Source: Acidobacteriota bacterium
Lineage (GTDB): Bacteria; Acidobacteriota; Terriglobia; Acidiferrales; UBA7541
Length of the DNA: 64,000 bases
NCBI GenBank assembly: GCA_003225295.1
Contig: QHYZ01000049.1
Span: forward strand, 62,001 to 126,000
Reading direction: 5' to 3'
In this document: positions 1 through 64,000 of the stretch, piece after piece
How positions within the stretch are numbered: position 1 is the first letter of the stretch
Layout: each line of letters starts with the position of its first letter
The notes under the pieces: generated by a model
The model's input: only the letters and a program-made list of their open reading frames with translations
Told to the model about the DNA's origin: nothing
The model's database searches: none
Position numbers and translations under genes: made by a program

Positions 1-12
1 GGCCGCGACCAG

Positions 13-840
13 TTATTCCATGCCGTGGTGCATGGCAAAGATCTGCTCGAGCGAGTCTTCGTACGGGTAAACGTGGACCATCCAGCCGAAAATGACGGGC
101 CGGAAGCGGCCGTTCGCTGCGTCGCACGCCTCTTGGGTGGCGATGGTGCCTTGGAGGCCAAACTTGCTCCAGTCGAAGTTGCGGAACTGCCCCTCTTGCG
201 GCATGCAAAGATTGGTGTGCAGATGCCACGTGGCCATGCTGAGTGGCACTCGGGTGTTGAGCTGCTCCTCCGTCGCGCGCTTGGGCATGGTGTACATGGC
301 GCCAACAAGCTCGTAACCGTCTGAAGTCTTCTTGTAGAGCAGGGAAGTGGGGCGCGCCGGATCGAAAGAGAAGGCTTCGAGGAAGCCGTTCAAGTAATTC
401 GTAAAGTGATATTCGGGCTGTGGCAGATTGGGCAGAAAGATTTTGTAACCGTCGTTCAGGGCTACGTGGTAGTCCTTGTATTTCTCGATTCCCATGCGCA
501 GCTGCTTGACGATCTCGCTGGCCCGCGCGGCATCGGATGGCGCTTGCGGGCGCATTTCCGTCATGTGCATGTGGAGACTGTGCGCGTCCATGCGCCCAGC
601 CGTCATATCGTGGACGGCGTGGACTTCGTTGGCCTTGGCATCGTCCATCTCCATGCGGGACATTTTGCCATGGTCCACGGGCCGCGATTGCCAGCCGGTA
701 GATTGCTGGGCATCCTCGACCGGCACCGCGGGCGAACGATGGCCAGGAATGGCGGCAAGGAGGACACTTACGAGAAAAAGTGCGCCGAATAAGATGGCCA
801 CTTCGGCGGCGAGATGCATGAACGTGCTGCGGGATGACAT
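13..840 (-). CDS. membrane-anchored His/Met-rich hypothetical protein
   Basis: I do not recognise the family. The frame is open further upstream, but ATG at 840 is chosen because a GAGGAGAA ribosome-binding site lies about six bases before it and a hydrophobic segment (residues about 9-31) follows directly, giving 275 residues. The order is a short cytoplasmic start, one membrane anchor, a stretch rich in His and Met (about 57-96, e.g. HSLHMHMTEM), then a conserved-looking globular domain containing WHLHTNLCMP (205-214) and ending in HH near the C-terminus. The His/Met/Cys pattern suggests metal (copper or heme) binding on the outside of the membrane, but that is inference. It stands alone, divergent from aroA. 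Confidence 0.7.
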   Translation of the reverse strand: MSSRSTFMHLAAEVAILFGALFLVSVLLAAIPGHRSPAVPVEDAQQSTGWQSRPVDHGKMSRMEMDDAKANEVHAVHDMTAGRMDAHSLHMHMTEMRPQAPSDAARASEIVKQLRMGIEKYKDYHVALNDGYKIFLPNLPQPEYHFTNYLNGFLEAFSFDPARPTSLLYKKTSDGYELVGAMYTMPKRATEEQLNTRVPLSMATWHLHTNLCMPQEGQFRNFDWSKFGLQGTIATQEACDAANGRFRPVIFGWMVHVYPYEDSLEQIFAMHHGME

Positions 841-1011
841 GACAATTCTCCTCACTTGATGATACGCATCGCCAAGCGGCGAGATTTCAGTGCGTGGTAC
901 AGGGAGTGTCCGGTAAAAACTGGCTGGAAGGACAGGGCCGAGTGCTGAAAATGGAAATTTGGTCGCGGATCGTGGAATTCGAGCCGGTGTGACGCCGCGT
1001 GCTAGAATTTC

Positions 1012-2325
1012 GTGGTGAAAAAAGAGATCATTCAACCCGCGAAGCACCTGACCGGCGGCCTGGACCTGCCAGGCGATAAGTCCGTTTCCCATCGATACGC
1101 AATGCTCGCAGCGCTGGCCGAGGGCACCAGCGAACTGCGGCATTTTTCCGCAGCCGCGGATTGTCACAGCACACTGGCATGCATAAGCGCGCTAGGCGCC
1201 GAAGTCAAAATCGACAAGGATACGGTTCGAGTGACCGGCCGCGGGCTGCGCGGCTTGAAGAGCAGTTGGCGTGCGCTGGACGCCGGAAATTCGGGCACGA
1301 CCATGAGGTTGCTGTCCGGAATTTTGGCCGGGCAGAAATTTTCCTCCAAACTCACGGGAGACGATTCTTTGCAGAAGCGGCCCATGATGCGAGTCATCGG
1401 GCCGTTGCGGGAAATGGGCGCCGACATTTACGCGCGAGACGATAATTTTGCCCCGCTGGAGATTCGAGGAAGCAAACTCAAAGCCATCGATTACCAGATG
1501 CCCATAGCCAGCGCCCAGGTAAAATCCGCGGTTTTGCTTGCCGGACTGTTTGCCGATGGCGTGACGTGTGTGACGGAACCGGCACGAACCCGGGATCACA
1601 CCGAGCTAGCTCTGGAAGAATTTGGCGCTGCCATCGTGAAGGACGGGCGAACCATCCGAATTCACGGACTCGGCGACGCAAATGGCAGCGGCATGCTGGT
1701 CGCTAAATCGCTCAATGTGCCTGGTGATTTGTCATCGGCGGTGTTTTTTATAGCCGCGGCATCACTCTTCCCCGATTCGAACATACTGATTCACAACGTG
1801 GGATTGAATCCGACAAGGACAGCGATTCTTGACTTATTTGCTGCCATGGGTGCCTCCATTCAAATCCTGGGGCTCAAGAGCGCCCATGGTGAAATCGTCG
1901 GTGACCTGGCCGTCAAGGGAGCATCACTGAAAGGCGGGGTGATCGCGGGTGAACAGATTCCACTGCTGATCGACGAGTTGCCGATGCTCGCCGCGCTGGG
2001 CCCGCATACGGAAGAGGGGATCGAAATTCGCGATGCTGCCGAGCTGCGAGTGAAAGAAAGCGACCGGATCGCCGCGCTCGCGGAGAATTTGCGCCGCATG
2101 GGCGCGTCCGTGGAGGAGCGCCCAGACGGATTGAAGGTCGAAGGCCGTCGCGCTGGAAAATTGCGCGGAGCGGAGATTGAGCCCCACGGAGATCACCGTA
2201 TCGCCATGGCCTTTGCCGTAACAGGCCTGGCGGCCGAGGGAAACACGGCGATTCGCGACGCGCATTGCGCCGGGGTATCGTTTCCAACTTTCTTCCACGA
2301 ACTGAACCGGCTCGCGGAGCACTAA
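1012..2325 (+). CDS. aroA: 3-phosphoshikimate 1-carboxyvinyltransferase (EPSP synthase)
   Basis: Catalyses the sixth step of the shikimate pathway, joining phosphoenolpyruvate to shikimate-3-phosphate in the cytoplasm. The 437-residue length fits the family. Visible signatures are the N-terminal LPGDKSVSHR loop, the AGNSGTTMR phosphate-binding motif near residue 95 and RVKESDRI near 345, both hallmarks of EPSP synthases. Two in-frame GTG codons (1012 and 1015) are possible starts and there is no Shine-Dalgarno. A TAGAAT hexamer at 1003-1008 would place the transcription start at or next to the GTG at 1015, so the mRNA may be leaderless. No other aromatic-pathway gene is adjacent. Confidence 0.97.
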   Translation: MVKKEIIQPAKHLTGGLDLPGDKSVSHRYAMLAALAEGTSELRHFSAAADCHSTLACISALGAEVKIDKDTVRVTGRGLRGLKSSWRALDAGNSGTTMRLLSGILAGQKFSSKLTGDDSLQKRPMMRVIGPLREMGADIYARDDNFAPLEIRGSKLKAIDYQMPIASAQVKSAVLLAGLFADGVTCVTEPARTRDHTELALEEFGAAIVKDGRTIRIHGLGDANGSGMLVAKSLNVPGDLSSAVFFIAAASLFPDSNILIHNVGLNPTRTAILDLFAAMGASIQILGLKSAHGEIVGDLAVKGASLKGGVIAGEQIPLLIDELPMLAALGPHTEEGIEIRDAAELRVKESDRIAALAENLRRMGASVEERPDGLKVEGRRAGKLRGAEIEPHGDHRIAMAFAVTGLAAEGNTAIRDAHCAGVSFPTFFHELNRLAEH

Positions 2326-2337
2326 GGGAAAGACCCG

Positions 2338-2354
2338 ATACTGAATTCAGGTAT
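2338..2354. promoter_or_regulatory. palindromic ATACTGAATTCAGGTAT element
   Basis: A 17-base element with the perfect core palindrome CTGAATTCAG lies between aroA and the Tat phosphoesterase, about 140 bases before the latter. It closely resembles the ATACTGTTTTCAGG elements upstream of both MmgE/PrpD genes at 37675 and 40578, so it may be a binding site for the same regulator. It could also be chance. Confidence 0.4.
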
Positions 2355-2491
2355 TTTTCTCGCTCATATTTATTTCCCGTTCACGCGCGCTGAGCTAGCC
2401 TTGGCCGATCGCCATCCCCAGTCTGCTGGCGAGCTCCAGCCGTAGCTGGATCCATCCGAATGGCAGGTCATCTCAGTCAGGGAGTGACATC

Positions 2492-3862
2492 ATGAAGGTA
2501 AATCGTCGCGAGTTGTTGAAGAACGCCGCATTCGTTTCGGGAGCCGCGATGGCTGGCGCGCTCTTGCCGTCGAGCAGGAAATTACTTGCGCAAGATAGTC
2601 TTCTGAATTTGCCTAACCTACCGAGCCCGGAGAATTCCGGTATTGAACACATCGTCGTGGTGACCATGGAGAATCGAAGTTTCGATCATTTTCTCGGATG
2701 GCTGCCCAATGCGGACGGCCGCCAAGCAGGCTTGACGTTCGTGGACAGCGCAGGCGTGAGCCACGCGACTCACGCGCTCTCGGGTGACTACACGGGTTGT
2801 CCCCATGCGGATCCAGATCATTCCTACGACGGCGCTCGCGTCGAGTACGACCATGGGTTGATGGACGGCTTTCTCCGCGCAGGTAGCAACGACGTCTATT
2901 CCGTCGGCTACTACGGCGAACAAGACATTCCGTTTTACGCGGCACTGGCCCGGAACTACACCGTTTGCAATCGATACTTCGCTGCGATCCTTGGCCCAAC
3001 CTTCCCCAACCGACTGTTTCTGCATGCCGCGCAAACCGACCGCTTAACCAATAGCACCAGCCTCAGTTCATTACCGACAATTTGGGACCGGCTAGCCGGC
3101 GCCGGAGTGTCGGCGCGCTATTACTTCTCAAACGTGCCGTTTCTGGCGCTGTGGGGCGCGAAATATCTTGGCATTGCGCGTCTCTACGACGAGTATCTCG
3201 TGGCGGCCAGCGCCGGGACACTTCCAGCGGTCTCCTTCCTGGATCCCCGATATACCGTCTTGGATGACGGTACCGGCAACGACGACCATCCTCACGCCGA
3301 CATCCGCAAAGGAGACCTCTTCCTTTACGAAACGTTCAAAGCTGCGGCAACTGGCCCGAAGTGGGCAAACACGGTGTTCATTGTGAACTTTGACGAATGG
3401 GGCGGCTTTTTCGAGCACGTCGCGCCACCGCGGGCCGCTGCTCCCAACCAAGTGGACCCCGATCTCGTCAACGGCAAAGCCCTGCTCGGATGTCGCGTGC
3501 CTACGGTCGTCGCGTCTCCTTTTAGCCGGGGGCATCCGGACGATTCAAGAATCAGCGCACTGGTGTTCGATCACACTTCTGTTTTGAAGTTGATTGAGTG
3601 GCGCTGGAGACTTGCGCCGTTGACTCCACGCGACGGGAGCAATGACGTGCAGAACCTCGCCTACGCCCTGAATTTCAACGAGCCAGACGCTACGGTACCG
3701 AGCCTGCCAGAGCCTCCAGCGCCTCTCCTTGCCGCGCCATGCCTGCAGGAGTTGGGTGGCGGAATTCTAAGCAGTGGCGGAACTCCCACGCTGGCCGCCA
3801 GTTGGCAAGAACTTGGTAGCCGGGCGGCAGCACTCGGATTCTCCATGGTCAATGCGCTCTGA
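2492..3862 (+). CDS. Tat-exported phosphoesterase (phospholipase C / acid phosphatase family)
   Basis: A 456-residue member of the bacterial phosphoesterase family that contains phospholipases C and AcpA-type acid phosphatases, which hydrolyse phosphoester bonds outside the cytoplasm. It begins with a twin-arginine signal (RRELLK at 5-10, cleavage probably after LLA near 34). Family motifs are IEHIVVVTMENRSFDHF (about 51-67, metal and nucleophile region), GPTFPNRLF (near 169) and FIVNFDEWGGFFEHV (near 295). The start is the ATG after a GGGAGTGAC-type site. It is monocistronic, and the substrate cannot be told from sequence. Confidence 0.9.
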   Translation: MKVNRRELLKNAAFVSGAAMAGALLPSSRKLLAQDSLLNLPNLPSPENSGIEHIVVVTMENRSFDHFLGWLPNADGRQAGLTFVDSAGVSHATHALSGDYTGCPHADPDHSYDGARVEYDHGLMDGFLRAGSNDVYSVGYYGEQDIPFYAALARNYTVCNRYFAAILGPTFPNRLFLHAAQTDRLTNSTSLSSLPTIWDRLAGAGVSARYYFSNVPFLALWGAKYLGIARLYDEYLVAASAGTLPAVSFLDPRYTVLDDGTGNDDHPHADIRKGDLFLYETFKAAATGPKWANTVFIVNFDEWGGFFEHVAPPRAAAPNQVDPDLVNGKALLGCRVPTVVASPFSRGHPDDSRISALVFDHTSVLKLIEWRWRLAPLTPRDGSNDVQNLAYALNFNEPDATVPSLPEPPAPLLAAPCLQELGGGILSSGGTPTLAASWQELGSRAAALGFSMVNAL

Positions 3863-3963
3863 AAGGGTGGGCGCATTAAAGGGTGCGCGAAATGCACGAT
3901 GCGAATGGGGCGGGCGGAGCCCGGGATGCTTGAAATAGTCGGTACCTTGAGCGCCTGTAGCTC

Positions 3964-5322
3964 TCAGCTGGTCTTGCGGATGGCGATGGAGCCGTAACTG
4001 GTTTTCAAGATAATCTTCGGCCCGCGTCCGCTTCCATACTTTCCTTCCAGGTGTGAATCGCCCGACCCCGTGCCGGAAGTTAGCTTCAACGACTCCGCCT
4101 GAAACTCACTGTCAATATCCCCAGAATGGCAATCCGCGACAATCTCGAAGCTCGAGGACTCCGGCAAGCTCAGCGTAATCCCCGCGGAAGAATTATTGAT
4201 TTCAATGTCGGCTTTCGGCGGCGTGGAGAAACGAACTTCAACGTTCCCCCGGCGATTGTCGACTTTGACCTTGCCGCCGGCGTTCTCCAGAGTGATGTCG
4301 TCCTGAGTGCGCACGCTGAGGTTGCCGGGAGCGTCAAAGATTGCCAGGTTGCCCGGGCCGGCCTCCATGTGGCCGGCGAGTTGCGAGAGTGTGAGATCAG
4401 TGCGCTGTGAAATGAAGCGCACACCCTTCGCGACTTTGTCGGCCCGGATGGCTCCGTAAAATTCGCCGTCGATGGTAAGCCCGCCGGTGGCACCTGATAC
4501 ATCTACATCCCCGCCGTGGCCGGAAATCTTGATGTTGCCGTTGGTGTCGGAAACTTTGATGTCGCTTTTTCGCGTATCGATACTGACGTCCCCCGCCGTG
4601 CCGCGAATCTCGACGTCACCAACGCCGTTGGTCACGTTTACCGGCTTCGCCATGTCGGCGACGGTAATGTCCCCCTTTTCGTTCCGGATCGTCAGCGATG
4701 CCTTCTTTGGTACCGCCACGTCAAGATCCAGGCTGATGCGCGAATCCCCCGTGCTCACCCCCGTAGCGTGGATTTCGTAGCCGTCGCCATTCCGCACGAT
4801 TTCCACCCCCACGCCATCGGCAACATGTTGGGCATCGTTCTCGTTCCAGGCCTTGGCATTTTTCTTCCCGCCGACTCGAATTTGCGCCTCGTCCGAAGGA
4901 CGCACGCTAATGTTGCCGCGGCCGTTGCGTATGGTGATGCGGGCATCCGCGGGAACGGATTTGGACGCCACCTCCAGGTCAAAGTCAAAATTGTTTCCCC
5001 ATTCTCGAATGTGGCCGGGGAGATTTTCCCTGCCATACTCAACGGCAACCACTATGCCAAGAAGGCTGAGCAACCCCAGCACAAGAAAAACCTCGCCCGC
5101 GGTAATCTTCGCCGCGCCCGGATCGCCGGAGCGGCTGGCAGCCATGCGTTCATACATTTTGATCGCGCCCCAAAAAATGAGGATAAGCGGCCACCAATGT
5201 CCGAGCACATTGACGATGCCGAGGCCCCGGTAGTTGTGAAGGAGCAGCAGCATTCCAACGAAGAGCAGTAGAAGGCCGGGAAAAAGTGAGCTGCCGCGTC
5301 GACGAAGATTCGCCATAGACAC
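3964..5322 (-). CDS. LiaF-like membrane protein with DUF4097 beta-helix domain
   Basis: The N-terminal 65 residues hold two hydrophobic segments of the LiaI/LiaF/DUF5668 type, a third segment follows near 90-110, and about 320 residues of repetitive short strands make up a DUF4097 (putative adhesin, beta-helix) domain with recurring patterns such as GDVSIDTRKSD and GDVDVSG. LiaF proteins inhibit cell-envelope-stress signalling in Firmicutes; here it is the last gene of an ECF sigma operon, so a role in envelope sensing is likely but inferred. The start is either GTG 5322, abutting the preceding stop, or ATG 5316. No strong ribosome-binding site favours one. Confidence 0.85.
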   Translation of the reverse strand: MSMANLRRRGSSLFPGLLLLFVGMLLLLHNYRGLGIVNVLGHWWPLILIFWGAIKMYERMAASRSGDPGAAKITAGEVFLVLGLLSLLGIVVAVEYGRENLPGHIREWGNNFDFDLEVASKSVPADARITIRNGRGNISVRPSDEAQIRVGGKKNAKAWNENDAQHVADGVGVEIVRNGDGYEIHATGVSTGDSRISLDLDVAVPKKASLTIRNEKGDITVADMAKPVNVTNGVGDVEIRGTAGDVSIDTRKSDIKVSDTNGNIKISGHGGDVDVSGATGGLTIDGEFYGAIRADKVAKGVRFISQRTDLTLSQLAGHMEAGPGNLAIFDAPGNLSVRTQDDITLENAGGKVKVDNRRGNVEVRFSTPPKADIEINNSSAGITLSLPESSSFEIVADCHSGDIDSEFQAESLKLTSGTGSGDSHLEGKYGSGRGPKIILKTSYGSIAIRKTS

Positions 5323-5622
5323 TTATTGCCCTTGTCCCTGACCGGGGAATTGACTTTGGGGAACAGTTGGCGCGGAGCCCGGCGCCGCCGGAACTACTGG
5401 TGGAGCCGACTCGGAAAAGTGTCCATCGGCTGGCGCAGCCGCAGCGGCCAGACTGATTACGCCGATGACGATGAGGATGACCGGATAAGTGTTGCCGAAC
5501 GAGAAGTAACCGCTGCGCATCTGGTCAAGGAGAAAAAGCACCCCGACGGTAATGATGACAGCGGGACCCATCAGCCCGCGAATCATACAGCGGCGGCAGG
5601 CGCAGCGGATACGGTCACTCAT
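5323..5622 (-). CDS. small LiaI/DUF5668-like membrane protein
   Basis: A 99-residue protein with a short cysteine-bearing N-terminus (CACRRC, residues 7-12), two transmembrane segments separated by a short turn (about 17-60) typical of the LiaI-LiaF-like region, and a Pro/Gln/Gly-rich tail. It lies between two larger proteins carrying the same membrane motif, 13 bases after one and directly abutting the next, so it is translated as part of the operon. Function unknown; probably a membrane partner of the two flanking proteins. Confidence 0.8.
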   Translation of the reverse strand: MSDRIRCACRRCMIRGLMGPAVIITVGVLFLLDQMRSGYFSFGNTYPVILIVIGVISLAAAAAPADGHFSESAPPVVPAAPGSAPTVPQSQFPGQGQGQ

Positions 5623-5635
5623 GGAGAAATGCCTC

Positions 5636-6304
5636 CTACGAACGGCGGTCTAGCCTTTTGCGCATCATCAAAACTCCCGCGCCGATCAAAACAGCCGGCC
5701 AGAAGAACTGTGAAATCCGGTACCAGGGAAACCAATCGAAATTATGCAGCAGCAGCAGTACGCCGGCTCCAATCAGAAGGATCGGCCCAATCGGGCGTTC
5801 TTTGGTAAAAGCATCGAGAGGGTCGGACAAGGTTTCACCGGCCTGCCGCGCCTTTGCCGTGCGGTAGGCATCGACGGGCATGTAGACCCATAGCCCGGCG
5901 ACACAAATCCACAAAGCAGCTGTGGCGCCGCCACTCATGGAACTATCGATTCCGGTGATGAAAAGCACCAGGAAGATGGCCAGATGAATCATGCCCTTGC
6001 CGTATTGCTCGTTATAGAACGCGCCCATCCCCGGCAAGAATCCCAGGAAGAAAGCCAACACCGGGTTTGATCTGGCGTAGTTGGGCGACCCCGGAGGCAA
6101 ACCCGAAGCGGGCATCTGGTATTGCGAATCCGCAACCGGAGTTGCCATGGCCGGTGTCGGGGCGGGGATGCCCACGATGGTCGCCAGACACTCTTCGCAG
6201 TAGAGCACGTCGCGTACCGGACGCACGCACGTCGAGCACATGGCCTTGCCGCAGTTGCGGCAGTACCCGACCGCCTCCGCGTCGGAATGAACGGCACACT
6301 TCAT
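5636..6304 (-). CDS. B-box-type zinc-binding membrane protein
   Basis: The N-terminus has a B-box-like zinc-binding pattern (C3, H6, then CRNCGKAMC, CVRP and YCEEC within residues 1-42), followed by a Pro-rich linker and at least four transmembrane segments; the last pair (about 170-215) repeats the LiaI/DUF5668 motif of the neighbours. The start codon overlaps the anti-sigma stop by four bases (ATGA), indicating translational coupling. A cytosolic zinc module on a membrane domain next to an anti-sigma factor suggests an accessory role in stress signalling; this is inference. Confidence 0.85.
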   Translation of the reverse strand: MKCAVHSDAEAVGYCRNCGKAMCSTCVRPVRDVLYCEECLATIVGIPAPTPAMATPVADSQYQMPASGLPPGSPNYARSNPVLAFFLGFLPGMGAFYNEQYGKGMIHLAIFLVLFITGIDSSMSGGATAALWICVAGLWVYMPVDAYRTAKARQAGETLSDPLDAFTKERPIGPILLIGAGVLLLLHNFDWFPWYRISQFFWPAVLIGAGVLMMRKRLDRRS

Positions 6305-6984
6305 GGCATTCTCCTCTCACCAATCGAGCCGCTCAGTATGGGGAATTCGGAAGCCAGAACCCGCAGATTCCTGCCGATTTCGTCGGCACGATTCTGCTGC
6401 TTGGGCGCGGACGGATTCGTGTTGTCGGTGCGCCCGGGTTGTTTGTCGGGAGAATTCTTTGGAATGGTTTGCTCTCTGTTAGCGGGATTCTGTTCGTTTT
6501 CATTCAAGCGCGTTTGAATTTCATAAACGACGCGCAGGTTGCTGACGAACTTGGCGCTGTGGGCGTAGACGCGATGCGCCCGGCGGTCAGCGTTGCGATA
6601 AATCGTGGCGGGAGAAAGATCGGCGAGCTTTGGCTTGCGAAACGAGAAACCGGTAGCCGTAAGAATGACCACGAAAGTCGCGGCCACGGAGACCGCGCTG
6701 TATACAAAACGCGGCGATTGCAGGCCGCGCAGCCAGCGCTTCGCGCGGCGCCAGCTCTTGGGGCCGAGCGTGGCCGTCAGGATGGCATCGAAAAGTTGCG
6801 GCGGCGGCTCAACCTGCGCCAGGGTCTCGAGAGTACCGAGAACATGCGAAACACCGGCGACCAGCGGAGTACAGCGCTCGCACGCGTTCACATGGAAGTC
6901 AAAAGCGGCTTGCTCGGCAGGTTGAAGAAGTCCGTCGAGGTAATCGCTCAGCCGCGCTTCCGTCTGTTCGCAGGTCCAGTTCAT
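6301..6984 (-). CDS. anti-sigma factor with zinc-finger (zf-HC2) domain
   Basis: A 227-residue single-pass membrane protein. The cytoplasmic N-terminus has the zinc anti-sigma signature H-x3-C-x2-C (HVNACERC, about 31-38) preceded by a conserved Cys at residue 5. One transmembrane helix follows (about 92-112), then a charged, Asn/Pro-rich extracytoplasmic part. It lies 37 bases downstream of the ECF sigma gene, the usual sigma/anti-sigma arrangement, so it probably holds that sigma factor inactive at the membrane. It is translationally coupled to the next gene. Confidence 0.9.
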   Translation of the reverse strand: MNWTCEQTEARLSDYLDGLLQPAEQAAFDFHVNACERCTPLVAGVSHVLGTLETLAQVEPPPQLFDAILTATLGPKSWRRAKRWLRGLQSPRFVYSAVSVAATFVVILTATGFSFRKPKLADLSPATIYRNADRRAHRVYAHSAKFVSNLRVVYEIQTRLNENEQNPANREQTIPKNSPDKQPGRTDNTNPSAPKQQNRADEIGRNLRVLASEFPILSGSIGERRMP

Positions 6985-7021
6985 AGCATGCTCCGCGCTC
7001 GCTCCGAGACTCCCGATCCGA

Positions 7022-7591
7022 TCATGACGGGCGCACTCCCATCTGTTGCAGTATGCGCGCTAGTTCGATGCGTCCGCGATTGATTCTCGATTTTACCGTT
7101 CCTTCCGGTACCGCCAAAACTTGCTGAATCTCGGTGTACTCCAATTGCTGCAGGTCGCGCAAGATCACGGCCTCACGCAATTCCGGCGAAAGCCGCTTGA
7201 GCGCCGATTGCACCTGGCCGCTCAATTCGCCGAGCAGCGCCTGCTCATCCGGGCGCCGTCCAGCGGACTCCTTGTTCTCCACCACGGGCATCTTGTCGTC
7301 CAGCGAGTCCGTAAGGCGATCGCGCTTCGTTCTACGGTAATGGTCAATCAATAGATTGCGCGTCACGCTGGTCATCCAAGTTGCAAAACCCCCGTGGGCC
7401 GAACGATAACTGCCCAGAGTGCGATACACCCGGAGGAAAACATCCTGCGACAAGTCCTCCGATTGTGTGCGGTTTCCGGTGAACCGGTAACAGATGTTGA
7501 AGATGCGCCTGGTATGGCGACGCACAAGTTCCTCCCAGGCCGACCCGTCGCCCTGGAGGCATTGCTGGACCAGTTGGGCATCCTGCTCCAA
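7022..7591 (-). CDS. ECF RNA polymerase sigma factor (RpoE-like)
   Basis: A 189-residue group IV sigma factor with region 2 (residues about 10-75, SEDLSQDVFLRVYRTL) and region 4 (about 125-185, the helix-turn-helix including VPEGTVKSRINRGR). It directs RNA polymerase to a stress regulon and is controlled by the anti-sigma gene next to it. The start is TTG at 7591: two TGA codons lie in frame immediately upstream, no ATG is available, and AGG sits seven bases before. An ECF-type promoter upstream (7687-7712) suggests self-activation. Confidence 0.95.
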   Translation of the reverse strand: MEQDAQLVQQCLQGDGSAWEELVRRHTRRIFNICYRFTGNRTQSEDLSQDVFLRVYRTLGSYRSAHGGFATWMTSVTRNLLIDHYRRTKRDRLTDSLDDKMPVVENKESAGRRPDEQALLGELSGQVQSALKRLSPELREAVILRDLQQLEYTEIQQVLAVPEGTVKSRINRGRIELARILQQMGVRPS

Positions 7592-7953
7592 TCATCAGCC
7601 TCATAACCTGCTACGGTGTAAGGCGTGTCTGCGAGTCGGCTTGTCTCCAAGCCGTCCGGCAGTCCATCTCGGCCTGCCAACTATGGAACGAAAAATGCTC
7701 TCAAAATGTTCCCCCGCGGGATCAGCCCTCACTGCCGACCGTTATAACCGGTATCTTACTCAGCAAGTTGCGCGGAGACAAGAGAATCAATGAGCGGCGC
7801 CTTCCCGGATTCACAGCGCTGCAGGGGGAGCGAAAATCTTGTGCCCTTTCCCCCCAGGGAAACCCTTATCTGAAGGATTCCTCGGCCAGCAGCTCGATTC
7901 TTATGGCCTCAAGTTCCAGTAAGCCGCTAATTCTAAATAAGTTAAATTATATA
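7592..7953. other. intergenic region between sigma operon and tetR
   Basis: About 360 bases without a convincing gene. The part near the sigma gene carries the ECF-type promoter, and the part near tetR becomes AT-rich and holds the upstream palindromic operator. Short frames here show no coding character. Confidence 0.6.
7687..7712 (-). promoter_or_regulatory. candidate ECF-type promoter of the sigma operon
   Basis: On the minus strand GGAAC (7712-7708), a 17-base spacer and CGTT (7690-7687) match the common GGAAC-N16/17-CGTT layout of ECF-dependent promoters. Transcription would start near 7680, about 90 bases before the sigma factor's TTG start, consistent with autoregulation. The site is almost symmetric: the plus strand reads GGAAC-N18-GTT, so divergent use is conceivable. 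Confidence 0.6.
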
Positions 7954-7967
7954 TTGAACATGTTCAT
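7954..7967. promoter_or_regulatory. upstream TetR operator copy
   Basis: TTGAACATGTTCAT contains the perfect 12-base palindrome TGAACATGTTCA (7955-7966). It is the same sequence as the palindrome over the tetR transcription start 51 bases downstream, so both are probably sites for the encoded repressor. Confidence 0.65.
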
Positions 7968-7975
7968 TTTTATCC

Positions 7976-8004
7976 TTGACATGCCACCACCTTCAGTCTA
8001 GTAT
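7976..8004 (+). promoter_or_regulatory. sigma-70 promoter of tetR operon
   Basis: TTGACA (7976-7981), a 17-base spacer and TAGTAT (7999-8004) form a near-consensus promoter. The predicted start point (about 8011) lies inside the 8005-8018 palindrome, so a bound repressor would block initiation. Confidence 0.8.
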
Positions 8005-8018
8005 TTGAACATGTTCAA
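8005..8018. promoter_or_regulatory. TetR operator overlapping the transcription start
   Basis: TTGAACATGTTCAA is a perfect 14-base palindrome directly after the -10 element and upstream of the proposed tetR start codon. With the copy at 7954-7967 it flanks the promoter, an arrangement typical of autorepressing TetR-family proteins. Confidence 0.75.
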
Positions 8019-8034
8019 GACCGAGGCAACTGCC

Positions 8035-8721
8035 ATGGGGACAGCAAACAAGGCTGCTGGCGAGAAGACCAAGGCCGTAATTCTGCAAACGGCGCTGCAC
8101 CTTTTCCGCGGGTCTGGTTTCGAAGTCACCACCATGCGCGACATCGCGCGAGCCGCCAAGGTAGCCACCGGTGCCGCCTACTACTACTTTCCGAGTAAAG
8201 AAGCCATGGTGGCCGCCTATTACGACCAGGTGCAACGCTTGCATAGGGAAAGAGCTCGTGACGAACTCATGACCAAGGCCGGCCTCCGCGAGAGGTTGGG
8301 GGTTGTAATGCATTCGAAATTGGAAATCTTGAAGGATGACCGTATGTTTCTGGGAGCCCTGTTCCGTTACACCGGCGATCCCCAACACCCGCTGTCGGTA
8401 TTCGGTAAAGCCACGCAGTCGCAGCGCAGCCACAGCGTCGCGGTTTTTCAGCAAGCGATGGCGGGCACGAACGTGAGCGAAGAACTGCAACAACTTCTGC
8501 CGTGGGCGCTGTGGTTGGGGCACTTGGGAATCGTCCTGTTCTTCGTTTACGACGAGAGCGAAGGACAGCAGAGAACGCACCAGCTCGTGGATGGAATGCT
8601 GGATCTGCTGACTCGGTTTGTGGAATTGACAAGTTCGGCGCTGGCGCGGCCCTTTGTTCAGCCATTGGCGACAAAGATGTTGGGGATGCTGCGGGCGGCC
8701 GGTTGGACCGCGGAAATCTAA
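8035..8721 (+). CDS. TetR-family transcriptional repressor
   Basis: A DNA-binding repressor with an N-terminal helix-turn-helix (about residues 12-58, including TTMRDIARAAKVATGAAYYYF) and an all-helical ligand domain of unknown specificity. I place the start at ATG 8035 because GAGG (8023-8026) is correctly spaced before it, it follows the predicted transcription start, and it puts the helix-turn-helix at the usual distance from the N-terminus. The frame extends to ATG 8011 and TTG 8005, but those codons are part of the operator palindrome. It is followed 36 bases later by a methyltransferase that it probably co-regulates. Confidence 0.92.
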   Translation: MGTANKAAGEKTKAVILQTALHLFRGSGFEVTTMRDIARAAKVATGAAYYYFPSKEAMVAAYYDQVQRLHRERARDELMTKAGLRERLGVVMHSKLEILKDDRMFLGALFRYTGDPQHPLSVFGKATQSQRSHSVAVFQQAMAGTNVSEELQQLLPWALWLGHLGIVLFFVYDESEGQQRTHQLVDGMLDLLTRFVELTSSALARPFVQPLATKMLGMLRAAGWTAEI

Positions 8722-8757
8722 GAGTTTCAAAGAGCTAGAAGCAGTCGAGGAGGAGCG

Positions 8758-9591
8758 ATGACAAAATCACCTGAAGCGGCCATGCACTGGTATCCGGCAG
8801 CGGTCGCCGGACAGCGGCCATCGGCATGGTGGTATTGGGGACGCGCCGTGTATGTGAGCCGTCGCGACTACTGGAAGATCACCAAGTATTTTCTGGCGGT
8901 TGGAATTCCGCTTGGTGCAATTGGAGTTTTGTTTCGTCTGCCACTGGCATTTTGGGCGGCCGTGGCTCTGGCAGAAATCGGGTTGCTGCTTCTGGCCTAC
9001 TCACTCTTCGGTTTGTATCGCATGTACGGTCATCCGGGAGTGCGCTACATCCGCCGGCTGGTGGAGTTGGGCGAGGTCCAGGGCCAAGTGATCGTCGCGG
9101 ACTTGCACATCGGGACCTACCGCCACGCTTTCCTGCTCTCCGACGTGTTGCCGGAAGCCACCATTCAAACCGTGGATTGCTGGAACGTGGAAGGCGAGTC
9201 ACCCGAAGAAGCCGTACAGGACGTGCGCGACCTGGAAGTGCCGCCAACAAACAGCCCGCGAATTGTCGCTTCCAAGACGGAGCACTTCACTTTGCCGCTT
9301 CAAGATGCCTCGTGTGACGCAGTTTGCTTTGGATTCGGCACCCACGAAATTCCCATCGGAGGCGCGCGCGAAAAACTGTTTGGCGAAGCGATGCGCGTCC
9401 TAAAGCCCGGTGGAAAAGTGCTGCTCTTCGAACACGGGTGGGACGCACACAACTACGTGATCTTCGGCCCGGTGATTCATCACGTGACCAGGCGCCAGGA
9501 TTGGGACAAATTCTTAGAGGAACGATTCAACGACGTTAAATACGCGCGCAGCTCGCAGGCCGTTGACCTGTTCGCCGGGACACGGCGCTAA
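8758..9591 (+). CDS. membrane-associated class I SAM methyltransferase-like protein
   Basis: A 277-residue protein with two hydrophobic helices near the N-terminus (about 43-60 and 64-84) followed by a methyltransferase-11-like domain. The C-terminal half has the recognisable EAMRVLKPGGKVLLFEH strand-loop (about 214-230), but motif I is degenerate (IVADLHIGTY instead of a glycine-rich GxGxG loop). Its ribosome-binding site is GGAGGAG. It is five bases from an FAD oxidoreductase gene and downstream of tetR, so it probably modifies a lipophilic substrate at the membrane; the substrate is unknown. Confidence 0.8.
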   Translation: MTKSPEAAMHWYPAAVAGQRPSAWWYWGRAVYVSRRDYWKITKYFLAVGIPLGAIGVLFRLPLAFWAAVALAEIGLLLLAYSLFGLYRMYGHPGVRYIRRLVELGEVQGQVIVADLHIGTYRHAFLLSDVLPEATIQTVDCWNVEGESPEEAVQDVRDLEVPPTNSPRIVASKTEHFTLPLQDASCDAVCFGFGTHEIPIGGAREKLFGEAMRVLKPGGKVLLFEHGWDAHNYVIFGPVIHHVTRRQDWDKFLEERFNDVKYARSSQAVDLFAGTRR

Positions 9592-9602
9592 GGAGCATGA
9601 CC

Positions 9603-10940
9603 ATGGCTGTCCACAACGGCGACGCGGACGTGATCGTCATCGGCGGAGGCATCGCCGGACTCGGCGCAGCCGTGCGCTTGAAGGATCGCGGGCTTGAGCC
9701 CGTGGTGTTAGAAGCCGAGTCTCGCGTCGGCGGCCGAATGACCACTGACCGCATCAATGGCTTCGTCGTCGATCGCGGCGTCACCCTGTTCGGCAACGCC
9801 TTTGGCTCCATGCGCGCTCTGGTGAAGCGGTTGGGCCTTTCGCAGTTGGTCTGCAAGGGCAAGTTCAGCGTAGGAATTCAGGACTCGGCCGGTTGCCGCG
9901 GCTATCGCGGCGGTCGTTTTGGAGATCTGCTCTTTGATCGCGGAATTTCCTGGCGGGCACGCCTTGCCGGCGTCCGCTTTGGATTCGACCTGTTGCGCCA
10001 TCACCGCGCTCTCGTCCACGGTTTTAGCACTCTCAGCGGCCCGCTCGACGGCGAAGACGCGAGGACGTATTTCCGGAGAATCGGCGGGGAAGAAGTGTTC
10101 GACCGCATTCTTCTACCAGGTCTGAATGGTCCTGTCGGCGGTGCCGTGGATACCTCTTCGCGCGTGATTCTCATGCAAGTGCTTTGGAATTTGCTCGTCC
10201 GCGGCCAATGGAATCTTACCGATGGCGTCGATCGTATTCCGGAAGCCGCGGCTTCCCAGGTAAGAGTTCTAACCGGAGCGTGTGCCCTGTATGTCGAGCA
10301 AAGAGATTCGGGAGTTCAGATCGAAGCCGAAGTAAAAGGGAAGCAGCAAACGCTTCGTGCTCGCGCCGTCATCTTCGCTATTCCTGGTCAACTTGTTCCC
10401 GGTATTTGCCCAAGTCTTCCGGAGGAAACTCGTGCTCTGCTTTCTCGTACGCAGTATTCCCGCATTGTGAACGCGGCGGTGGCCCTTTCGAAGCCGCCGA
10501 ACACTGCCTACGCGGGGTATGCCTTCACCGAAGATGTCGTCCCGGGCGCGGAGATTGAGATGGAGCATCTGCGCGCGCCAAACCGCTGCCCGAGTGGCAA
10601 GGGCATGGCTGGAGTTTTCCTCTGGGACACTCCTCAACGCAAACGATGGGATGCGGATGACGAATCCCTCAAGCAGCAAGCCAGCGATGTCGTCGAACAA
10701 AATTTCCCGGAATGCCGCGGCAGAGTTCTCTTCGTCCACCTGGTTCGTTGGAACATCGGCATCGCCCAATTTCCGCCCGGCCGCTTGCGCGAAATGACCG
10801 GTCTACGCCAGCAACTCGCCGCTTGGAATTTTCCCTTCGATCTCTGTGGCGACTACCTTGACGGCCTCTCCAGCGAAGGGGCTCTCCGCACCGGCGAAGA
10901 AGCCGCCGACCGCACCGCCAAGAAGTTAGCCGCACATTGA
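9603..10940 (+). CDS. FAD-dependent amine oxidase / protoporphyrinogen-oxidase-like protein
   Basis: A flavin oxidoreductase of the NAD(P)-binding/amine-oxidase superfamily. The dinucleotide-binding motif GGGIAGLGAAVRL lies at residues about 15-27, followed by LEAESRVGGRM, and the C-terminus has the second FAD-contact region (CGDYLDGLSSEGAL). I choose ATG 9603 over ATG 9597 because AAGGAG (9590-9595) sits seven bases before it, against one base for the other. Relatives act on porphyrins, carotenoids, sterols or amines, so the substrate is not assigned. It forms an operon with the membrane methyltransferase. Confidence 0.85.
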   Translation: MAVHNGDADVIVIGGGIAGLGAAVRLKDRGLEPVVLEAESRVGGRMTTDRINGFVVDRGVTLFGNAFGSMRALVKRLGLSQLVCKGKFSVGIQDSAGCRGYRGGRFGDLLFDRGISWRARLAGVRFGFDLLRHHRALVHGFSTLSGPLDGEDARTYFRRIGGEEVFDRILLPGLNGPVGGAVDTSSRVILMQVLWNLLVRGQWNLTDGVDRIPEAAASQVRVLTGACALYVEQRDSGVQIEAEVKGKQQTLRARAVIFAIPGQLVPGICPSLPEETRALLSRTQYSRIVNAAVALSKPPNTAYAGYAFTEDVVPGAEIEMEHLRAPNRCPSGKGMAGVFLWDTPQRKRWDADDESLKQQASDVVEQNFPECRGRVLFVHLVRWNIGIAQFPPGRLREMTGLRQQLAAWNFPFDLCGDYLDGLSSEGALRTGEEAADRTAKKLAAH

Positions 10941-10946
10941 ACCGGA

Positions 10947-12095
10947 GTGCGCGTACACAACTTGACGCCAGTGCTGGTCCCCGTTAGGCTGGCCAAGCGC
11001 ATGCAAAAATCGTCGAGGAAACTTCTTGTCGTCCTCATAGTCCTGCTCGCCCTCGGATACGCGGTTTATCGCTCCAGTGGGATGATGCATCTCGGGGATT
11101 TCAGCGGTGCAAAACTGCTCCACGCCATCCGCAACGCCAATCCTTTCCTGCTGATTCTTTCGATTGTCGCCATTTACGCCTGTTACGCGCTCCGCTCGCT
11201 GCGGTGGAAAGTCTTCCAGCGGAATCTGGGCCCCTCGCGTTTTTCTCCGATTTACGCCATGACGCTCGCGGGCTTCGCGGCCATTTTCCTTCTGGGACGC
11301 GCCGGTGAGCCGGTGCGGCCGCTATTGCTAGCGCGCAAAGAAAAACTGCCCATCGCTGACCTGTTTGGAATTTACACGCTCGAACGCCTGTTCGACTTGG
11401 CAAGCGCCGCCGTCATTGCCGCGGTCGGGCTGCTCCTGTTTCAATCGCGCGGCCACATGGGCGAAACTGCGGGCAAGCTGGAAACTGCGGCAAAGACAAC
11501 GGGCTCGCTGCTATTCGCTGGAGTCGTTGGTGCGGTTGTATTTTTGCTTTATCTGCGGCTGCACGGATCCGCTCTGCTCGAGCGCCGATTGCAGGGATGG
11601 CGGATCGCGCACGGCTGGCGCGGCACGATGGCGGGAATTCTGCTGGGCTTCGTGCGCGGCGTTCAGACGATTCAAAGTGCGAGCGACCTCGCGCTCTCGG
11701 TATTCATTTCCGCGGTCCACTGGTTCCTTGTTCTGCTCGTTTACCTCTGGGTTTCGCACAGTTTCGGCGGAGCTCTGGGCGCGATCAGCTTGGGCGACGC
11801 CATGCTGGTGATGGCATTCACGCTGGTGGGTTCGGCGGTGCAGTTGCCGGGAGTCGGTGGCGGCTCGCAGGTGGCCTGTTTCCTTGCTTACACGGCGGTC
11901 TTTGGAGTAGAAAAAGAAGCCGCCGCCGCTGCTTCGATTGTGGTGTGGCTGATTACCTTTGCGGCGTGCAGCCTGGCGGGCGTTCCGCTACTGATTCATG
12001 AAGGGCTTTCGCTCGGGAAATTGCGGGAATTGGCGGAGCACGAAAAAGAGGCGGCCAGCGAGAGCGCCGCACAGCAAGGAGACTCAGCCCAGTGA
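10947..12095 (+). CDS. lysylphosphatidylglycerol synthase/flippase-like membrane protein
   Basis: A polytopic protein of the LPG-synthase transmembrane family (UPF0104/AglD2), about seven to eight membrane helices, with conserved patterns LRSLRWKVF, GRAGEPVRPLLLARKE and VQLPGVGGGSQV. It lacks the C-terminal aminoacyl-transferase domain of MprF, so it is more likely a lipid-handling or flippase-like protein. GTG 10947 opens the frame; ATG 11001 just before the first helix is a reasonable alternative. It starts six bases after the FAD enzyme and overlaps nrdR by four bases. Confidence 0.88.
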   Translation: MRVHNLTPVLVPVRLAKRMQKSSRKLLVVLIVLLALGYAVYRSSGMMHLGDFSGAKLLHAIRNANPFLLILSIVAIYACYALRSLRWKVFQRNLGPSRFSPIYAMTLAGFAAIFLLGRAGEPVRPLLLARKEKLPIADLFGIYTLERLFDLASAAVIAAVGLLLFQSRGHMGETAGKLETAAKTTGSLLFAGVVGAVVFLLYLRLHGSALLERRLQGWRIAHGWRGTMAGILLGFVRGVQTIQSASDLALSVFISAVHWFLVLLVYLWVSHSFGGALGAISLGDAMLVMAFTLVGSAVQLPGVGGGSQVACFLAYTAVFGVEKEAAAAASIVVWLITFAACSLAGVPLLIHEGLSLGKLRELAEHEKEAASESAAQQGDSAQ

Positions 12096-12556
12096 AGTGT
12101 CCTTTTTGCGCGCACATCGACGACAAAGTGATTGATTCGCGGGAAGGCCGCGCCGGAGACACCATTCGGCGCCGGCGCGAGTGCCTGAAGTGCGGCCGCC
12201 GATTCACCACCTACGAACGCATCGACGAAATTCCCTACATGGTCATCAAGAAGGACGGCCGGCGCGAGCGCTTCGAGCGGCAAAAAATCTTGCAGGGGCT
12301 TTTGAAAGCGTGCGAAAAGCGTCCCGTGGCTACTCCCAGGCTAGAAGCGATCGTGGATGAAATCGAAGGGGTGGTGCACGAGGCCACGGAACGCGAGCTG
12401 ACCACCACCGAAATCGGCGAAATGATTATGCACCGGTTGAAGAAGCTAGATAAAGTGGCGTACGTTCGATTTGCATCGGTGTACATGGATTTCAAGGATG
12501 TGCAGGAATTCATGAGCGAGCTGAAGAATCTGCTCAAGGATCGCGTCAAGAAATAA
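12092..12556 (+). CDS. nrdR: transcriptional repressor NrdR
   Basis: A 154-residue nucleotide-sensing repressor of ribonucleotide reductase genes. The N-terminal zinc ribbon (MKCPFC at 1-6 and CLKCGRRFTTYER at about 31-43) and the ATP-cone (about 49-139, starting VIKKDGRRERF) are complete. The GTG start overlaps the preceding stop by four bases. No NrdR box or nrd gene is visible in the window, so its presence in this operon looks positional rather than functional. Confidence 0.97.
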   Translation: MKCPFCAHIDDKVIDSREGRAGDTIRRRRECLKCGRRFTTYERIDEIPYMVIKKDGRRERFERQKILQGLLKACEKRPVATPRLEAIVDEIEGVVHEATERELTTTEIGEMIMHRLKKLDKVAYVRFASVYMDFKDVQEFMSELKNLLKDRVKK

Positions 12557-13596
12557 TCCCTTCGGTCATTGAGGAGTTTGGTGAAGAAATGCATTATCAC
12601 CAGCCGAGCCACGAATACAGCCCCGCACATAGATTTTACGGGTGACGCAGTTGTCGCAAAGATTTGGGTTTGTACGCGGATCGAAGGCGGCGTGGCAACC
12701 CACGCTCGCGGGTTGGCTTTCCGGCGATGAATTGGAGGCCGCCCGAAAACAGAGCAATCAGTAAGTTGAATTCCATAAATTCATCGACGCTCAACCTCCA
12801 TGGGGAGAGGCTATTGACAGGTCGTAAAGAGAGATCCTTCGTCGCCCGTCGCGGCGGGCTCTCCTCGAGAGGATCGGAGCGCCAGGACAGGAATCCTTAG
12901 CAGATCACTGATTCCCCCCAGTTAAAGCTGTCTCCATGGGCCTGCCCTGGTGAAGGTCGACCTGGGGCCGAACGCTAGGAGCACAGATAGCGAGCCACCT
13001 CTCTTTTGCCGTCTGGCTATCCGGGTTTGAAACAGATCGATCTTGTATTGCTTTCGAAGTCTGCGCGGAGGGATGAAACCTGGGTGCAGCAAGTCGCTTA
13101 AAGAACGCTAATCGCAGATTTGGGTCGTACAAAACGGGCCAGAAGTGCTAGCGATCATCCTCGGCAGTCCCTCGGTTCCGCTCTTTTCGAGGCGCTGGCG
13201 TGTGAACCGCCTTTCTCGCCGGGCTGGATAGCCGTGGTTTGGCAAAGTTGAATGTAAGCGATGATTTAACAGAGTTTACAAGCAGTTTACACCTAATTTG
13301 CGATTCATCAATGATTTGAGAGGGCACTACGCATTAAATGGACACGTCGAATAGGTGCGACTGTGAATCGGACGCTCGCGATCACACCCTCGGCGCCCTA
13401 CCGCGGTCCTCCCCGGTATGGAAAGTCTTTCGTTCAATGTTCCCCGGTTGCGCCCAAAAGCAGTAGTGCGCCCTGGTTGTCTCTGCTTTAGGGCCACGAG
13501 TTAGACGAGGCGGCTCAAGGTGTCGACGGGAGCCGAGAGCTATTTGTGTCTGCAAGCTCCTCGCTATCCCAGAAGCACTGACGATGAGGTGAAATT
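12557..13596. other. gene-poor kilobase
   Basis: About 1,040 bases with only short, uncoding-looking frames on either strand. I see no tRNA, IS end or convincing small gene. The stretch near 12830-12900 is a GC-rich segment with self-complementary pieces resembling dispersed intergenic sequence, and 13250-13340 is AT-rich, possibly a promoter zone for the next gene. Confidence 0.5.
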
Positions 13597-14109
13597 GTGA
13601 AAAGACATTCTCTTTTTATCTTGGACGTAAGTTTGGGGCTCGCGATCGTGGCCTTGGTGGGAGTCTCGGCTTATCGTCCAAGGGTCGTAGCGGGTAAGGG
13701 GCAGCAGCAAGCCATCGACGCGCCGTTTCGCGATGGACTGTATCAAGCGAAACTCGACGTGCAGGACGGGAGGGCGCCTCGCCTCAGCACTGGGCGTTGG
13801 GGTAACAACGCCGACCGGGCCGTGTTCATCGCTGGATACGAACAGGGTTACCGCGAGTTCTCCGAAGCTCAGTCGGGAAAATTGGCGGAGCCCACGGCAG
13901 CAGAATTGGCGGGCTACTGCGACGGAACCTTGGATGGCGCCGCTGACCGCGTTAAGGCCCAGCCGTTTCAGGTGGAGAAGACCGCGAATTATCGCACCGC
14001 GGGCCAGGGCTACTTGGAAGCCAATGCTAATCCCGAAGTGTACGTCAAGTTCTATCGCAAGGCTTATTCAAACGGCTACCAGCAAGGCTACTACCTTCAG
14101 CAGCAATAG
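13597..14109 (+). CDS. secreted or anchored hypothetical protein with YxxGY repeats
   Basis: Not recognised. The 170-residue product has one hydrophobic segment at residues about 7-26, likely a signal or anchor. The rest repeats an aromatic-glycine pattern: YEQGYREF, YCDGTLDGA, AGQGYLEA and NGYQQGYYLQQQ. The spacing suggests repeated amphipathic helices, as in glycine-zipper-like or small periplasmic proteins. GTG 13597 follows AGGTGAAATT, a reasonable ribosome-binding site. It stands alone. Confidence 0.65.
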   Translation: MKRHSLFILDVSLGLAIVALVGVSAYRPRVVAGKGQQQAIDAPFRDGLYQAKLDVQDGRAPRLSTGRWGNNADRAVFIAGYEQGYREFSEAQSGKLAEPTAAELAGYCDGTLDGAADRVKAQPFQVEKTANYRTAGQGYLEANANPEVYVKFYRKAYSNGYQQGYYLQQQ

Positions 14110-14356
14110 TGAGGACTCGAAAATCGTTGAAAGAAACATCCTGGCGGTCGAATCGTAGCACCTCTGAGACGCTGGGCGTCGGATTCAAGCCGGGCCACCG
14201 AGCGGGATTGACCGCTGAAGGATTTCATCCCGAGCCAAATGTCAGTTGTAGCTAGCGGGACAGCAGCACGGTGGATGGCAAGTCATTTTCTACGGGGCAA
14301 GCACCGTTCGCGGTGCTTAAGACTCTACATAAGTGTGTCCGCAGGAGGGACGTTTC

Positions 14357-15112
14357 ATGCGACTCAAGGGTTTGTATTTCAGTTTGATGATCGGTTTTTT
14401 TGGACTACTCCCGAACCTTGGGAATCTGGCTGCACCCAGTCTGGGGTTGGCCAAACCCGACACCCAGGCGATTGGTTCGGTAGCTGGCCGGGTCACCATC
14501 GAGGGTCAACTGCCTCAGCCCAGCCGAATCAGTATGTCCGCGGATCCGAGTTGCGCCAAGGCGCATCCCGGGCCGGCTGTCAACGAAGAATTGGTGACCG
14601 GAAGCGGCGGCACGCTCGGTAACGTGATTGTTTTTGTTTCGGATGGACTTGGCAACCGCACCTTCGACGTACCGGCTCAGCCGGTAGTAGTTGACCAAAA
14701 AGGATGTATGTATCTGCCGCACGTGGTCGGGATTCAAGCGCAGCAGAAGCTGCGCATGGTGAATGATGACAGCACAACCCACAATATCCATCCCGTTCCG
14801 ACCAACAACCGCGAATGGAATAAGGCTCAGCTCGCGGGCACGACGTTTGAAGAATCCTTCGCGCGTGAGGAGATTGCCATTCCCGTCAAATGCAACGTGC
14901 ATCCGTGGATGCGCAGCTACATCGCAGTGTTCAAGCATCCATTCTTCGCAATCACCGGCACGGACGGACACTTCGATCTGCGCAATTTGCCGCCAGGTGA
15001 ATATACCGTGGAAGCCTGGCACGAAAAATTAGGGGCCATGAAACAAGTCATCACCGTTGCCGCCGGAGAAGCCAAGAACATGGATTTTGTGTTCAAAGCA
15101 CGGGGCCGTTGA
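14357..15112 (+). CDS. secreted cupredoxin-like / carboxypeptidase-regulatory-like protein
   Basis: A 251-residue exported protein. The start is ATG 14357 because AGGAGG (14343-14348) lies eight bases upstream, and a hydrophobic signal (about residues 6-28) follows. The middle part resembles plastocyanin-type domains: DDSTTHNIHPV supplies a His, and KCNVHPWM supplies Cys, His and Met in the order of a type 1 copper site, although the Cys-x2-His-x2-Met spacing is shorter than in classical plastocyanin. The C-terminus (GHFDLRNLPPGEYTVEAWH) is a carboxypeptidase-regulatory-like beta-sandwich. Probably an electron-transfer or copper-binding periplasmic protein. Confidence 0.8.
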   Translation: MRLKGLYFSLMIGFFGLLPNLGNLAAPSLGLAKPDTQAIGSVAGRVTIEGQLPQPSRISMSADPSCAKAHPGPAVNEELVTGSGGTLGNVIVFVSDGLGNRTFDVPAQPVVVDQKGCMYLPHVVGIQAQQKLRMVNDDSTTHNIHPVPTNNREWNKAQLAGTTFEESFAREEIAIPVKCNVHPWMRSYIAVFKHPFFAITGTDGHFDLRNLPPGEYTVEAWHEKLGAMKQVITVAAGEAKNMDFVFKARGR

Positions 15113-15203
15113 GACGGCTTCGTGATCTGCTTGCCAGGTGATCGTCAGCCGATTAGCTCTATTGCTGCGTGTGAGGCTTCCTGTTTTCGGAAGAAACACT
15201 GCA

Positions 15204-16133
15204 CTAATGCGGCCAAACACCGGCAGTGAAGGACTTGATGGTGTGGAAGCCGAGTTTTTCGTAGAGCTTGACGGCGGTGCGGTTGTCCGAGGTTACCGTT
15301 AGCGTTAATTCCCCGAATTTCATTGACCGCAGCGCTTCGGCGGAGGTTTGCATGAGCATACGGCCGAGGCCGTGTCCCTGGTAACCGGGCAGGACGCAGA
15401 TTTGTGTGGTGTGACCGACGCCGGGTGACACTTCGCTGGTCAGAACGGCAGCGACCAGCTCATCGCTCCCGGGCTCGTGAAGAATGAATGATGCGCCCGG
15501 TACGAATTGCCCGCACCCGGGAAGTAGGATGATGTTTTTTAGAAATTTCAGCGCGCCGCCGCGGCTGCAGTACTGGTCGTTAATCTCGCCATCGACGTGA
15601 TTCGCGTAAGCCAGATAGATCAACTTGGCGCATGGCTCGAAATAGCGGTCGTTCCAGCGCGTCAGACGCATGCCGCCCGAGTCCGATTTCGCCTCGTGCA
15701 CCTTCTGTAGATCCAGCAGCATGAACTGCCGTGTGTAAAGGTGGAATCCCTGGTCGAGTAGTGGTGTGTCCACGGGGCCGCTGAAGGGCATCAGCTGGGC
15801 TTCGATGCGCGTGAGATGCGGGATGGCGCGCATCGAGAGCAGCATCTCCTCGAGGAGCCGCCGGCCGATGGAATTCTGCGGAAATTTGGACGAGACGTAC
15901 AGCCCCCCGATCAGCCCTTTTTGATCTTCGAGGACGTAGAAGGAATAGCCCGCTGCCGACCCGCCTTCGAACGCTACGCAGCCAGCCAGGGCGTGTGCGT
16001 CAAGGAACCGTTTGATGAGTTCGAGGGCGCCGCGATAGTCCCAATGCAATTCGTCGCGCCAATGCCGCGCTTCTTCTTCGAGCAGCGGCTCAATCTGACG
16101 GACTGTGGTCTGTCGCAAATCGACGATGTTCAT
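15204..16133 (-). CDS. tandem GNAT-family N-acetyltransferase
   Basis: A 309-residue protein with an N-terminal degenerate GNAT half and a C-terminal GNAT fold. The acetyl-CoA pyrophosphate-binding motif is GYQGHGLGRMLM (about 256-267), and the usual motif-B ending is NRTAVKLYEKLGF. It transfers an acetyl or acyl group to an unknown amine. The ATG start is preceded only by weak ribosome-binding sequence. It is monocistronic. Confidence 0.88.
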   Translation of the reverse strand: MNIVDLRQTTVRQIEPLLEEEARHWRDELHWDYRGALELIKRFLDAHALAGCVAFEGGSAAGYSFYVLEDQKGLIGGLYVSSKFPQNSIGRRLLEEMLLSMRAIPHLTRIEAQLMPFSGPVDTPLLDQGFHLYTRQFMLLDLQKVHEAKSDSGGMRLTRWNDRYFEPCAKLIYLAYANHVDGEINDQYCSRGGALKFLKNIILLPGCGQFVPGASFILHEPGSDELVAAVLTSEVSPGVGHTTQICVLPGYQGHGLGRMLMQTSAEALRSMKFGELTLTVTSDNRTAVKLYEKLGFHTIKSFTAGVWPH

Positions 16134-16357
16134 GGACGGGCGGAAAGCGACGCGTCCCCAGCCGCGTGACCACTATCATAGCCGATTCGATGCGGGCGAG
16201 TGGCCACTGGCGTGCGCGGATGATACAAATCCGACACAAGGTCAGGGGACTCAGGCTGTGGGCCGAAGGAGGTGTGCTAGGATGCCAACTATTGCGTTCA
16301 TATTGTGAAGTATAGAAGTAGCGGCTTCTGCCGCCAGCCCAGTTGCGCAGACGACGA

Positions 16358-17299
16358 ATGCAGATCCTGTACGAACTCCGCTATCCGACCCGCTGGTACA
16401 CCAAGTTGCTGATGGCTCTATTGGCCTTGGCTTTTTTTGCCGTGCTGGCAACGATGGCCATAGCGGGCTTTCTGGTCTATAGGATCGTGAAGCCGCAACG
16501 GACCAGCTCCGAAATCAACATGGCCAGTTTTCCCGGGCGTCCGGAGGTGCTGGATTTCGACGTGCCGGGGGGAATCGGAAAGCGGGAGGGGTGGTTCTTT
16601 CCCGGGTTTCGAGGCGCGCCGACGATTATTCTTTGCCATGGCTACGAGTCCAGCCGCGGCGAGCTGCTGACGCTGGAATCGGCGCTGCAGGACCACCAGT
16701 ACAACGTCTTCATCTTTGATTTTGCGGCGCATGGGGCGAACGCGGGAATCAGCACGCTCGGCTATCGCGAAGCGGAAGAGGTGCGCGTGGCGGTCGATCT
16801 CCTGGCCGCGCGGCCGGATTTGGACCCCACGCGGTTCGGGCTTTGGGGCTATAATCTCGGCGCCTACGCGGCGATGCGCGAAGCCGAAAGCGACAAGCGG
16901 ATTCGCGCCCTGGTGCTGGACTCGGTGTATGACCAGCCGCAACAGATGGTCAAAGTGGGGGTGGAGCGCAACGGCCTAGGCGGTTTTCCGTTCATGGTCC
17001 GCGCGGCGGAGTTCAGCTTTGGGTACTTGAACTACGCGCACCGCGATGACCCGCCTCTTTCCCGGAAGTTGATTACGTTGCTCGGCGTCCCGACGCTGTA
17101 CATTCAGGCGCTGGACGATCCGGAGCTCGCCGAGAGTACCCGGCAGATGTTTCTGAAGGCGGCGGAGCCGCGTGAGCAGGCCATCATCCCCCATGGGAAC
17201 TTTGTCAGCTTGAACGACGAAGACAAGCGCAGCTACGAAAACCGCGTCGTGTCCTTCTTTCTGGTTAGGTTGCCCGCAACGGGGAAAGCTGTCCGCTAA
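16358..17299 (+). CDS. membrane-anchored alpha/beta-hydrolase with Asn at the nucleophile position
   Basis: One N-terminal membrane helix (about residues 15-40) is followed by an alpha/beta-hydrolase fold: CHGYESSRGE (oxyanion region), FDFAAHGANAG, the nucleophile elbow, the acid loop ALDDPELAES and the histidine loop IIPHGNF. The elbow reads GYNLG instead of GxSxG, with AAT at 16853-16855; one A-to-G change would give Ser. The protein may be a non-catalytic homologue or may use another residue. TTG 16343 is an alternative start. The 3' end overlaps the convergent glycosyltransferase gene by four bases. Confidence 0.85.
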   Translation: MQILYELRYPTRWYTKLLMALLALAFFAVLATMAIAGFLVYRIVKPQRTSSEINMASFPGRPEVLDFDVPGGIGKREGWFFPGFRGAPTIILCHGYESSRGELLTLESALQDHQYNVFIFDFAAHGANAGISTLGYREAEEVRVAVDLLAARPDLDPTRFGLWGYNLGAYAAMREAESDKRIRALVLDSVYDQPQQMVKVGVERNGLGGFPFMVRAAEFSFGYLNYAHRDDPPLSRKLITLLGVPTLYIQALDDPELAESTRQMFLKAAEPREQAIIPHGNFVSLNDEDKRSYENRVVSFFLVRLPATGKAVR

Positions 17300-18957
17300 T
17301 CGACACCCGGGTCCTTGCAAACCACTGGTTCAGAAAACCTATCCGATTCCGTGACGAATATGCAGTCCATGCCCTGGGTCCAATTGTCCCCGCCCATGCT
17401 CTTATGCCCAAACACCCAGCCTGGCTGCCGACGATCTCGAGACCACGTAGGTACCTCCCGGCGCATGTAGAAATTCAGACCGTACTGATCACCGCGACTC
17501 AGCCTCCAGCTTGAGGTTCGACTGGGTGCAAAATCTGCCCAGTGGTTCCTGGCAGCTTGAACGCTGGAGCGAACTGAAAGACCTTGGATGTCGGGTTGTT
17601 TAAGAGCGCGGTGGATGGCGGTGATAGAGAAGAGCACGGCCACCAGCACCGTCAAGAAAGCAACTTGTGGACGGTTCGACAAGGCCAGAATGAGAGTGAA
17701 AAATCCGGCGAGTGCCGAGAGGGAGGCCCACAGCAGTGACGTCTGCTGTAAAAGAGGTCCACTGTCGGCGGGACCTAGCAGCTGGACATACCACCGCGCC
17801 CCAGCAGGAACCATAAGCAACATGGCCAGGAATATGGCGGCCCAGCGGGCAGCAGCCAAAGATCGCTGAATTCCTAACGTGAGATTTCGGGCCACCAGAG
17901 CTGCCAACGCTGGCAACGTCGGGAGAGCATAACCGGGGAGTTTGGATCGCGAGAAGCTGAAGAATAGCAGTGGGAGAAGAACCCAGAAAGCGAAAAAAAA
18001 CGATTTTGATTGTGTACGCCGGCTCTCGGGGAAACTGTAAACCGCATCGCTAACCACACCCACAAGAAGCACACTCCAAGGAAAAATCGCGATCAGAATG
18101 ACAGGAAGGTAATACCAGAAAGGCTGGAGGTGTTGGAATTCGGGAGTGAGGTAGCGCTTGAAATTGTGGTCGATGATGAAGATACGGAAGAAATCGGGGT
18201 TGCGGCGGGCGCAGAGGATGTACCAAGGAAGAGAGGTGAGGCAGAAGGACACGAGAGCTGCGGGATGAAAAAGGCCCAGGGCGTCGCGCCAGCGCTTGGT
18301 AAGGAGCGCCCAGGAAAATATGGCACCGCCGGAGAGAATGACGGCCACCGGGCCTTTCGCAAGGACGGCCAGCCCAAGGGAAAAACCGAAAAGGACAAGG
18401 GCGACCCACGGCGTTTGTGGAATGACGGGAGAATTCTCGTTTCGCGTGAGGCCCAGTACGACGGCGGCGCAAACCATGGCCATCGTGAGCATGCCGCTGA
18501 AAGGCATATCCGTGGCGGCGGCGTGCGAGAAGCCGATCATTCCGACGGTGGTCGGAAGCAGAAGAAGCAGCCAGCGAGCGGTTTCCGCGCCGTACAGACG
18601 AAAGGCCACCCACGCTAGCCCCAGGGTGGAAAGTAGCGCAGAGATCGCGCTGGGCAAACGCGCCGAGGCTTCGCTCACGCCGAAGAGCTTGAAGCAAAGC
18701 GCGGCGCCCCAGTAGTAGAGAACCGGCTTTTCGAACCAGGGCTTTCCGTAGAGGCGCGGCGTGACCCAGTCGCCGGTCTCCGCCATGTCGCGCGCGATCC
18801 AGGCGTAGCGCGGCTCGTCAGGTCCGACGAAGCCGATCGCGCCGAGATGGCTGAAGTAGCAGACGTAGAGGGTCGCCGCGATGAGCATGGCCCAACCGAC
18901 TCTTCGGGCGGTGCTGGCGCGCGGGTTCTTGGCCATGGAAGCAGTTGTTTCGGTCAC
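17296..18957 (-). CDS. GT39/ArnT-like membrane glycosyltransferase
   Basis: A 553-residue polytopic protein of the dolichyl-phosphate-mannose / ArnT family, which transfers a sugar from a polyprenyl-phosphate carrier to lipid A, protein or another acceptor on the periplasmic face. The first periplasmic loop has the catalytic acidic motif GPDEPRYAWIARDM followed by YGKPWFEKPVLYYW (about residues 37-70). About ten membrane helices and a soluble C-terminus follow. The start is GTG 18957 or ATG 18936. It lies divergently next to lpxL/lpxD-type genes, which is suggestive of lipid A modification. Confidence 0.9.
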   Translation of the reverse strand: MTETTASMAKNPRASTARRVGWAMLIAATLYVCYFSHLGAIGFVGPDEPRYAWIARDMAETGDWVTPRLYGKPWFEKPVLYYWGAALCFKLFGVSEASARLPSAISALLSTLGLAWVAFRLYGAETARWLLLLLPTTVGMIGFSHAAATDMPFSGMLTMAMVCAAVVLGLTRNENSPVIPQTPWVALVLFGFSLGLAVLAKGPVAVILSGGAIFSWALLTKRWRDALGLFHPAALVSFCLTSLPWYILCARRNPDFFRIFIIDHNFKRYLTPEFQHLQPFWYYLPVILIAIFPWSVLLVGVVSDAVYSFPESRRTQSKSFFFAFWVLLPLLFFSFSRSKLPGYALPTLPALAALVARNLTLGIQRSLAAARWAAIFLAMLLMVPAGARWYVQLLGPADSGPLLQQTSLLWASLSALAGFFTLILALSNRPQVAFLTVLVAVLFSITAIHRALKQPDIQGLSVRSSVQAARNHWADFAPSRTSSWRLSRGDQYGLNFYMRREVPTWSRDRRQPGWVFGHKSMGGDNWTQGMDCIFVTESDRFSEPVVCKDPGVD

Positions 18958-19048
18958 GGAAAAGTGAGTCTAACATCGAAGCACTATCTTCTAGCCACAG
19001 ACCTCTTGCATACTGTCGCTCGGCGAGAAAAAGCGCGACCTTGGATAA

Positions 19049-19960
19049 GTGATGAAAGAATGGATCGAATACGCAGCGGTGTGGGTCATCCTGAAAGGGC
19101 TGGGTGTGTTGCCGCGTTCCCTGGCACGGAGTCTTGCCGCAGGAGTGGTGCACCTTTTCTATGCGCTGCTGCCCGAATTGAGGAAAACCGCGGAAGTGAA
19201 TTTGCGCATTGCTTTTCCGGAGTGGAGCGGCGCGCAGCGCAAGGCCGTCGTGCGTGGAATGCTGCGGAATTTGGGTTGGATGGCGGCGGAGCTCGCCCGG
19301 TTTCCGAAATATTCAAAAGAGAATATCGAGCAGATTGTCATGCTCGACGGACATGAAAACTTCCTGGAAGGGCAGCGGCGCGGCAAAGGCGTGCTCTATC
19401 TGACGGGGCACATCGGCGCGTGGGAGCTTTCTTCTTTTGCACACGCGCTCTACGGATTTCCGCTGCACTACATGGCGCGGCGAATCGACAACCAGAGGAT
19501 CGATGCACTGGTAAATGGTTACCGGTGTTTGTCGGGGAATCGCCCGATTTTCAAGAACGAATCGGCGCGCGTGATGCTGAAGATATTGAAAGAAGCCGGA
19601 ACCGTGGGGATTCTGGCGGATCAAAACACCATGCCGGAGGAAGCGATGTTTGTGGATTTCTTTGGAAAGAAGGCCGGAACCACCACGGGGATTGCACGCG
19701 TGGCGTTGCATACCGGCGCGGCGGTCGTGCCGGGATATGCCATTTGGGATGAGCGCAGCCAAAAATACCGGTTGCGTTTCGAGCCGCCGGTGGAGTTGAT
19801 TCGCACAGGTGACGCCGAGCGGGACGTCTTGGAGAATACGCAAAGATTTACAAGCGTGATCGAAGAAATTGTCCGGAAGTATCCGGAGCAATGGATCTGG
19901 GTGCACGGGCGGTGGAACACCAGGCCGAAGGGCGAGCCATCGTTGTACGATTTCCACTGA
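19049..19960 (+). CDS. lipid A biosynthesis lauroyl/myristoyl acyltransferase (LpxL/HtrB family)
   Basis: A 303-residue inner-membrane acyltransferase that adds a secondary acyl chain to lipid A or a related glycolipid. The catalytic H-x4-E pair is in GHIGAWE (H121, E126), and the substrate region [18 protein letters not shown] is typical. GTG 19049 and ATG 19052 are adjacent possible starts. It is directly followed by lpxD, consistent with a lipid A operon. Confidence 0.93.
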
Positions 19961-19968
19961 GGTTGACA

Positions 19969-20988
19969 ATGAGACGAACTGCACGGGAACTGGCTGTAGC
20001 CGTTAGCGCAACGCTGGAAGGCGACGCCGAGGTCGAAATTGGCGGAGTTGCCGCGCCGGAGCGCGCGGGAACGCGGGACTTGATCTATGTGGAATCTGCG
20101 AAGCATGCGCAACGGGCCGCGGCTTCGGCTTCGATCATTGCCATTGCGGCTGAAGGAATAGCGCTGCCGGGCAAAACGGTATTGCGCAGCGCGCAACCCA
20201 AGATGGCGTTCGCGCGGGCCGCCGAGCTGCTGCTCGGGCGCACCCCGATTGCCTCGGGGATTCATCCGACGGCGATCATCGCGCCGCTCTCGCGCGTAGC
20301 GCCGGAAGTGAGTATCGGGCCGTATGCCGTGATTGGCGAAGATACACACGTCGGCACCGGCACGCAGATCGGCGCACACGCGGTGATCGGCGCGGGCTGC
20401 TGGATCGGTGAGAATTGCCGAATTCACGCGCGGGTCACGCTGTATGGAGGCGTACGGCTGGGGAGTCGCGTGGAGATTCATTCAGGCGCGGTGATTGGAG
20501 CGGAGGGTTTCGGTTACGCGTTTGGTGAGGGGAAGCACTGGAAGTTTCCCCAGGTGGGGATCGTGGAGATTGGCGATGACGTGGAGATCGGAGCGAACAC
20601 CACGATCGATCGCGGTTCGCTCGATGACACGCGCATCGCGGAAGGCGTGAAACTGGACAATCTGGTGCACGTGGGGCACAACTGTCAAATCGGGGCGCAT
20701 ACCGTGATTGCCGCCCAGGCAGGCTTGTCGGGGTCGTGCCTAGTTGGAAAGCGCGTGGTTGTGGGCGGGCAGGCCGGCTTTGGCGAGCGCTGCAAACTAG
20801 AGGACGGGTCGGTAATCGGCGGACAATCCGGGGTGCTGGGAGGAAAAACCGTTCGCAGTGGTCAGACAGTTTGGGGAACACCGGCTCGTTCACTGGCAAA
20901 ATTCAAAGAGCTGTTCGCATGGTATGGCCGGCTTCCGCAATTGGCCGCGCGCATCGAGGGGTTAGAGGAAAAGCTTGGCGGAAAATGA
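19969..20988 (+). CDS. lpxD: UDP-3-O-(3-hydroxyacyl)glucosamine N-acyltransferase
   Basis: Third enzyme of lipid A synthesis, adding an N-linked hydroxyacyl chain from acyl-ACP. The 339 residues comprise an N-terminal uridine-binding domain, a left-handed beta-helix of hexapeptide repeats (about 95-310) and a C-terminal helix. The catalytic His lies in [11 protein letters not shown] (H234/H237). The frame is open for 26 further codons upstream, but that part overlaps the acyltransferase gene; ATG 19969 with GAGG six bases ahead is the real start. Confidence 0.97.
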
Positions 20989-21661
20989 CAAAAAATCGCC
21001 CAGCCGGTGGCGCTTGATCGTTGTTGGCGGGCACACGCGCAGCATTGGCAAGACGCAACTGGTATGCGACGTTATCTCCGCGTTTCGTCCCGCGAACTGG
21101 ATCGCCGGGAAAATCACCCAGTATGGGCACGGCGTGTGCGCGCAGAACGGAGAGAATTGCGGTTGCGCGCCGGAGGAACACGTCTGCGCCATCCATTGGG
21201 AAACGCAAGCGGACACCGGAACGGACAGCGCCCGTTTTCTGGCCGCTGGGGCCCATCGTTCGTTCTGGCTACGGACGAAACAAGGATTTCTTGCCGAAGG
21301 CCTGCCGCTTCTGAGGGCCGCGCTCCAACAGACGATCGAAGCTGGTGCCACGGAACTTCGGCCGGTGATCGTAGAGAGCAATTCCTTGCTGCAATTCCTC
21401 AAACCCAGCTTGTATCTTGCTGTGGTCGATCCGGGGAAAGAAGATTTCAAGGATTCGGCTCGCATGGCACTGGACCGCGCGGATGCTCTAGTGCTCCGGG
21501 GATCGTCGCACAGTTTCCCATCGAGGGGACCAGCGTGGGTGAAGCTCCAATTGCTTCGAGCAAGACCATCGGTATCGCAAGGCGAGGGTGAGCCCCTGCC
21601 CGAGCCTCTCCGCTTGCTCGTTCAGCGAATGCTGGAGGGGCCCGCCAGTGTTTCGATTTGA
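20975..21661 (+). CDS. P-loop-like protein of unknown function
   Basis: A 228-residue protein overlapping lpxD by 14 bases. The N-terminus has a nucleotide-binding-like loop, [16 protein letters not shown], in which His replaces the usual first Gly/Ala of the Walker A motif; similar loops occur in MobB-like GTP-binding proteins. A cysteine cluster follows ([10 protein letters not shown] and VCAIH, residues about 54-72), then [18 protein letters not shown]-like strands. It may be a metal- or cofactor-linked NTPase. I cannot assign a pathway; the position between lpxD and shc suggests co-transcription with lpxD. Confidence 0.7.
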
Positions 21662-21692
21662 CAACGCGGAATTTGGCTACCGCATCTTAGCG

Positions 21693-21722
21693 GTTGACCG
21701 TCAACGCGAAGGCGGCGATAAT
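21693..21722 (+). promoter_or_regulatory. promoter of the hopanoid operon with inverted repeat
   Basis: TTGACC (21694-21699), a 17-base spacer and GATAAT (21717-21722) form a strong sigma-70-like promoter about 140 bases before shc. GTTGACCGTCAAC (21693-21705), an inverted repeat with six-base arms, covers the -35 element and could be an operator. Confidence 0.65.
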
Positions 21723-21869
21723 TTAGTAGTACTCGTGTTACTCGAACCTTAACCGCCGTGCTGTTTTTGTGGGGAAGTGATACGCAGCAAGGCAGTTAAG
21801 CTCGTTCAGATGTTGGTTGTACCGAGCTGCTGGACACTCCAGCTTGAGTTCCGCTTGGGGGGAGCACTG

Positions 21870-23885
21870 ATGGCTTCATTCGCCCGGATGGGAGAAGAGA
21901 TTCCCGTTGCACCGGTACCTGTGCCTTCACAGGAGCAGGATTGGGCGAAGCGTCTGGAAAAGACCATCGAGCGCGGTGCGCATCACCTTCTTTCCATTCA
22001 GGCAGAGGAAGGATACTGGCAGGGCGAGCTCGAGGCGGACACCACCCTGGAATCCGATTACATCTATTACCTGCACGTTTTGGGAAAGGCCGATCCGCAG
22101 CGCATTGCCAAGCTCGCAAATTATGTGCGCCGCCGGCAGCTCGCCGATGGCGGCTGGTCCATCTATCCCGGTGGGCCTTCCGAGCTCAACGCTACCTGCA
22201 AAGCTTATTTTGCCCTGAAGCTGGCGGGCTGCTCCACCGAAGCGCGGCATATGGTTGAAGCGCGCGAGACGGTCCATCGTCTCGGCGGCCTGGAGCACAC
22301 CAATTCCTATGTGCGGTTTTACCTCGCGCTGATCGGCGCCGTGGGATGGGAATTGGTTCCATCCATTCCGCCGGAGCTGATGCTCCTTCCGAATTGGTGC
22401 TATTTCAATATTTACGAAATGTCTTCGTGGACGCGCGGCATCGTGATTCCCATGGCCGTGCTGTCCTCGCTGCGGCCCGATTGGCGTTTGCCCGAGCGCG
22501 CGCGTGTCGATGAATTGTTCCAGGACCCCACACGAAAGACCGCGGCGTTTGACTGGAGCAAGCAACTTATCTCCTGGAAAAACGTTTTCCTGGCGCTCGA
22601 TCGCGGTCTAAAGCTTTACGAGAAATCGCCCTGGAAGCCGCTGCGCCAGCGCGCATTACGCGAAGCGAAGTCCTGGATGCTGAACCACATCGAGCGTACC
22701 GAAGGACTGGCCGCCATCTACCCGGCAATGATGAATTCGATTTTCGCGTTGATGGCCTTAGGACACGGCCCGGACGATCCGCTGACCTGGAGGGAAATCA
22801 AGGAGTTTTCGCGATTTGAAGTCGAAGAGGGCGACACCATCCGCATGCAGCCGTGCGTTTCGCCGGTCTGGGATACCTGCATCGCCATGGTCGCTCTGGA
22901 AGAAGCCGGCTTGCCGGCGGATCATGCTTCACTGGTGAAGGCGGCGGAATGGATGCTCTCGAAGCAAGTGCTCGGGCCGGGCGATTGGCAAGTGAAAAAC
23001 AAAGACGCCGAACCGGGCGGCTGGGCCTTCGAATTTCGCAACGATTTTTATCCGGACGTCGACGACACCGCGTTTGTGCTCATGGCGCTCCAGCGCGTGA
23101 AGTACCCCGATCCCCAGCGCATGGAAGGCGCCATACGCCGCGGAATTCAGTGGCTGCTCAGCATGCAGAACCGTGACGGTGGCTGGGGTGCGTTTGACCG
23201 TGACAACGACCAAAACTTCCTCTGCAACATTCCTTTTGCTGATCACAACGCGATGATCGATCCTTCCACCGCCGATGTCACCGCGCGCGTTGTTGAGTGC
23301 CTCGGCAGGTTTGGCTGGCCCGCGGAACATCCCGTCATTCAGCGCGCCGTGAAATTCCTGCGGAAGGATCAATGCGATGATGGTTCCTGGTTCGGCCGCT
23401 GGGGCGTCAACTACGTTTATGGAACCAGCGGCGTTTTGCGCGCCTTGGAAACCGTTTCGCTGACCGCGCGCGATTACTGCCAGCGCGCCGTGATGTGGCT
23501 TCGCACGGTACAGAAGGCCGACGGCAGCTTCGGTGAGTCACTGCGAAGCTATGAGATGCCGTCCACAAAAGGGCAGGGACCGAGCACGCCTTCGCAGACG
23601 GCCTGGGGTTTGATCGGGTTGCTGGCGGGTGCGGATCTCCACGAACCGGCCATCGTCAAAGCGGTTTCCTACCTTGTGCACCAGCAGAAGGAAGATGGCT
23701 CCTGGAGCGAGCCGGATTTCACCGGCACGGGTTTTCCGGGCGTGTTTTACCTGAAATACCACCTCTACCGGAATTCCTTTCCGGTCTACGCGCTGGCACG
23801 CTACTCCAACCAATCGCGCGGGGCGGATGAGTACCTGGCGCTGAAGTTCCAGCCTAGCCAATTCCGGCTGCGCAGCGGGTTTTAG
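21870..23885 (+). CDS. shc: squalene-hopene cyclase
   Basis: Cyclises squalene to hopene/hopanol in the membrane. From ATG 21870 (GGGGGGAG just upstream) the product is 671 residues, the normal size; the open frame extends 31 codons further without family similarity. The catalytic acid motif is DVDDTA (D396-A401). Several QW repeats are visible, e.g. DGGWGAF, DGSWFGRWG and EDGSWSE. It is the first gene of an operon that runs to hpnE with mostly overlapping genes. Confidence 0.98.
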   Translation: MASFARMGEEIPVAPVPVPSQEQDWAKRLEKTIERGAHHLLSIQAEEGYWQGELEADTTLESDYIYYLHVLGKADPQRIAKLANYVRRRQLADGGWSIYPGGPSELNATCKAYFALKLAGCSTEARHMVEARETVHRLGGLEHTNSYVRFYLALIGAVGWELVPSIPPELMLLPNWCYFNIYEMSSWTRGIVIPMAVLSSLRPDWRLPERARVDELFQDPTRKTAAFDWSKQLISWKNVFLALDRGLKLYEKSPWKPLRQRALREAKSWMLNHIERTEGLAAIYPAMMNSIFALMALGHGPDDPLTWREIKEFSRFEVEEGDTIRMQPCVSPVWDTCIAMVALEEAGLPADHASLVKAAEWMLSKQVLGPGDWQVKNKDAEPGGWAFEFRNDFYPDVDDTAFVLMALQRVKYPDPQRMEGAIRRGIQWLLSMQNRDGGWGAFDRDNDQNFLCNIPFADHNAMIDPSTADVTARVVECLGRFGWPAEHPVIQRAVKFLRKDQCDDGSWFGRWGVNYVYGTSGVLRALETVSLTARDYCQRAVMWLRTVQKADGSFGESLRSYEMPSTKGQGPSTPSQTAWGLIGLLAGADLHEPAIVKAVSYLVHQQKEDGSWSEPDFTGTGFPGVFYLKYHLYRNSFPVYALARYSNQSRGADEYLALKFQPSQFRLRSGF

Positions 23886-23890
23886 AGCGC

Positions 23891-24697
23891 ATGATGCGCT
23901 TTCCCCTGCGGCTTACTGTGGACCTCGCCCTGGCCCGGCTCGCGCAGACGTCCGGCGAGAATGCGGCAAGTGCTTCCGTACTTTTGCTCGCTCCCATGGA
24001 GCCAGCAAGTCCGTCCGGTCTCGATTCCAGTGCTCATCATCCCATGGCGCCAAGAGCTGGAACCGAATTACTGGCTCGTGTGCGGAATGCCCCCGCTCCC
24101 GTCGTGTGGATCGGGGGAAGCGAACCTCTTCTCCATCCGGAGATGGGACAGTTGACGCGCTGCATTGCCGGGATTGGCCGTGATGTTTTTCTGGAAACCG
24201 ACGGCGCTCTTCTTCAGCGGCGCATTCACGAATTCCGTCCCGTCTCGCGGTTGTTTCTCACCATCCAATGGAACGGGCTCGAACGCTCGCACGACGCTAG
24301 GGCGGGGCGGGCGGGCGCGTTCCAGGCGGCGCTAGAAGGAATGCGCGTTGCGAGGCTCTCCGGTTTCTTGATCTGCGTGCATGCGCGCGTTCACGCGGAG
24401 ACGGAACTGGGAGAGATGGCCGAGTCAATCCACTTTGCGCGCTCGCTCGATGTGGATGGCATTGTGATTTCGACCGCGAACCGGAGATCGAACTCCGCGA
24501 ATCCGGAAGCGGCGGACTTGCAGCAGAAAATCGTGGAAGCGCGAAAGCTGATCGGGAGCAAGTGGTGGGAATCCTTTTCGCGGCTTGTTGAGCCCTTAGT
24601 GAGCGGCCAACGGAACACCACGCCAGGTGCCGAAGCGGTCGGCGTCCGTCCCGAACGCGAATCCCACGCCAACCAAGAGAGCGTAAGGGTCGCATGA
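23891..24697 (+). CDS. HpnH-like protein lacking the radical-SAM cysteines
   Basis: Position between shc and hpnA is where HpnH, the radical SAM adenosylhopane synthase, is often found. The sequence matches that family in several places: the N-terminal MRFPLRLTVDLA, IGGSEPLLHPEM (the GGEP-like SAM-binding strand), VFLETDGALLQ and LDVDGIVIST. However, the CxxxCxxC motif that binds the [4Fe-4S] cluster is absent; where it belongs (residues about 30-55) the protein has a Pro/Ser-rich segment with no Cys. The C-terminal part of HpnH is also shortened (268 against about 330 residues). It is probably a catalytically dead or repurposed paralogue. It overlaps hpnA by four bases. Confidence 0.75.
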   Translation: MMRFPLRLTVDLALARLAQTSGENAASASVLLLAPMEPASPSGLDSSAHHPMAPRAGTELLARVRNAPAPVVWIGGSEPLLHPEMGQLTRCIAGIGRDVFLETDGALLQRRIHEFRPVSRLFLTIQWNGLERSHDARAGRAGAFQAALEGMRVARLSGFLICVHARVHAETELGEMAESIHFARSLDVDGIVISTANRRSNSANPEAADLQQKIVEARKLIGSKWWESFSRLVEPLVSGQRNTTPGAEAVGVRPERESHANQESVRVA

Positions 24698-25722
24698 CCA
24701 CGCTGGTTACCGGCGCGGCGGGCTTTGTTGGCAGCCACGTGACACGGCAATTGGTGGCTCGCGGTGACGAAGTGCGCGTGCTGCTCCGTGCGTCGAGCAC
24801 CAACCGCGCAATTGCGGATTTGTCGCTTGAATATGTGACCGGGGACTTGCGCGAACCTGCCTCGCTCGATCGCGCGATGAAGGGCGTCAAGCGCGTCTTT
24901 CACGTTGCGGCGGATTATCGATTGTGGGCTAGGAGTTCTCAGGAGATTTACGATTCGAACGTTGGCGGCACAAGAAACCTTCTGAGCGCGGCGAAGCGCG
25001 CTGGCGTCGAACAGTTGGTCTACACCAGCACGGTGGCAACCGTTGCCGTCGACCGGCCGCGGTATCCCAATGAATTCACCGACGCCAAGCTGGAAGAAAT
25101 GGTGGGCCACTACAAGCGCTCGAAGTGGATGGCGGAAAGGGAAGCGCTGGAAGCCGCGAAAAACGGATTGCCGGTCATTGTGGCCATGCCGACGACGCCG
25201 GTAGGGCCGGGCGACTGGAAGCCGACACCCACCGGAAAGATCATTCTGGATTTTTTGAATGGCAAGATGCCCGGCTATGTGGAGACTGGCTTGAATTTTG
25301 TTGGCGTGGAAGAATGCGCGGCAGGACACCTGCGGGTCGGCGAAAAAGGCAAAGTTGGCGAGCGCTACCTGCTCGGTGGTGAAAACCTCACGCTCAAGCA
25401 AATGCTGGACACCCTCGCGAAGATATCGGGTCTCGACGCGCCGCGGTTGAAAATTCCACATGGACTCGCGCTGGGTGTAGCCTATGCCAATACCGCGTTT
25501 GCGCGGCTGGTCGGGCGCGAGCCGAGCATTCCGGTCGAGGGCGTGAAGATCGCCCGGCACAAAATGTTTGTGGATTGCTCGCGCGCCAAGCGTGAACTTG
25601 GATTTCAAGCGGCACCGGTGGCTGCAGCGCTGGAACGCGCGGTGCGCTGGTACGAAGCGAACGGCTACATCGCCAAGAGCCGCGCCAAGCGCATGGCTCA
25701 CGCCGCCGTTAGGGTTTTGTAG
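24694..25722 (+). CDS. hpnA: hopanoid-associated NAD-dependent epimerase/dehydratase HpnA
   Basis: A 342-residue extended short-chain dehydrogenase. The N-terminal Rossmann motif is TGAAGFVGS (residues 6-14), and the catalytic YxxxK is in HYKRSK (near 138-143). HpnA-type proteins are found in hopanoid clusters and are presumed to modify the side-chain sugar, though the exact reaction is not settled. Its ATG overlaps the preceding stop (ATGA). The 97-base gap to hpnG after it is the largest in the front half of the operon. Confidence 0.92.
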   Translation: MTTLVTGAAGFVGSHVTRQLVARGDEVRVLLRASSTNRAIADLSLEYVTGDLREPASLDRAMKGVKRVFHVAADYRLWARSSQEIYDSNVGGTRNLLSAAKRAGVEQLVYTSTVATVAVDRPRYPNEFTDAKLEEMVGHYKRSKWMAEREALEAAKNGLPVIVAMPTTPVGPGDWKPTPTGKIILDFLNGKMPGYVETGLNFVGVEECAAGHLRVGEKGKVGERYLLGGENLTLKQMLDTLAKISGLDAPRLKIPHGLALGVAYANTAFARLVGREPSIPVEGVKIARHKMFVDCSRAKRELGFQAAPVAAALERAVRWYEANGYIAKSRAKRMAHAAVRVL

Positions 25723-25818
25723 CGACCGGGCCAGACTTGTGCCGAGCGTAGCCGAGGGAGACCGGTGCCTTTGTTCTTGTAGCCCGGGACTTTAACCCGA
25801 CATCTTAAGCCGATAGAT

Positions 25819-26616
25819 ATGCGCATCCTGGTCACTTTCGCCGTCGCAGCCGAGTTCGCCCCTTGGCGCAAAAGGCACGATTTTTCGCTGGTTCAACTCG
25901 CCGATCTCAGGACCTATCAAGCCGAGATCACGGGGGCCAGCGTTGTGGTCCTGTTGACTGGTATGGGCGGCGCGCGCGCCGGATCCGCGACGCGCGGCAT
26001 CCAAACGGCTGCAACTGAGTCCGGGCGATTCTTCGAGGTATGCGTTTCGACTGGTTTGGCCGGGGGGCTGCAACCTGAGATCAGAGCCGGTGAAATTGTT
26101 GTAGCCAGCGAACTGCGAACTCGCGCCGTTTCCGCCGACCTTCCTAAGGGCGGAATTTCCTGCGACCGGGAGTTGATGGCTTTGGCAAAGAAGTGCGGGG
26201 CGCGAGGAGTAAGGGCCTTCTATGAGGAAGATCACATCGTGATCACTGCCGCGGAGAAATTAAGATTAAGCTCTTCGGCCGACGTGGTCGATATGGAAAG
26301 TTTCGAGGTGATCAGCGAGTGTCTTGTCTGGGGTACGCGTGGGGTGGCGGTACGCGCGATTAGCGACACTTCAGAAGACGATTTGCCACTCGATCTGAAT
26401 CTAGCAGTCACCAGGGCGGGCGACATCAGCTTGAAACGCATGCTCGGGCAAGTGTTGAGGCAGCCAAAGAGCGTTCCCGGGCTCCTGCGCTTCGGCAGGC
26501 AGAGCCACCAGGCGGCCGAGTCGCTGGGAGACTTTCTTGACAGTTTCATCCCCGAGTTGGCTGCTCGGAGTGAAGCATTCTCGTTGCACAAGAGAGAGGT
26601 TGCCCAGGCAGGATGA
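25819..26616 (+). CDS. hpnG: adenosylhopane nucleosidase HpnG (phosphorylase family)
   Basis: A 265-residue nucleoside-phosphorylase-fold protein. The hopanoid-linked member HpnG removes adenine from adenosylhopane. Family patterns are LLTGMGGARAG (about 53-63), STGLAGGLQPEIRAGEIV (about 78-95) and the DMESFEV substrate motif (near 158), with RAISDTSEDDLPLD after it. It overlaps the next dehydrogenase gene by four bases. Its presence implies a canonical HpnH activity somewhere in the genome. Confidence 0.88.
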   Translation: MRILVTFAVAAEFAPWRKRHDFSLVQLADLRTYQAEITGASVVVLLTGMGGARAGSATRGIQTAATESGRFFEVCVSTGLAGGLQPEIRAGEIVVASELRTRAVSADLPKGGISCDRELMALAKKCGARGVRAFYEEDHIVITAAEKLRLSSSADVVDMESFEVISECLVWGTRGVAVRAISDTSEDDLPLDLNLAVTRAGDISLKRMLGQVLRQPKSVPGLLRFGRQSHQAAESLGDFLDSFIPELAARSEAFSLHKREVAQAG

Positions 26617-27719
26617 GCAGGACTGAAACAACGCTGGAAGCCGTGAAGACACCAGCCCCCATCCCCAAAACGATGCGCGCCGGTGTCTACCGAGAAAAGG
26701 GAATCGTACGCGTCGAGGAGGTCCCCGTACCGCAAGTAGGCGATGGCGAAGTTCTCATCAAGGTTGCTACCTGTGGGGTCTGCGGCACCGACATCAAGAA
26801 GATTTTTCACGCTTACGTTCCGCCACCGCAAATCCTTGGACATGAATTGGCGGGCACGGTGGTTGCCGTTGGCCGTGGCGTGAAGAAATGGCGACTGGGC
26901 TGCCGGGTAATGAGTTTTCATCACATTCCCTGCGGGAAGTGTTTCTATTGCGAACGCCGTCTCTTCTCGCAGTGCAAGCAGTACAAGGCGACCGGTCTGA
27001 CCGGCGGATTCACGCCGAACGGCGGCGGCTTCGCGGAATACGTGAAAGCCATGCCCTGGGTAGCCGAACGGGGGATTGTGGCGCTCCCCGATGACGTCAG
27101 CTTTGAGGAAGCCACGTTTATCGAGCCGATCAATACGATTTTGAAGGCCGTGCAGAAAGCCCGCGTAACGGCGGGCGAGACCGTGCTAATCGCGGGTTGC
27201 GGCCCCATCGGCCTACAACTGCTAATGGTTGCTAACTTGGCACACGCCAAGCTCTACACCAGTGATCCCATGGCCGTGCGGCGCGCGAAAAGCCTAACGC
27301 TAGGAGCATTAGAGTCGTTTGACCCCAGTGATGGTAAGCTTGTGGAACACATGAAGGCCCGGACTGAGGGTCGAGGCGCCGATGCGGTTTTGGTTGCGGT
27401 AGCACACTCTGGAGTTGTGATCGATGCGTTGGCAGCGGCAAGACCTGGAGGACGCGTACTGTTGTTCGCCGCGAACGACCCGGTAACCAGGATCGAGTTT
27501 CCCGCTGCGGCAGTGGGGATCGACGAAAAAGAAATCCTGGGCAGCTATAGTGCGGCCGTGGACATCCAAGAAGAAGGGGCCGACCTGGTGCTGAATAAGA
27601 AACTGCCGGTCATGGATATTGTGACGCACCGTTTTCCGTTGGCTAGAATCCAACAAGGGTTGGATCTGGCCGCCAAGCCAACGGAGGAATCACTCAAGAT
27701 CTTGATCACACACGCATGA
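26613..27719 (+). CDS. zinc-dependent medium-chain alcohol dehydrogenase (first of pair)
   Basis: A 368-residue MDR-family oxidoreductase. The catalytic zinc site is in CGVCGTDIKK and GHELAGTV, the structural zinc site is the CGKCFYCERRLFSQC cysteine set, and the cofactor loop is IAGCGPIGLQ. Relatives are sorbitol, threonine and alcohol dehydrogenases. It is coupled by ATGA overlaps to hpnG before and to the second dehydrogenase after, so it belongs to the hopanoid operon. A role in reducing ribosylhopane to bacteriohopanetetrol, or in other side-chain chemistry, is inferred from context only. Confidence 0.9.
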   Translation: MSRTETTLEAVKTPAPIPKTMRAGVYREKGIVRVEEVPVPQVGDGEVLIKVATCGVCGTDIKKIFHAYVPPPQILGHELAGTVVAVGRGVKKWRLGCRVMSFHHIPCGKCFYCERRLFSQCKQYKATGLTGGFTPNGGGFAEYVKAMPWVAERGIVALPDDVSFEEATFIEPINTILKAVQKARVTAGETVLIAGCGPIGLQLLMVANLAHAKLYTSDPMAVRRAKSLTLGALESFDPSDGKLVEHMKARTEGRGADAVLVAVAHSGVVIDALAAARPGGRVLLFAANDPVTRIEFPAAAVGIDEKEILGSYSAAVDIQEEGADLVLNKKLPVMDIVTHRFPLARIQQGLDLAAKPTEESLKILITHA

Positions 27720-28831
27720 GCACGACGACGCCAAAGAAGCTGGAAGTAGGCGAAGAAGTGAAAGTTGCCGTAACACAAGTCACGGTGCCGTCGAAGATGA
27801 CCGCAGCCGTACTCTATGGCAGCGAAGATCTTCGCATAGAGAAGATCGATGTACCCGCACTGGCGGCTGACGAAGTCCTGGTGCGCGTCCGGCTGGCGCT
27901 TACCGACGGTACTGACCTCAAAGTCTGGAAGCGTGGTTATCACGCCAAAATGATTCGACCGCCGGCCGTCTTTGGCCACGAACTGGTTGGCGAAATTGTG
28001 GCCGTGGGGAAGCGCGTGGATCCGCGCTGGCGGATTGGCATGCGCGTCATCGCCGCAAACTCCGCACCGTGTTTGCGCTGCTATCACTGCCGCCGTGGCC
28101 AGGAAAATCTTTGCGACGACTTGTTGTTCAACAACGGCGCGTACGCGGACTACATGCGCATCCCCGGCCGCATCGTCGTGGAAAACATGCTGGAAGTGCC
28201 GCACTCGGTGGACGATCAGAGTGCAGCGCTGGCCGAACCCTTGGCCTGCGTGCTTCGCGGAATCCACGAGATGGAAGTGCGTACCGGAGATACCGCCGCG
28301 GTGATCGGTTGCGGTCCCGTGGGATTGAAGTTTGTCCGCATGCTTTCGCGACGCGGAGTTCGCGTCATCGCGCTGGCGCGGCGCGCGGCGCCGCTCGACA
28401 TTGCTAAGCGGCTGGGCGCGGTGGCGACCTTCAACGTCACCGAGACGGAAGATGTCGTGCCCGCGGTCAGAGCGCTTACCGAAGACCAGCTGGGACCCGA
28501 TTCCGTGGTCGAAGCGGCGGGCAATCCGGCCACCTGGCAGCAGGCCCTGGCGATGGTGCGGCGCGGTGGTGTCGTGAATTTCTTTAGCGGCCTGCCTTCG
28601 GGTACTCGTGTTGAAATTGACCCGGCGGCGATCCACTACTCGGAAATCAAACTGATCTCGCCCTTTCATCACACACCGCGGTTCTTTCGCGAGGCCCTGG
28701 AAGCCATCCGGCGCGGGGATATTTCGGCTCGCGATTTCGTCACCGAAGAAATCCGGCTGGCGGACCTGCCGCAGGCGTTTGCGCGCATGAAGTCGCGCAG
28801 CGGCGAGATCAAGTTGGCCGTGCGGCCGTAG
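27716..28831 (+). CDS. zinc-dependent medium-chain alcohol dehydrogenase (second of pair)
   Basis: A 371-residue MDR oxidoreductase, a divergent paralogue of the preceding gene. Features are FGHELVGEIV, the structural-zinc cysteines CLRCYHCRRGQENLC and the Rossmann loop VIGCGPVGLK. The position of the first catalytic Cys is occupied by LTDGTDLK (Thr/Asp, no Cys), so its catalytic zinc site differs from a classical alcohol dehydrogenase. It overlaps the first dehydrogenase by four bases, and the pair may form a heteromeric enzyme. Confidence 0.88.
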   Translation: MSTTTPKKLEVGEEVKVAVTQVTVPSKMTAAVLYGSEDLRIEKIDVPALAADEVLVRVRLALTDGTDLKVWKRGYHAKMIRPPAVFGHELVGEIVAVGKRVDPRWRIGMRVIAANSAPCLRCYHCRRGQENLCDDLLFNNGAYADYMRIPGRIVVENMLEVPHSVDDQSAALAEPLACVLRGIHEMEVRTGDTAAVIGCGPVGLKFVRMLSRRGVRVIALARRAAPLDIAKRLGAVATFNVTETEDVVPAVRALTEDQLGPDSVVEAAGNPATWQQALAMVRRGGVVNFFSGLPSGTRVEIDPAAIHYSEIKLISPFHHTPRFFREALEAIRRGDISARDFVTEEIRLADLPQAFARMKSRSGEIKLAVRP

Positions 28832-28955
28832 TTCGGGTGCAAACCAAACCCACCTGTCATTTGCTGTTCCCGCGTCCCGCATGGTTCCGCGGGATCGAGC
28901 GAGGCGCGCATTCTGCGCTCTGGACGGTTTTGCGGAGCGAGGAATCTCTCTTGTG

Positions 28956-30905
28956 ATGTTACTCCCCGGCGAAATCGACATTACCCGGCACGCACCAAAG
29001 CCCGGCTGCGCGCCCGAAGTGGCTCGGCGATACACGCGGTGGCTCGCAACGCATCACTACGAAAATTTCAACGTCGTATCCTGGCTTCTCCCCAAAGCGC
29101 TGCACCAGGATTTCTACAACGTCTACGCGTATTGCCGCTGGGCGGATGATCTCGGTGACGAAGTTCGCGACGCGGCGCGCGCTCTGGAACTGCTGCATTG
29201 GTGGGAGCGCGAGCTGGATGCATGTTACGAAGGGAAACCAGCGCATCCGGTTTTTGTGGCGCTCCACGAGACGATCGTCGCGAAAGATATTCCCAAGCAG
29301 CCCTTTGCCGATCTCCTGAAGGCTTTCCGTCAGGATCAGACCGTCACGCGCTATCCGAACTGGGATGCCGTGCTCGGCTATTGCGTGTATTCGGCAAGTC
29401 CGGTGGGACGACTGGTTTTGTATCTGTGCGGCTACCGCGACGAACAGCGCCAACGTTTGTCGGATGCCACCTGCACCGCGCTGCAACTAGCGAATTTCTG
29501 GCAAGATGTCGCACGGGACCTGGAAATCGGGCGGATTTATATTCCCCTCGATGCGGCCGCGGCACAGGGGCTATCCGAGAACGACATCGTTGAAAAGCGC
29601 TTCGATGAGCGCTACGTGCGCTTGATGAAGGATCTGATCGCGCGCACGCGAGCCCTCTTTGCCGAAGGCCATCTGCTGGTAAAAATGGTGGATGGCCGCC
29701 TCAGCGTGGACTTAGAGATGTTCAGCCGGGGCGGTTTGGCCGTGCTCGATGCCATCGAAGCGATAGGATATGATACGCTTCACCGCCGCCCGGCGGTCAG
29801 CAAAGTAAAGCAGGCCCGCCTCCTGGGCGGCGCCCTGGTAAGGCAGCTCATAAACAAAAACTCAAGCGCGGATGTGAAGGTACTGACATCCATAGCTGTA
29901 GGGACAGAGCATGCCGTACCCCCAGCGAGCACCATGATTGCGGAATCGTACGAAGCCTGCTACGCCATTGCCCGGGCAGCTCGCAGCAATTTTTATCACG
30001 CCTTCTTCCTCCTGCCAAAACCCAAGCGGGATGGGCTGGCTGCCCTGTATGCCTTCATGCGCCTCGTGGATGATGTTGCCGACGAAGGCGCGGACCTCGC
30101 GGCCAAGCAACGCGGACTAGCGAAATGGCGCGCCGCTCTCGATCAAGCCATCACCGGGCAGGAGCAGCTCTTCGATGGCAACGCTGCCATGAGCCCCCCT
30201 TCTGCCTTGGACGGCGCTTCCGAAGTATTGCCTGCGCTGGTGGACACCCTGCAGCGCTACAAAATGCCCGCACGCTACCTTCACGACCTGATCAGCGGAG
30301 CCGAAATGGACTTAACATTGCAGGCGTATCCGACCTTCGACCGCCTTCGGGAATACTGCTATCGCGTAGCCGGCACGGTTGGACTTACCTGCACGCATGT
30401 GTTCGGCTTCCGCGACGCGCGTGCCCTGGACCTGGCGGAAAAGCTGGGCCTCACTTTTCAATTGACGAACATCATTCGCGACGTGCATGAGGATTACAAA
30501 CTCGGCCGTATCTATCTCCCGGAGGAAGATCTGCAGCGGTATGGAGTCTCAGCGGAAGATTTTGGTCGCGCCGAAGCGACTCTCGGCGTTCGCGAATTGC
30601 TCCGCTTCGAAGCCGAACGCGCCTGGCAACTTTATGAAGAGGGTTCTGCATTGCTTGGTCTCATCGATGCCGATAGCCGCGGCGCATTGTGGCTGCTCGT
30701 CCATACTTACAGCGCGCTGCTCAGTCGCATCGAGGCGGTGGACTTTGCCGTCTTCGGTGAGCGCGTGCGGCTTCCCAAGGCGGAGAAAATGATGTTCATC
30801 GCCAAGGCGCGCTTCGGCCGACACACGGAAGAGAATATCCTTGAAAAGCGTAATCGTGATCGGCGGCGGGCTGGCGGGACTGGCAGCCGGCGTCGCGTTG
30901 GCTGA
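28956..30905 (+). CDS. fused HpnC-HpnD squalene/phytoene synthase-like protein
   Basis: Two complete trans-prenyltransferase-like domains in one 649-residue frame. The first (residues about 20-290) has HYENFNVVSWLLPK and the aspartate motifs DDLGD (64-68) and DVARD (184-188), typical of HpnC. The second (about 330-625) has DDVAD (372-376) and DVHED (509-513), typical of HpnD. HpnD makes presqualene diphosphate from farnesyl diphosphate, and HpnC converts it to hydroxysqualene. The linker (about 295-327) holds no stop. ATG 28956 is preferred over ATG 28881; GAGCGAGGA precedes it. The last 22 codons overlap hpnE in another frame. Confidence 0.9.
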   Translation: MLLPGEIDITRHAPKPGCAPEVARRYTRWLATHHYENFNVVSWLLPKALHQDFYNVYAYCRWADDLGDEVRDAARALELLHWWERELDACYEGKPAHPVFVALHETIVAKDIPKQPFADLLKAFRQDQTVTRYPNWDAVLGYCVYSASPVGRLVLYLCGYRDEQRQRLSDATCTALQLANFWQDVARDLEIGRIYIPLDAAAAQGLSENDIVEKRFDERYVRLMKDLIARTRALFAEGHLLVKMVDGRLSVDLEMFSRGGLAVLDAIEAIGYDTLHRRPAVSKVKQARLLGGALVRQLINKNSSADVKVLTSIAVGTEHAVPPASTMIAESYEACYAIARAARSNFYHAFFLLPKPKRDGLAALYAFMRLVDDVADEGADLAAKQRGLAKWRAALDQAITGQEQLFDGNAAMSPPSALDGASEVLPALVDTLQRYKMPARYLHDLISGAEMDLTLQAYPTFDRLREYCYRVAGTVGLTCTHVFGFRDARALDLAEKLGLTFQLTNIIRDVHEDYKLGRIYLPEEDLQRYGVSAEDFGRAEATLGVRELLRFEAERAWQLYEEGSALLGLIDADSRGALWLLVHTYSALLSRIEAVDFAVFGERVRLPKAEKMMFIAKARFGRHTEENILEKRNRDRRRAGGTGSRRRVG

Positions 30906-32286
30906 ATCCGGCTGGCGCGTACGTTTGTTTGAACAGCGTCCCTTCCTCGGCGGCCGGGCAACCTCCTACGTGTTGCCCGACGGCCAGCATGTGGACAATT
31001 GCCAGCATGTGACTCTGGGATGCTGCACCAATCTGGAAGATTTCTACGGGCGCATCGGTGCCGCGGGCAAAATAACCTTCTTCGATCGGCTCCTCTTTCT
31101 CGATCCACAAGGACGCAGAGGAGAGATGCAAGCCGGGCGGTTGCCGGCGCCATTTCATCTGACCTGGTCGTTTGCGGCCTTTGCGCCGCTGACGCTGCCG
31201 GACAAGCTATCCATCGCGCGCGCCATGCTCGATATTCTGCGGACCAAGGGTAAGCCATCGGATCTGCAGGAGAATGGTGGGATCTCCATGCTGGAGTGGC
31301 TCCGCCGCCGCCGCCAGACGAAAGGCGCCATCGAGCGATTCTGGCGCGTGGTCCTCGTGAGCGCTCTCGATGAGGAACTTGCTCGCACCGACGCACGCTT
31401 CGGCATCGACGTTTTCTGGAAAGCCTTTCTTTCGAACAGCACCGGCTATCGCATGGGAGTCCCCGCCGTTCCGCTCGCAAATTTGTACGATGGATGCAAG
31501 TCGGAGATCGAGCGCCGCGGCGGGGAGGTGGTTTTGCGCACTCCCGTACGCGGCCTGAAGATCGAAAATGGTGAGTTCGCCGGGCTTCGCTTTGACGAAG
31601 GGCGCGAAGAAACGGCCGATGCCTACGTATTCGCCGTGCCCCACACCGCGCTGGGGGAACTGCTCCCACAAAGCATCAAGCAGAGTGATGCGGCGCTCGC
31701 AAATCTGGACAAAATCAATGTCGCGCCAATCACCGGCGTGCATCTGTGGTTTGACCGGCAGGTGATGACGGACCCGTTTTTGACGCTTTTGGACACCACC
31801 ACGCAGTGGATCTTCAATAAGAGCGCTCTCTACGCCGATTCGAATGGAAAAGAGAAGGGCTCCCCCGAGGGACAGTACTTGCAATTGGTTATCAGCGCGT
31901 CTTACGATTTGCTGCAAAAACCGCGTCAGGAGATCATCGACCTCTGTTTAGGAGAACTCCGGGAGGCTCTCCCCGCTGTCCGTGACGCCGAATTGGTGAA
32001 GGCCACGGTCATCAAAGAAGCCGCGGCGACGTTTTCCCCGGAGCCGGGAGTGCACCGCTGGCGCCCCAGACAGCAGACCTCCGTGCCGCGTTTGTTCCTG
32101 GCCGGGGATTGGACGGACACCGGTTGGCCCGCGACAATGGAAGGTGCCGTGCGCAGCGGTTACTTGGCCGCCGAAGCCCTGCTTCGCTCCGCTGGAACGC
32201 CTCGAAGATTGCTGCAACCGGATCTCGAGCCGGATGGATTCATCGCCATGTGGCTAGGGAGGCAAAGCGCCGCGACAGGTAGCTGA
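30841..32286 (+). CDS. hpnE: hydroxysqualene dehydroxylase HpnE
   Basis: A 481-residue FAD enzyme that reduces hydroxysqualene to squalene, completing the HpnC/D/E route. The N-terminal FAD motif is VIGGGLAGLAAGVAL (residues 5-19), followed by FEQRPFLGGRA, and the C-terminal FAD contact is LFLAGDWTDTGWPATMEGA. The start is TTG 30841, placing the gene 65 bases inside the fused hpnCD frame, with a ribosome-binding site within that gene. Its product supplies Shc at the front of the same operon. Confidence 0.94.
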   Translation: MKSVIVIGGGLAGLAAGVALAESGWRVRLFEQRPFLGGRATSYVLPDGQHVDNCQHVTLGCCTNLEDFYGRIGAAGKITFFDRLLFLDPQGRRGEMQAGRLPAPFHLTWSFAAFAPLTLPDKLSIARAMLDILRTKGKPSDLQENGGISMLEWLRRRRQTKGAIERFWRVVLVSALDEELARTDARFGIDVFWKAFLSNSTGYRMGVPAVPLANLYDGCKSEIERRGGEVVLRTPVRGLKIENGEFAGLRFDEGREETADAYVFAVPHTALGELLPQSIKQSDAALANLDKINVAPITGVHLWFDRQVMTDPFLTLLDTTTQWIFNKSALYADSNGKEKGSPEGQYLQLVISASYDLLQKPRQEIIDLCLGELREALPAVRDAELVKATVIKEAAATFSPEPGVHRWRPRQQTSVPRLFLAGDWTDTGWPATMEGAVRSGYLAAEALLRSAGTPRRLLQPDLEPDGFIAMWLGRQSAATGS

Positions 32287-32347
32287 CCACCAACAGCCCA
32301 AGAGCGAAGGTACCCATGAAGCAGGAACGGACCACCAAGAAAAACCA

Positions 32348-32668
32348 TCATCCGGCGTCCGTTCGCGACGCAACCAGTTCATACCAGCCAATGCGGCGCT
32401 CCTTGTTCGTTAACTCTTCACCCGCCGCGTCCAGCATTTCGTACTCGCCTTTGTGTGTGGTCATGAACTGTTCGTAGGCTTCACGGGAATTCCAGAAATC
32501 GAGAGTGAGGTAAATGGCAGGACGAAAGGGATCACCCAAGAGACGAGTCTCGCGGTAGTTCGAATCGCTTCGGAAGAGCCTAGCCCAGTCACCACCCGGG
32601 CCGTAGGCGCTCTCGAATCTTTCTTCACAACCCGACTTGACTTCGTACTCCCAGAGGGCTAAAAACAT
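32348..32668 (-). CDS. antibiotic-biosynthesis-monooxygenase-like (ABM) protein
   Basis: A 106-residue ferredoxin-like alpha/beta-barrel protein. The pattern LALWEYEVKSG at the N-terminus and FWNSREAYEQFM in the middle are typical of ABM/heme-degrading-monooxygenase-like small proteins. The open frame extends 45 codons upstream, but ATG 32668 starts right at the first strand. Function unknown. It is convergent with hpnE. Confidence 0.78.
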   Translation of the reverse strand: MFLALWEYEVKSGCEERFESAYGPGGDWARLFRSDSNYRETRLLGDPFRPAIYLTLDFWNSREAYEQFMTTHKGEYEMLDAAGEELTNKERRIGWYELVASRTDAG

Positions 32669-32808
32669 AGATGTCCCATCTCCTGCTCGTTGGACGTACG
32701 CGCTTCTGCATGCAAACTCTAGGGAACGAGTGCGCGGTCCGGCCGAGTGTAGCAATCCGATTGGATACAAGCCAAGTTGGCAAGCGCGACAGCGCAAGAG
32801 CATGAGTT

Positions 32809-33333
32809 GTGGTTGTGGCAGTCCGTCGAGACGGACGGACGGAGGTGTTTGTGAGTCGAAAGTACAGCCACCGCGGTTACCGGGACGCGGAAAAAAATGA
32901 AAAAAAAGACAAATCCCACGATCGCAAGCCGCCTGCCGGCGGGCCGCGTGGCGCCGATCAATTCGGCCCCCGCACCCCCCGCATGGTCGGCACGGTCACC
33001 CGCGCACGATGCGCCAATTGTGGCGCCGTGTTGACCCCCGGGTTCGATCCCAATGGCACGTGTCCCAAGTGCCAGTTCGAATTGCACTGCTGCAAGCAGT
33101 GCCGCTTTTTCGATTCCGGCGCACAGTTTGAATGCACCCAGCCAATCCAGGAACGTATCTCTCCCAAAGACGCGAAGAACGCCTGCACCTTTTACGAATT
33201 CCGCATGACCATCGAAAAAGATACCGCGCCAACGTCCTATACGCAGCCGGCAGCACCCGGTTCCGCGCCCCCTACGGCACCTCCGCGGCACACCGACGCG
33301 CGCCAGGCCTTCGAAAACCTTTTCAAGAAGTAG
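32809..33333 (+). CDS. zinc-ribbon hypothetical protein
   Basis: A 174-residue protein with a charged N-terminus, then a cysteine-rich core: CANCG, CPKCQ, CCKQC and two further Cys (about residues 68-125), forming a zinc-ribbon plus a second metal-binding knuckle. The tail is Pro-rich and ends FENLFKK. The GTG start is uncertain and several later starts would keep the core. It is a conserved-looking cytoplasmic protein of unknown role, eight bases before the Tat alanine racemase gene. Confidence 0.72.
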   Translation: MVVAVRRDGRTEVFVSRKYSHRGYRDAEKNEKKDKSHDRKPPAGGPRGADQFGPRTPRMVGTVTRARCANCGAVLTPGFDPNGTCPKCQFELHCCKQCRFFDSGAQFECTQPIQERISPKDAKNACTFYEFRMTIEKDTAPTSYTQPAAPGSAPPTAPPRHTDARQAFENLFKK

Positions 33334-33340
33334 TTGCTCG

Positions 33341-34567
33341 ATGAAATCCTCGCGACGATCCTTTCTCGAAGCCGGTCTCGCCCTCCCCGTCCTCCTCGGT
33401 GCTTCCCCGTCGTTTCCCCCCACCTCGCAGACGTCTGAAGCGGCTGCTTCAAAGGATTCCTCCTTCGATCCATGGGTGGAGATCCACGGTGAAAACCTGC
33501 GCCACAATGTGCAGGAAATCTCGCGGCGCGCCTCCTCGCGGCCCATCCTCGCGGTGATCAAGAACAACGGCTACGGCACGGGGGTGACCAACGTCGCCCA
33601 GCTGTTGGAGCCGCAGCCGGAAATCTTTGGATTCGCCGTGGTGAAATTCCACGAAGCTATCTCCCTGCGCGACGGTGGCATTCGCAAGCCCATCCTCCTG
33701 CTCGGCCCTTTTGACGAACAGAACCTCGAAGATGCCGTCGCCCGCGGCATCATGCCCATGATCTACACGCCGCTGGGCCCCGCGCTGGACAAGGTCGCCG
33801 GCAAAACGCAAATGCCCGTCCCAATCCACCTCTGCATTGACACCGGCATCGGCCGCGTCGGTGTGCCGCACTACCTGGCCGCCCCGCTCGTCCGCAATCT
33901 CGCCAGCCGCAAGTCTGTCCAAATCCGGGGAACGATGATGACCTTCACTGAGGACCCCGAGTTTGACAAAGAGCAGCTCCACCGCTTCCAGGACACCTGT
34001 GCTTCTCTCGAGAAAGAAGGCATCGCCCTCGGAAAGAAGCACGCCGCATCCAGCTTCAGCCTCTTCCAGCATCCTGACGCGTTTCTCGATATGGTGCGTC
34101 CGGGCATGGCGATCTATGGCATGTACTCGGAAAACGAATTTCGCCACACCGCAATCATGGATCTCCGCCCCGCGATCGGCTTGAAGGCTCGTGTCATCTA
34201 CGTGAAGAAATTGCGCAAAGGCGACAGCGCCGGCTACAATCGCGCCTACATCGCCAAGGAAGACGTTTGGGTGGTCACGCTGCCCGTGGGCCACGCCGAC
34301 GGCTGGCCACGCAGCGCTGCACCCACGCGCGAGAAAGGCGCCAAGGTGCGCATCAACGGCGATCTTTTTCCAGTCATCGCTTCGGTCTCCGCCAGCCACT
34401 GCATCGTGGAAGTGGGTAGGGAAGAGCGCGTCAAGATCGGCGACACCGCCATCTTCTTTGATTGGCAGCCGGGCTCACGGCCCGAGGATGTCTCCGAAGC
34501 CTGCGGCGCCTCCGTCTACGATCTCACCATGCACCTCAATCCGCTCTTGCCCCGCCGCATCGTTTAG
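33341..34567 (+). CDS. Tat-exported alanine-racemase-family enzyme
   Basis: A 408-residue fold-type III PLP enzyme with a twin-arginine signal (SRRSFLEAG, RR at 5-6), so it acts in the periplasm, unlike housekeeping Alr. The PLP lysine is K74 in AVIKNNGYGTG (usual form AVVKADAYGHG), and the second catalytic Tyr is Y299 in GYNRAY. CIDTGIGRVGV and VRPGMAIYGMY are family motifs. Exported members are often broad-specificity amino-acid racemases. It follows the zinc-ribbon gene by eight bases. Confidence 0.88.
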   Translation: MKSSRRSFLEAGLALPVLLGASPSFPPTSQTSEAAASKDSSFDPWVEIHGENLRHNVQEISRRASSRPILAVIKNNGYGTGVTNVAQLLEPQPEIFGFAVVKFHEAISLRDGGIRKPILLLGPFDEQNLEDAVARGIMPMIYTPLGPALDKVAGKTQMPVPIHLCIDTGIGRVGVPHYLAAPLVRNLASRKSVQIRGTMMTFTEDPEFDKEQLHRFQDTCASLEKEGIALGKKHAASSFSLFQHPDAFLDMVRPGMAIYGMYSENEFRHTAIMDLRPAIGLKARVIYVKKLRKGDSAGYNRAYIAKEDVWVVTLPVGHADGWPRSAAPTREKGAKVRINGDLFPVIASVSASHCIVEVGREERVKIGDTAIFFDWQPGSRPEDVSEACGASVYDLTMHLNPLLPRRIV

Positions 34568-34864
34568 CATGGTGCTGGAGAGTCCCAGGTGTCATTCTGA
34601 GGCTGGCGACAAGGATGCCCCGATCGAAGATTCCGGCCGCTGCCATTAAACCGTACATTCCCCATCGCCACCGTGGAGGAACAATCACGATGAGCGCTCG
34701 CCCCGGCAGTTGGCTTTCCGGGCAGGCGGTTGCCGCCATAGTGGATACCACCAGCCCTGAATAGCAAGGGGCTTTAGTCCATGCCGGTCTGTTCTCTAAC
34801 TTTTTTGCCCATGTGGCAGCGCCCCGGCCCTCTCTGCGAATTTCTCGGTGTAGGGACGCAACAG
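34568..34864. other. intergenic region between convergent genes
   Basis: About 300 bases between convergent genes. I see no gene. The GTGTCATTCTGAGG stretch near 34590 resembles a common dispersed intergenic sequence of acidobacterial genomes, which is recollection, not a search result. Confidence 0.4.
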
Positions 34865-35431
34865 TTAAGCCAGGAATTTCTCGAGCGGCTCCCAATAGTT
34901 GGCTTTCCATCCCGCCGCTAGGTGTTCTCCCTGGCCCTTGGGAAAGCCACCATGGTCAAAAACGAGTTTGGTACCGGAACCCTGCTCCACCAACGCGAAC
35001 TTGGCAATCGAGTAGACCCCCGGATCCCAGGTGGCCACGCGCCAGGCTTGGACGATTCGCTCGTTGGGCACAAGTTCGATATGCCGTCCAACGATATGGC
35101 CGCCGAAGAGTGCGAACGCGCCACCTGCCTCACGGCTGATCTGCGTGGGCGCAGCTCCCGGGGGCATGCCGGACTGCATGGCTGCACTGAGCTGCGTCAC
35201 ATTGTTGAACTGTTTCGTGTCGGTGAGTGCATCATAGACACGTTTGCGGCTGGCTTTGAAAATTGGCTCTTGGTGAATGGATTCCCCCGGACAAGTAACC
35301 TCCTCTTCATTTCCTGCCCAAGCCGTCGTTGAGCTCAGAGCCAGGCCACCAAGCGACATGGTAACTCCAGCCAGCAATTGCCGCCGTGTCGGCGTACTCA
35401 GGTTTGCACTACGATTCGTACTCTCGCTCAT
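34865..35431 (-). CDS. Tat-exported SRPBCC/AHSA1-domain protein
   Basis: A 188-residue protein: a twin-arginine signal (TRRQLLAG, RR at 16-17, cleavage likely after AWA near 40) followed by an AHSA1/START-like domain (about 60-185) with EPIFKASRKRVYDAL, ERIVQAWRV and GWKANYWEPLEKFL at the usual positions. These domains bind hydrophobic ligands, and export of one is uncommon. The tandem ATGs at 35434 and 35431 are both possible starts; GAGG lies six bases from the second. Confidence 0.82.
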   Translation of the reverse strand: MSESTNRSANLSTPTRRQLLAGVTMSLGGLALSSTTAWAGNEEEVTCPGESIHQEPIFKASRKRVYDALTDTKQFNNVTQLSAAMQSGMPPGAAPTQISREAGGAFALFGGHIVGRHIELVPNERIVQAWRVATWDPGVYSIAKFALVEQGSGTKLVFDHGGFPKGQGEHLAAGWKANYWEPLEKFLA

Positions 35432-35656
35432 CATCGTCCTCGCGAGTTGTGTTTCGCGACCGTCCCGCACAAGACCATCTTGCCAAGTCTTACGTCTCCG
35501 GATCGTGCCGCGATACAGGTCTCAGCTCCTTGGCGCTGGGAATGCTGCAGCCTCCCATCAGGATACCTGGTCAAACAGATAATCTAACTCCTTCAGAATC
35601 TGTGCCTAGGAGCCCTGAGCCACGCAGGGAGCTCCCATCGAGAGCTTCGAGGGGAG

Positions 35657-36649
35657 TCACCCTGCCTTCCGTCCCGCCAGCGGAAACAGCGTCGGCTCGA
35701 CAGGTGCAGTATCGGCAATAGCCTCGAGTTGCGGGTAGTGCTGCCGGAGCGGCTCAGGAACCTTTACTTTCGATCCTTTCAGGATGCTGATGAGCTGCAG
35801 GGCGTTGACAACGGACTTTCCTTGAAAGTGATTGTTGGTGACCACAAACGTCTCGCGGGCCCGTTCGGCGATTTTGCGCACCCGCGTGATCCAGGGAGCC
35901 AACTCTGCGGCGGAGTAAAGATAGTTGTAACGCTCGTGAGCGGGAATCGTCGCGTCATCAGTGAACCAGGTGTCGTAGCGGCGGCCGTGAAGCCGCACGT
36001 ACCCGACGGCCGCGGTGGCTTGAGCGGAGGGCGCAATCGATCGCCCGATGATGGGTTGGTCGATGTTGCAAAAACTGACGCCGCTGGCATGCAGCAAATC
36101 CCACGTTTCAGGAGAATCCCACGAAGCGTGGCGAACTTCGACGACCAGAGGATAGTCGGCGAAGCGCCTGAGAACCGCCGAGAGATACGCCACGGCCTCC
36201 CCAGTGCGATGAAACGAAAAAGGGAATTGCAGCAGAACTGCCCCAAGCTTGTTGGCCGCGCGAAGCACGTCAAAGCCCGCGCGAACGGCGCGCTCGTCTG
36301 CCGCGCTGGCGCCCGAAATTGTAGGTCTGATGTCATGCGTGAAACGTTGCCACAGCTTGGCGGTGAAAACAAACCCCGGATTCGCCGCCACGCGATCGAC
36401 CCATTGCGCCGCGTAGTCCGGACGCAGCGGCTGGTAAAACGAAGTGTTGATCTCGATGGTGTCAAAGAATTCCGCGAGATAGGTCGCCTGGTGGAATCCT
36501 TTGGCACGGCGAGAAGGATAAACGTACCCAGCCCAGTCGGGATATGACCAGCCCGCGGGGCCTACGCGGAGGATACCGATCGGCGCCGCATTGGCCGACG
36601 ATGTGGTTTCGTTGAACCGAGGCTTAGTTTGTGAATTGCGCCGCGCCAT
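35657..36649 (-). CDS. DUF72 (YecE-like) protein
   Basis: A 330-residue TIM-barrel-like protein of the DUF72 family. Characteristic pieces are VGPAGWSYPDW near the N-terminus, FDTIEINTSFYQPL, VVEVRHASWDS and YVRLHGRRYDTWF, and the C-terminal VVTNNHFQGKSVVNAL. The biochemical function of DUF72 is not established. The ATG at 36649 is chosen over an upstream in-frame start because the family begins shortly after it. Confidence 0.9.
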   Translation of the reverse strand: MARRNSQTKPRFNETTSSANAAPIGILRVGPAGWSYPDWAGYVYPSRRAKGFHQATYLAEFFDTIEINTSFYQPLRPDYAAQWVDRVAANPGFVFTAKLWQRFTHDIRPTISGASAADERAVRAGFDVLRAANKLGAVLLQFPFSFHRTGEAVAYLSAVLRRFADYPLVVEVRHASWDSPETWDLLHASGVSFCNIDQPIIGRSIAPSAQATAAVGYVRLHGRRYDTWFTDDATIPAHERYNYLYSAAELAPWITRVRKIAERARETFVVTNNHFQGKSVVNALQLISILKGSKVKVPEPLRQHYPQLEAIADTAPVEPTLFPLAGRKAG

Positions 36650-36838
36650 GAAGTGGCGCAGGTGGTTTGCGCCCACAGCAGAGTAGAGGGAGGGAGGAGA
36701 AGTGTCAACGCATGCGAGGTCAAAACCTTGGTCGTCGTTGCCCCCGGCGTCTCGGGCTGCTATGCTTTTCGGCGATGCGGTGCAATCAGGCGAACCTTGT
36801 CTCCCTCCCCTTTCTCAGCTTTTCCTACAGGTGCACAC

Positions 36839-37192
36839 ATGAAACTCTCCATCAGTTACAAAAATGTCGAGTCGCACAAACCGGTTGAGGCCGAAGTCGA
36901 GCGGCACATCAGTAAGCTGGGAAAACTGTTGCAGAGCTACTCGCCGGATCTCGTGCAATTGCACGGCGCATTTTCAAAGACCCCGCGCACCGACGAGAAT
37001 TCCTGCTCGCTGAATTTGTCGTTGCCAACGGGAACGCTGCATGCCACAGGCACCGGGGTAACGGTGCGGGCCAGTTGCAAGAAAGCCTTCAGCGAACTTG
37101 AAGGGCAAGTCAAAAAACACCAGGCCAGGCTGCGCAAAGACTACGAATGGAAACGCAAGCGCCCTCTCCCACGCGCCGAAGCTCTTTCCTGA
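36839..37192 (+). CDS. ribosome hibernation/HPF-like protein
   Basis: A 117-residue HPF/RaiA-fold protein that in its family binds the 30S subunit and suppresses translation in stationary phase. The core starts MKLSISYKNVESHKPVEAEV, and the basic C-terminus (KKHQARLRKDYEWKRKR) fits rRNA binding. It lacks the dimerisation tail of long HPF, so it is a short form. The open frame runs 62 codons further upstream, but ATG 36839 begins the conserved domain. Confidence 0.88.
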   Translation: MKLSISYKNVESHKPVEAEVERHISKLGKLLQSYSPDLVQLHGAFSKTPRTDENSCSLNLSLPTGTLHATGTGVTVRASCKKAFSELEGQVKKHQARLRKDYEWKRKRPLPRAEALS

Positions 37193-37657
37193 ATCTGCGC
37201 CAGCACGCCCAGGTGGTTGCCCGCCGCCCGGCAGCCCATCCTCAGGAACTACTCTCGCGCTGGCACGGCGATGCGGTCGCGTGACGGTTGCGAGCACGCC
37301 ACAACAAGAAATTCTAGCCGTTGGGGCGTAGCTCAGTGATCGAGCATCGGCCTTTTAAGCCCCCCAGCGTCCTGTCCTGATCGGCCGTGATGTGTCAACT
37401 CATGCCATGTCAAAGAGATGGAGAAAATCGTTGCTGCCCCGGCGCGTCCGTTGAACCTAGCAAGCCAAGTGACACCAGAACTGACACAGCCCTGTCAAAT
37501 TCTCTGCAGCAACATGGCCACGCCGGGAAGGTCAGCATGCGGAGACCAGGCGTGGGAGCGTAATGAAAAAATAAGAAGAAATGTTTGTCGTGGTGATAGT
37601 GTCAAGCTCCGCGGATCGCGGGTTGGGCAGGCCCTTTGGAGGCGTGAATATCTCATC
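37193..37657. other. intergenic region with tRNA remnant
   Basis: About 465 bases after the HPF gene. It holds the 5' half of a tRNA-Lys (37323-37365) and otherwise no convincing gene; an 85-codon frame at 37418 has no recognisable features. It marks the border between housekeeping genes and the catabolic region. Confidence 0.5.
37323..37365 (+). pseudogene. 5' fragment of tRNA-Lys (anticodon TTT)
   Basis: GGGGCGTAGCTCAG followed by a paired D-arm (GCTC/GAGC) and a CTTTTAA anticodon loop reads as the first half of a tRNA-Lys gene. The anticodon stem pairs only partly, and no T-arm (GGTTCGAATCC-like) or 3' acceptor strand follows, so it is a fragment rather than a functional tRNA. Such 5' or 3' pieces often mark past integration events. 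Confidence 0.55.
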
Positions 37658-37711
37658 CAGCTAAAAGAGATTTAATACTGTTTTCAGGAATATGACTTTG
37701 GTAGTGACATA
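37658..37711 (+). promoter_or_regulatory. upstream element, copy 1, before first MmgE/PrpD gene
   Basis: A 54-base block that matches 40561-40614 at 44 of 54 positions, including 17 identical bases TTAATACTGTTTTCAGG and a shared TGACATA. It lies 85 bases before the start codon, nearly the same distance as copy 2 (87 bases). Probably promoter plus operator, duplicated together with the gene. Confidence 0.65.
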
Positions 37712-37796
37712 GTCTCATCACCAGGATCGACCCGATTTGTGCCACCACCTGGGAACAAGTTGAGGCCATTGCAAAGCGCCCCAGGAAGGGGAAAGC

Positions 37797-39320
37797 ATGA
37801 AAGAGGAGCGAAGGAAGTACCGGCCGGCAGAGAGCGGCGGCGCAATTCTTTCCCGGCGCGGCTTGTTCGAACTTGCGGGCCTGGCTGTTGCCACCGCTGC
37901 GATTCCGCCTGGGGCGGTGATGGCCAAACCTTCTCCCAGCGGTGATTCGAATGGGCAAGGTGTGAGCCCGGTCATGGACAAGCTCAGCAGATACATGAGC
38001 GAAGCCAGCGGCCGCGCGCTGCCCGATGAGGTCACCGAGAAAACGAAGCAGCACATCCTGGACACTCTGGCGGCGATGATTTCGGGTTCGCAGCTGACAC
38101 CCGGGCGCGCGGCGCTCGAATTCGCTGGCGCCTATGGTGGAAAAGAGGTCGCGACCGTAGTTGCCTCGAAAATTGTATGCGGCCCGATCGAGGCGGCACT
38201 GACCAATGGAGTGTTGGCCCACGCCGACGAAACCGACGATTCGCACGCCCCGTCGCAATCGCATCCTGGTTGCGCGGTAGTGCCTGCTGCGCTTGCGGCT
38301 GGAGAGCGGTTTGGCATCCACGGGACACACTTCCTGCGCGCCGTGGCGCTGGGCTACGACGTTGGACCGCGTTTCACGATGACCCTGGGCGGGCAGCAAT
38401 TTGAAGCGGAGAGTCACTGGAGCACGCATAGCATCTCCCCACTTTTCGGCGCGGCGGCAGCCGCCGGCTGCGCGGCGGGCTTGAGCGTGAAACAGATGCG
38501 ATTCCTACTGGGATATACGGCCCATCAATCGTCCGGCCTTGGCGCATGGAACCGCGACACCGACCACATCCAGAAGGCATTCCACTTTGGCGGAATGACG
38601 GCGCGCAGCGGGGTCACATCTGCCTTGATCGTCCAAGCCGGATGGACCGGCGTTGAGGACATTTTCTCGGGAAGAGATAATTTCTTTCAGGCATACAACC
38701 CTCATGCTAATCCCCCCGGACTGACCGAACAACTTGGCGAACGTTTTGAAATCATGCGCACGAATATCAAAAAATGGCCCGTGGGTTCGCCGATCCAGGC
38801 GGCTCTAGATGCCCTGGAGATCCTGCGAAAGCAGCGTCCCTTCAATGCGAATGAAGTGCAGCAGGTCTCCGTGCGGCTGGCGACAGATGAGGCGGCGATC
38901 GTGAACAACCGCGAGATCCCGGACATTTGCCTGCAGCACATGATGGCGGTGATGGTGATGGACAAGACGGTCACGTTCAGTTCGGCACATGACAAAGCGC
39001 GCCTGAAGGATCCGGCGACGCTCCGGGAACGGGAAAAGGTGAAATTGATTGCGGATGAGCAGTTAGAACGCCTCATGCCTTTGCGCGTGGCGATCGTGGA
39101 GGTCCAACTGACGGAGGGAGGGCACCTCACACAGCGGGTTGATAGTGTTCGGGGCACTCCCAACAACCCCATGACCGGTGAGGAGATTGTTGCTAAATCT
39201 CGTGATTTGATAGCGCCGATCCTCGGACCGGCCCAGTGCGCCAACCTCATGGACAGAGTGCTAAACCTGGAACGAGTAAAAGATATCCGGGAACTGCGGC
39301 CCTTACTGCAGCGAGCCTGA
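37797..39320 (+). CDS. Tat-exported MmgE/PrpD-family protein, paralogue 1
   Basis: A 507-residue member of the family that includes 2-methylcitrate dehydratase and cis-aconitate decarboxylase, normally cytoplasmic. Here a twin-arginine signal is present (SRRGLFELAG, RR at 20-21, cleavage likely after VMA at 43), placing it in the periplasm. The active-site stretch NGVLAHADETDDSH and later AHQSSGLGAW, NIKKWPVGSP and the C-terminal lid are intact. It is closely similar to paralogue 2 downstream and sits directly before tarD. The reaction is unknown; a dehydratase, decarboxylase or epimerase acting on a di- or tricarboxylic acid is the family expectation. Confidence 0.88.
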   Translation: MKEERRKYRPAESGGAILSRRGLFELAGLAVATAAIPPGAVMAKPSPSGDSNGQGVSPVMDKLSRYMSEASGRALPDEVTEKTKQHILDTLAAMISGSQLTPGRAALEFAGAYGGKEVATVVASKIVCGPIEAALTNGVLAHADETDDSHAPSQSHPGCAVVPAALAAGERFGIHGTHFLRAVALGYDVGPRFTMTLGGQQFEAESHWSTHSISPLFGAAAAAGCAAGLSVKQMRFLLGYTAHQSSGLGAWNRDTDHIQKAFHFGGMTARSGVTSALIVQAGWTGVEDIFSGRDNFFQAYNPHANPPGLTEQLGERFEIMRTNIKKWPVGSPIQAALDALEILRKQRPFNANEVQQVSVRLATDEAAIVNNREIPDICLQHMMAVMVMDKTVTFSSAHDKARLKDPATLREREKVKLIADEQLERLMPLRVAIVEVQLTEGGHLTQRVDSVRGTPNNPMTGEEIVAKSRDLIAPILGPAQCANLMDRVLNLERVKDIRELRPLLQRA

Positions 39321-39352
39321 GCAAAATAGATTTTCGTCGGAAAGGCGGAGTG

Positions 39353-40522
39353 GTGAGGATTGTAGATATCCGCGAGACCGTAGTGCCCATCAAATCGGGA
39401 ATTCGAAACGCCTATATTGATTTCAGCCAAATGACCGTAAGTGTCCTTGCGCTGGTTACGGATGTGGTACGCCAGGACAAGCCCGTGGTCGGTTTCGGAT
39501 TCAATTCGAACGGCAGATACGCGCCAAGCGGACTGCTGCGCGATCGCTTTGTTCCGCGGCTCAAGTCCGCGGACCCTGAAACGTTAGTCGACGAAAGCGG
39601 CGAAAATCTGGATCCGATGCGAATCTGGGACGTGGTCATGCGGAATGAAAAACCTGGCGGACACGGCGAAAGATCGGTGGCCGTGGGTGTGCTGGATATG
39701 GCGGTGTGGGATGCGGTGGCGAAGATCGCCGGGGTGCCGCTTTTCCGGTTACTCGCAGACCGTTTTCGGGGAGGAGTCTTCGACGACAAAGTATTCGTTT
39801 ATGCGGCGGGCGGTTACTACTATCCGGAGAAAGACTTATCTGCGCTACAGAATGAGATGCGCGGGTATCTCGATCTTGGATACTCCGTGGTGAAGATGAA
39901 GATCGGTGGAGCGCCGCTTTCGGAAGACTTGCGGCGAATAGAGGCGGTACTAAAAATCCTGAAGAGTTCCGACCAGTTGGCGGTGGATGCAAACGGCCGC
40001 TTTGATTTGGAGAATGCCATTGCCTATGCTCGCGCACTTGCCCCCTACCGGCTGCGTTGGTTTGAGGAGCCAGGCGACCCGCTGGACTTTGAACTGCAAG
40101 CTAGGGTCGTGAATCATTATGCGGGAGCAATGGCCACGGGCGAAAATCTGTTCTCTATGCAGGATGCGCGAAATCTGATTCGCTACGCGCAAGTGCGGCC
40201 GGATCGCGACATCTTGCAGTTCGATTGCGCTTTGAGCTACGGCCTGGTCGAATACCTTCGAATTCTGGGCATGCTGAAGGACTACGGGTGGTCGCCAATC
40301 CGCTGCATTCCGCACGGAGGGCACCAGATGTCGTTGAACATCGCAGCGGGTCTGGGGTTGGGGGGCAACGAATCCTATCCAGGAGTTTTTCAGCCGTTCG
40401 GTGGATTTGCTGATGGGATACCGGTCAAGGACGGCTACGTCAAGCTGCCGGAGATTCCGGGCATCGGTTTTGAGGCGAAGGGAGAATTGTTCCTGGTTAT
40501 GAAGGCGCTGACGGAAAACTAG
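39353..40522 (+). CDS. tarD: D-tartrate dehydratase (enolase superfamily)
   Basis: Dehydrates D-tartrate to oxaloacetate in the cytoplasm. The 389-residue protein matches, as I recall it, the characterised Bradyrhizobium enzyme closely along its length. Family residues are all present: KMK (K181/K183) base motif, Mg ligands D212, E239 and E264, D291 and the His of IPHGGHQMS (H321), plus the family string GFNSNGRYAPSGL near the N-terminus. The open frame extends 39 codons upstream, overlapping the previous gene, but GTG 39353 (after AAAGGCGGAG) starts at the conserved RIVDIRE. It lies between two exported MmgE/PrpD paralogues, 32 bases after the first. Confidence 0.92.
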   Translation: MRIVDIRETVVPIKSGIRNAYIDFSQMTVSVLALVTDVVRQDKPVVGFGFNSNGRYAPSGLLRDRFVPRLKSADPETLVDESGENLDPMRIWDVVMRNEKPGGHGERSVAVGVLDMAVWDAVAKIAGVPLFRLLADRFRGGVFDDKVFVYAAGGYYYPEKDLSALQNEMRGYLDLGYSVVKMKIGGAPLSEDLRRIEAVLKILKSSDQLAVDANGRFDLENAIAYARALAPYRLRWFEEPGDPLDFELQARVVNHYAGAMATGENLFSMQDARNLIRYAQVRPDRDILQFDCALSYGLVEYLRILGMLKDYGWSPIRCIPHGGHQMSLNIAAGLGLGGNESYPGVFQPFGGFADGIPVKDGYVKLPEIPGIGFEAKGELFLVMKALTEN

Positions 40523-40540
40523 CTGAATGTGCATGCGATT

Positions 40541-40557
40541 GGAACGAAACGTGTTCC
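40541..40557. promoter_or_regulatory. GGAAC-N7-GTTCC inverted repeat
   Basis: Perfect five-base arms around seven bases, between the tarD stop and the second upstream element. It is not followed by a T-run, so a regulatory site is more likely than a terminator. No equivalent precedes copy 1. Confidence 0.35.
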
Positions 40558-40560
40558 CCG

Positions 40561-40614
40561 CAGCTAAAAAAGAATTAATACTGTTTTCAGGTATTCGATT
40601 CGGTTAATGACATA
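40561..40614 (+). promoter_or_regulatory. upstream element, copy 2, before second MmgE/PrpD gene
   Basis: Second copy of the 54-base block described at 37658, containing ATACTGTTTTCAGGTAT, which is an imperfect inverted repeat (ATAC...GTAT, TG...CA). It lies 87 bases before ATG 40702. Confidence 0.65.
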
Positions 40615-40701
40615 CCTTCAATGCGCGGTCGAATCCGTTGTGCTCCCGCACTCCTTAGCAAATTCACTCTAGCGCAAGGTGCCCGGAGGGGAAGAACACG
40701 C

Positions 40702-42243
40702 ATGGGACATAGCGGACGCACAGATGAACCGGCAGGGAGTGGCGGGGCAGTTTTGACCCGGCGGGACCTGCTTGAACTCGCCGGCTTGGCGTTCGCAACA
40801 ACGGCCATCCCGCCTGTGGCAGCGTTCGCTGAGGCAGTCGGCAGCCAGGATGAGGCGGCGCTAGGGGTGAGTCCAGTCATGGACAAGCTCAGCAGGTATA
40901 TGAGCGAAGCGTGTGAGCGTGGGCTACCTGACGAAGTGGTGGAAAAAGCGAAACATCACATTGTGGATACGCTGGCTGCGATGATTTCCGGCTCGGAGAT
41001 TCGTCCGGGACACGCAGCGATAGAATTTGTGCGCGCCTATGGTGGTAAAGAGGTTGCGACGGTAGTCGCTTCAAACATCGTGTGCGGTCCCATCGAAGCG
41101 GCGCTGGCCAATGGAGTGCTGGCTCACGCTGACGAGACTGACGATTCGCACGGTCCGTCCCGCTCGCATCCCGGTGTCTCCGTGGTTCCCGCGGCATTGG
41201 CTGCCGGCGAGCAGTTTGGAATTTCCGGGAAACACTTCTTGCGCGCCGTGACGCTTGGTTATGATGTCGGGACGCGGGTAACGATGAGCATGGGTGGGCC
41301 CGGTTACCAGGTGGCTACCCACCGGAGCACTCACGGCACGGTGGCTGCTTTTGGCGCTGGCGCGGCCGCTGGCTGCGCCGCAGGTCTGGGGGCCCAGCAG
41401 ATGCGTTTGCTGCTGGATTACAGCGCTCAACAAACATCGGGAATGGGAGCCTGGAGCCGCGACACGGAGCACATGGAGAAGGCTTTCCTATTTGGGGGAA
41501 AACCCGCAGCCGGCGGAGTCACTGCCGCGATGCTGATCCGCTCAGGTTGGACAGGTGTTGACGACATTTTTTCCGGCCCTGACAATTTTTTTCAGGCCCT
41601 GGCGCCCAGGGAAAATGGCGTCGTCAAGGCCGATCCGACGCAACTCGTCGAAAAGCTCGGGGAACGCTACGAGATCACGCGGACGAACATCAAGAAATGG
41701 ACGGTGGGTTCACCAATTCAAGCTCCGCTCGATGCGCTTGCCGGTTTCTTCAATCGGCGCTCGTTTACCGCCGACGATGTACAGAAGGTGGTAGTGCGAA
41801 TCGCCAGCGACGAAGCCAACACGGTGAGTAATCGCGACATGCCGGACATCTGCATGCAGCACATGATTGCGTTGATGTTGCTGGACAAGACCGCGACGTT
41901 CCGATCGGCTCACGACAAAGCGCGCATGAAAGATCCTGACGTGCTAAGGCAGCGCGCCAAAGTGCAGGTGGTTGCCGACCCACGGATCGACGCCCGCCGT
42001 CCGAGACGCGAAGCCATCGTGGAAGTGACGCTCGCCGACGGCACACAGATGAGCGAGTGGGTCCGAGACGTACGCGGGACAGCCGAGAATCCGATGCCGC
42101 GCGAGGAGGTCGTTCGGAAGGCCCGTGACCTTATCGCGCCGGTGCTGGGAGGCGCAACTTGCGCGACCCTGATCGACAAGCTGTTGGCTCTCGAGAACGT
42201 GAAGGATATCCGCGAACTTCGCCCTGTGCTTCAGCGAAGCTAA
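40702..42243 (+). CDS. Tat-exported MmgE/PrpD-family protein, paralogue 2
   Basis: A 513-residue paralogue of the gene at 37797, with long identical stretches such as GVSPVMDKLSRYMSEA and GVLAHADETDDSH. The twin-arginine signal is LTRRDLLELAG (RR at 20-21), cleaved probably near 43. ATG 40702 follows GGAGGGGAAG and gives the same signal-peptide geometry as paralogue 1; the open frame extends 27 codons further. The retained Tat signal in both copies argues that export is functional. Confidence 0.88.
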   Translation: MGHSGRTDEPAGSGGAVLTRRDLLELAGLAFATTAIPPVAAFAEAVGSQDEAALGVSPVMDKLSRYMSEACERGLPDEVVEKAKHHIVDTLAAMISGSEIRPGHAAIEFVRAYGGKEVATVVASNIVCGPIEAALANGVLAHADETDDSHGPSRSHPGVSVVPAALAAGEQFGISGKHFLRAVTLGYDVGTRVTMSMGGPGYQVATHRSTHGTVAAFGAGAAAGCAAGLGAQQMRLLLDYSAQQTSGMGAWSRDTEHMEKAFLFGGKPAAGGVTAAMLIRSGWTGVDDIFSGPDNFFQALAPRENGVVKADPTQLVEKLGERYEITRTNIKKWTVGSPIQAPLDALAGFFNRRSFTADDVQKVVVRIASDEANTVSNRDMPDICMQHMIALMLLDKTATFRSAHDKARMKDPDVLRQRAKVQVVADPRIDARRPRREAIVEVTLADGTQMSEWVRDVRGTAENPMPREEVVRKARDLIAPVLGGATCATLIDKLLALENVKDIRELRPVLQRS

Positions 42244-42322
42244 AGGGCCGGCTTATTCGCGGCCGCAAAGCTTCAGCCCGTGCAAAGCAAATGCAGGGAA
42301 AGTTCAGTCGAGGAGCAAAAGA

Positions 42323-43432
42323 ATGAAAAGGCACACGGCAATTTTCCTGGCTTTGTGTGTGGTCTTGATTCCGGCAGCGAGGTGCCAGACCAGCGCGCCA
42401 CTGAAAGAGATCCAGAGCATCCCATTGCCGAATGTTGAGGGCTATTTCGACCACATGGCGGTGGACATCAAAGGCCAGCGCCTGTTCGTTCCAGGAGAGC
42501 ACCAGAGGACCATTGAAGTTGTGGACCTGCGCGCCGGCAAGGTGATCCATACGATCACAGGTTTTGGAGGAGATCCCCGCAAGACCATCTATCTCCCTGA
42601 GACCAACGAAATCTGGGTGGACGACGGAGATGCCACGTGCAAAGCATTTAGCGGGGATACTTACGAGCTGGTCAAGAACATCCCGTTGACCGGACATGAA
42701 CTGGACAAAGATTCGAGAAGAGTGCCAGATAACGGCGTTTATGATCCGGCCAGCCATCTATTTTACTTGGGTGACCGGGCCGATGGCCTCAAGAAAGAGG
42801 GTGCTAAAGGTTCGATCGAAATCGTGGACCTGAAGAACGGCAAGCTCGCGGGAAGCATCGAGGTCGACGGGCTGAATCCGGCGGGGCTGGTGCTGGATCC
42901 AGCGTCGCCAAGAATGTTTGTAGTGATGGGTGACACCAGCCAGGTAGTGGTCATTGATCGAGAAAAACGCAAAGTGATCGCCATGTGGCCTATCACCGGG
43001 GGGCCGGAGCCCCATGCTGTGGACGTCGATGCGGCCCACCACCGGCTGTTTATCGGCAGCCGCGTGAAACGGTCACATATCTATAAGCCCGGTAAATTGG
43101 TGGTGATGGATTCGGACAGCGGGAAAGTGATCGATGCGATCGACACAGAAGGTGGTGTGGACGAACTCGTTTTTGACGTGCCAACCAAACGCATCTACTA
43201 CACCGGAACAACCGGCTTCGTGGAAGTGTTCAAACAGGTCGACGCGGACCACTACGAACGACTCGGGAGAGCTGCGACCGGACCGATTGCGAAGACCACG
43301 CTGCTGGTGCCCGAACTCAAGCGGTTTTACGCGGCGATCCCGAGGCTGGTTATCCTCGTGCCTCCTATTCCTCAATCAAAGGAGGCAACCATCGAAGAGG
43401 CCAAGATACTGGTTTACGATGTGGTTCCCTAA
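42323..43432 (+). CDS. secreted YncE-like beta-propeller, copy 1
   Basis: A 369-residue exported protein: a signal peptide (residues 1-22, ending AARCQ) and a seven-bladed YVTN/YncE-type propeller. Blade motifs include GYFDHMAVDIKGQRLFV, IEVVDLRAGKVIHTI and PHAVDVDAAHHRLFI. GAGGAG precedes the ATG. It shares FDH...D...RLF and the C-terminal LVPELKRF-type signature with the propellers at 49918 and 56751. It starts 79 bases after the second MmgE/PrpD gene, probably co-transcribed. Function unknown; binding of a ligand or partner at the outer surface or in the periplasm is likely. Confidence 0.88.
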   Translation: MKRHTAIFLALCVVLIPAARCQTSAPLKEIQSIPLPNVEGYFDHMAVDIKGQRLFVPGEHQRTIEVVDLRAGKVIHTITGFGGDPRKTIYLPETNEIWVDDGDATCKAFSGDTYELVKNIPLTGHELDKDSRRVPDNGVYDPASHLFYLGDRADGLKKEGAKGSIEIVDLKNGKLAGSIEVDGLNPAGLVLDPASPRMFVVMGDTSQVVVIDREKRKVIAMWPITGGPEPHAVDVDAAHHRLFIGSRVKRSHIYKPGKLVVMDSDSGKVIDAIDTEGGVDELVFDVPTKRIYYTGTTGFVEVFKQVDADHYERLGRAATGPIAKTTLLVPELKRFYAAIPRLVILVPPIPQSKEATIEEAKILVYDVVP

Positions 43433-43515
43433 ACCGTTGACCAGGATTTGGAAAAGCGTCGCCTGCCGGCTGGAGGGAACGCAGGGTAGCGCGGGTCTTA
43501 GAACTTACCGGAATC

Positions 43516-46500
43516 GTGATGTCTGGCATAATGCCCAAATCGCCTGGCGATCTTCGTGGCTCTGACGCTGGGAAAAACTATCAGCAAGAATACATTCGCG
43601 GGGCATGTCTGCCCCATCCCGAATTGTTTAGAGTAAGACCAGTTCTTGCTCTAGCGCCCATCACCTTCTTGCTGATATTTCTGACCCCATTTCGGGTTTT
43701 CTCGCAGGTGGCCGCGAGAACCCTTTCCGGGAAAGTAACAAGCGAATCCGGGTCTGGCATTCCAAGCGCGCATCTTTCCATACTCAATCGAGACAATGGC
43801 AGTAGCGCGTCAGCCACAGGAAAACAAGACTGCTCCTACCAGGTGTCAAACCTGGCGCCGGGAAACTACGAGGTTACCGCCAGTGCTCCGGGTTTCGAGC
43901 CAGCCAGCATGCGGGTAACGATTCGAGCTGACGCCGATGCAGTGGCCGACTTCGTGTTGCACTTGCGAAAAGGGCAAGCGGGCTCGTCGACCGTGAGCGG
44001 TGTGCTCAATTCACAAAATGTGACGGAGTTACCGTTGAACGGGCGCTCGGCCTCCGATTTGGCGGCCCTTGAGCCTGGCGTGGCGACTGCGCGCACGCAG
44101 TCTTCAGGGCAGGGAAGATATGGCTTCGGAACGCAAATGACGATCTCTGGTGGAAGGCCGCGACAAAATGACGCGCGTCTTGACGGCATAAGTGTAAACG
44201 ACTATGCCAACGGCTCGCCCGGAAGCGCGCTGGGCGTAAACCTTGGAGTGGATGCGGTGGAGCAGTTCACCGTCCTGACCAGCAACTATCCGGCGCAGGT
44301 GGGCCGGTCCTCGGGCGGAGTGGTCGGTGCGTCTACGCGGCGGGGAACGAACAGCTTTCATGGCGACGTCTTCGAGTTCATTCGCAACAGCGCGCTGGAC
44401 GCGAGGAATTTCTTCGATTCCGCCAAGCCGCCTTTCCGCCGCAATCAATTTGGAGCCTCGGCGGGTGGGCCCCTTTGGAAGAACCGCACTTTCCTTTTCG
44501 GCGATTATGAGGGGCTGCGAGCAAGCACCGGCATCACGCAGGTGGACACGGTGCCATCGGCGGGAGCGAGGGCGGGGAACCTGTCTACCGGAGCAGTTGC
44601 AGTTGATCCCCGCGTGCTGCGCTTTGTGAATGCGTTTTTCCCGCTGCCCAACGGAAGTCTTCTAGGTTCGGGCGACACCGGAATTTATACGTTTTCGGAG
44701 CAGCAGGTCACACCCGAGAATTATTTTACGACGAGGATGGATCACAAATTCTCGGCAAGGGACGAAGTCTCGGGAACCTACATGTTTGACAATGGAACAG
44801 TGCGACAGCCCGACGAGCTGAACAACAAGCTGACGGGATACGATTCGCGGCGGCAATTCTTCACCGTGCGCGAAGGACATACCTTAGGTCCACGAACTCT
44901 CAATTCCTTTCGGTTCGGGATATACCGCGTAGTGGCGACGACCGGGCTCACCTTCGCAAGCGGCAATCCGTCCGCAGGCAATCCGTCCTTCGGTACCGTC
45001 CCCGGTCAAAATGCCGCAGAAGTAACCGTCCCGGGTATCACCGCGTTCACCGGCGGCTTGGGCGTCACCACGAATTTCCATTTCCATTGGACTTCGATTC
45101 AGGCTTATGACGACATTTCACTGGTGAGGGGAAATCATTCTCTCAAATTCGGCCTTGGGATGGAGCGAATTCGGGACAATAAGCTGGGCGTTTCCACCCC
45201 TGGAGGTGAATTTCTTTTCAACTCAATTTCTGAATTTCTGACCAACCAGCCATTTTCGCTGGCAGCGGCGATTCCGAGCGCGGTCAGCCCGCGGGGATTT
45301 CGGCAGACCATCGCGGCGGCTTACGTTCAGGATGACTGGCGCTCGTGGCCGAACCTGACGATCAATTTGGGATTGCGCTATGAGATGAGCACGGTCATGA
45401 CAGAAGTGCATGGCAAACTGACGGTGCTGCGCCAGATTACCGACCGAACGCCCCATCTTGGCGATCCGCTGATTTCGAATCCCACGCTTGGCAACTTTGA
45501 GCCGCGCGTGGGCTTTTCCTGGGACCCGATGCGCGATGGCAGGACGGCGGTGAGTGGAGGCTTTGGGATCTTCGACGTATTGCCGCTGCCGTATTTGTTT
45601 CAAATGAACGAACTGTTTTCGGCGCCATTCTTTGAGTCCGCAAGCGCCAGAAACTTGGGGGTAGGCACCTATCCGGTTGCCGCGTACGCCGCGCTTACCG
45701 CATCGTCAAACACACTTCGCCAGGCATACTTCGAACCGAAGCCCGGCCGGAACTACGTGATGCAGTGGAATCTCACGATTCAGCATGAACTTCTCGAACG
45801 CCTAAGCCTGCGCATTGGCTATGTGGGCTCCCGCGGTGTCCACCAGCCCTTGCGCACGGAGGATGCCGACATCGTTCTTCCAACTTTGACTCCACAAGGC
45901 TATCTGTGGCCTTCACCGGTGGGCAGCGGAACGCGCCTGAATCCAAATGCGGGTCGGATCACGGCCGGATTTTGGGATGGCCGCTCGTACTACGATGCGC
46001 TTCAAGTGCAGATCAAGAAGAAGATCGGGAGCTCTTCTCAGTTGGCCGGTTCCTACACCTGGGGCAAGACCATAGACACCGGCTCAGGAAGCATGGTGGG
46101 CGATGAGTACACCAATTCCATTTCCAGTCCGCTATTCTTCAATCTCAAACTGAATCGCGGGCTTGCCGACTTTAATGTAAGTCACAACCTGAATTTGAAT
46201 TACACCTGGGTGCTGGGGACGCCGAAGTGGAAAACGGGGATTGGCGTGTGGGCTCTGGGAGGATGGCAACTGGGCGGAGTGTTTGAAGCGAGTACGGGAG
46301 TTCCGTTTACCCCGGGATTTGCGGGAGATTCTCTCGGCGTTGGCAGTACCGAACCCAATGTCGATGTACCCAATGTGCTGACGGGCCCCAACTGCGGTTC
46401 CTACGTCAATGCGGGTAATCCCAACCGCTACATTAGAACGCAGTGTTTCGCGGTGCCTAATCCGATTACGCTTCGCGGCAATCTGGGCCGCAACACACTG

Positions 46501-46752
46501 AGCGGCCCTGGATTGTTGAACTTCGATCTCTCCGTGGCTAAAAACAATTACGTCAAGAGAGTCTCGGACGCGTTTAATGTGCAGTTCCGAACGGAGTACT
46601 TCAATGTGTTTAACCGTGCGAATTTTGCGCCGCCGCTTGACAACCGAAACATTTTCGACGCGACGGGGGCTGCGATTGCGAACGCGGGGCTGATAACGTC
46701 CACGCAGACGCCGTCCAGACAGATTCAATTGGCGTTGAAGATCATCTGGTGA
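43516..46752 (+). CDS. Oar-like TonB-dependent receptor, copy 1
   Basis: A 1,078-residue outer-membrane protein: signal region (hydrophobic stretch at about 43-65), carboxypeptidase-regulatory-like domain (about 68-150, TLSGKVTSESG...), plug (about 165-290, with VTELPLNGRSASDLAALEPG and SGGVVGASTRRGTNSFHG) and beta-barrel ending in Trp. The signal lies unusually far from the first start; a TTG near 43625 would place it normally, so the true start may be later. Acidobacterial receptors of this type are thought to import large or carbohydrate-like ligands; the ligand here is unknown. Confidence 0.9.
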   Translation: MMSGIMPKSPGDLRGSDAGKNYQQEYIRGACLPHPELFRVRPVLALAPITFLLIFLTPFRVFSQVAARTLSGKVTSESGSGIPSAHLSILNRDNGSSASATGKQDCSYQVSNLAPGNYEVTASAPGFEPASMRVTIRADADAVADFVLHLRKGQAGSSTVSGVLNSQNVTELPLNGRSASDLAALEPGVATARTQSSGQGRYGFGTQMTISGGRPRQNDARLDGISVNDYANGSPGSALGVNLGVDAVEQFTVLTSNYPAQVGRSSGGVVGASTRRGTNSFHGDVFEFIRNSALDARNFFDSAKPPFRRNQFGASAGGPLWKNRTFLFGDYEGLRASTGITQVDTVPSAGARAGNLSTGAVAVDPRVLRFVNAFFPLPNGSLLGSGDTGIYTFSEQQVTPENYFTTRMDHKFSARDEVSGTYMFDNGTVRQPDELNNKLTGYDSRRQFFTVREGHTLGPRTLNSFRFGIYRVVATTGLTFASGNPSAGNPSFGTVPGQNAAEVTVPGITAFTGGLGVTTNFHFHWTSIQAYDDISLVRGNHSLKFGLGMERIRDNKLGVSTPGGEFLFNSISEFLTNQPFSLAAAIPSAVSPRGFRQTIAAAYVQDDWRSWPNLTINLGLRYEMSTVMTEVHGKLTVLRQITDRTPHLGDPLISNPTLGNFEPRVGFSWDPMRDGRTAVSGGFGIFDVLPLPYLFQMNELFSAPFFESASARNLGVGTYPVAAYAALTASSNTLRQAYFEPKPGRNYVMQWNLTIQHELLERLSLRIGYVGSRGVHQPLRTEDADIVLPTLTPQGYLWPSPVGSGTRLNPNAGRITAGFWDGRSYYDALQVQIKKKIGSSSQLAGSYTWGKTIDTGSGSMVGDEYTNSISSPLFFNLKLNRGLADFNVSHNLNLNYTWVLGTPKWKTGIGVWALGGWQLGGVFEASTGVPFTPGFAGDSLGVGSTEPNVDVPNVLTGPNCGSYVNAGNPNRYIRTQCFAVPNPITLRGNLGRNTLSGPGLLNFDLSVAKNNYVKRVSDAFNVQFRTEYFNVFNRANFAPPLDNRNIFDATGAAIANAGLITSTQTPSRQIQLALKIIW

Positions 46753-46783
46753 GCGGGAGAGGAGAGCCTGGGGACGGCCACGT

Positions 46784-48693
46784 TTAGTGGAGGACCAAGG
46801 TGTCGATTCGTTTGGGCACTTCTCCTACCGGGATGACAGCCACAAGCTTCAAGGTTTTCGTGTCGATGGCGGACACCAGCCGATTACCGGAGTTGGAGAT
46901 ATACACCAGCCTGCTGTCTGGGGTGAAAGTGATCCACTCGGGAACGGAGCCCGTGGGTACGTGCCCCAGCGGATAAACGAGCGGCAGCGAGGTGTGACCA
47001 ACCAACGCCAGATCCGGCAGCGAGTATTCGAATACGGCGTTGGCGAGAGTACTGTTCACCCACAACGATTTGCCATCGGGGGCGACCCCTATGCCGTGGG
47101 CAGGTGTGTTCAGGCGCCCTTCGGCAATGCCGAATCCGCCGGGCTCACTGGGGGCGTGATCCTGGCTACTTCGGAGCGCCTCGCAAAATCCACTACGGCA
47201 AATCCGTTGAAGTTGGAAAGCTGGACGAAAATACGACGCGTGGATCCGTCGGAATTTACCTCGAAGGCCATGGGGCGCACGGGGTGGTCGAAATTCAGTT
47301 TCCATGCGATTTGATCGGTCTGGAGATCGATCGCCGTGGCCGACTGGCCTTCCAGGGAACCGCTGACCCCATACTTGCCGTCAGGGGTGACATAGACATT
47401 GTGAACGCTGTCGACGGGCATGCTTTTGACGCGGGTCAGTGAAATTGTGTCGATCACATCGAGGGCGCCCTGCGGCGCGCGGATCCCGGCGAGGATGCGA
47501 CGGCCATCCTTGGTGATGGCGATATTATTTGGCCGGCCGCTCAGAAGCACTTTTTTCAAAATCTTACTGCTCTTGCGGTCCACGACATCGAGGACGCTTT
47601 CCGATTCGTTGCTGACATAGACGCGTGCGCCATCGGGAGAAAAGGTGATTCCATGGGGGAGCTCTATGCCATGAATCACCTGTACGACATTGTTGACGGT
47701 GGGGTCGATAACATCGATGGTCTCTCCCGCGCTATTGGTGACATAGATGAGCGCCCCTGGTTTTGGCGACGAGGCAGGGTTAGCTTCTGTTCCGGCACTT
47801 CTCACCCACTCGGCAATCGTCAGCCAGTCGGGATCATTCTGGGACTGGAATTGGTAACCGCCGGAATGGAACGGATCACCTCCCGCTTCGGGCGCCAGCG
47901 GATGGATCAACAGCCTGCTGGAAGCGGGATCTCCAGGGACGACATGCTCGAGAATGTTTTGAAAATTGCGTTGAGATTGGCCCGCTGTCCAATTCGCGGC
48001 GCCGGGAGACAGCTTCTCCAGGTGAAAGCTTCTGTTGTATTCCGAATGACAGTCGTAGCAACGGGCGTGTCCCGGTCTATTTTTCAGGAAGATAGGTTCG
48101 ATCCGCGATTTGAAGGCCTGGAAACTAAGGGCATGCGCCGCAGGAGAAGGCGGTTGCATTCCGGTGGTGTCAGGCGAACCGTGGCGAACCCAGGCAGCGA
48201 GTACTTGCCATTCAGGATCTTGTTGCGACTTCCAGAGTTTACCGCCGGCGTGCTCTGGGTCGCCGCCCGCCTCCTGTGCCAGAGGGTGAACCAAGAGACG
48301 GCTGCTGAGCGGATCACCGGGAGCCACCAATTGGGACACGATTTCAAAATTTTGGCGCGACTGTGCCTCCGTCCAAGAAGAATCCCCAGTCAAGAAGGCC
48401 TGGAGTCGAAGGCGCGTAGTTGGAGTGGAATGACAATCATAGCAGCGCACGCCGCCGTCACGCCTCTTGAGAAAAATCGGCTCGACGCGAGTGCGATATT
48501 CCTCGAAGTTGAGAGAAGACTGCGGTCCCGCGCCTGTCGCCGCCTGCTGTGAATTCGATTGCGACTCTTGAATGGGGACTGCGAGAGAGCGCAAACTCAA
48601 ATCAGTCGCACCCTGGATGCCAGTGTGCAGCCCGGAGATACCCAGGGCCGCGAATACCATCAATGTTCGTATGCGTCTATTTTGCGATGTCAC
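46784..48693 (-). pseudogene. secreted cytochrome-c-like / beta-propeller protein with frameshift
   Basis: Two exported Planctomycete-type cytochrome-like repeats, each with heme motif CYDCH, are followed by a YVTN propeller. The frame ends early at 47110, but the propeller continues in another frame (GFGIAEGRLNTPAHGIGV...) to 46784. The break lies at the GGGGG run at 47150-47154; inserting one base would restore one continuous protein. It is either a real frameshift mutation or a homopolymer sequencing error. GTG 48693 is the best start for the signal peptide (RRIRTLMVFAALG); a TTG at 48732 overlapping the previous stop is an alternative. Confidence 0.75.
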
Positions 48694-48728
48694 ATTCTTG
48701 ATCCAGTAAAGCGGCAGCGAAGGCCGGC

Positions 48729-49778
48729 TCAACGACCGTAGACTAACAAACGAAATGTCCCCGAAACGGGAATGGGCTGCGGCTTGGGTTGCTCGGCGGT
48801 GGGCGCCGCCGCCGGAGCAAAATCCGCGGTGTCAATGAAGAGTTGGTGCGACTTGGGGTCGAGCGCCATATTGCGAGCCCCAAATTCAGTCTTGACGGTC
48901 TCTACCACGCTGAATCTGTCGGGAGTATCTTCATGGACGACGTGCAGAGTGCCTTCGCGCGTGGCGGTAAAGAGCAAACCAGTTTCGGGCTCATAGATGT
49001 TCGTGTCTACCCCATCACCGATGGGAAACGTCTGGAGAACCTTCCCGCTGTCGGCATCCATGATGGCCAGCACCTTGTTGCGCCCGCCGATAAAGAGGCG
49101 GCGATGTTGGACGTACATATCCATGGCGGTGGCCCCTCTGGAGGGAGCGATGGGCCAGCGGGCTTTGACGGCATTCGCGCGGGAATCCAAGGCTACGACC
49201 TCGTCTTTATCCTCGATATTGTCATAGATCATGCCCTTGCCATCGGCCACGGCGTACTCAGGACGCCCGCCCATGGGAATTGTTGCTACAACCATCCCTG
49301 TAGCCGGGTCGATTACAGAAGCGTCATTACTTTTCCCGTTCATCGTAAAGATGTGTTTGGAAGCCGGGTCGTACAAGATGCAATCCGGATTTCCACCGGT
49401 TTTGATGTGGCCGCTCACTTTCAAAGTCTTGAGGTCAAATATCACTGCTTCGTCCGCGCCACCGTCGCTGACGAATCCCCGGCCAAGATCCGGGACGAGC
49501 GCGATGCCATGGACTCTTTTCAAGTCAGGGATGCTGCCAATGATCGCGCCGGTGTCCGCATTCACGACTTTCACTTCCGTGTTGTGTGAGATAAAGAGAC
49601 GCCGCGTGGAAGCATCGAATGTCATGTAGTCCCAGTATTCCTTGCCTCCCGGCGCAGGTCCGAGTTCATACTTCTTCAGCAGGTGATAGCCGCCCTTCGG
49701 GGGAGCTGCGAATACAAGACCGCCGAACAGCAGAGCGGCACCGCACATTCCCAGACCGCTGAATCCAAAATATTTCAT
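48729..49778 (-). CDS. secreted YncE-like beta-propeller, copy 2
   Basis: A 349-residue exported propeller. ATG 49778 has GGAGG seven bases ahead and begins the signal peptide (KYFGFSGLGMCGAALLFGG); an upstream in-frame start lacks support. Blades include YDPASKHIFTMNGKSND and VLAIMDADSGKVLQTF, and the C-terminus is Ala/Pro-rich before FRLLVYGR. It is the most divergent of the four copies, lacking the FDH opening motif (it has DYMTFDASTRRLFI). It is immediately followed by the cytochrome-propeller gene. Confidence 0.88.
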   Translation of the reverse strand: MKYFGFSGLGMCGAALLFGGLVFAAPPKGGYHLLKKYELGPAPGGKEYWDYMTFDASTRRLFISHNTEVKVVNADTGAIIGSIPDLKRVHGIALVPDLGRGFVSDGGADEAVIFDLKTLKVSGHIKTGGNPDCILYDPASKHIFTMNGKSNDASVIDPATGMVVATIPMGGRPEYAVADGKGMIYDNIEDKDEVVALDSRANAVKARWPIAPSRGATAMDMYVQHRRLFIGGRNKVLAIMDADSGKVLQTFPIGDGVDTNIYEPETGLLFTATREGTLHVVHEDTPDRFSVVETVKTEFGARNMALDPKSHQLFIDTADFAPAAAPTAEQPKPQPIPVSGTFRLLVYGR

Positions 49779-49917
49779 GTGCAAACCTCCGCAGAATTCT
49801 GCATACGACCTTTTGACGGGTTCTAACACCGGGGCGGCAACAACGCGTATCTTTCAACCCGGTGATGCACCCCTAGATCGCGGGCGGCGAATTTCTGCAA
49901 TCGATTGACGGACTGAA

Positions 49918-50946
49918 TCAGGGCTGCAGTTCGTAAACTTGCAGCGCGAGCTTTGCATCCGCCTTGCCCTTGCCTGAGACGGCTATATAAATCCGATTCA
50001 GTTCCGGCACCAGAATGGAAGTCTTGGCGCGAAACCCGGTCGGATCATCGGCCAGATGCGTGTAATGGTCCGCATCCTTTTGCTCCAGAACGGTGGTGGT
50101 TTCACTTCCGGTCACATAGATTCGCTTGCTAGCGCGATCGAACCACATATCGTCGTGCAGCGGTGCACAGGGGAGCGAGGTCACAACTTTTCCCGTGTCC
50201 GTGTCGAACACAAAGAATTTAGGTGGCTTTCGCGTGGCGATGAATACTCGATGGTTGGCCTCATCAAGAACAAGTGAGTTTGCGGTACTTGCTCCCGGAA
50301 TGGGCCAGCGCGCGACACCTTTGCGCGTCCCCAGATCGACGACGCCCACCTCGTTGGTGGCACGAAGACTCACGTACATCTTCTTTCCTTCTTTGTCGAT
50401 CGCCATTGCTTCAGATTCGTTTCCCGGAAGCGCAATTTCCCCGACTTGCTTGAACGTCTTGGTGTCAATGATGCTGACCACGTGCGTCTTGGCAGACTCT
50501 GCGCCTCCGCTGGCGACATAATAATACTGGCTCGTGGGGTCAAATACTGCGCTATCCACGCCATTGGGGAGTTTGATGGTGCTGAGGATCTTGTAATCCG
50601 TTCCGCTCACCATCTCGACGCGGCCGAAGTCATCGTCGCCATCGGTGACGATCAGCTTATTGGATTCCGGGAGGAAGAGCGCAGCATGTGGTTGGCCGAA
50701 CCCGGTGATGCTGTGAAGGTGCTTGCCATCGAGATCGAACACCTCAACGGTCTTATGGTCCTCAGCGGTGAGAAACAGCCGCTGGCCCTTGAGATCCAAT
50801 GCGAAATGGTCGAAGTCACCCGAAAACCCCGGCAATGGGGTGGTGGCCACTAACTTTAGCGGCTGCTTCACTTGCGCGCTGGTTGACAGTGCAATCACGC
50901 CAGTCGCGGGCACCAGCCAAAAGATCACTACGAGCACGTTTTTCAC
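49918..50946 (-). CDS. secreted YncE-like beta-propeller, copy 3
   Basis: A 342-residue exported propeller. GTG 50946 follows the strong site AGGAGGAGAGG and begins the signal peptide (KNVLVVIFWLVPATG). It shares FSGDFDHFALDLKGQRLF, HSITGFGQPHAALFLPESN and the C-terminal LVPELNRIYIAV with copies 1 and 4, so they are clear paralogues. It lies between the TonB receptor copy 2 and propeller copy 2 on the same strand. Confidence 0.88.
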   Translation of the reverse strand: MKNVLVVIFWLVPATGVIALSTSAQVKQPLKLVATTPLPGFSGDFDHFALDLKGQRLFLTAEDHKTVEVFDLDGKHLHSITGFGQPHAALFLPESNKLIVTDGDDDFGRVEMVSGTDYKILSTIKLPNGVDSAVFDPTSQYYYVASGGAESAKTHVVSIIDTKTFKQVGEIALPGNESEAMAIDKEGKKMYVSLRATNEVGVVDLGTRKGVARWPIPGASTANSLVLDEANHRVFIATRKPPKFFVFDTDTGKVVTSLPCAPLHDDMWFDRASKRIYVTGSETTTVLEQKDADHYTHLADDPTGFRAKTSILVPELNRIYIAVSGKGKADAKLALQVYELQP

Positions 50947-51169
50947 GTCCTCTCCTCCTTCAGATGAAAGTCCCTGACTTCGCTCGCCGGCACCCTGGCC
51001 CAACTTTTGTACAACGCGCCAGGCCAGCTCTTCAAACCTCGCGAGCCGCGGGCAGATCTTAGATGCTCGAGATGCAATGGACTTGATTCGGGATGGCTGC
51101 CTGGCAGTCAGCCGGGCGCGTTCACCGCCAAACGGCTCAGGAACGCGCCCATCGCTGCCTCCTTTACAA

Positions 51170-54100
51170 TTAGAAAATGAACTTGATAGCGAACTGGATC
51201 TGCCGTTCCGGGATCGTCGTCCTGGTCAGCAAGCCTGCCGCCCCACTCAGCGTCCCATCTGACAAAAAGATGTCACTGTTGTCGGGGACCGTGGGAGGCG
51301 CGAAGTTGGGATGATTCAAGATGTTAAAAATTTCGGCGCGGAACTGCACGTTGAAATTCTCCGAGATTCGCTTGATGCGATTGTTCTTGAAAATGGAGAA
51401 GTCCAAGTTTGTGATGCCCGGACCGATTAAGATGTTCCGGCCGGCGTTGCCTCGAAGGTTGAAGCACTGAAGGTTGGTCAGATCCCCACCCTGGCAATTA
51501 TTTGCAGTAAAAAATGCAGCGTCGGGCGCGGTGGGGATAGCGAAGCACTGCGTCTTGACATAGTTGTTCGGATTTCCGGGATTTGTAAGGGTTTTGCACC
51601 CCGGGCCGCCAAGCCTGTTCGGGAACGCCCAATCGTCATTGTTCTGCGTAAGAGCGGGGTCATCGCCGGTACCCCATGTGGGGGTAAAAGGCACCCCGTC
51701 ACTAACTGTGAGGATCAGACCGAGTTCCCAACCATCAGCGATCCACCTCGCCGGTCCGGAGAATGACTTGGCGGTGGGAATGTCCCACGTGCCGTTCACA
51801 ACGAGAGTGCGCCCAACGTTGAAATCGGAGAGCCCACGAACCAGTCTCATATCGAACCAATTGAGGCTCGAAATGGAGTTGCCAAAGGCGTCGCCTGCCA
51901 CCGTGGCGGAACTAGTATCGATGCTCTTGCCCCAAGTGAAGGTCCCCTGTAGCTGAAAGCCGTGGCTCATGCGCTTCGCCAACTGTAGCTCGAGCGCGTT
52001 GAAGTAAGACCGTCCCTGGTAGAACATACCCCGAATGGAGCCGTAATTGTCGTTGAGGCGGCTCGCGTTAGGGTCCCACAAATAGCCTGCTGAAGTAACG
52101 GTTGGAAGAGCCATATCGGCGTCGTCCACGCGGAAGGGCTGGTGCAGGCCACGCGATCCAACGTAAGCAACCATGGCAGCCAAGCTCGGGGTGAGCTGGT
52201 ATTGGACGTTCAGATTCCACTGCGTCACGTAGTTGCGCTTGGGGCTGGGGTCCGTATACGTCTGGCGCAATTTGTTGGCCGGGAACGGCGGCAAAACACC
52301 GTCAAAAAACGTGCCAGCTCCGGGGTTCTTGATCGAGGTATATTCAAAGAAAGGAGCGGCCTGGGTCACGAGAAGAATGAACTGATACGGCAGCGGGAGG
52401 ACATCAAAGAGTCCAGCGCCGCCCCGTACAGCCATCTTTCCGTTGCGCAACGGATCCCAGGCAAAACCAATCCGCGGCTCGAAATTCTTCGTTGTGGGGT
52501 TGCTCGCGAAAAATGGGTCGCCCAGATGAGGGGTGGCGTCAGTAAGGTCTCTCAAGTTGGCAAGCTTGTGATTGATTTCCGTGGGCACGGTGGTCATCTC
52601 ATAGCGCAACCCGAGATTCAAAGTGAGATTCGGGAGCCAGCGCCAGTCGTCCTGCAGGTAGGCGCCAAAGAGGGTCTGGCGAACATCACGGGGAGAAAGC
52701 GTGCTGACAATTCCTCCCTGGAACCTCGATGGTTGATTCGTCATGAAACTTGGTACATCGGCGAATTGCCAAATGCCGCTTGGATCGGTAAGCGCCGTGG
52801 CTTGCATCAGCATGCGCTCAACCGCCACCCCAAACTTGATAGCGTGCTTGCCTCGATTGAGGAATGCGTCGTCGTACACCTGGAAGGAATTCCAACGGTA
52901 CAAGTAGGTTGGCAGTCCCCCGACACCGCCTGGCAAAAGAGAGGCGCCGCCGATCTGGACCTGGGCGGCATTCCGACCTGCGAAGGAACCCAGAGTTCCA
53001 TCCGTTGCCACAGCATTAATTGCTCCCGTGCTCTGGTTGTTATTCACGGCTTCATGGTTAAACCCGAATCGGACGGCATTGACAAAGGTAGGCGTGAAGC
53101 TGTGCGTTTCTTCGGCCGCCAGGAATTGTCGAGAGCTGAGGCTGCCAAGTTCGACGTTATTCATACCGTCTGGTGCCGAGTAAGGGGTTCTATCAAACAG
53201 GTAAGTTCCATACAGACTGTCTTTTTCCGAGAACTTATGGTCGGCCCGAGTGGTAACAAAGTTTTCGTTCACCACCTGCTGACCAGAGAAAGTGAACAGG
53301 GCGGTGTCGCCGTTCCCGAGGATGGGTCCGTTGGGGACAGGGAAGAGGGGGAGATACGCCTTGGCCTTTAGGTCCACGCCATTGGCATCTGTGCCCACTC
53401 CGGCCGGAAGCTGTGTTGTAGTGCATGGGTTCGAAGGATCCGCTCCTGCGGGGTTCGAGCAGAGCAGCCCTGCCCGTGCAGCATTGGAAGGCACTGTGTC
53501 AACTACGGCGATGCCCTTGGATTGTCGGATCGCTTCGAAGTCGGCGAAGAAGAATGTCCGGTTCTTGATGATCGGTCCGCCAACCGCGCCGCCGAATTGA
53601 TTCCGTTTGAACGGTGCCTTCGGAGCGGTGGGGTCCTCAAAGAAGTTTCGCGCGTCCAGTGCGCTGTTGCGGAGGAATTCGTAGGCGCTGCCATGAAAAG
53701 CATTGGTACCCGACCGGGTGATTGCGTTGACCACTCCTCCGGAGGTCTTGCCGTACTCCGCCGAGTAGTTGCTGGTCAGGACCGAGAATTCCTGAATGGC
53801 ATCCACACCGAGGTTTCCGCCAAGGACGCTACCAGGGGCCCCATTGGCATAGTCGTTGAGACTGACACCGTCGAGGCGATAGTTATTCTGCTGTGGCCGT
53901 GCGCCCGAGATGGTCAATTGCTGGCCGAAACCGCGATTGCCCCGGTCGGCGCCGACCGCGAAGGTCGGTTGTGTCTGAATTGTATCGACTCCGGGCTGCA
54001 AAGCTGCCAGGTCTGTCCAACTGCGACCGTTGAGGGGCAGTTCACGAACGGTCGTGGCGTTAACAACGGCGCTGATATCAGAACTGGCGAGTTGCACGGC

Positions 54101-54505
54101 AGGAGCTTCCGTGGTCACCTCTACGACCGTGTGGGCGGCCGACTCTACTTGCAACGTCAGATCAATGACCTGCTGCGCTCCCACGCTAAGGGAGATGCCT
54201 TTTCTTACCTCAGTCGCGAATCCCTTCGCAGAAACAGTGACTTGATATTCTCCCGGGTGCAAGTTCGCGGCAGTATAGTAGCCGTCCGAATTCGTTGTGA
54301 CCGTAGTGGTAATCCCGGTCTCAACATTCTGAATCGCAACCAATGCCTGCGGAACCAATCGGCCGGAGGGATCGGAGATTGTGCCGGAGAGATTTCCCCC
54401 CGCCACCTGTGCGTTGGCTGGAGCCAAAAAACAAATCCCACAGATCAATACAATCGCTGCCAGGCAAGAATACAAGTACAGTCGAGAGAATTTTCGACAG
54501 GACAC
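51170..54505 (-). CDS. Oar-like TonB-dependent receptor, copy 2
   Basis: A 1,111-residue outer-membrane receptor: signal peptide (about 8-32, ending ANAQ), carboxypeptidase-regulatory-like domain (about 34-120, GGNLSGTISDPSGRLVPQA), plug with ELPLNGRSWTDLAALQPGVD and SGGVVNAITRSGTNAFHGSA, and a barrel ending in Phe. The start is GTG 54505, preceded by the extended ribosome-binding site described at 54507. It lies directly downstream of the two-component system genes, suggesting that they regulate it. Similar throughout to copy 1. Confidence 0.93.
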   Translation of the reverse strand: MSCRKFSRLYLYSCLAAIVLICGICFLAPANAQVAGGNLSGTISDPSGRLVPQALVAIQNVETGITTTVTTNSDGYYTAANLHPGEYQVTVSAKGFATEVRKGISLSVGAQQVIDLTLQVESAAHTVVEVTTEAPAVQLASSDISAVVNATTVRELPLNGRSWTDLAALQPGVDTIQTQPTFAVGADRGNRGFGQQLTISGARPQQNNYRLDGVSLNDYANGAPGSVLGGNLGVDAIQEFSVLTSNYSAEYGKTSGGVVNAITRSGTNAFHGSAYEFLRNSALDARNFFEDPTAPKAPFKRNQFGGAVGGPIIKNRTFFFADFEAIRQSKGIAVVDTVPSNAARAGLLCSNPAGADPSNPCTTTQLPAGVGTDANGVDLKAKAYLPLFPVPNGPILGNGDTALFTFSGQQVVNENFVTTRADHKFSEKDSLYGTYLFDRTPYSAPDGMNNVELGSLSSRQFLAAEETHSFTPTFVNAVRFGFNHEAVNNNQSTGAINAVATDGTLGSFAGRNAAQVQIGGASLLPGGVGGLPTYLYRWNSFQVYDDAFLNRGKHAIKFGVAVERMLMQATALTDPSGIWQFADVPSFMTNQPSRFQGGIVSTLSPRDVRQTLFGAYLQDDWRWLPNLTLNLGLRYEMTTVPTEINHKLANLRDLTDATPHLGDPFFASNPTTKNFEPRIGFAWDPLRNGKMAVRGGAGLFDVLPLPYQFILLVTQAAPFFEYTSIKNPGAGTFFDGVLPPFPANKLRQTYTDPSPKRNYVTQWNLNVQYQLTPSLAAMVAYVGSRGLHQPFRVDDADMALPTVTSAGYLWDPNASRLNDNYGSIRGMFYQGRSYFNALELQLAKRMSHGFQLQGTFTWGKSIDTSSATVAGDAFGNSISSLNWFDMRLVRGLSDFNVGRTLVVNGTWDIPTAKSFSGPARWIADGWELGLILTVSDGVPFTPTWGTGDDPALTQNNDDWAFPNRLGGPGCKTLTNPGNPNNYVKTQCFAIPTAPDAAFFTANNCQGGDLTNLQCFNLRGNAGRNILIGPGITNLDFSIFKNNRIKRISENFNVQFRAEIFNILNHPNFAPPTVPDNSDIFLSDGTLSGAAGLLTRTTIPERQIQFAIKFIF

Positions 54506-54506
54506 C

Positions 54507-54517
54507 GGATCACCTCC
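54507..54517 (-). promoter_or_regulatory. extended Shine-Dalgarno of TonB receptor copy 2
   Basis: On the minus strand GGAGGTGATCC, eleven bases complementary to the 3' end of 16S rRNA, one base before the GTG start. This is a much longer match than at any neighbouring gene and implies very high translation. Confidence 0.75.
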
Positions 54518-54557
54518 ACTTTTGGGTTGAGACTAGTGCAGAAGGGAAGCCCATGCC

Positions 54558-55985
54558 TTAACGGAGGATTAATTTCTGTTTAGGTAGGCTCTCGGGCACC
54601 GCTTCATGCGGCTCCCTCACGGGCAGATTCACCGTGAAGGTTGAACCGACTCCCGCGGTGCTGTCACATTCAATAGTGCCGCCCTGGGCGATGGCGATGG
54701 CCTGGGCAATGGCCAGACCGAGTCCTCCGCTCTGCGCCTCGCCGCTATTCAATGGCGCAGCCCGGTAAAAGCGGTCAAAGATAAACGGCCTGTGCTCCGG
54801 TGAGATGCCTATGCCCTGGTCTTGAAAACGCGCTTGAATCGTCCCCTCTTGAATTTCCAGTGTGACGCGGATACACGTGCCATCGGGGGAATACTTGATC
54901 GCATTGTCGAGAAAAATCAAGAACAGTTCGTGCAGAAAGGCCTCGTCTCCGGTACAGGCTAGTTCCTCATGCAAATCTCGTACGATGGAGATATTCTTGG
55001 CGCGTGCTCGCGAAGCAGCAAGGCAACAGGCTTCCTCAAGAACCTCGTTGATGTAAAGAGGTTCTCGAACCAAATGTAGTTGCCCGGCATCGGCCATCGA
55101 GAGGGTAAACAGACCCTCGACGATGCGGGTCAGTTTCTTGAACTCCTCGTCAAAAACGCAAAGAGTCTGACGATATTCCTCAGCGCTGCGCGGCTTGGAG
55201 AGGAGCAGTTCTGTCTCGCCGTGAAGAACGGCGAGCGGAGTGCGCAATTCATGAGAGGCGTCAGTCACAAACTGTCGTAACTGGAGAACGGCCGAATCAA
55301 CGCTCTTCAAAAGATGGTTAAACGTTTGCGCTAATCGCCCAAGCTCGTCATGAGGGGCGGCCACTGGCAGCGGAGTCCAAAATCCTTGCCGGTTCGTCAC
55401 GCGTTTGGCCATCAGGGCAGCATGCCTGGTTAACTGCTTGATGGGCACAAGACTTCTCCCCACGTACAACGCGGAGATTCCCGCTGTTACCAGAAGACTG
55501 AGGGGAAAAAGCAACAACGCCACTCCTCCAAAATTGTCGAGCACTCGGTTGGTCCCAAATGTCGGGATGGCGACGGCAAAGATCCGCTTCTCACTCCCCT
55601 GCTGAAAAGGAATGAGCGCCACGCGCACCGTTTCGCCATTATCTAGAGCTGCTCTTCCGAAAGTAGAACCAGGATCGCCAAGGTTTAGCCCCTTCAGGTT
55701 CATTGGCGCCGCGAGATTCTTGGACTGCTGGAGGAGGCGCCCGTCTTGATCCAGAAGTTCAAAAAACTCACCGGGAAGGTCCAAACGGTTTATGTCCTTG
55801 GCGTTCGGTTCGGAAACCATATCGGCAATGATGGGGCGGGCGGTCTCCAGCAGCTGACGATTAAGTTGGGTATGGACCGCATGGGCCAACAGGCCCCAAA
55901 ACGCCAAGTAGGACGCCGCTAGAAGTACGCCGACGACGGTGCAGAAAAGCAACATCATGCGGAGACGGAGCGTCCTGATTTTCAT
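54558..55985 (-). CDS. two-component sensor histidine kinase
   Basis: A 475-residue inner-membrane kinase: first transmembrane helix (about 11-31), a periplasmic sensor of about 120 residues, second helix (about 152-174), HAMP, HisKA with H245 in DASHELRTPL, and HATPase with the N-box LFLIFLDNAIKYS and G-boxes DQGIGIS and GGLGLAIAQ. It resembles CusS/QseC-type kinases. It overlaps the response-regulator gene by four bases, and downstream lies TonB receptor copy 2. The signal is unknown. Confidence 0.95.
   Translation of the reverse strand: MKIRTLRLRMMLLFCTVVGVLLAASYLAFWGLLAHAVHTQLNRQLLETARPIIADMVSEPNAKDINRLDLPGEFFELLDQDGRLLQQSKNLAAPMNLKGLNLGDPGSTFGRAALDNGETVRVALIPFQQGSEKRIFAVAIPTFGTNRVLDNFGGVALLLFPLSLLVTAGISALYVGRSLVPIKQLTRHAALMAKRVTNRQGFWTPLPVAAPHDELGRLAQTFNHLLKSVDSAVLQLRQFVTDASHELRTPLAVLHGETELLLSKPRSAEEYRQTLCVFDEEFKKLTRIVEGLFTLSMADAGQLHLVREPLYINEVLEEACCLAASRARAKNISIVRDLHEELACTGDEAFLHELFLIFLDNAIKYSPDGTCIRVTLEIQEGTIQARFQDQGIGISPEHRPFIFDRFYRAAPLNSGEAQSGGLGLAIAQAIAIAQGGTIECDSTAGVGSTFTVNLPVREPHEAVPESLPKQKLILR
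54567..54582. repeat. GATTAATTTCTGTTTA, copy 1
   Basis: A 16-base sequence identical to 58044-58059. It lies in the 3' end of the kinase gene, about 60 bases before TonB receptor copy 2, that is, where its promoter would be. It resembles the TTAATACTGTTTTCAGG elements near the MmgE/PrpD genes. Confidence 0.4.
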
Positions 55986-56659
55986 GATCCCGGCGTCCCC
56001 AGGCGGTATCCCACGCCGCGGATGGTATGGATGAGCTTGACGGAACGGTCTTGATCAATTTTCTGACGAAGACGGTTGATATAAACCTCGACTAGGTTGG
56101 TTTCGCTGTCGAAGTGGCAGTCCCAGACATGCTCCACAATTTCACTGCGGGTAATAAGTTCAGGTGCCCGAAGCAGAAGCAATTCGAGCAGAGCGAATTC
56201 TCTGGAAGTCAGCGGGATCGTCTCTTTGTCGCGCGTGGCGCGCCGGCGGTGGCGGTCGAGTGTGAGGTCGGCGTAGCGAAGCCTTGCGTTGCTGCTATGA
56301 AAGCCCCGGCGAATCAGCGCCCGGACCCGGGCCAGGAGTTCCGCCAGAACAAATGGCTTCGTCAGATAGTCATCTGCGCCCGCGTCAAGGCCTTCAACCC
56401 GCTGCTCGACTAAACCTCGTGCGGTAAGCATCATCACGGGAGACTCAATTCCTCGTTGACGCAACTCCCGGCAGACTTCGATCCCGCTGAGGTCGGGCAA
56501 CCGCACGTCGAGAAGGATGGCGTCGTAGGGAACGTCAGCTCCCAATTCGAGCGCCTTCTGACCGGATTCCGCCACATCCACTGCGTAGGTGTTTTCTCTC
56601 AAGGCTCGCGCAATGAAACTGGCGACCTTCCGTTCGTCTTCAACTAGCAGGATCCGCAT
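55982..56659 (-). CDS. OmpR-family response regulator
   Basis: A 225-residue regulator with an N-terminal receiver (phospho-acceptor D51 in ILLDVRLPDL, conserved acidic pair near 7-9, Lys near 102) and a C-terminal winged-helix DNA-binding domain (about 127-222, TSREFALLELLL ... VYINRLRQKID). It is the partner of the kinase encoded just after it, with a four-base overlap. Probably controls the nearby receptor and propeller genes. Confidence 0.96.
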   Translation of the reverse strand: MRILLVEDERKVASFIARALRENTYAVDVAESGQKALELGADVPYDAILLDVRLPDLSGIEVCRELRQRGIESPVMMLTARGLVEQRVEGLDAGADDYLTKPFVLAELLARVRALIRRGFHSSNARLRYADLTLDRHRRRATRDKETIPLTSREFALLELLLLRAPELITRSEIVEHVWDCHFDSETNLVEVYINRLRQKIDQDRSVKLIHTIRGVGYRLGTPGS

Positions 56660-56750
56660 GGGCGCACTCAGTATTCTCGCACAACGAGATGCTCGGCGGG
56701 CCGTGTCGCGTCATCTCGAATCCTTGCTCGGTTTCGAGCCACGAGCCTTT

Positions 56751-57761
56751 TCAGAGGACTTCGAATACCAGTACCTTAGCGCTTGTGGTGTCGTGCTGTG
56801 GCACGGCCACAAAGTAGCGCTTTAATTCGGGCACGAGACGCGCTGTCCTCCCCATGGGGCCTGTGGGAATGTTTGCGAGCAACTTGTAACTATCTGGGCC
56901 GGACTGCTCATAAATATCGACAGCGCCGTCGCAAGCAGCATAGACGCGTTTAGTGGCCCCATCATAGGTGATGTCGTCAACGCCTTTAGTGATCGGGAAG
57001 GAGGTAACCTCCTTGCCCGTTTGAGTATCCAGTACCGCAATCTGGGAAGTGCGGCAGGCAACGAACAAACGATGGTTCGCCTCATCGAGGGCCATGGCGA
57101 CGTTGTTCTTGCATAGCGTTACGGGCCAACTTGCTACCAGTTCGCGTTTCTCCCGGTCCACGACGGACACCTGGTTCTTGGCCCTGTTATTTACATACAT
57201 TCTCGGGGTGGACTTCTCCAGCGACATGGCCTCGAGAGTTTCTCCGTCAATCTTGAGGTCGGCCAATTTTTTTTCGGCAGTCGTATCAATGACACTCAGC
57301 ATCGAGTACGTCTGATGAACGTCACCACCGCCGTTGTCGATATACAGGTACTTTGTCGCCGGATCGTAGCCGATGGAATCTGCGTCCTCCAGGAGTTTCA
57401 CGCTCGATAGAAGCTTGTACGTTGTGCCGTCGAAGATCTTCAAGTCGCCCGCGTCCCCATCCGTTACGTAAATGCGGTTGAGATCTTCCCGATAGAGCAC
57501 CGCGTGCGGTTTGCCGATTCCATCTATCTTGTGGAGCAGCTTGCCTGTCTTAAGATCAAAAACAATTACGGCGTGGTAGCCTTCCGGAGTGGCAAATAGC
57601 CGCCGGCGTTTGACGTCAATTCCGAAATGGTCGAAGTTCCCTTTGACTTCTGCCGGCAGCTCATAAGTCTGGCGCAGCTTGATAGGGGCAGCCCTCTGGC
57701 ACCGGGCTTGATCCACGAATATCCCGAGGATCGCGACTAGCACTACATACCGTTTCTTCAT
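56751..57761 (-). CDS. secreted YncE-like beta-propeller, copy 4
   Basis: A 336-residue exported propeller with a short signal peptide (KKRYVVLVAILGIFVDQARCQ) and blades such as GNFDHFGIDVKRRRLFATPE, KPHAVLYREDLNRIYVTDGD and the C-terminal LVPELKRYFVAVP. AGGGAGCG precedes the ATG. It lies 91 bases upstream of the response regulator on the same strand and may be the first gene of that operon. Closest in pattern to copies 1 and 3. Confidence 0.88.
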   Translation of the reverse strand: MKKRYVVLVAILGIFVDQARCQRAAPIKLRQTYELPAEVKGNFDHFGIDVKRRRLFATPEGYHAVIVFDLKTGKLLHKIDGIGKPHAVLYREDLNRIYVTDGDAGDLKIFDGTTYKLLSSVKLLEDADSIGYDPATKYLYIDNGGGDVHQTYSMLSVIDTTAEKKLADLKIDGETLEAMSLEKSTPRMYVNNRAKNQVSVVDREKRELVASWPVTLCKNNVAMALDEANHRLFVACRTSQIAVLDTQTGKEVTSFPITKGVDDITYDGATKRVYAACDGAVDIYEQSGPDSYKLLANIPTGPMGRTARLVPELKRYFVAVPQHDTTSAKVLVFEVL

Positions 57762-58265
57762 TTTCGCTCCCTAAGATGGAATGCTTTTCACATGACGCCC
57801 ATTTGCCAGTCCGGCTTGATTCCTCTCCCGCCTGATCCGTGCGGTGGACTGCCTTGCCGCCTGCTGTGCCAGACCGTCGTTTCGTGCCACGGGCAACAGC
57901 CTTATCGAAGAATTCTGGCGTGGGCCGAGATGGCCCTCTCCGAATCCGTGCCACAAAGGAACCGTTCAAAGGACCACTCCAACTCCGCAAGAGGACAGCA
58001 CGAGGGAGCATAGTGGATTCATTACGGTTCCGACTTAAAACAAGATTAATTTCTGTTTAACTCAAAAAGGATAATTGACCAAACTCTGGCTGCGGGTAAG
58101 CTTGTTCAGAAAGAGCTTCATTGTTCAAGAGGGCGAAAGACCTGTTCGTAGAACTCAAGGAAACAAGCCGTGCGAGAAGGATCAGGCTGCTCTCCACGAA
58201 AGTTCGTAAGGACCTCGGAGGACACCGCAGGATTGGAAGAATATCACTGCTTCGAGGAGCAAACA
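57762..58265. other. divergent intergenic region
   Basis: About 500 bases between the minus-strand propeller gene and the plus-strand phosphodiesterase-like gene. It contains the second GATTAATTTCTGTTTA copy (58044-58059) in an AT-rich segment likely to carry promoters. The open frame of the downstream gene extends to 58170, but GTG 58266 is the supported start. No other gene seen. Confidence 0.6.
58044..58059. repeat. GATTAATTTCTGTTTA, copy 2
   Basis: Identical to 54567-54582. It lies in the divergent promoter region between propeller copy 4 and the phosphodiesterase-like gene. Both copies are close to genes of the receptor-propeller module, so a shared regulator site (for example for the OmpR-type regulator) is possible. 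Confidence 0.4.
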
Positions 58266-59789
58266 GTGAGCAGCAACAATCAACTTAAGTTGGCAGCACT
58301 CTTGAGCGCAGTGTTGGTGTCCCTGACCTCGCTGTTGGCGCCAATCACGTCAAATGCGCAACATTCTGCTCACCAACGTGCAAAGCCACGGGGAAATTCC
58401 GTACAACACGTCCTACTCCTCAGTATCGACGGAATGCATAGCCTTGACCTCGCCAATCTGGTCAAAGACAGGCCCGCTTCGGCGCTTGCGAAATTGAGCC
58501 TGCACGCCGTGACCTACACCAATGCTTCCACGTCATTCCCATCCAACTCTTGGCCGGGCCTGCTTTCCATGGTGACGGGTGGTTCTCCCAATGTAACAGG
58601 AGTAATTTTCGAGAATTCCTATGACCACAGCCTGTCGCCGCCCGCCTCCGACTGCTCCAAAATCGGAACGACAGTGATCTTCGATTCCTCGATTGATAAG
58701 AATCGGGATGCGGTCGATGGCGGAGGAGGCATTGATCCCGATCGGCTGCCGAGAGATCCCCAGAAGGGCTGCACGCCGGTATTTCCTCACAACTTCGTGC
58801 GGGTCAACACGATCTTTGAAGTCATAAAGAGCAGCGGCGGCCGTACCGCGTGGTGTGACAAGCATCCGGCATACGACTTGGTAAACGGTCCTTCAGGCAC
58901 TGGAGTGGACGACCTGTTTACCCCAGAAGTGCGTTCCTTCCGGGGCGTGAAAAATGTTGAATCGTACGATGACCTGAAGGTGGCGGCGATCCTGAACGAG
59001 ATCGTCGGAAAGGACCATACGGGGACCCGTGAAGTGGGTGTACCGGCAATATTTGGAATGAATTTCCAGGCGATCAGTGTTGCGCAAAAAACATTTGGAG
59101 CAGGTTATCTTGACGGGAGCGGCCGTCCAAGCCCACCGTTAGATGAGGCCATTGTCCACACGGACGAGTCTATTGGAAAAATCATGGCCGGGCTGAAAGA
59201 GCGAAAGTTGCTTGACTCAACGCTCGTCATCATCAGTGCCAAGCACGCGGATTCTCCGATTGATCCCGCAAGGTTGAAACATGCCGACCTGGAAGCGATC
59301 CCCAAGGCTGTTCATGCAGTGCATGAAGGATTGTTGGCCGGTTTGGAGCAGGATGGGAGTGTTGCATTGCTATGGCTCTCAGATCAGGATCGCACGGCGG
59401 AAGTGGTCAACGCACTGCGGAAAATACAAGAGGTGGCACACATTCAGGAGATCTATTCTGGCGAATCCTTGAAGCTTTTGTTCAACGACCCGAAGCACGA
59501 TCCGCGTGCGCCGGACATCATAATTCAGCCGACTCCGGGGCAAATCTATGTGGATGCCGGGAGCACATTCATCGCAGAACATGGCGGCAACGCGAGCACG
59601 GATAGGAACGTTCCCCTTCTTATCGTGCACCCAAAATTCACTCGTCTGGAAATCAAATTTCCCGTGCAAACATCGCAGATTGCTCCCAGCATTCTCAAAG
59701 CGTTAGGACTGAATCCAGATGACCTGGACGCCGTGAGAATTGAAAAAACGCCGGAGTTGCCGGGGCTGCATCTCGATCAGCTTCGGTGA
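58266..59789 (+). CDS. exported type I phosphodiesterase/alkaline-phosphatase-like protein
   Basis: A 507-residue exported protein of the nucleotide-pyrophosphatase/phosphodiesterase fold. GAGGAG lies six bases before GTG 58266, followed by a signal peptide (about 8-31, ending SNAQ). The first metal Asp is in LLSIDGMH, the candidate nucleophile in STSFPSNSWPGL, and the last His in FIAEHGG. The usual second metal motif SDHG reads SAKHA, with Lys for Asp, so the metal site is altered. Substrate unknown. It reads away from the propeller operon. Confidence 0.87.
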   Translation: MSSNNQLKLAALLSAVLVSLTSLLAPITSNAQHSAHQRAKPRGNSVQHVLLLSIDGMHSLDLANLVKDRPASALAKLSLHAVTYTNASTSFPSNSWPGLLSMVTGGSPNVTGVIFENSYDHSLSPPASDCSKIGTTVIFDSSIDKNRDAVDGGGGIDPDRLPRDPQKGCTPVFPHNFVRVNTIFEVIKSSGGRTAWCDKHPAYDLVNGPSGTGVDDLFTPEVRSFRGVKNVESYDDLKVAAILNEIVGKDHTGTREVGVPAIFGMNFQAISVAQKTFGAGYLDGSGRPSPPLDEAIVHTDESIGKIMAGLKERKLLDSTLVIISAKHADSPIDPARLKHADLEAIPKAVHAVHEGLLAGLEQDGSVALLWLSDQDRTAEVVNALRKIQEVAHIQEIYSGESLKLLFNDPKHDPRAPDIIIQPTPGQIYVDAGSTFIAEHGGNASTDRNVPLLIVHPKFTRLEIKFPVQTSQIAPSILKALGLNPDDLDAVRIEKTPELPGLHLDQLR

Positions 59790-59855
59790 TCGGTAGCGAG
59801 GTCGGTAAGAAATTGGATCCATCACCGATGTGAAAGAATCGCGCGGATCACTTGC

Positions 59856-62840
59856 TTAACGTCCGTCCGGGGACTCTCTGCGATGCAAGGCCATCTTCAA
59901 CACTTCAGCCAGGTGCATCGCCCGCCTACCGGTACTCTGGAGGATCTGCTCACGGCAGCTGAAGCCGTCCGTGACGATCAATGTGTCCGGCGCAGCGTTC
60001 CGAACAGCTGGCAACAGAACTCGTTCGGCCACAGCCTGCGACACTTCAAACTTGTCTTTCTGGAATCCGAACGGTCCAGCCATTCCACAGCACCCGGAAT
60101 CCGGGGACTGTAGCTCTGCCCCCAACATTCGCAGCAGCGCTTCCTCATGATCCATCTTCATGAGCGCTTTTTGGTGGCAGTGACCATGGAGCAGAACTTT
60201 CATCGAGGACTTCGAAGAAGGGTAGTTTGGGGCATAATCTTGCAAGAACTCGCTGAGCAAGAATGTTTGGCTTCGGAGCCGGTTGGCGCGCTCGTCGGTG
60301 GGAAATAGATTGCGGAGCTCATCTCGAAACACAGATGCGCAACTCGGCTCCAGAACCACAATTGGCGACCCGGCGTCAATCCTGGGTCCGAGAGCACTCA
60401 TGATCTGCCGCAAAGTGTTTTTGGCTTTCTCCAGCATGCCGAAGTCATAAAGTGGTCGCCCGCAGCACAGCGGACGCCGGGAGCAAATCACCGTGAAACC
60501 TGCATCCTCCAGCACTTCCAGCGCGGCCCGGCAAGTTTCCGGATGAAAGTAGTTGTTGAACGTATCTACCCATAGAATGACTGGCCTTGCGTTGGACGGT
60601 GCCGATTTCAAGTTTTCGTCCTCGCCGAAGATGGAAGGACGATTCCGTCGCACCCATCGCCCAAAGTTCATCGTCGCCAGTCGCGGCAATTGCCGCTGCG
60701 GAGCTAATCCCAAGAGTCTTTGAAGCAGATGACGGGATCCTGGTGCCCGGCTGAAGAAATTTGCGATTCCGGGGATGCGCGAACCGATCCTTGCCCACCG
60801 CTCCACCAGGCCAAACGCATAGGCATCTAACGGTCGCCGCTTCTTTTCGTAATAGTGCGACAGAAACTCCGATTTGTAGGTTGCCATATCGACGTTTGCA
60901 GGGCATTCCGACTTGCAGGCTTTGCAAGAGAGACAGAGCTCCAGGGCTTCCTTAACGTGTTCGTCTTCCCAACCCGAACGCAAGACCTCGCCCTGGAGCA
61001 TCTCAAAGAGCATGTGAGCGCGTCCCCGAGTGCTGTGTTCTTCTTCCAGCGTCACCATGTAACTCGGGCACATCGCGCCGCCATCACGCTTTCGGCACGC
61101 TCCGAGCCCGATGCAGCGGAGAGATGCCCTGGCAAACGAACCACTGTCGTCGGGAAATTTAAAATGCGTTTCCGGTTCCAGTGGTCTATAGTCCGCCCCC
61201 AGCCGCAGATTCTCAGTCGGCAAGTAAGCATCGACAACTTTGTGCGGATTCAACTTGTTATCCGGATCCCACGCTGCCTTGAACTCGCCGAAAGCTCTGA
61301 TCAGCTCGGCGCCGAACATCTTCGGAAGCAACGCGGCTCGCGATTGGCCGTCGCCATGCTCGCCGGAGAGCGAACCGCCATAACTAACCACCAAGTCAGC
61401 TGCCCGCTCGATGAATTCTGAATACTTGCGAATCCCGCTTTGGCTTTCCAGATCGAAGCTGACGCGCATGTGGACACAACCATGTCCAAAATGACCGTAG
61501 AATGCACCTCGGTAATCGTATTCATTCATCAGCCTGCGGATGTCTCTCAGATAGCCCCCTAGCTTTTCGGGAGCCACCGCCGCATCATCCCAGCCTTCCC
61601 ACTCCGCCGGTGCGCCGGGAGCAAAGGCGGCCGCCCGCGGCCCGGCCTCGCGTATTTGCCACACCTTACGGGCTTCGCTCTGCGAGTACAGCCGGGCGCT
61701 CGGTGCCTCGCTGACATGTTTTAGACCATCGATGAGTTGCATGGCGCGATGGCGCGCCTCGTTCGGATCATCAGCGCCGAATTCCACCAGCAATATCCCG
61801 CGGCCCTCGGGAAGGAGGTCTAGGTTCGGAGCTCCTTTCCTGTGGAGTCCGTCGACAATGCTTCCTTCAAAACCTTCCAGTCCGATCGGATGGAACTGCA
61901 GTATCTCTGGAACATGATCGGCTGCGAAGAACGCATCGCGATACCCCAATCCAACGAGGGCGCGATGCTGGGGACTGGGGATCAATTTCAATTTGGCTTC
62001 GAGCACGATCGCGCACGTACCTTCTGTTCCGACGAGTGCGCGCGCGACGTGGAATCCTCTTTCAGGCAACAGCTCATCCAGGTTGTAGCCGGAGACCCGT
62101 CGCGGAATTTGCGGGAATCGCGCGCGGATTAATCCAGCGTAGTTCTCCTGGATTGCGCGCAATCTGCTGTAAATCTCGCCGCGGCGGCCGCCTTGGGCAA
62201 TGACCTCAGCCAGTTCCGTTTCGCTCGTAGCGCGTACCGTCATCTGCGTGCCGTCGTAAAGCAGGATTCGCAGCTCTTCGACGTTGTCGACCGTTTTCCC
62301 ACCGAGCAGCGAATGTGTTCCGCACGAATTGTTCCCGATCATTCCACCGATCGTGCAGCGATTGTGTGTTGAAGGATCGGGTGCAAACGTCAATTGGTGG
62401 GTCTCCGAGCCATTGCGCAAGGAGTCCAGAACGACCCCCGGCTGAACTCGCGCGAACCGCGATCCAGTGTTGAGCTCAAGGATTTGGTTCATATACTTTG
62501 TGAAATCCAATACCACCGCGACATTGCAGCATTGGCCAGCCAAGCTGGTCCCCGCCCCTCGGGCTAGAACAGGAGCGCCGTACTTCCTGCACGCCGCCAC
62601 TGCTGCGATCACATCTGCGTCATCGCGGGGCACCACCATGCCGATGGGAATCTGTCGGTAATTCGACCCGTCCGTGGCGTAAAGCGCTCGGCTGCCGCGA
62701 TCGAATCTCACTTCCCCTTTTATTATTTGCGTGAGTTCTTTCTCGAGCACTGCCGCTGCCTGAAAAACGTCAACTGGCTTTGCATGAGAACTGAGAGGAA
62801 GTGGCGAGAGTTGCATCAAGGCATGTTCACTGTAGAACAA
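59856..62840 (-). CDS. FAD-linked/iron-sulfur D-2-hydroxyacid dehydrogenase (YdiJ-like)
   Basis: A 994-residue fusion: FAD-binding type 4 domain (about 40-270, PRDDADVIAAV and ARGAGTSLAGQCCN), FAD-oxidase C-terminal domain (to about 530, YGHFGHGCVHMRV and GEHGDGQSR), ferredoxin-like part with CLSCKACKSECP, and two CCG heterodisulfide-reductase-type domains (C-terminal LHGHCHQKAL and CCGMAGPFG). Relatives (YdiJ, GlcD/F) oxidise D-2-hydroxyglutarate, glycolate or D-lactate and pass electrons to the respiratory chain. It lies 65 bases after the partial aminotransferase gene on the same strand, possibly one operon for hydroxy-acid and glyoxylate metabolism. Confidence 0.93.
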   Translation of the reverse strand: MFYSEHALMQLSPLPLSSHAKPVDVFQAAAVLEKELTQIIKGEVRFDRGSRALYATDGSNYRQIPIGMVVPRDDADVIAAVAACRKYGAPVLARGAGTSLAGQCCNVAVVLDFTKYMNQILELNTGSRFARVQPGVVLDSLRNGSETHQLTFAPDPSTHNRCTIGGMIGNNSCGTHSLLGGKTVDNVEELRILLYDGTQMTVRATSETELAEVIAQGGRRGEIYSRLRAIQENYAGLIRARFPQIPRRVSGYNLDELLPERGFHVARALVGTEGTCAIVLEAKLKLIPSPQHRALVGLGYRDAFFAADHVPEILQFHPIGLEGFEGSIVDGLHRKGAPNLDLLPEGRGILLVEFGADDPNEARHRAMQLIDGLKHVSEAPSARLYSQSEARKVWQIREAGPRAAAFAPGAPAEWEGWDDAAVAPEKLGGYLRDIRRLMNEYDYRGAFYGHFGHGCVHMRVSFDLESQSGIRKYSEFIERAADLVVSYGGSLSGEHGDGQSRAALLPKMFGAELIRAFGEFKAAWDPDNKLNPHKVVDAYLPTENLRLGADYRPLEPETHFKFPDDSGSFARASLRCIGLGACRKRDGGAMCPSYMVTLEEEHSTRGRAHMLFEMLQGEVLRSGWEDEHVKEALELCLSCKACKSECPANVDMATYKSEFLSHYYEKKRRPLDAYAFGLVERWARIGSRIPGIANFFSRAPGSRHLLQRLLGLAPQRQLPRLATMNFGRWVRRNRPSIFGEDENLKSAPSNARPVILWVDTFNNYFHPETCRAALEVLEDAGFTVICSRRPLCCGRPLYDFGMLEKAKNTLRQIMSALGPRIDAGSPIVVLEPSCASVFRDELRNLFPTDERANRLRSQTFLLSEFLQDYAPNYPSSKSSMKVLLHGHCHQKALMKMDHEEALLRMLGAELQSPDSGCCGMAGPFGFQKDKFEVSQAVAERVLLPAVRNAAPDTLIVTDGFSCREQILQSTGRRAMHLAEVLKMALHRRESPDGR

Positions 62841-62905
62841 AAGACAAGCTGTCTCAATGACTCGAATTCTTTGTTCGACCGCTGCTCACGACTCGATCCC
62901 TGCGC

Positions 62906-64000
62906 TTAACTGGGAGCCGCCAGGTTTTTTCCTGCAGGTGCCAGGCGATAGAGAGCAGCCATGACGCCTCCCTCTTTGTGCGGCACACTCGCCAAGCGCA
63001 TGCCCATTTCGATTCCCGTCAGGGTCCCCGTCAACATTAAATCATTGAAGTGTCCCAGGTGACCGATGCGAAACACCTTGTTCGCAAGCTTTCCCAGTCC
63101 GGAGCCAAGGGACAGGTCGAAATGCTCCAGGATCGTGGCACGCAGTCGGTCCGCGTCGTGACCCTTTGGGGTGAATACCGCCGTGACGGTACTTGAATAT
63201 TCTTGAGGCACGCTGCAGACGATTTCCAGACCCCACTCCCAAACCGTGGCACGAACCGCTCTCGCATGTCGTTCATGACGGCGAAATACGTTCTCCAGTC
63301 CTTCTTCGCGAATCATCTGCAAAGCCTCTCGCAAGCCATAGATGAGGTTCGTTGCCGGTGTGTAAGGGTAAAAGCCCGTCTCACAGGATTTCAACATGCC
63401 TTGCCAGTCCCAATAACATCTCGGCATTTTCGCCATCTTGTTTGCCAACAGGGCCTTCTGTGAAATCGCGTTAAAACTCAGACCCGGAGGAATCATCAAG
63501 CCCTTTTGTGAGGCTGCAATTGTCACATCGACTTCCCACTCATCATGGCGGTATTCCATCGATCCTAAGGAAGAAATCGCGTCCACCATCAGGAGCGCAC
63601 GGTGGCCACAGCGATTCATTGCGCGACGAAGCTCGGCGATTTCGCTCGTTACCCCCGTGGAAGTCTCGTTGTGAACCACCAGCACAGCTTTGAGGACCTG
63701 GCTCTTGTCCGCGCTCAAACGCGACTCCAGTTCCCCAGCCGACGCACCTGCGCGCCAGTTTCCCGGCACGCTTTCCACTTGGAAGCCCATCTTTTGCGCG
63801 AGCTGTCCCCAGAGTAGCGAAAAGTAGCCCGTCTCGAACAGCAAAACGCGGTCGCCTGGAGAAAGCGTGTTGACCAGCGCCGCCTCCCAGGCTCCGGTCC
63901 CAGAGGATGGGTACATCACCACGGAGGAATTTGTCTGGAAAATGGAGGACAAACCCTCCAGGACTTCTTTTGCTAATTTCGCAAATTCCGCGCCACGATG
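62906..64000 (-). CDS. class V aminotransferase (serine/alanine-glyoxylate type), partial
   Basis: A fold-type I PLP enzyme cut by the window end. The frame is open to base 64000 and reads HRGAEFAKLAKEVLEGL before the first internal start, matching the N-terminus of serine-glyoxylate and alanine-glyoxylate aminotransferases. PLP Lys is in AASQKGLMIPPGL, and the substrate region SGTGAWEAALVNTL is present. It transfers an amino group to glyoxylate, giving glycine. Only about 15-20 N-terminal residues appear to be missing. It is upstream of the YdiJ-like gene in the same orientation. Confidence 0.92.
   Translation of the reverse strand, partial: HRGAEFAKLAKEVLEGLSSIFQTNSSVVMYPSSGTGAWEAALVNTLSPGDRVLLFETGYFSLLWGQLAQKMGFQVESVPGNWRAGASAGELESRLSADKSQVLKAVLVVHNETSTGVTSEIAELRRAMNRCGHRALLMVDAISSLGSMEYRHDEWEVDVTIAASQKGLMIPPGLSFNAISQKALLANKMAKMPRCYWDWQGMLKSCETGFYPYTPATNLIYGLREALQMIREEGLENVFRRHERHARAVRATVWEWGLEIVCSVPQEYSSTVTAVFTPKGHDADRLRATILEHFDLSLGSGLGKLANKVFRIGHLGHFNDLMLTGTLTGIEMGMRLASVPHKEGGVMAALYRLAPAGKNLAAPS

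Follow-up and report, generated by a model that had tools for sequence, protein, structure and literature searches.

A cysteine-less HpnH paralogue, probably a pseudoenzyme, in the hopanoid operon of an acidobacterial genus

Introduction

Why would a hopanoid operon keep, at the position of hpnH, a gene that lacks the cysteines of a radical SAM enzyme, and what could its product still do? The question arises in a 64,000-nucleotide window (the whole stretch of DNA analysed here) of an Acidobacteriota genome, where a first-pass annotation had described an HpnH-like gene of the hopanoid operon without the cysteine motif. The open reading frame and the peptides quoted from it are as described, and CX3CX2C is absent. 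We call this Cys-less HpnH paralogue X. No report of a Cys-less HpnH was found in the open-licence PMC literature, and the parts of PMC5462960 available to us carry no remark on such a gene.

Results

A Cys-less gene between shc and hpnA

X lies in an operon of hopanoid genes, all on the same strand:

21867-23885, + strand: shc, squalene-hopene cyclase, the upstream neighbour (TIGR01507, 782 bits)
23891-24697, + strand: X, the Cys-less HpnH paralogue, 267-268 aa (open reading frame, profile matches, relatives, tree)
23990-24055, + strand: residues 33-54 of X, the place of CX3CX2C in HpnH; residues 41-46 and 48-50 of the predicted model have pLDDT below 50 (alignment, model)
24107-24109, + strand: codon of W72; HpnH S77 is replaced by Trp in 23/23 aligned Cys-less rows (alignment)
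24194-24196, + strand: codon of E101, aligned with HpnH Cys106; Glu in 19/23 Cys-less rows (alignment)
24209-24241, + strand: L106-P116 (LLQRRIHEFRP), the conservation peak of the Cys-less family; L107, R110, H112, E113, F114 and P116 are invariant in 23/23 (alignment)
24380-24382, + strand: codon of H163; HpnH N168 is replaced by His in 20/23 Cys-less rows (alignment)
24694-25722, + strand: hpnA, downstream; its start overlaps the stop of X in ATGA (TIGR03466, 445 bits)
25819-26616, + strand: HpnG-like phosphorylase, under the family cut-off (109 of 187.1 bits)
26613-28831, + strand: two genes of the zinc-type alcohol dehydrogenase kind, within the operon (open reading frames, profiles)
28881-32286, + strand: fused hpnCD, then hpnE (hpnC/hpnD 523/435 bits, hpnE 460 bits)

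The products of shc, hpnA, the hpnC/hpnD fusion (28881-30905, 523 and 435 bits) and hpnE all score above their family cut-offs, and the HpnG-like product scores below. PMC5462960, in its available parts, likewise reports an hpnCD fusion for subdivision 2, for which it also describes a fragmented ispA-shc-hpnH cluster, and notes that hpnH and shc cluster in subdivision 1. X starts 5 nt past the shc stop; at its other end, its TGA and the ATG of hpnA overlap (ATGA, 24694-24697). The conserved EEGVRIA-like C-terminal end of X (24676-24697) is encoded where hpnA has its start and likely ribosome-binding site, and its conservation may thus act at the level of DNA instead of protein. The interval 23600-25000 holds no repeats of note.

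The HpnG-like gene is a separate observation. It is the single match in each of 36/36 genomes of the genus and always falls below the cut-off (82-128 of 187.1 bits), and the window copy is 35.5-45.4% identical to those of seven relatives, against about 80-83% for hpnA. A parallel replacement of HpnG is unsupported, with one HpnG-like match per genome in 36/36, intact-hpnH genomes included.

Counted from its first ATG, X encodes 268 aa; a start at the second ATG yields 267 aa and the N-terminus MRFPLRL. Its best NCBIfam profile is TIGR03470 (HpnH), at 89.2 bits (E 2.4e-25) and below the 225.05-bit cut-off for HpnH itself; it narrowly passes Pfam Radical_SAM PF04055, with 30.1 bits against a gathering threshold of 29.5. 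X has only two cysteines, C89 and C161, neither of them invariant across the Cys-less family, and so lacks the cluster-binding cysteines by which radical SAM activity is recognized. The Pro/Ser-rich segment said to replace the cysteine region holds for this species; in many others the stretch is shorter instead.

Four states of the gene in one genus

A search for X covered 61 genomes, 57 of which gave a match at 1e-3, and a profile search covered 36 genomes of its genus. Three genus genomes carry an intact CX3CX2C (G007, G009, G010), four have a full-length gene with a broken motif (G019, G020, G034, G035; hereafter intermediates), 25, this genome included, have a Cys-less and shorter gene, three have deleted the gene (G005, G021, G033), and G015, a 63% complete genome whose contig ends within shc, was left unclassed. 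The intermediates retain one or two of the three cluster cysteines, never the third, together with four C-terminal cysteines. Cys-less genes encode 232-289 aa, compared with 333-385 aa for intact operon-linked genes. In the deleted state, shc and hpnA are separated by 11, 12 or 31 nt, stop included, and in G005 both neighbours are themselves in pieces.

The Cys-less frame is unbroken in 23 of the 25 genes; near the N-terminus, the frame is broken in G011 and interrupted by a run of N in G029. These two also limit a check on whether a frameshift correction would restore the motif: the former cysteine region is readable in 22 of the 24 other Cys-less genomes, and CX3CX2C is absent from all 22, as it is from X.

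Synteny is complete in the derived states, with the gene between shc and hpnA in 25/25 Cys-less and 4/4 intermediate genomes. Among the Cys-less genomes, shc ends 8-63 nt upstream of the frame read and hpnA starts at -4 to +23 nt; the 4-nt ATGA overlap recurs in 20/25 of them and in 4/4 intermediates. Around the 12 intact operon-linked genes read, shc lies directly upstream in 10 (not found in G053 and G060) and hpnA downstream in 11 (not found in G051).

No Cys-less homologue was recognized among 25 genomes of other genera scored with the Cys-less profile. These were picked from a class-wide search of 250 genomes, 203 of which had an HpnH match at 1e-18 among the matches listed; 24/25 match the Cys-less profile at 1e-10, the best at 168 bits against at least 239 for Cys-less genes, a distinction judged by score. 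A scan of genome contigs returned 27 loci: 23 from Acidobacteria metagenome-assembled genomes (MAGs), 13 of them titled gp2 (subdivision 2) and every one a gene of the genus described above, and four distant matches that are partial and 30-42% identical.

A second HpnH of another type

The suggestion to look for a canonical hpnH elsewhere in the genome proved fruitful: a complete second HpnH is encoded at G000:C140:87942-88892, scoring 546 bits against TIGR03470, above the cut-off, with C38, C42, C45 and C106 in place. No shc, hpnA, hpnG, hpnCD or hpnE was found in the 19 kb around it; among six of the larger open reading frames nearby, the scan recognized a radical SAM protein resembling lipoyl synthase and an AMP-ligase/acyltransferase.

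Across the 61 genomes, HpnH falls into two types by score, with intact operon-linked proteins (type 1) at 413-451 bits in 12 genomes, proteins like the second HpnH (type 2) at 498-558 bits in 36, and no genome in common. The second HpnH is thus present in 0/12 intact operon-linked genomes. Within the genus it occurs (at least 498 bits) in 32/36 genomes, namely 24/25 Cys-less, 4/4 intermediate and 3/3 deleted genomes and G015, and in 0/3 intact ones. On the tree, type-2 gain and cysteine loss amount to roughly one event, so we read the pattern as history, not as a statistical association.

The one Cys-less genome in which a complete second HpnH was not found is G016 (Cys-less gene at G016:C12 32738-33514), which is 86% complete; if the absence is real, this species could not make adenosylhopane by the known route. 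The type-2 genome G002 has a 3.3-kb contig (G002:C59; L099 1534-2733) with an intact, Cys-bearing, type-1-like gene that contains an internal insert (378 bits summed) and is followed by an shc fragment about 50% identical; it is possibly a second hopanoid locus or a binning stray. Two type-1-like HpnH scores also occur in one genome (G155:C141 and C113) of another genus of the family.

Exchange of types extends beyond the genus. In genus g26 of the same family, G122, G151, G202, G247 and G263 differ from G084, G163 and G258 in HpnH type by profile score, and each genome has type-1 scores only or type-2 scores only, among the matches listed. Because species of g26 differ in this way, exchange of the two HpnH types seems recurrent in Acidobacteria.

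Descent from HpnH and history of loss

A tree of 53 HpnH and X rows, which leaves out Cys-less G011 and G029, unites the 23 Cys-less rows in a single clade (100/100) inside type 1, with the four intermediates as its sister group (100/98). This nesting within operon-linked HpnH, on branches supported at 100/98 and 99/99, indicates descent from HpnH, and type 2 stands apart (100/100).

The single Cys-less clade is unsupported by the other two trees. In a tree of shc and hpnA (39 rows) the intermediates branch from within the Cys-less group (96/94), and in an rpoB tree (30 rows) deleted G005 and then Cys-less G004 branch before the intermediates (91/85); the rpoB tree also requires two deletions (G005, G033). 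Long-branch effects could distort the X tree. The simplest history has the cluster lost once, with shortening once or several times.

Residues lost, kept and newly fixed

Residues were compared over columns invariant (at least 90%) in 25 complete HpnH rows, up to position 236 of X, in one MAFFT alignment on which the counts depend. Of 93 such columns, the HpnH residue is kept in 14, another residue has replaced it at 80% or more in seven, 45 vary, and a gap is the commonest state in 27. The Cys-less family has lost the three cluster cysteines, Cys106, H130/D132, T169, S198-P199 and the C-terminal cysteines. We take H130/D132, N168/T169 and S198-P199 of HpnH to be SAM contacts. Most rows keep the GxEP motif that follows strand 2 (G75 20/23, E77 18/23, P78 21/23).

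The switched columns are S77 to W72 and G294 to S229 (both 23/23), N168 to H163 (20/23), C106 to E101 and G191 to D186 (both 19/23) and two conservative replacements. W72 and S229 are absent from the complete HpnH rows. Cys106 of the genome's own complete HpnH aligns with E101, and X therefore lacks the residue that, in the available parts of PMC12583986 (citing Sato 2021), affects 22R/22S stereochemistry and on change to Ala yields both 22R and 22S products. The switched residues may have been inherited from one ancestor.

R110, H112, E113 and F114 are invariant in 23/23 rows despite a mean pairwise identity of 40% (effective number of sequences 14.3 at 60% identity). Intact operon-linked HpnH, which here samples more genera, has H112, E113 and F114 in only 7, 9 and 9 of 12.

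Weak purifying selection on an open frame

Pairwise codon fits were made for the 24 pairs closest in shc. For X, omega was 0.142-0.448 in 23/24 pairs, the G001-G003 fit having run away in dS, and the likelihood ratio against omega of 1 was 8 in the closest pair and at least 32 in the others; values are rough, because pairs share genomes and the optimiser was run short. In the same pairs omega was 0.021-0.060 for shc (24 pairs), 0.025-0.068 for hpnA (23) and 0.023-0.049 for the second HpnH (15). X is thus under purifying selection in most species, and since its omega exceeds that of the neighbouring genes roughly 3- to 15-fold, the constraint is weak.

In a neutral simulation without indels, 230-codon frames remained open in 0.5-4.5% of cases at 0.3-0.6 substitutions per site and in about 24% at 0.1, against the 23/25 unbroken frames observed. 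Relatives, tree, omega and simulation together back the earlier view that this Cys-less gene derives from HpnH and is maintained. X is nevertheless dispensable, though probably useful, because three species have deleted it and otherwise kept the operon.

A predicted barrel core

The predicted model of X has pLDDT 83.0 and pTM 0.81, and that of a 242-aa member from G018 has 85.9 and 0.82, each computed from a 22-row alignment. Both models have the same predicted six-strand barrel core; in X, residues 41-46, 48-50 and 241-267 fall below pLDDT 50. Superposed on SkfB, the X model gives Z 14.9 and an rmsd of 4.3 over 215 residues, consistent with a partial barrel of the radical SAM type. A sequence search found no solved HpnH structure. 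The nearest solved folds of predicted X are radical SAM enzymes (Z up to 14.9), which disposes of the concern that the fold match arose by chance.

Discussion

X carries both marks of a pseudoenzyme: it is an enzyme homologue without the catalytic residues, and it is kept by selection, with weak constraint and deletion in 3/36 genomes. We consider it probable that X is a selected, non-radical HpnH paralogue, a pseudoenzyme that arose after a second HpnH took over the reaction. Under this explanation, X would be the former HpnH of the shc-hpnA operon, in a lineage that acquired its second HpnH, which is of a different type, is encoded elsewhere and presumably now performs the adenosylhopane reaction. 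X would then have lost its [4Fe-4S] site, its C-terminal cysteine region and most presumed SAM contacts, losses read at the level of sequence, and yet stayed open, foldable as predicted and under purifying selection in most species. Such a protein would be incapable of radical chemistry. It would act in hopanoid synthesis, most likely by binding a pathway protein or a hopanoid or nucleoside intermediate through a remodelled barrel mouth (W72, E101, H163) and the conserved L107-P116 segment, and lying between shc and hpnA would keep its level in step with theirs. The first-pass annotation had also suggested a SAM-binding regulator, which is unlikely because most positions that we assume to contact SAM are lost. 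Its other two suggestions, a structural subunit and a new reaction, may each fit the sequence, and in either case three species do without the gene.

The main rival to a selected pseudoenzyme is slow decay, in which X is a redundant HpnH under fading selection, on its way to the deletion seen in three species and retained for some time owing to its position between two genes that are translated together. The raised omega, the long branches of X in its tree, the graded series from intact through broken motif and Cys-less to deleted, and the frame break in G011 all fit this reading, and we hold it to be possible, if unlikely. However, frames survive far above the neutral rate, W72 and S229 are fixed in 23/23 Cys-less rows and absent from complete HpnH, and H112, E113 and F114 are more constant in the Cys-less rows than in intact operon-linked HpnH. 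Additionally, coupling alone does not require X, because the operon exists without it in three species. Error in assembly or reading frame could in principle hide a normal HpnH, an idea we reject as scarcely credible: nothing in its favour was found for the window, and 22 other genomes, from several sequencing projects, contradict it with the same Cys-less gene and a readable region.

Two further readings keep a chemical role for X. It is rather improbable that the lost iron-sulphur site was rebuilt into a site for catalysis or ligand binding that needs no cluster (Trp72, Glu101, His163); X would then be a hopanoid-pathway protein of a new kind, which emerged from a radical SAM enzyme once a second HpnH had taken over its reaction. 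A full enzyme of this sort, acting at a putatively rebuilt barrel mouth on a hopanoid intermediate without iron or SAM, has a slim chance of being right. It would account for W, E and H at the HpnH S77, Cys106 and N168 positions in most rows, and the available parts of PMC5462960 describe the enzyme from ribosylhopane to BHT as still unknown; but E101 and H163 (Glu in 19/23, His in 20/23) are less constant than expected of catalytic residues, and species without X keep the remaining operon. That X is still a metalloprotein or SAM binder, an active radical enzyme whose cluster is held by partner cysteines or other ligands, is very improbable. The mostly kept GxEP motif speaks for it, whereas the three-cysteine loop is shortened or disordered, the family has lost the C-terminal cysteines as well as Cys106, H130, D132, T169 and S198-P199, and both C89 and C161 vary among its members.

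Whatever its role, one genus of soil Acidobacteria offers at one syntenic site a series from intact radical SAM enzyme through partial motif loss and a conserved Cys-less protein to deletion. This makes it possible to test which functions remain open to a radical SAM barrel that has no cluster, and whether non-catalytic helpers take part in hopanoid synthesis. Finding a gene next to shc in the place of hpnH is also not proof of an active HpnH, which matters for predicting lipid biomarkers from MAGs.

Comparison with known systems

X shares with HpnH (adenosylhopane synthase, TIGR03470) its descent, a predicted radical SAM barrel core and its place in the operon; unlike HpnH, it lacks CX3CX2C, Cys106 and the C-terminal cysteine region, reaches 89 of 225 bits and is shorter. 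The second HpnH of the same genome (G000:C140) is homologous to X but belongs to a separate clade, has the complete motif and lies outside the operon. TIGR04347, a radical SAM family that NCBIfam names pseudo-SAM/SPASM, matches X weakly (33.7 bits against a cut-off of 525), and the HpnH, NirJ and AhbC profiles match better; the kinship seen is that of the superfamily. By sequence, the solved structure closest to the Cys-less profile (E 9.7e-6) is BlsE, the cytosylglucuronate decarboxylase (PDB 7vob), which is also the top Foldseek match; it is described as a radical SAM enzyme of blasticidin S synthesis and is distant from X.
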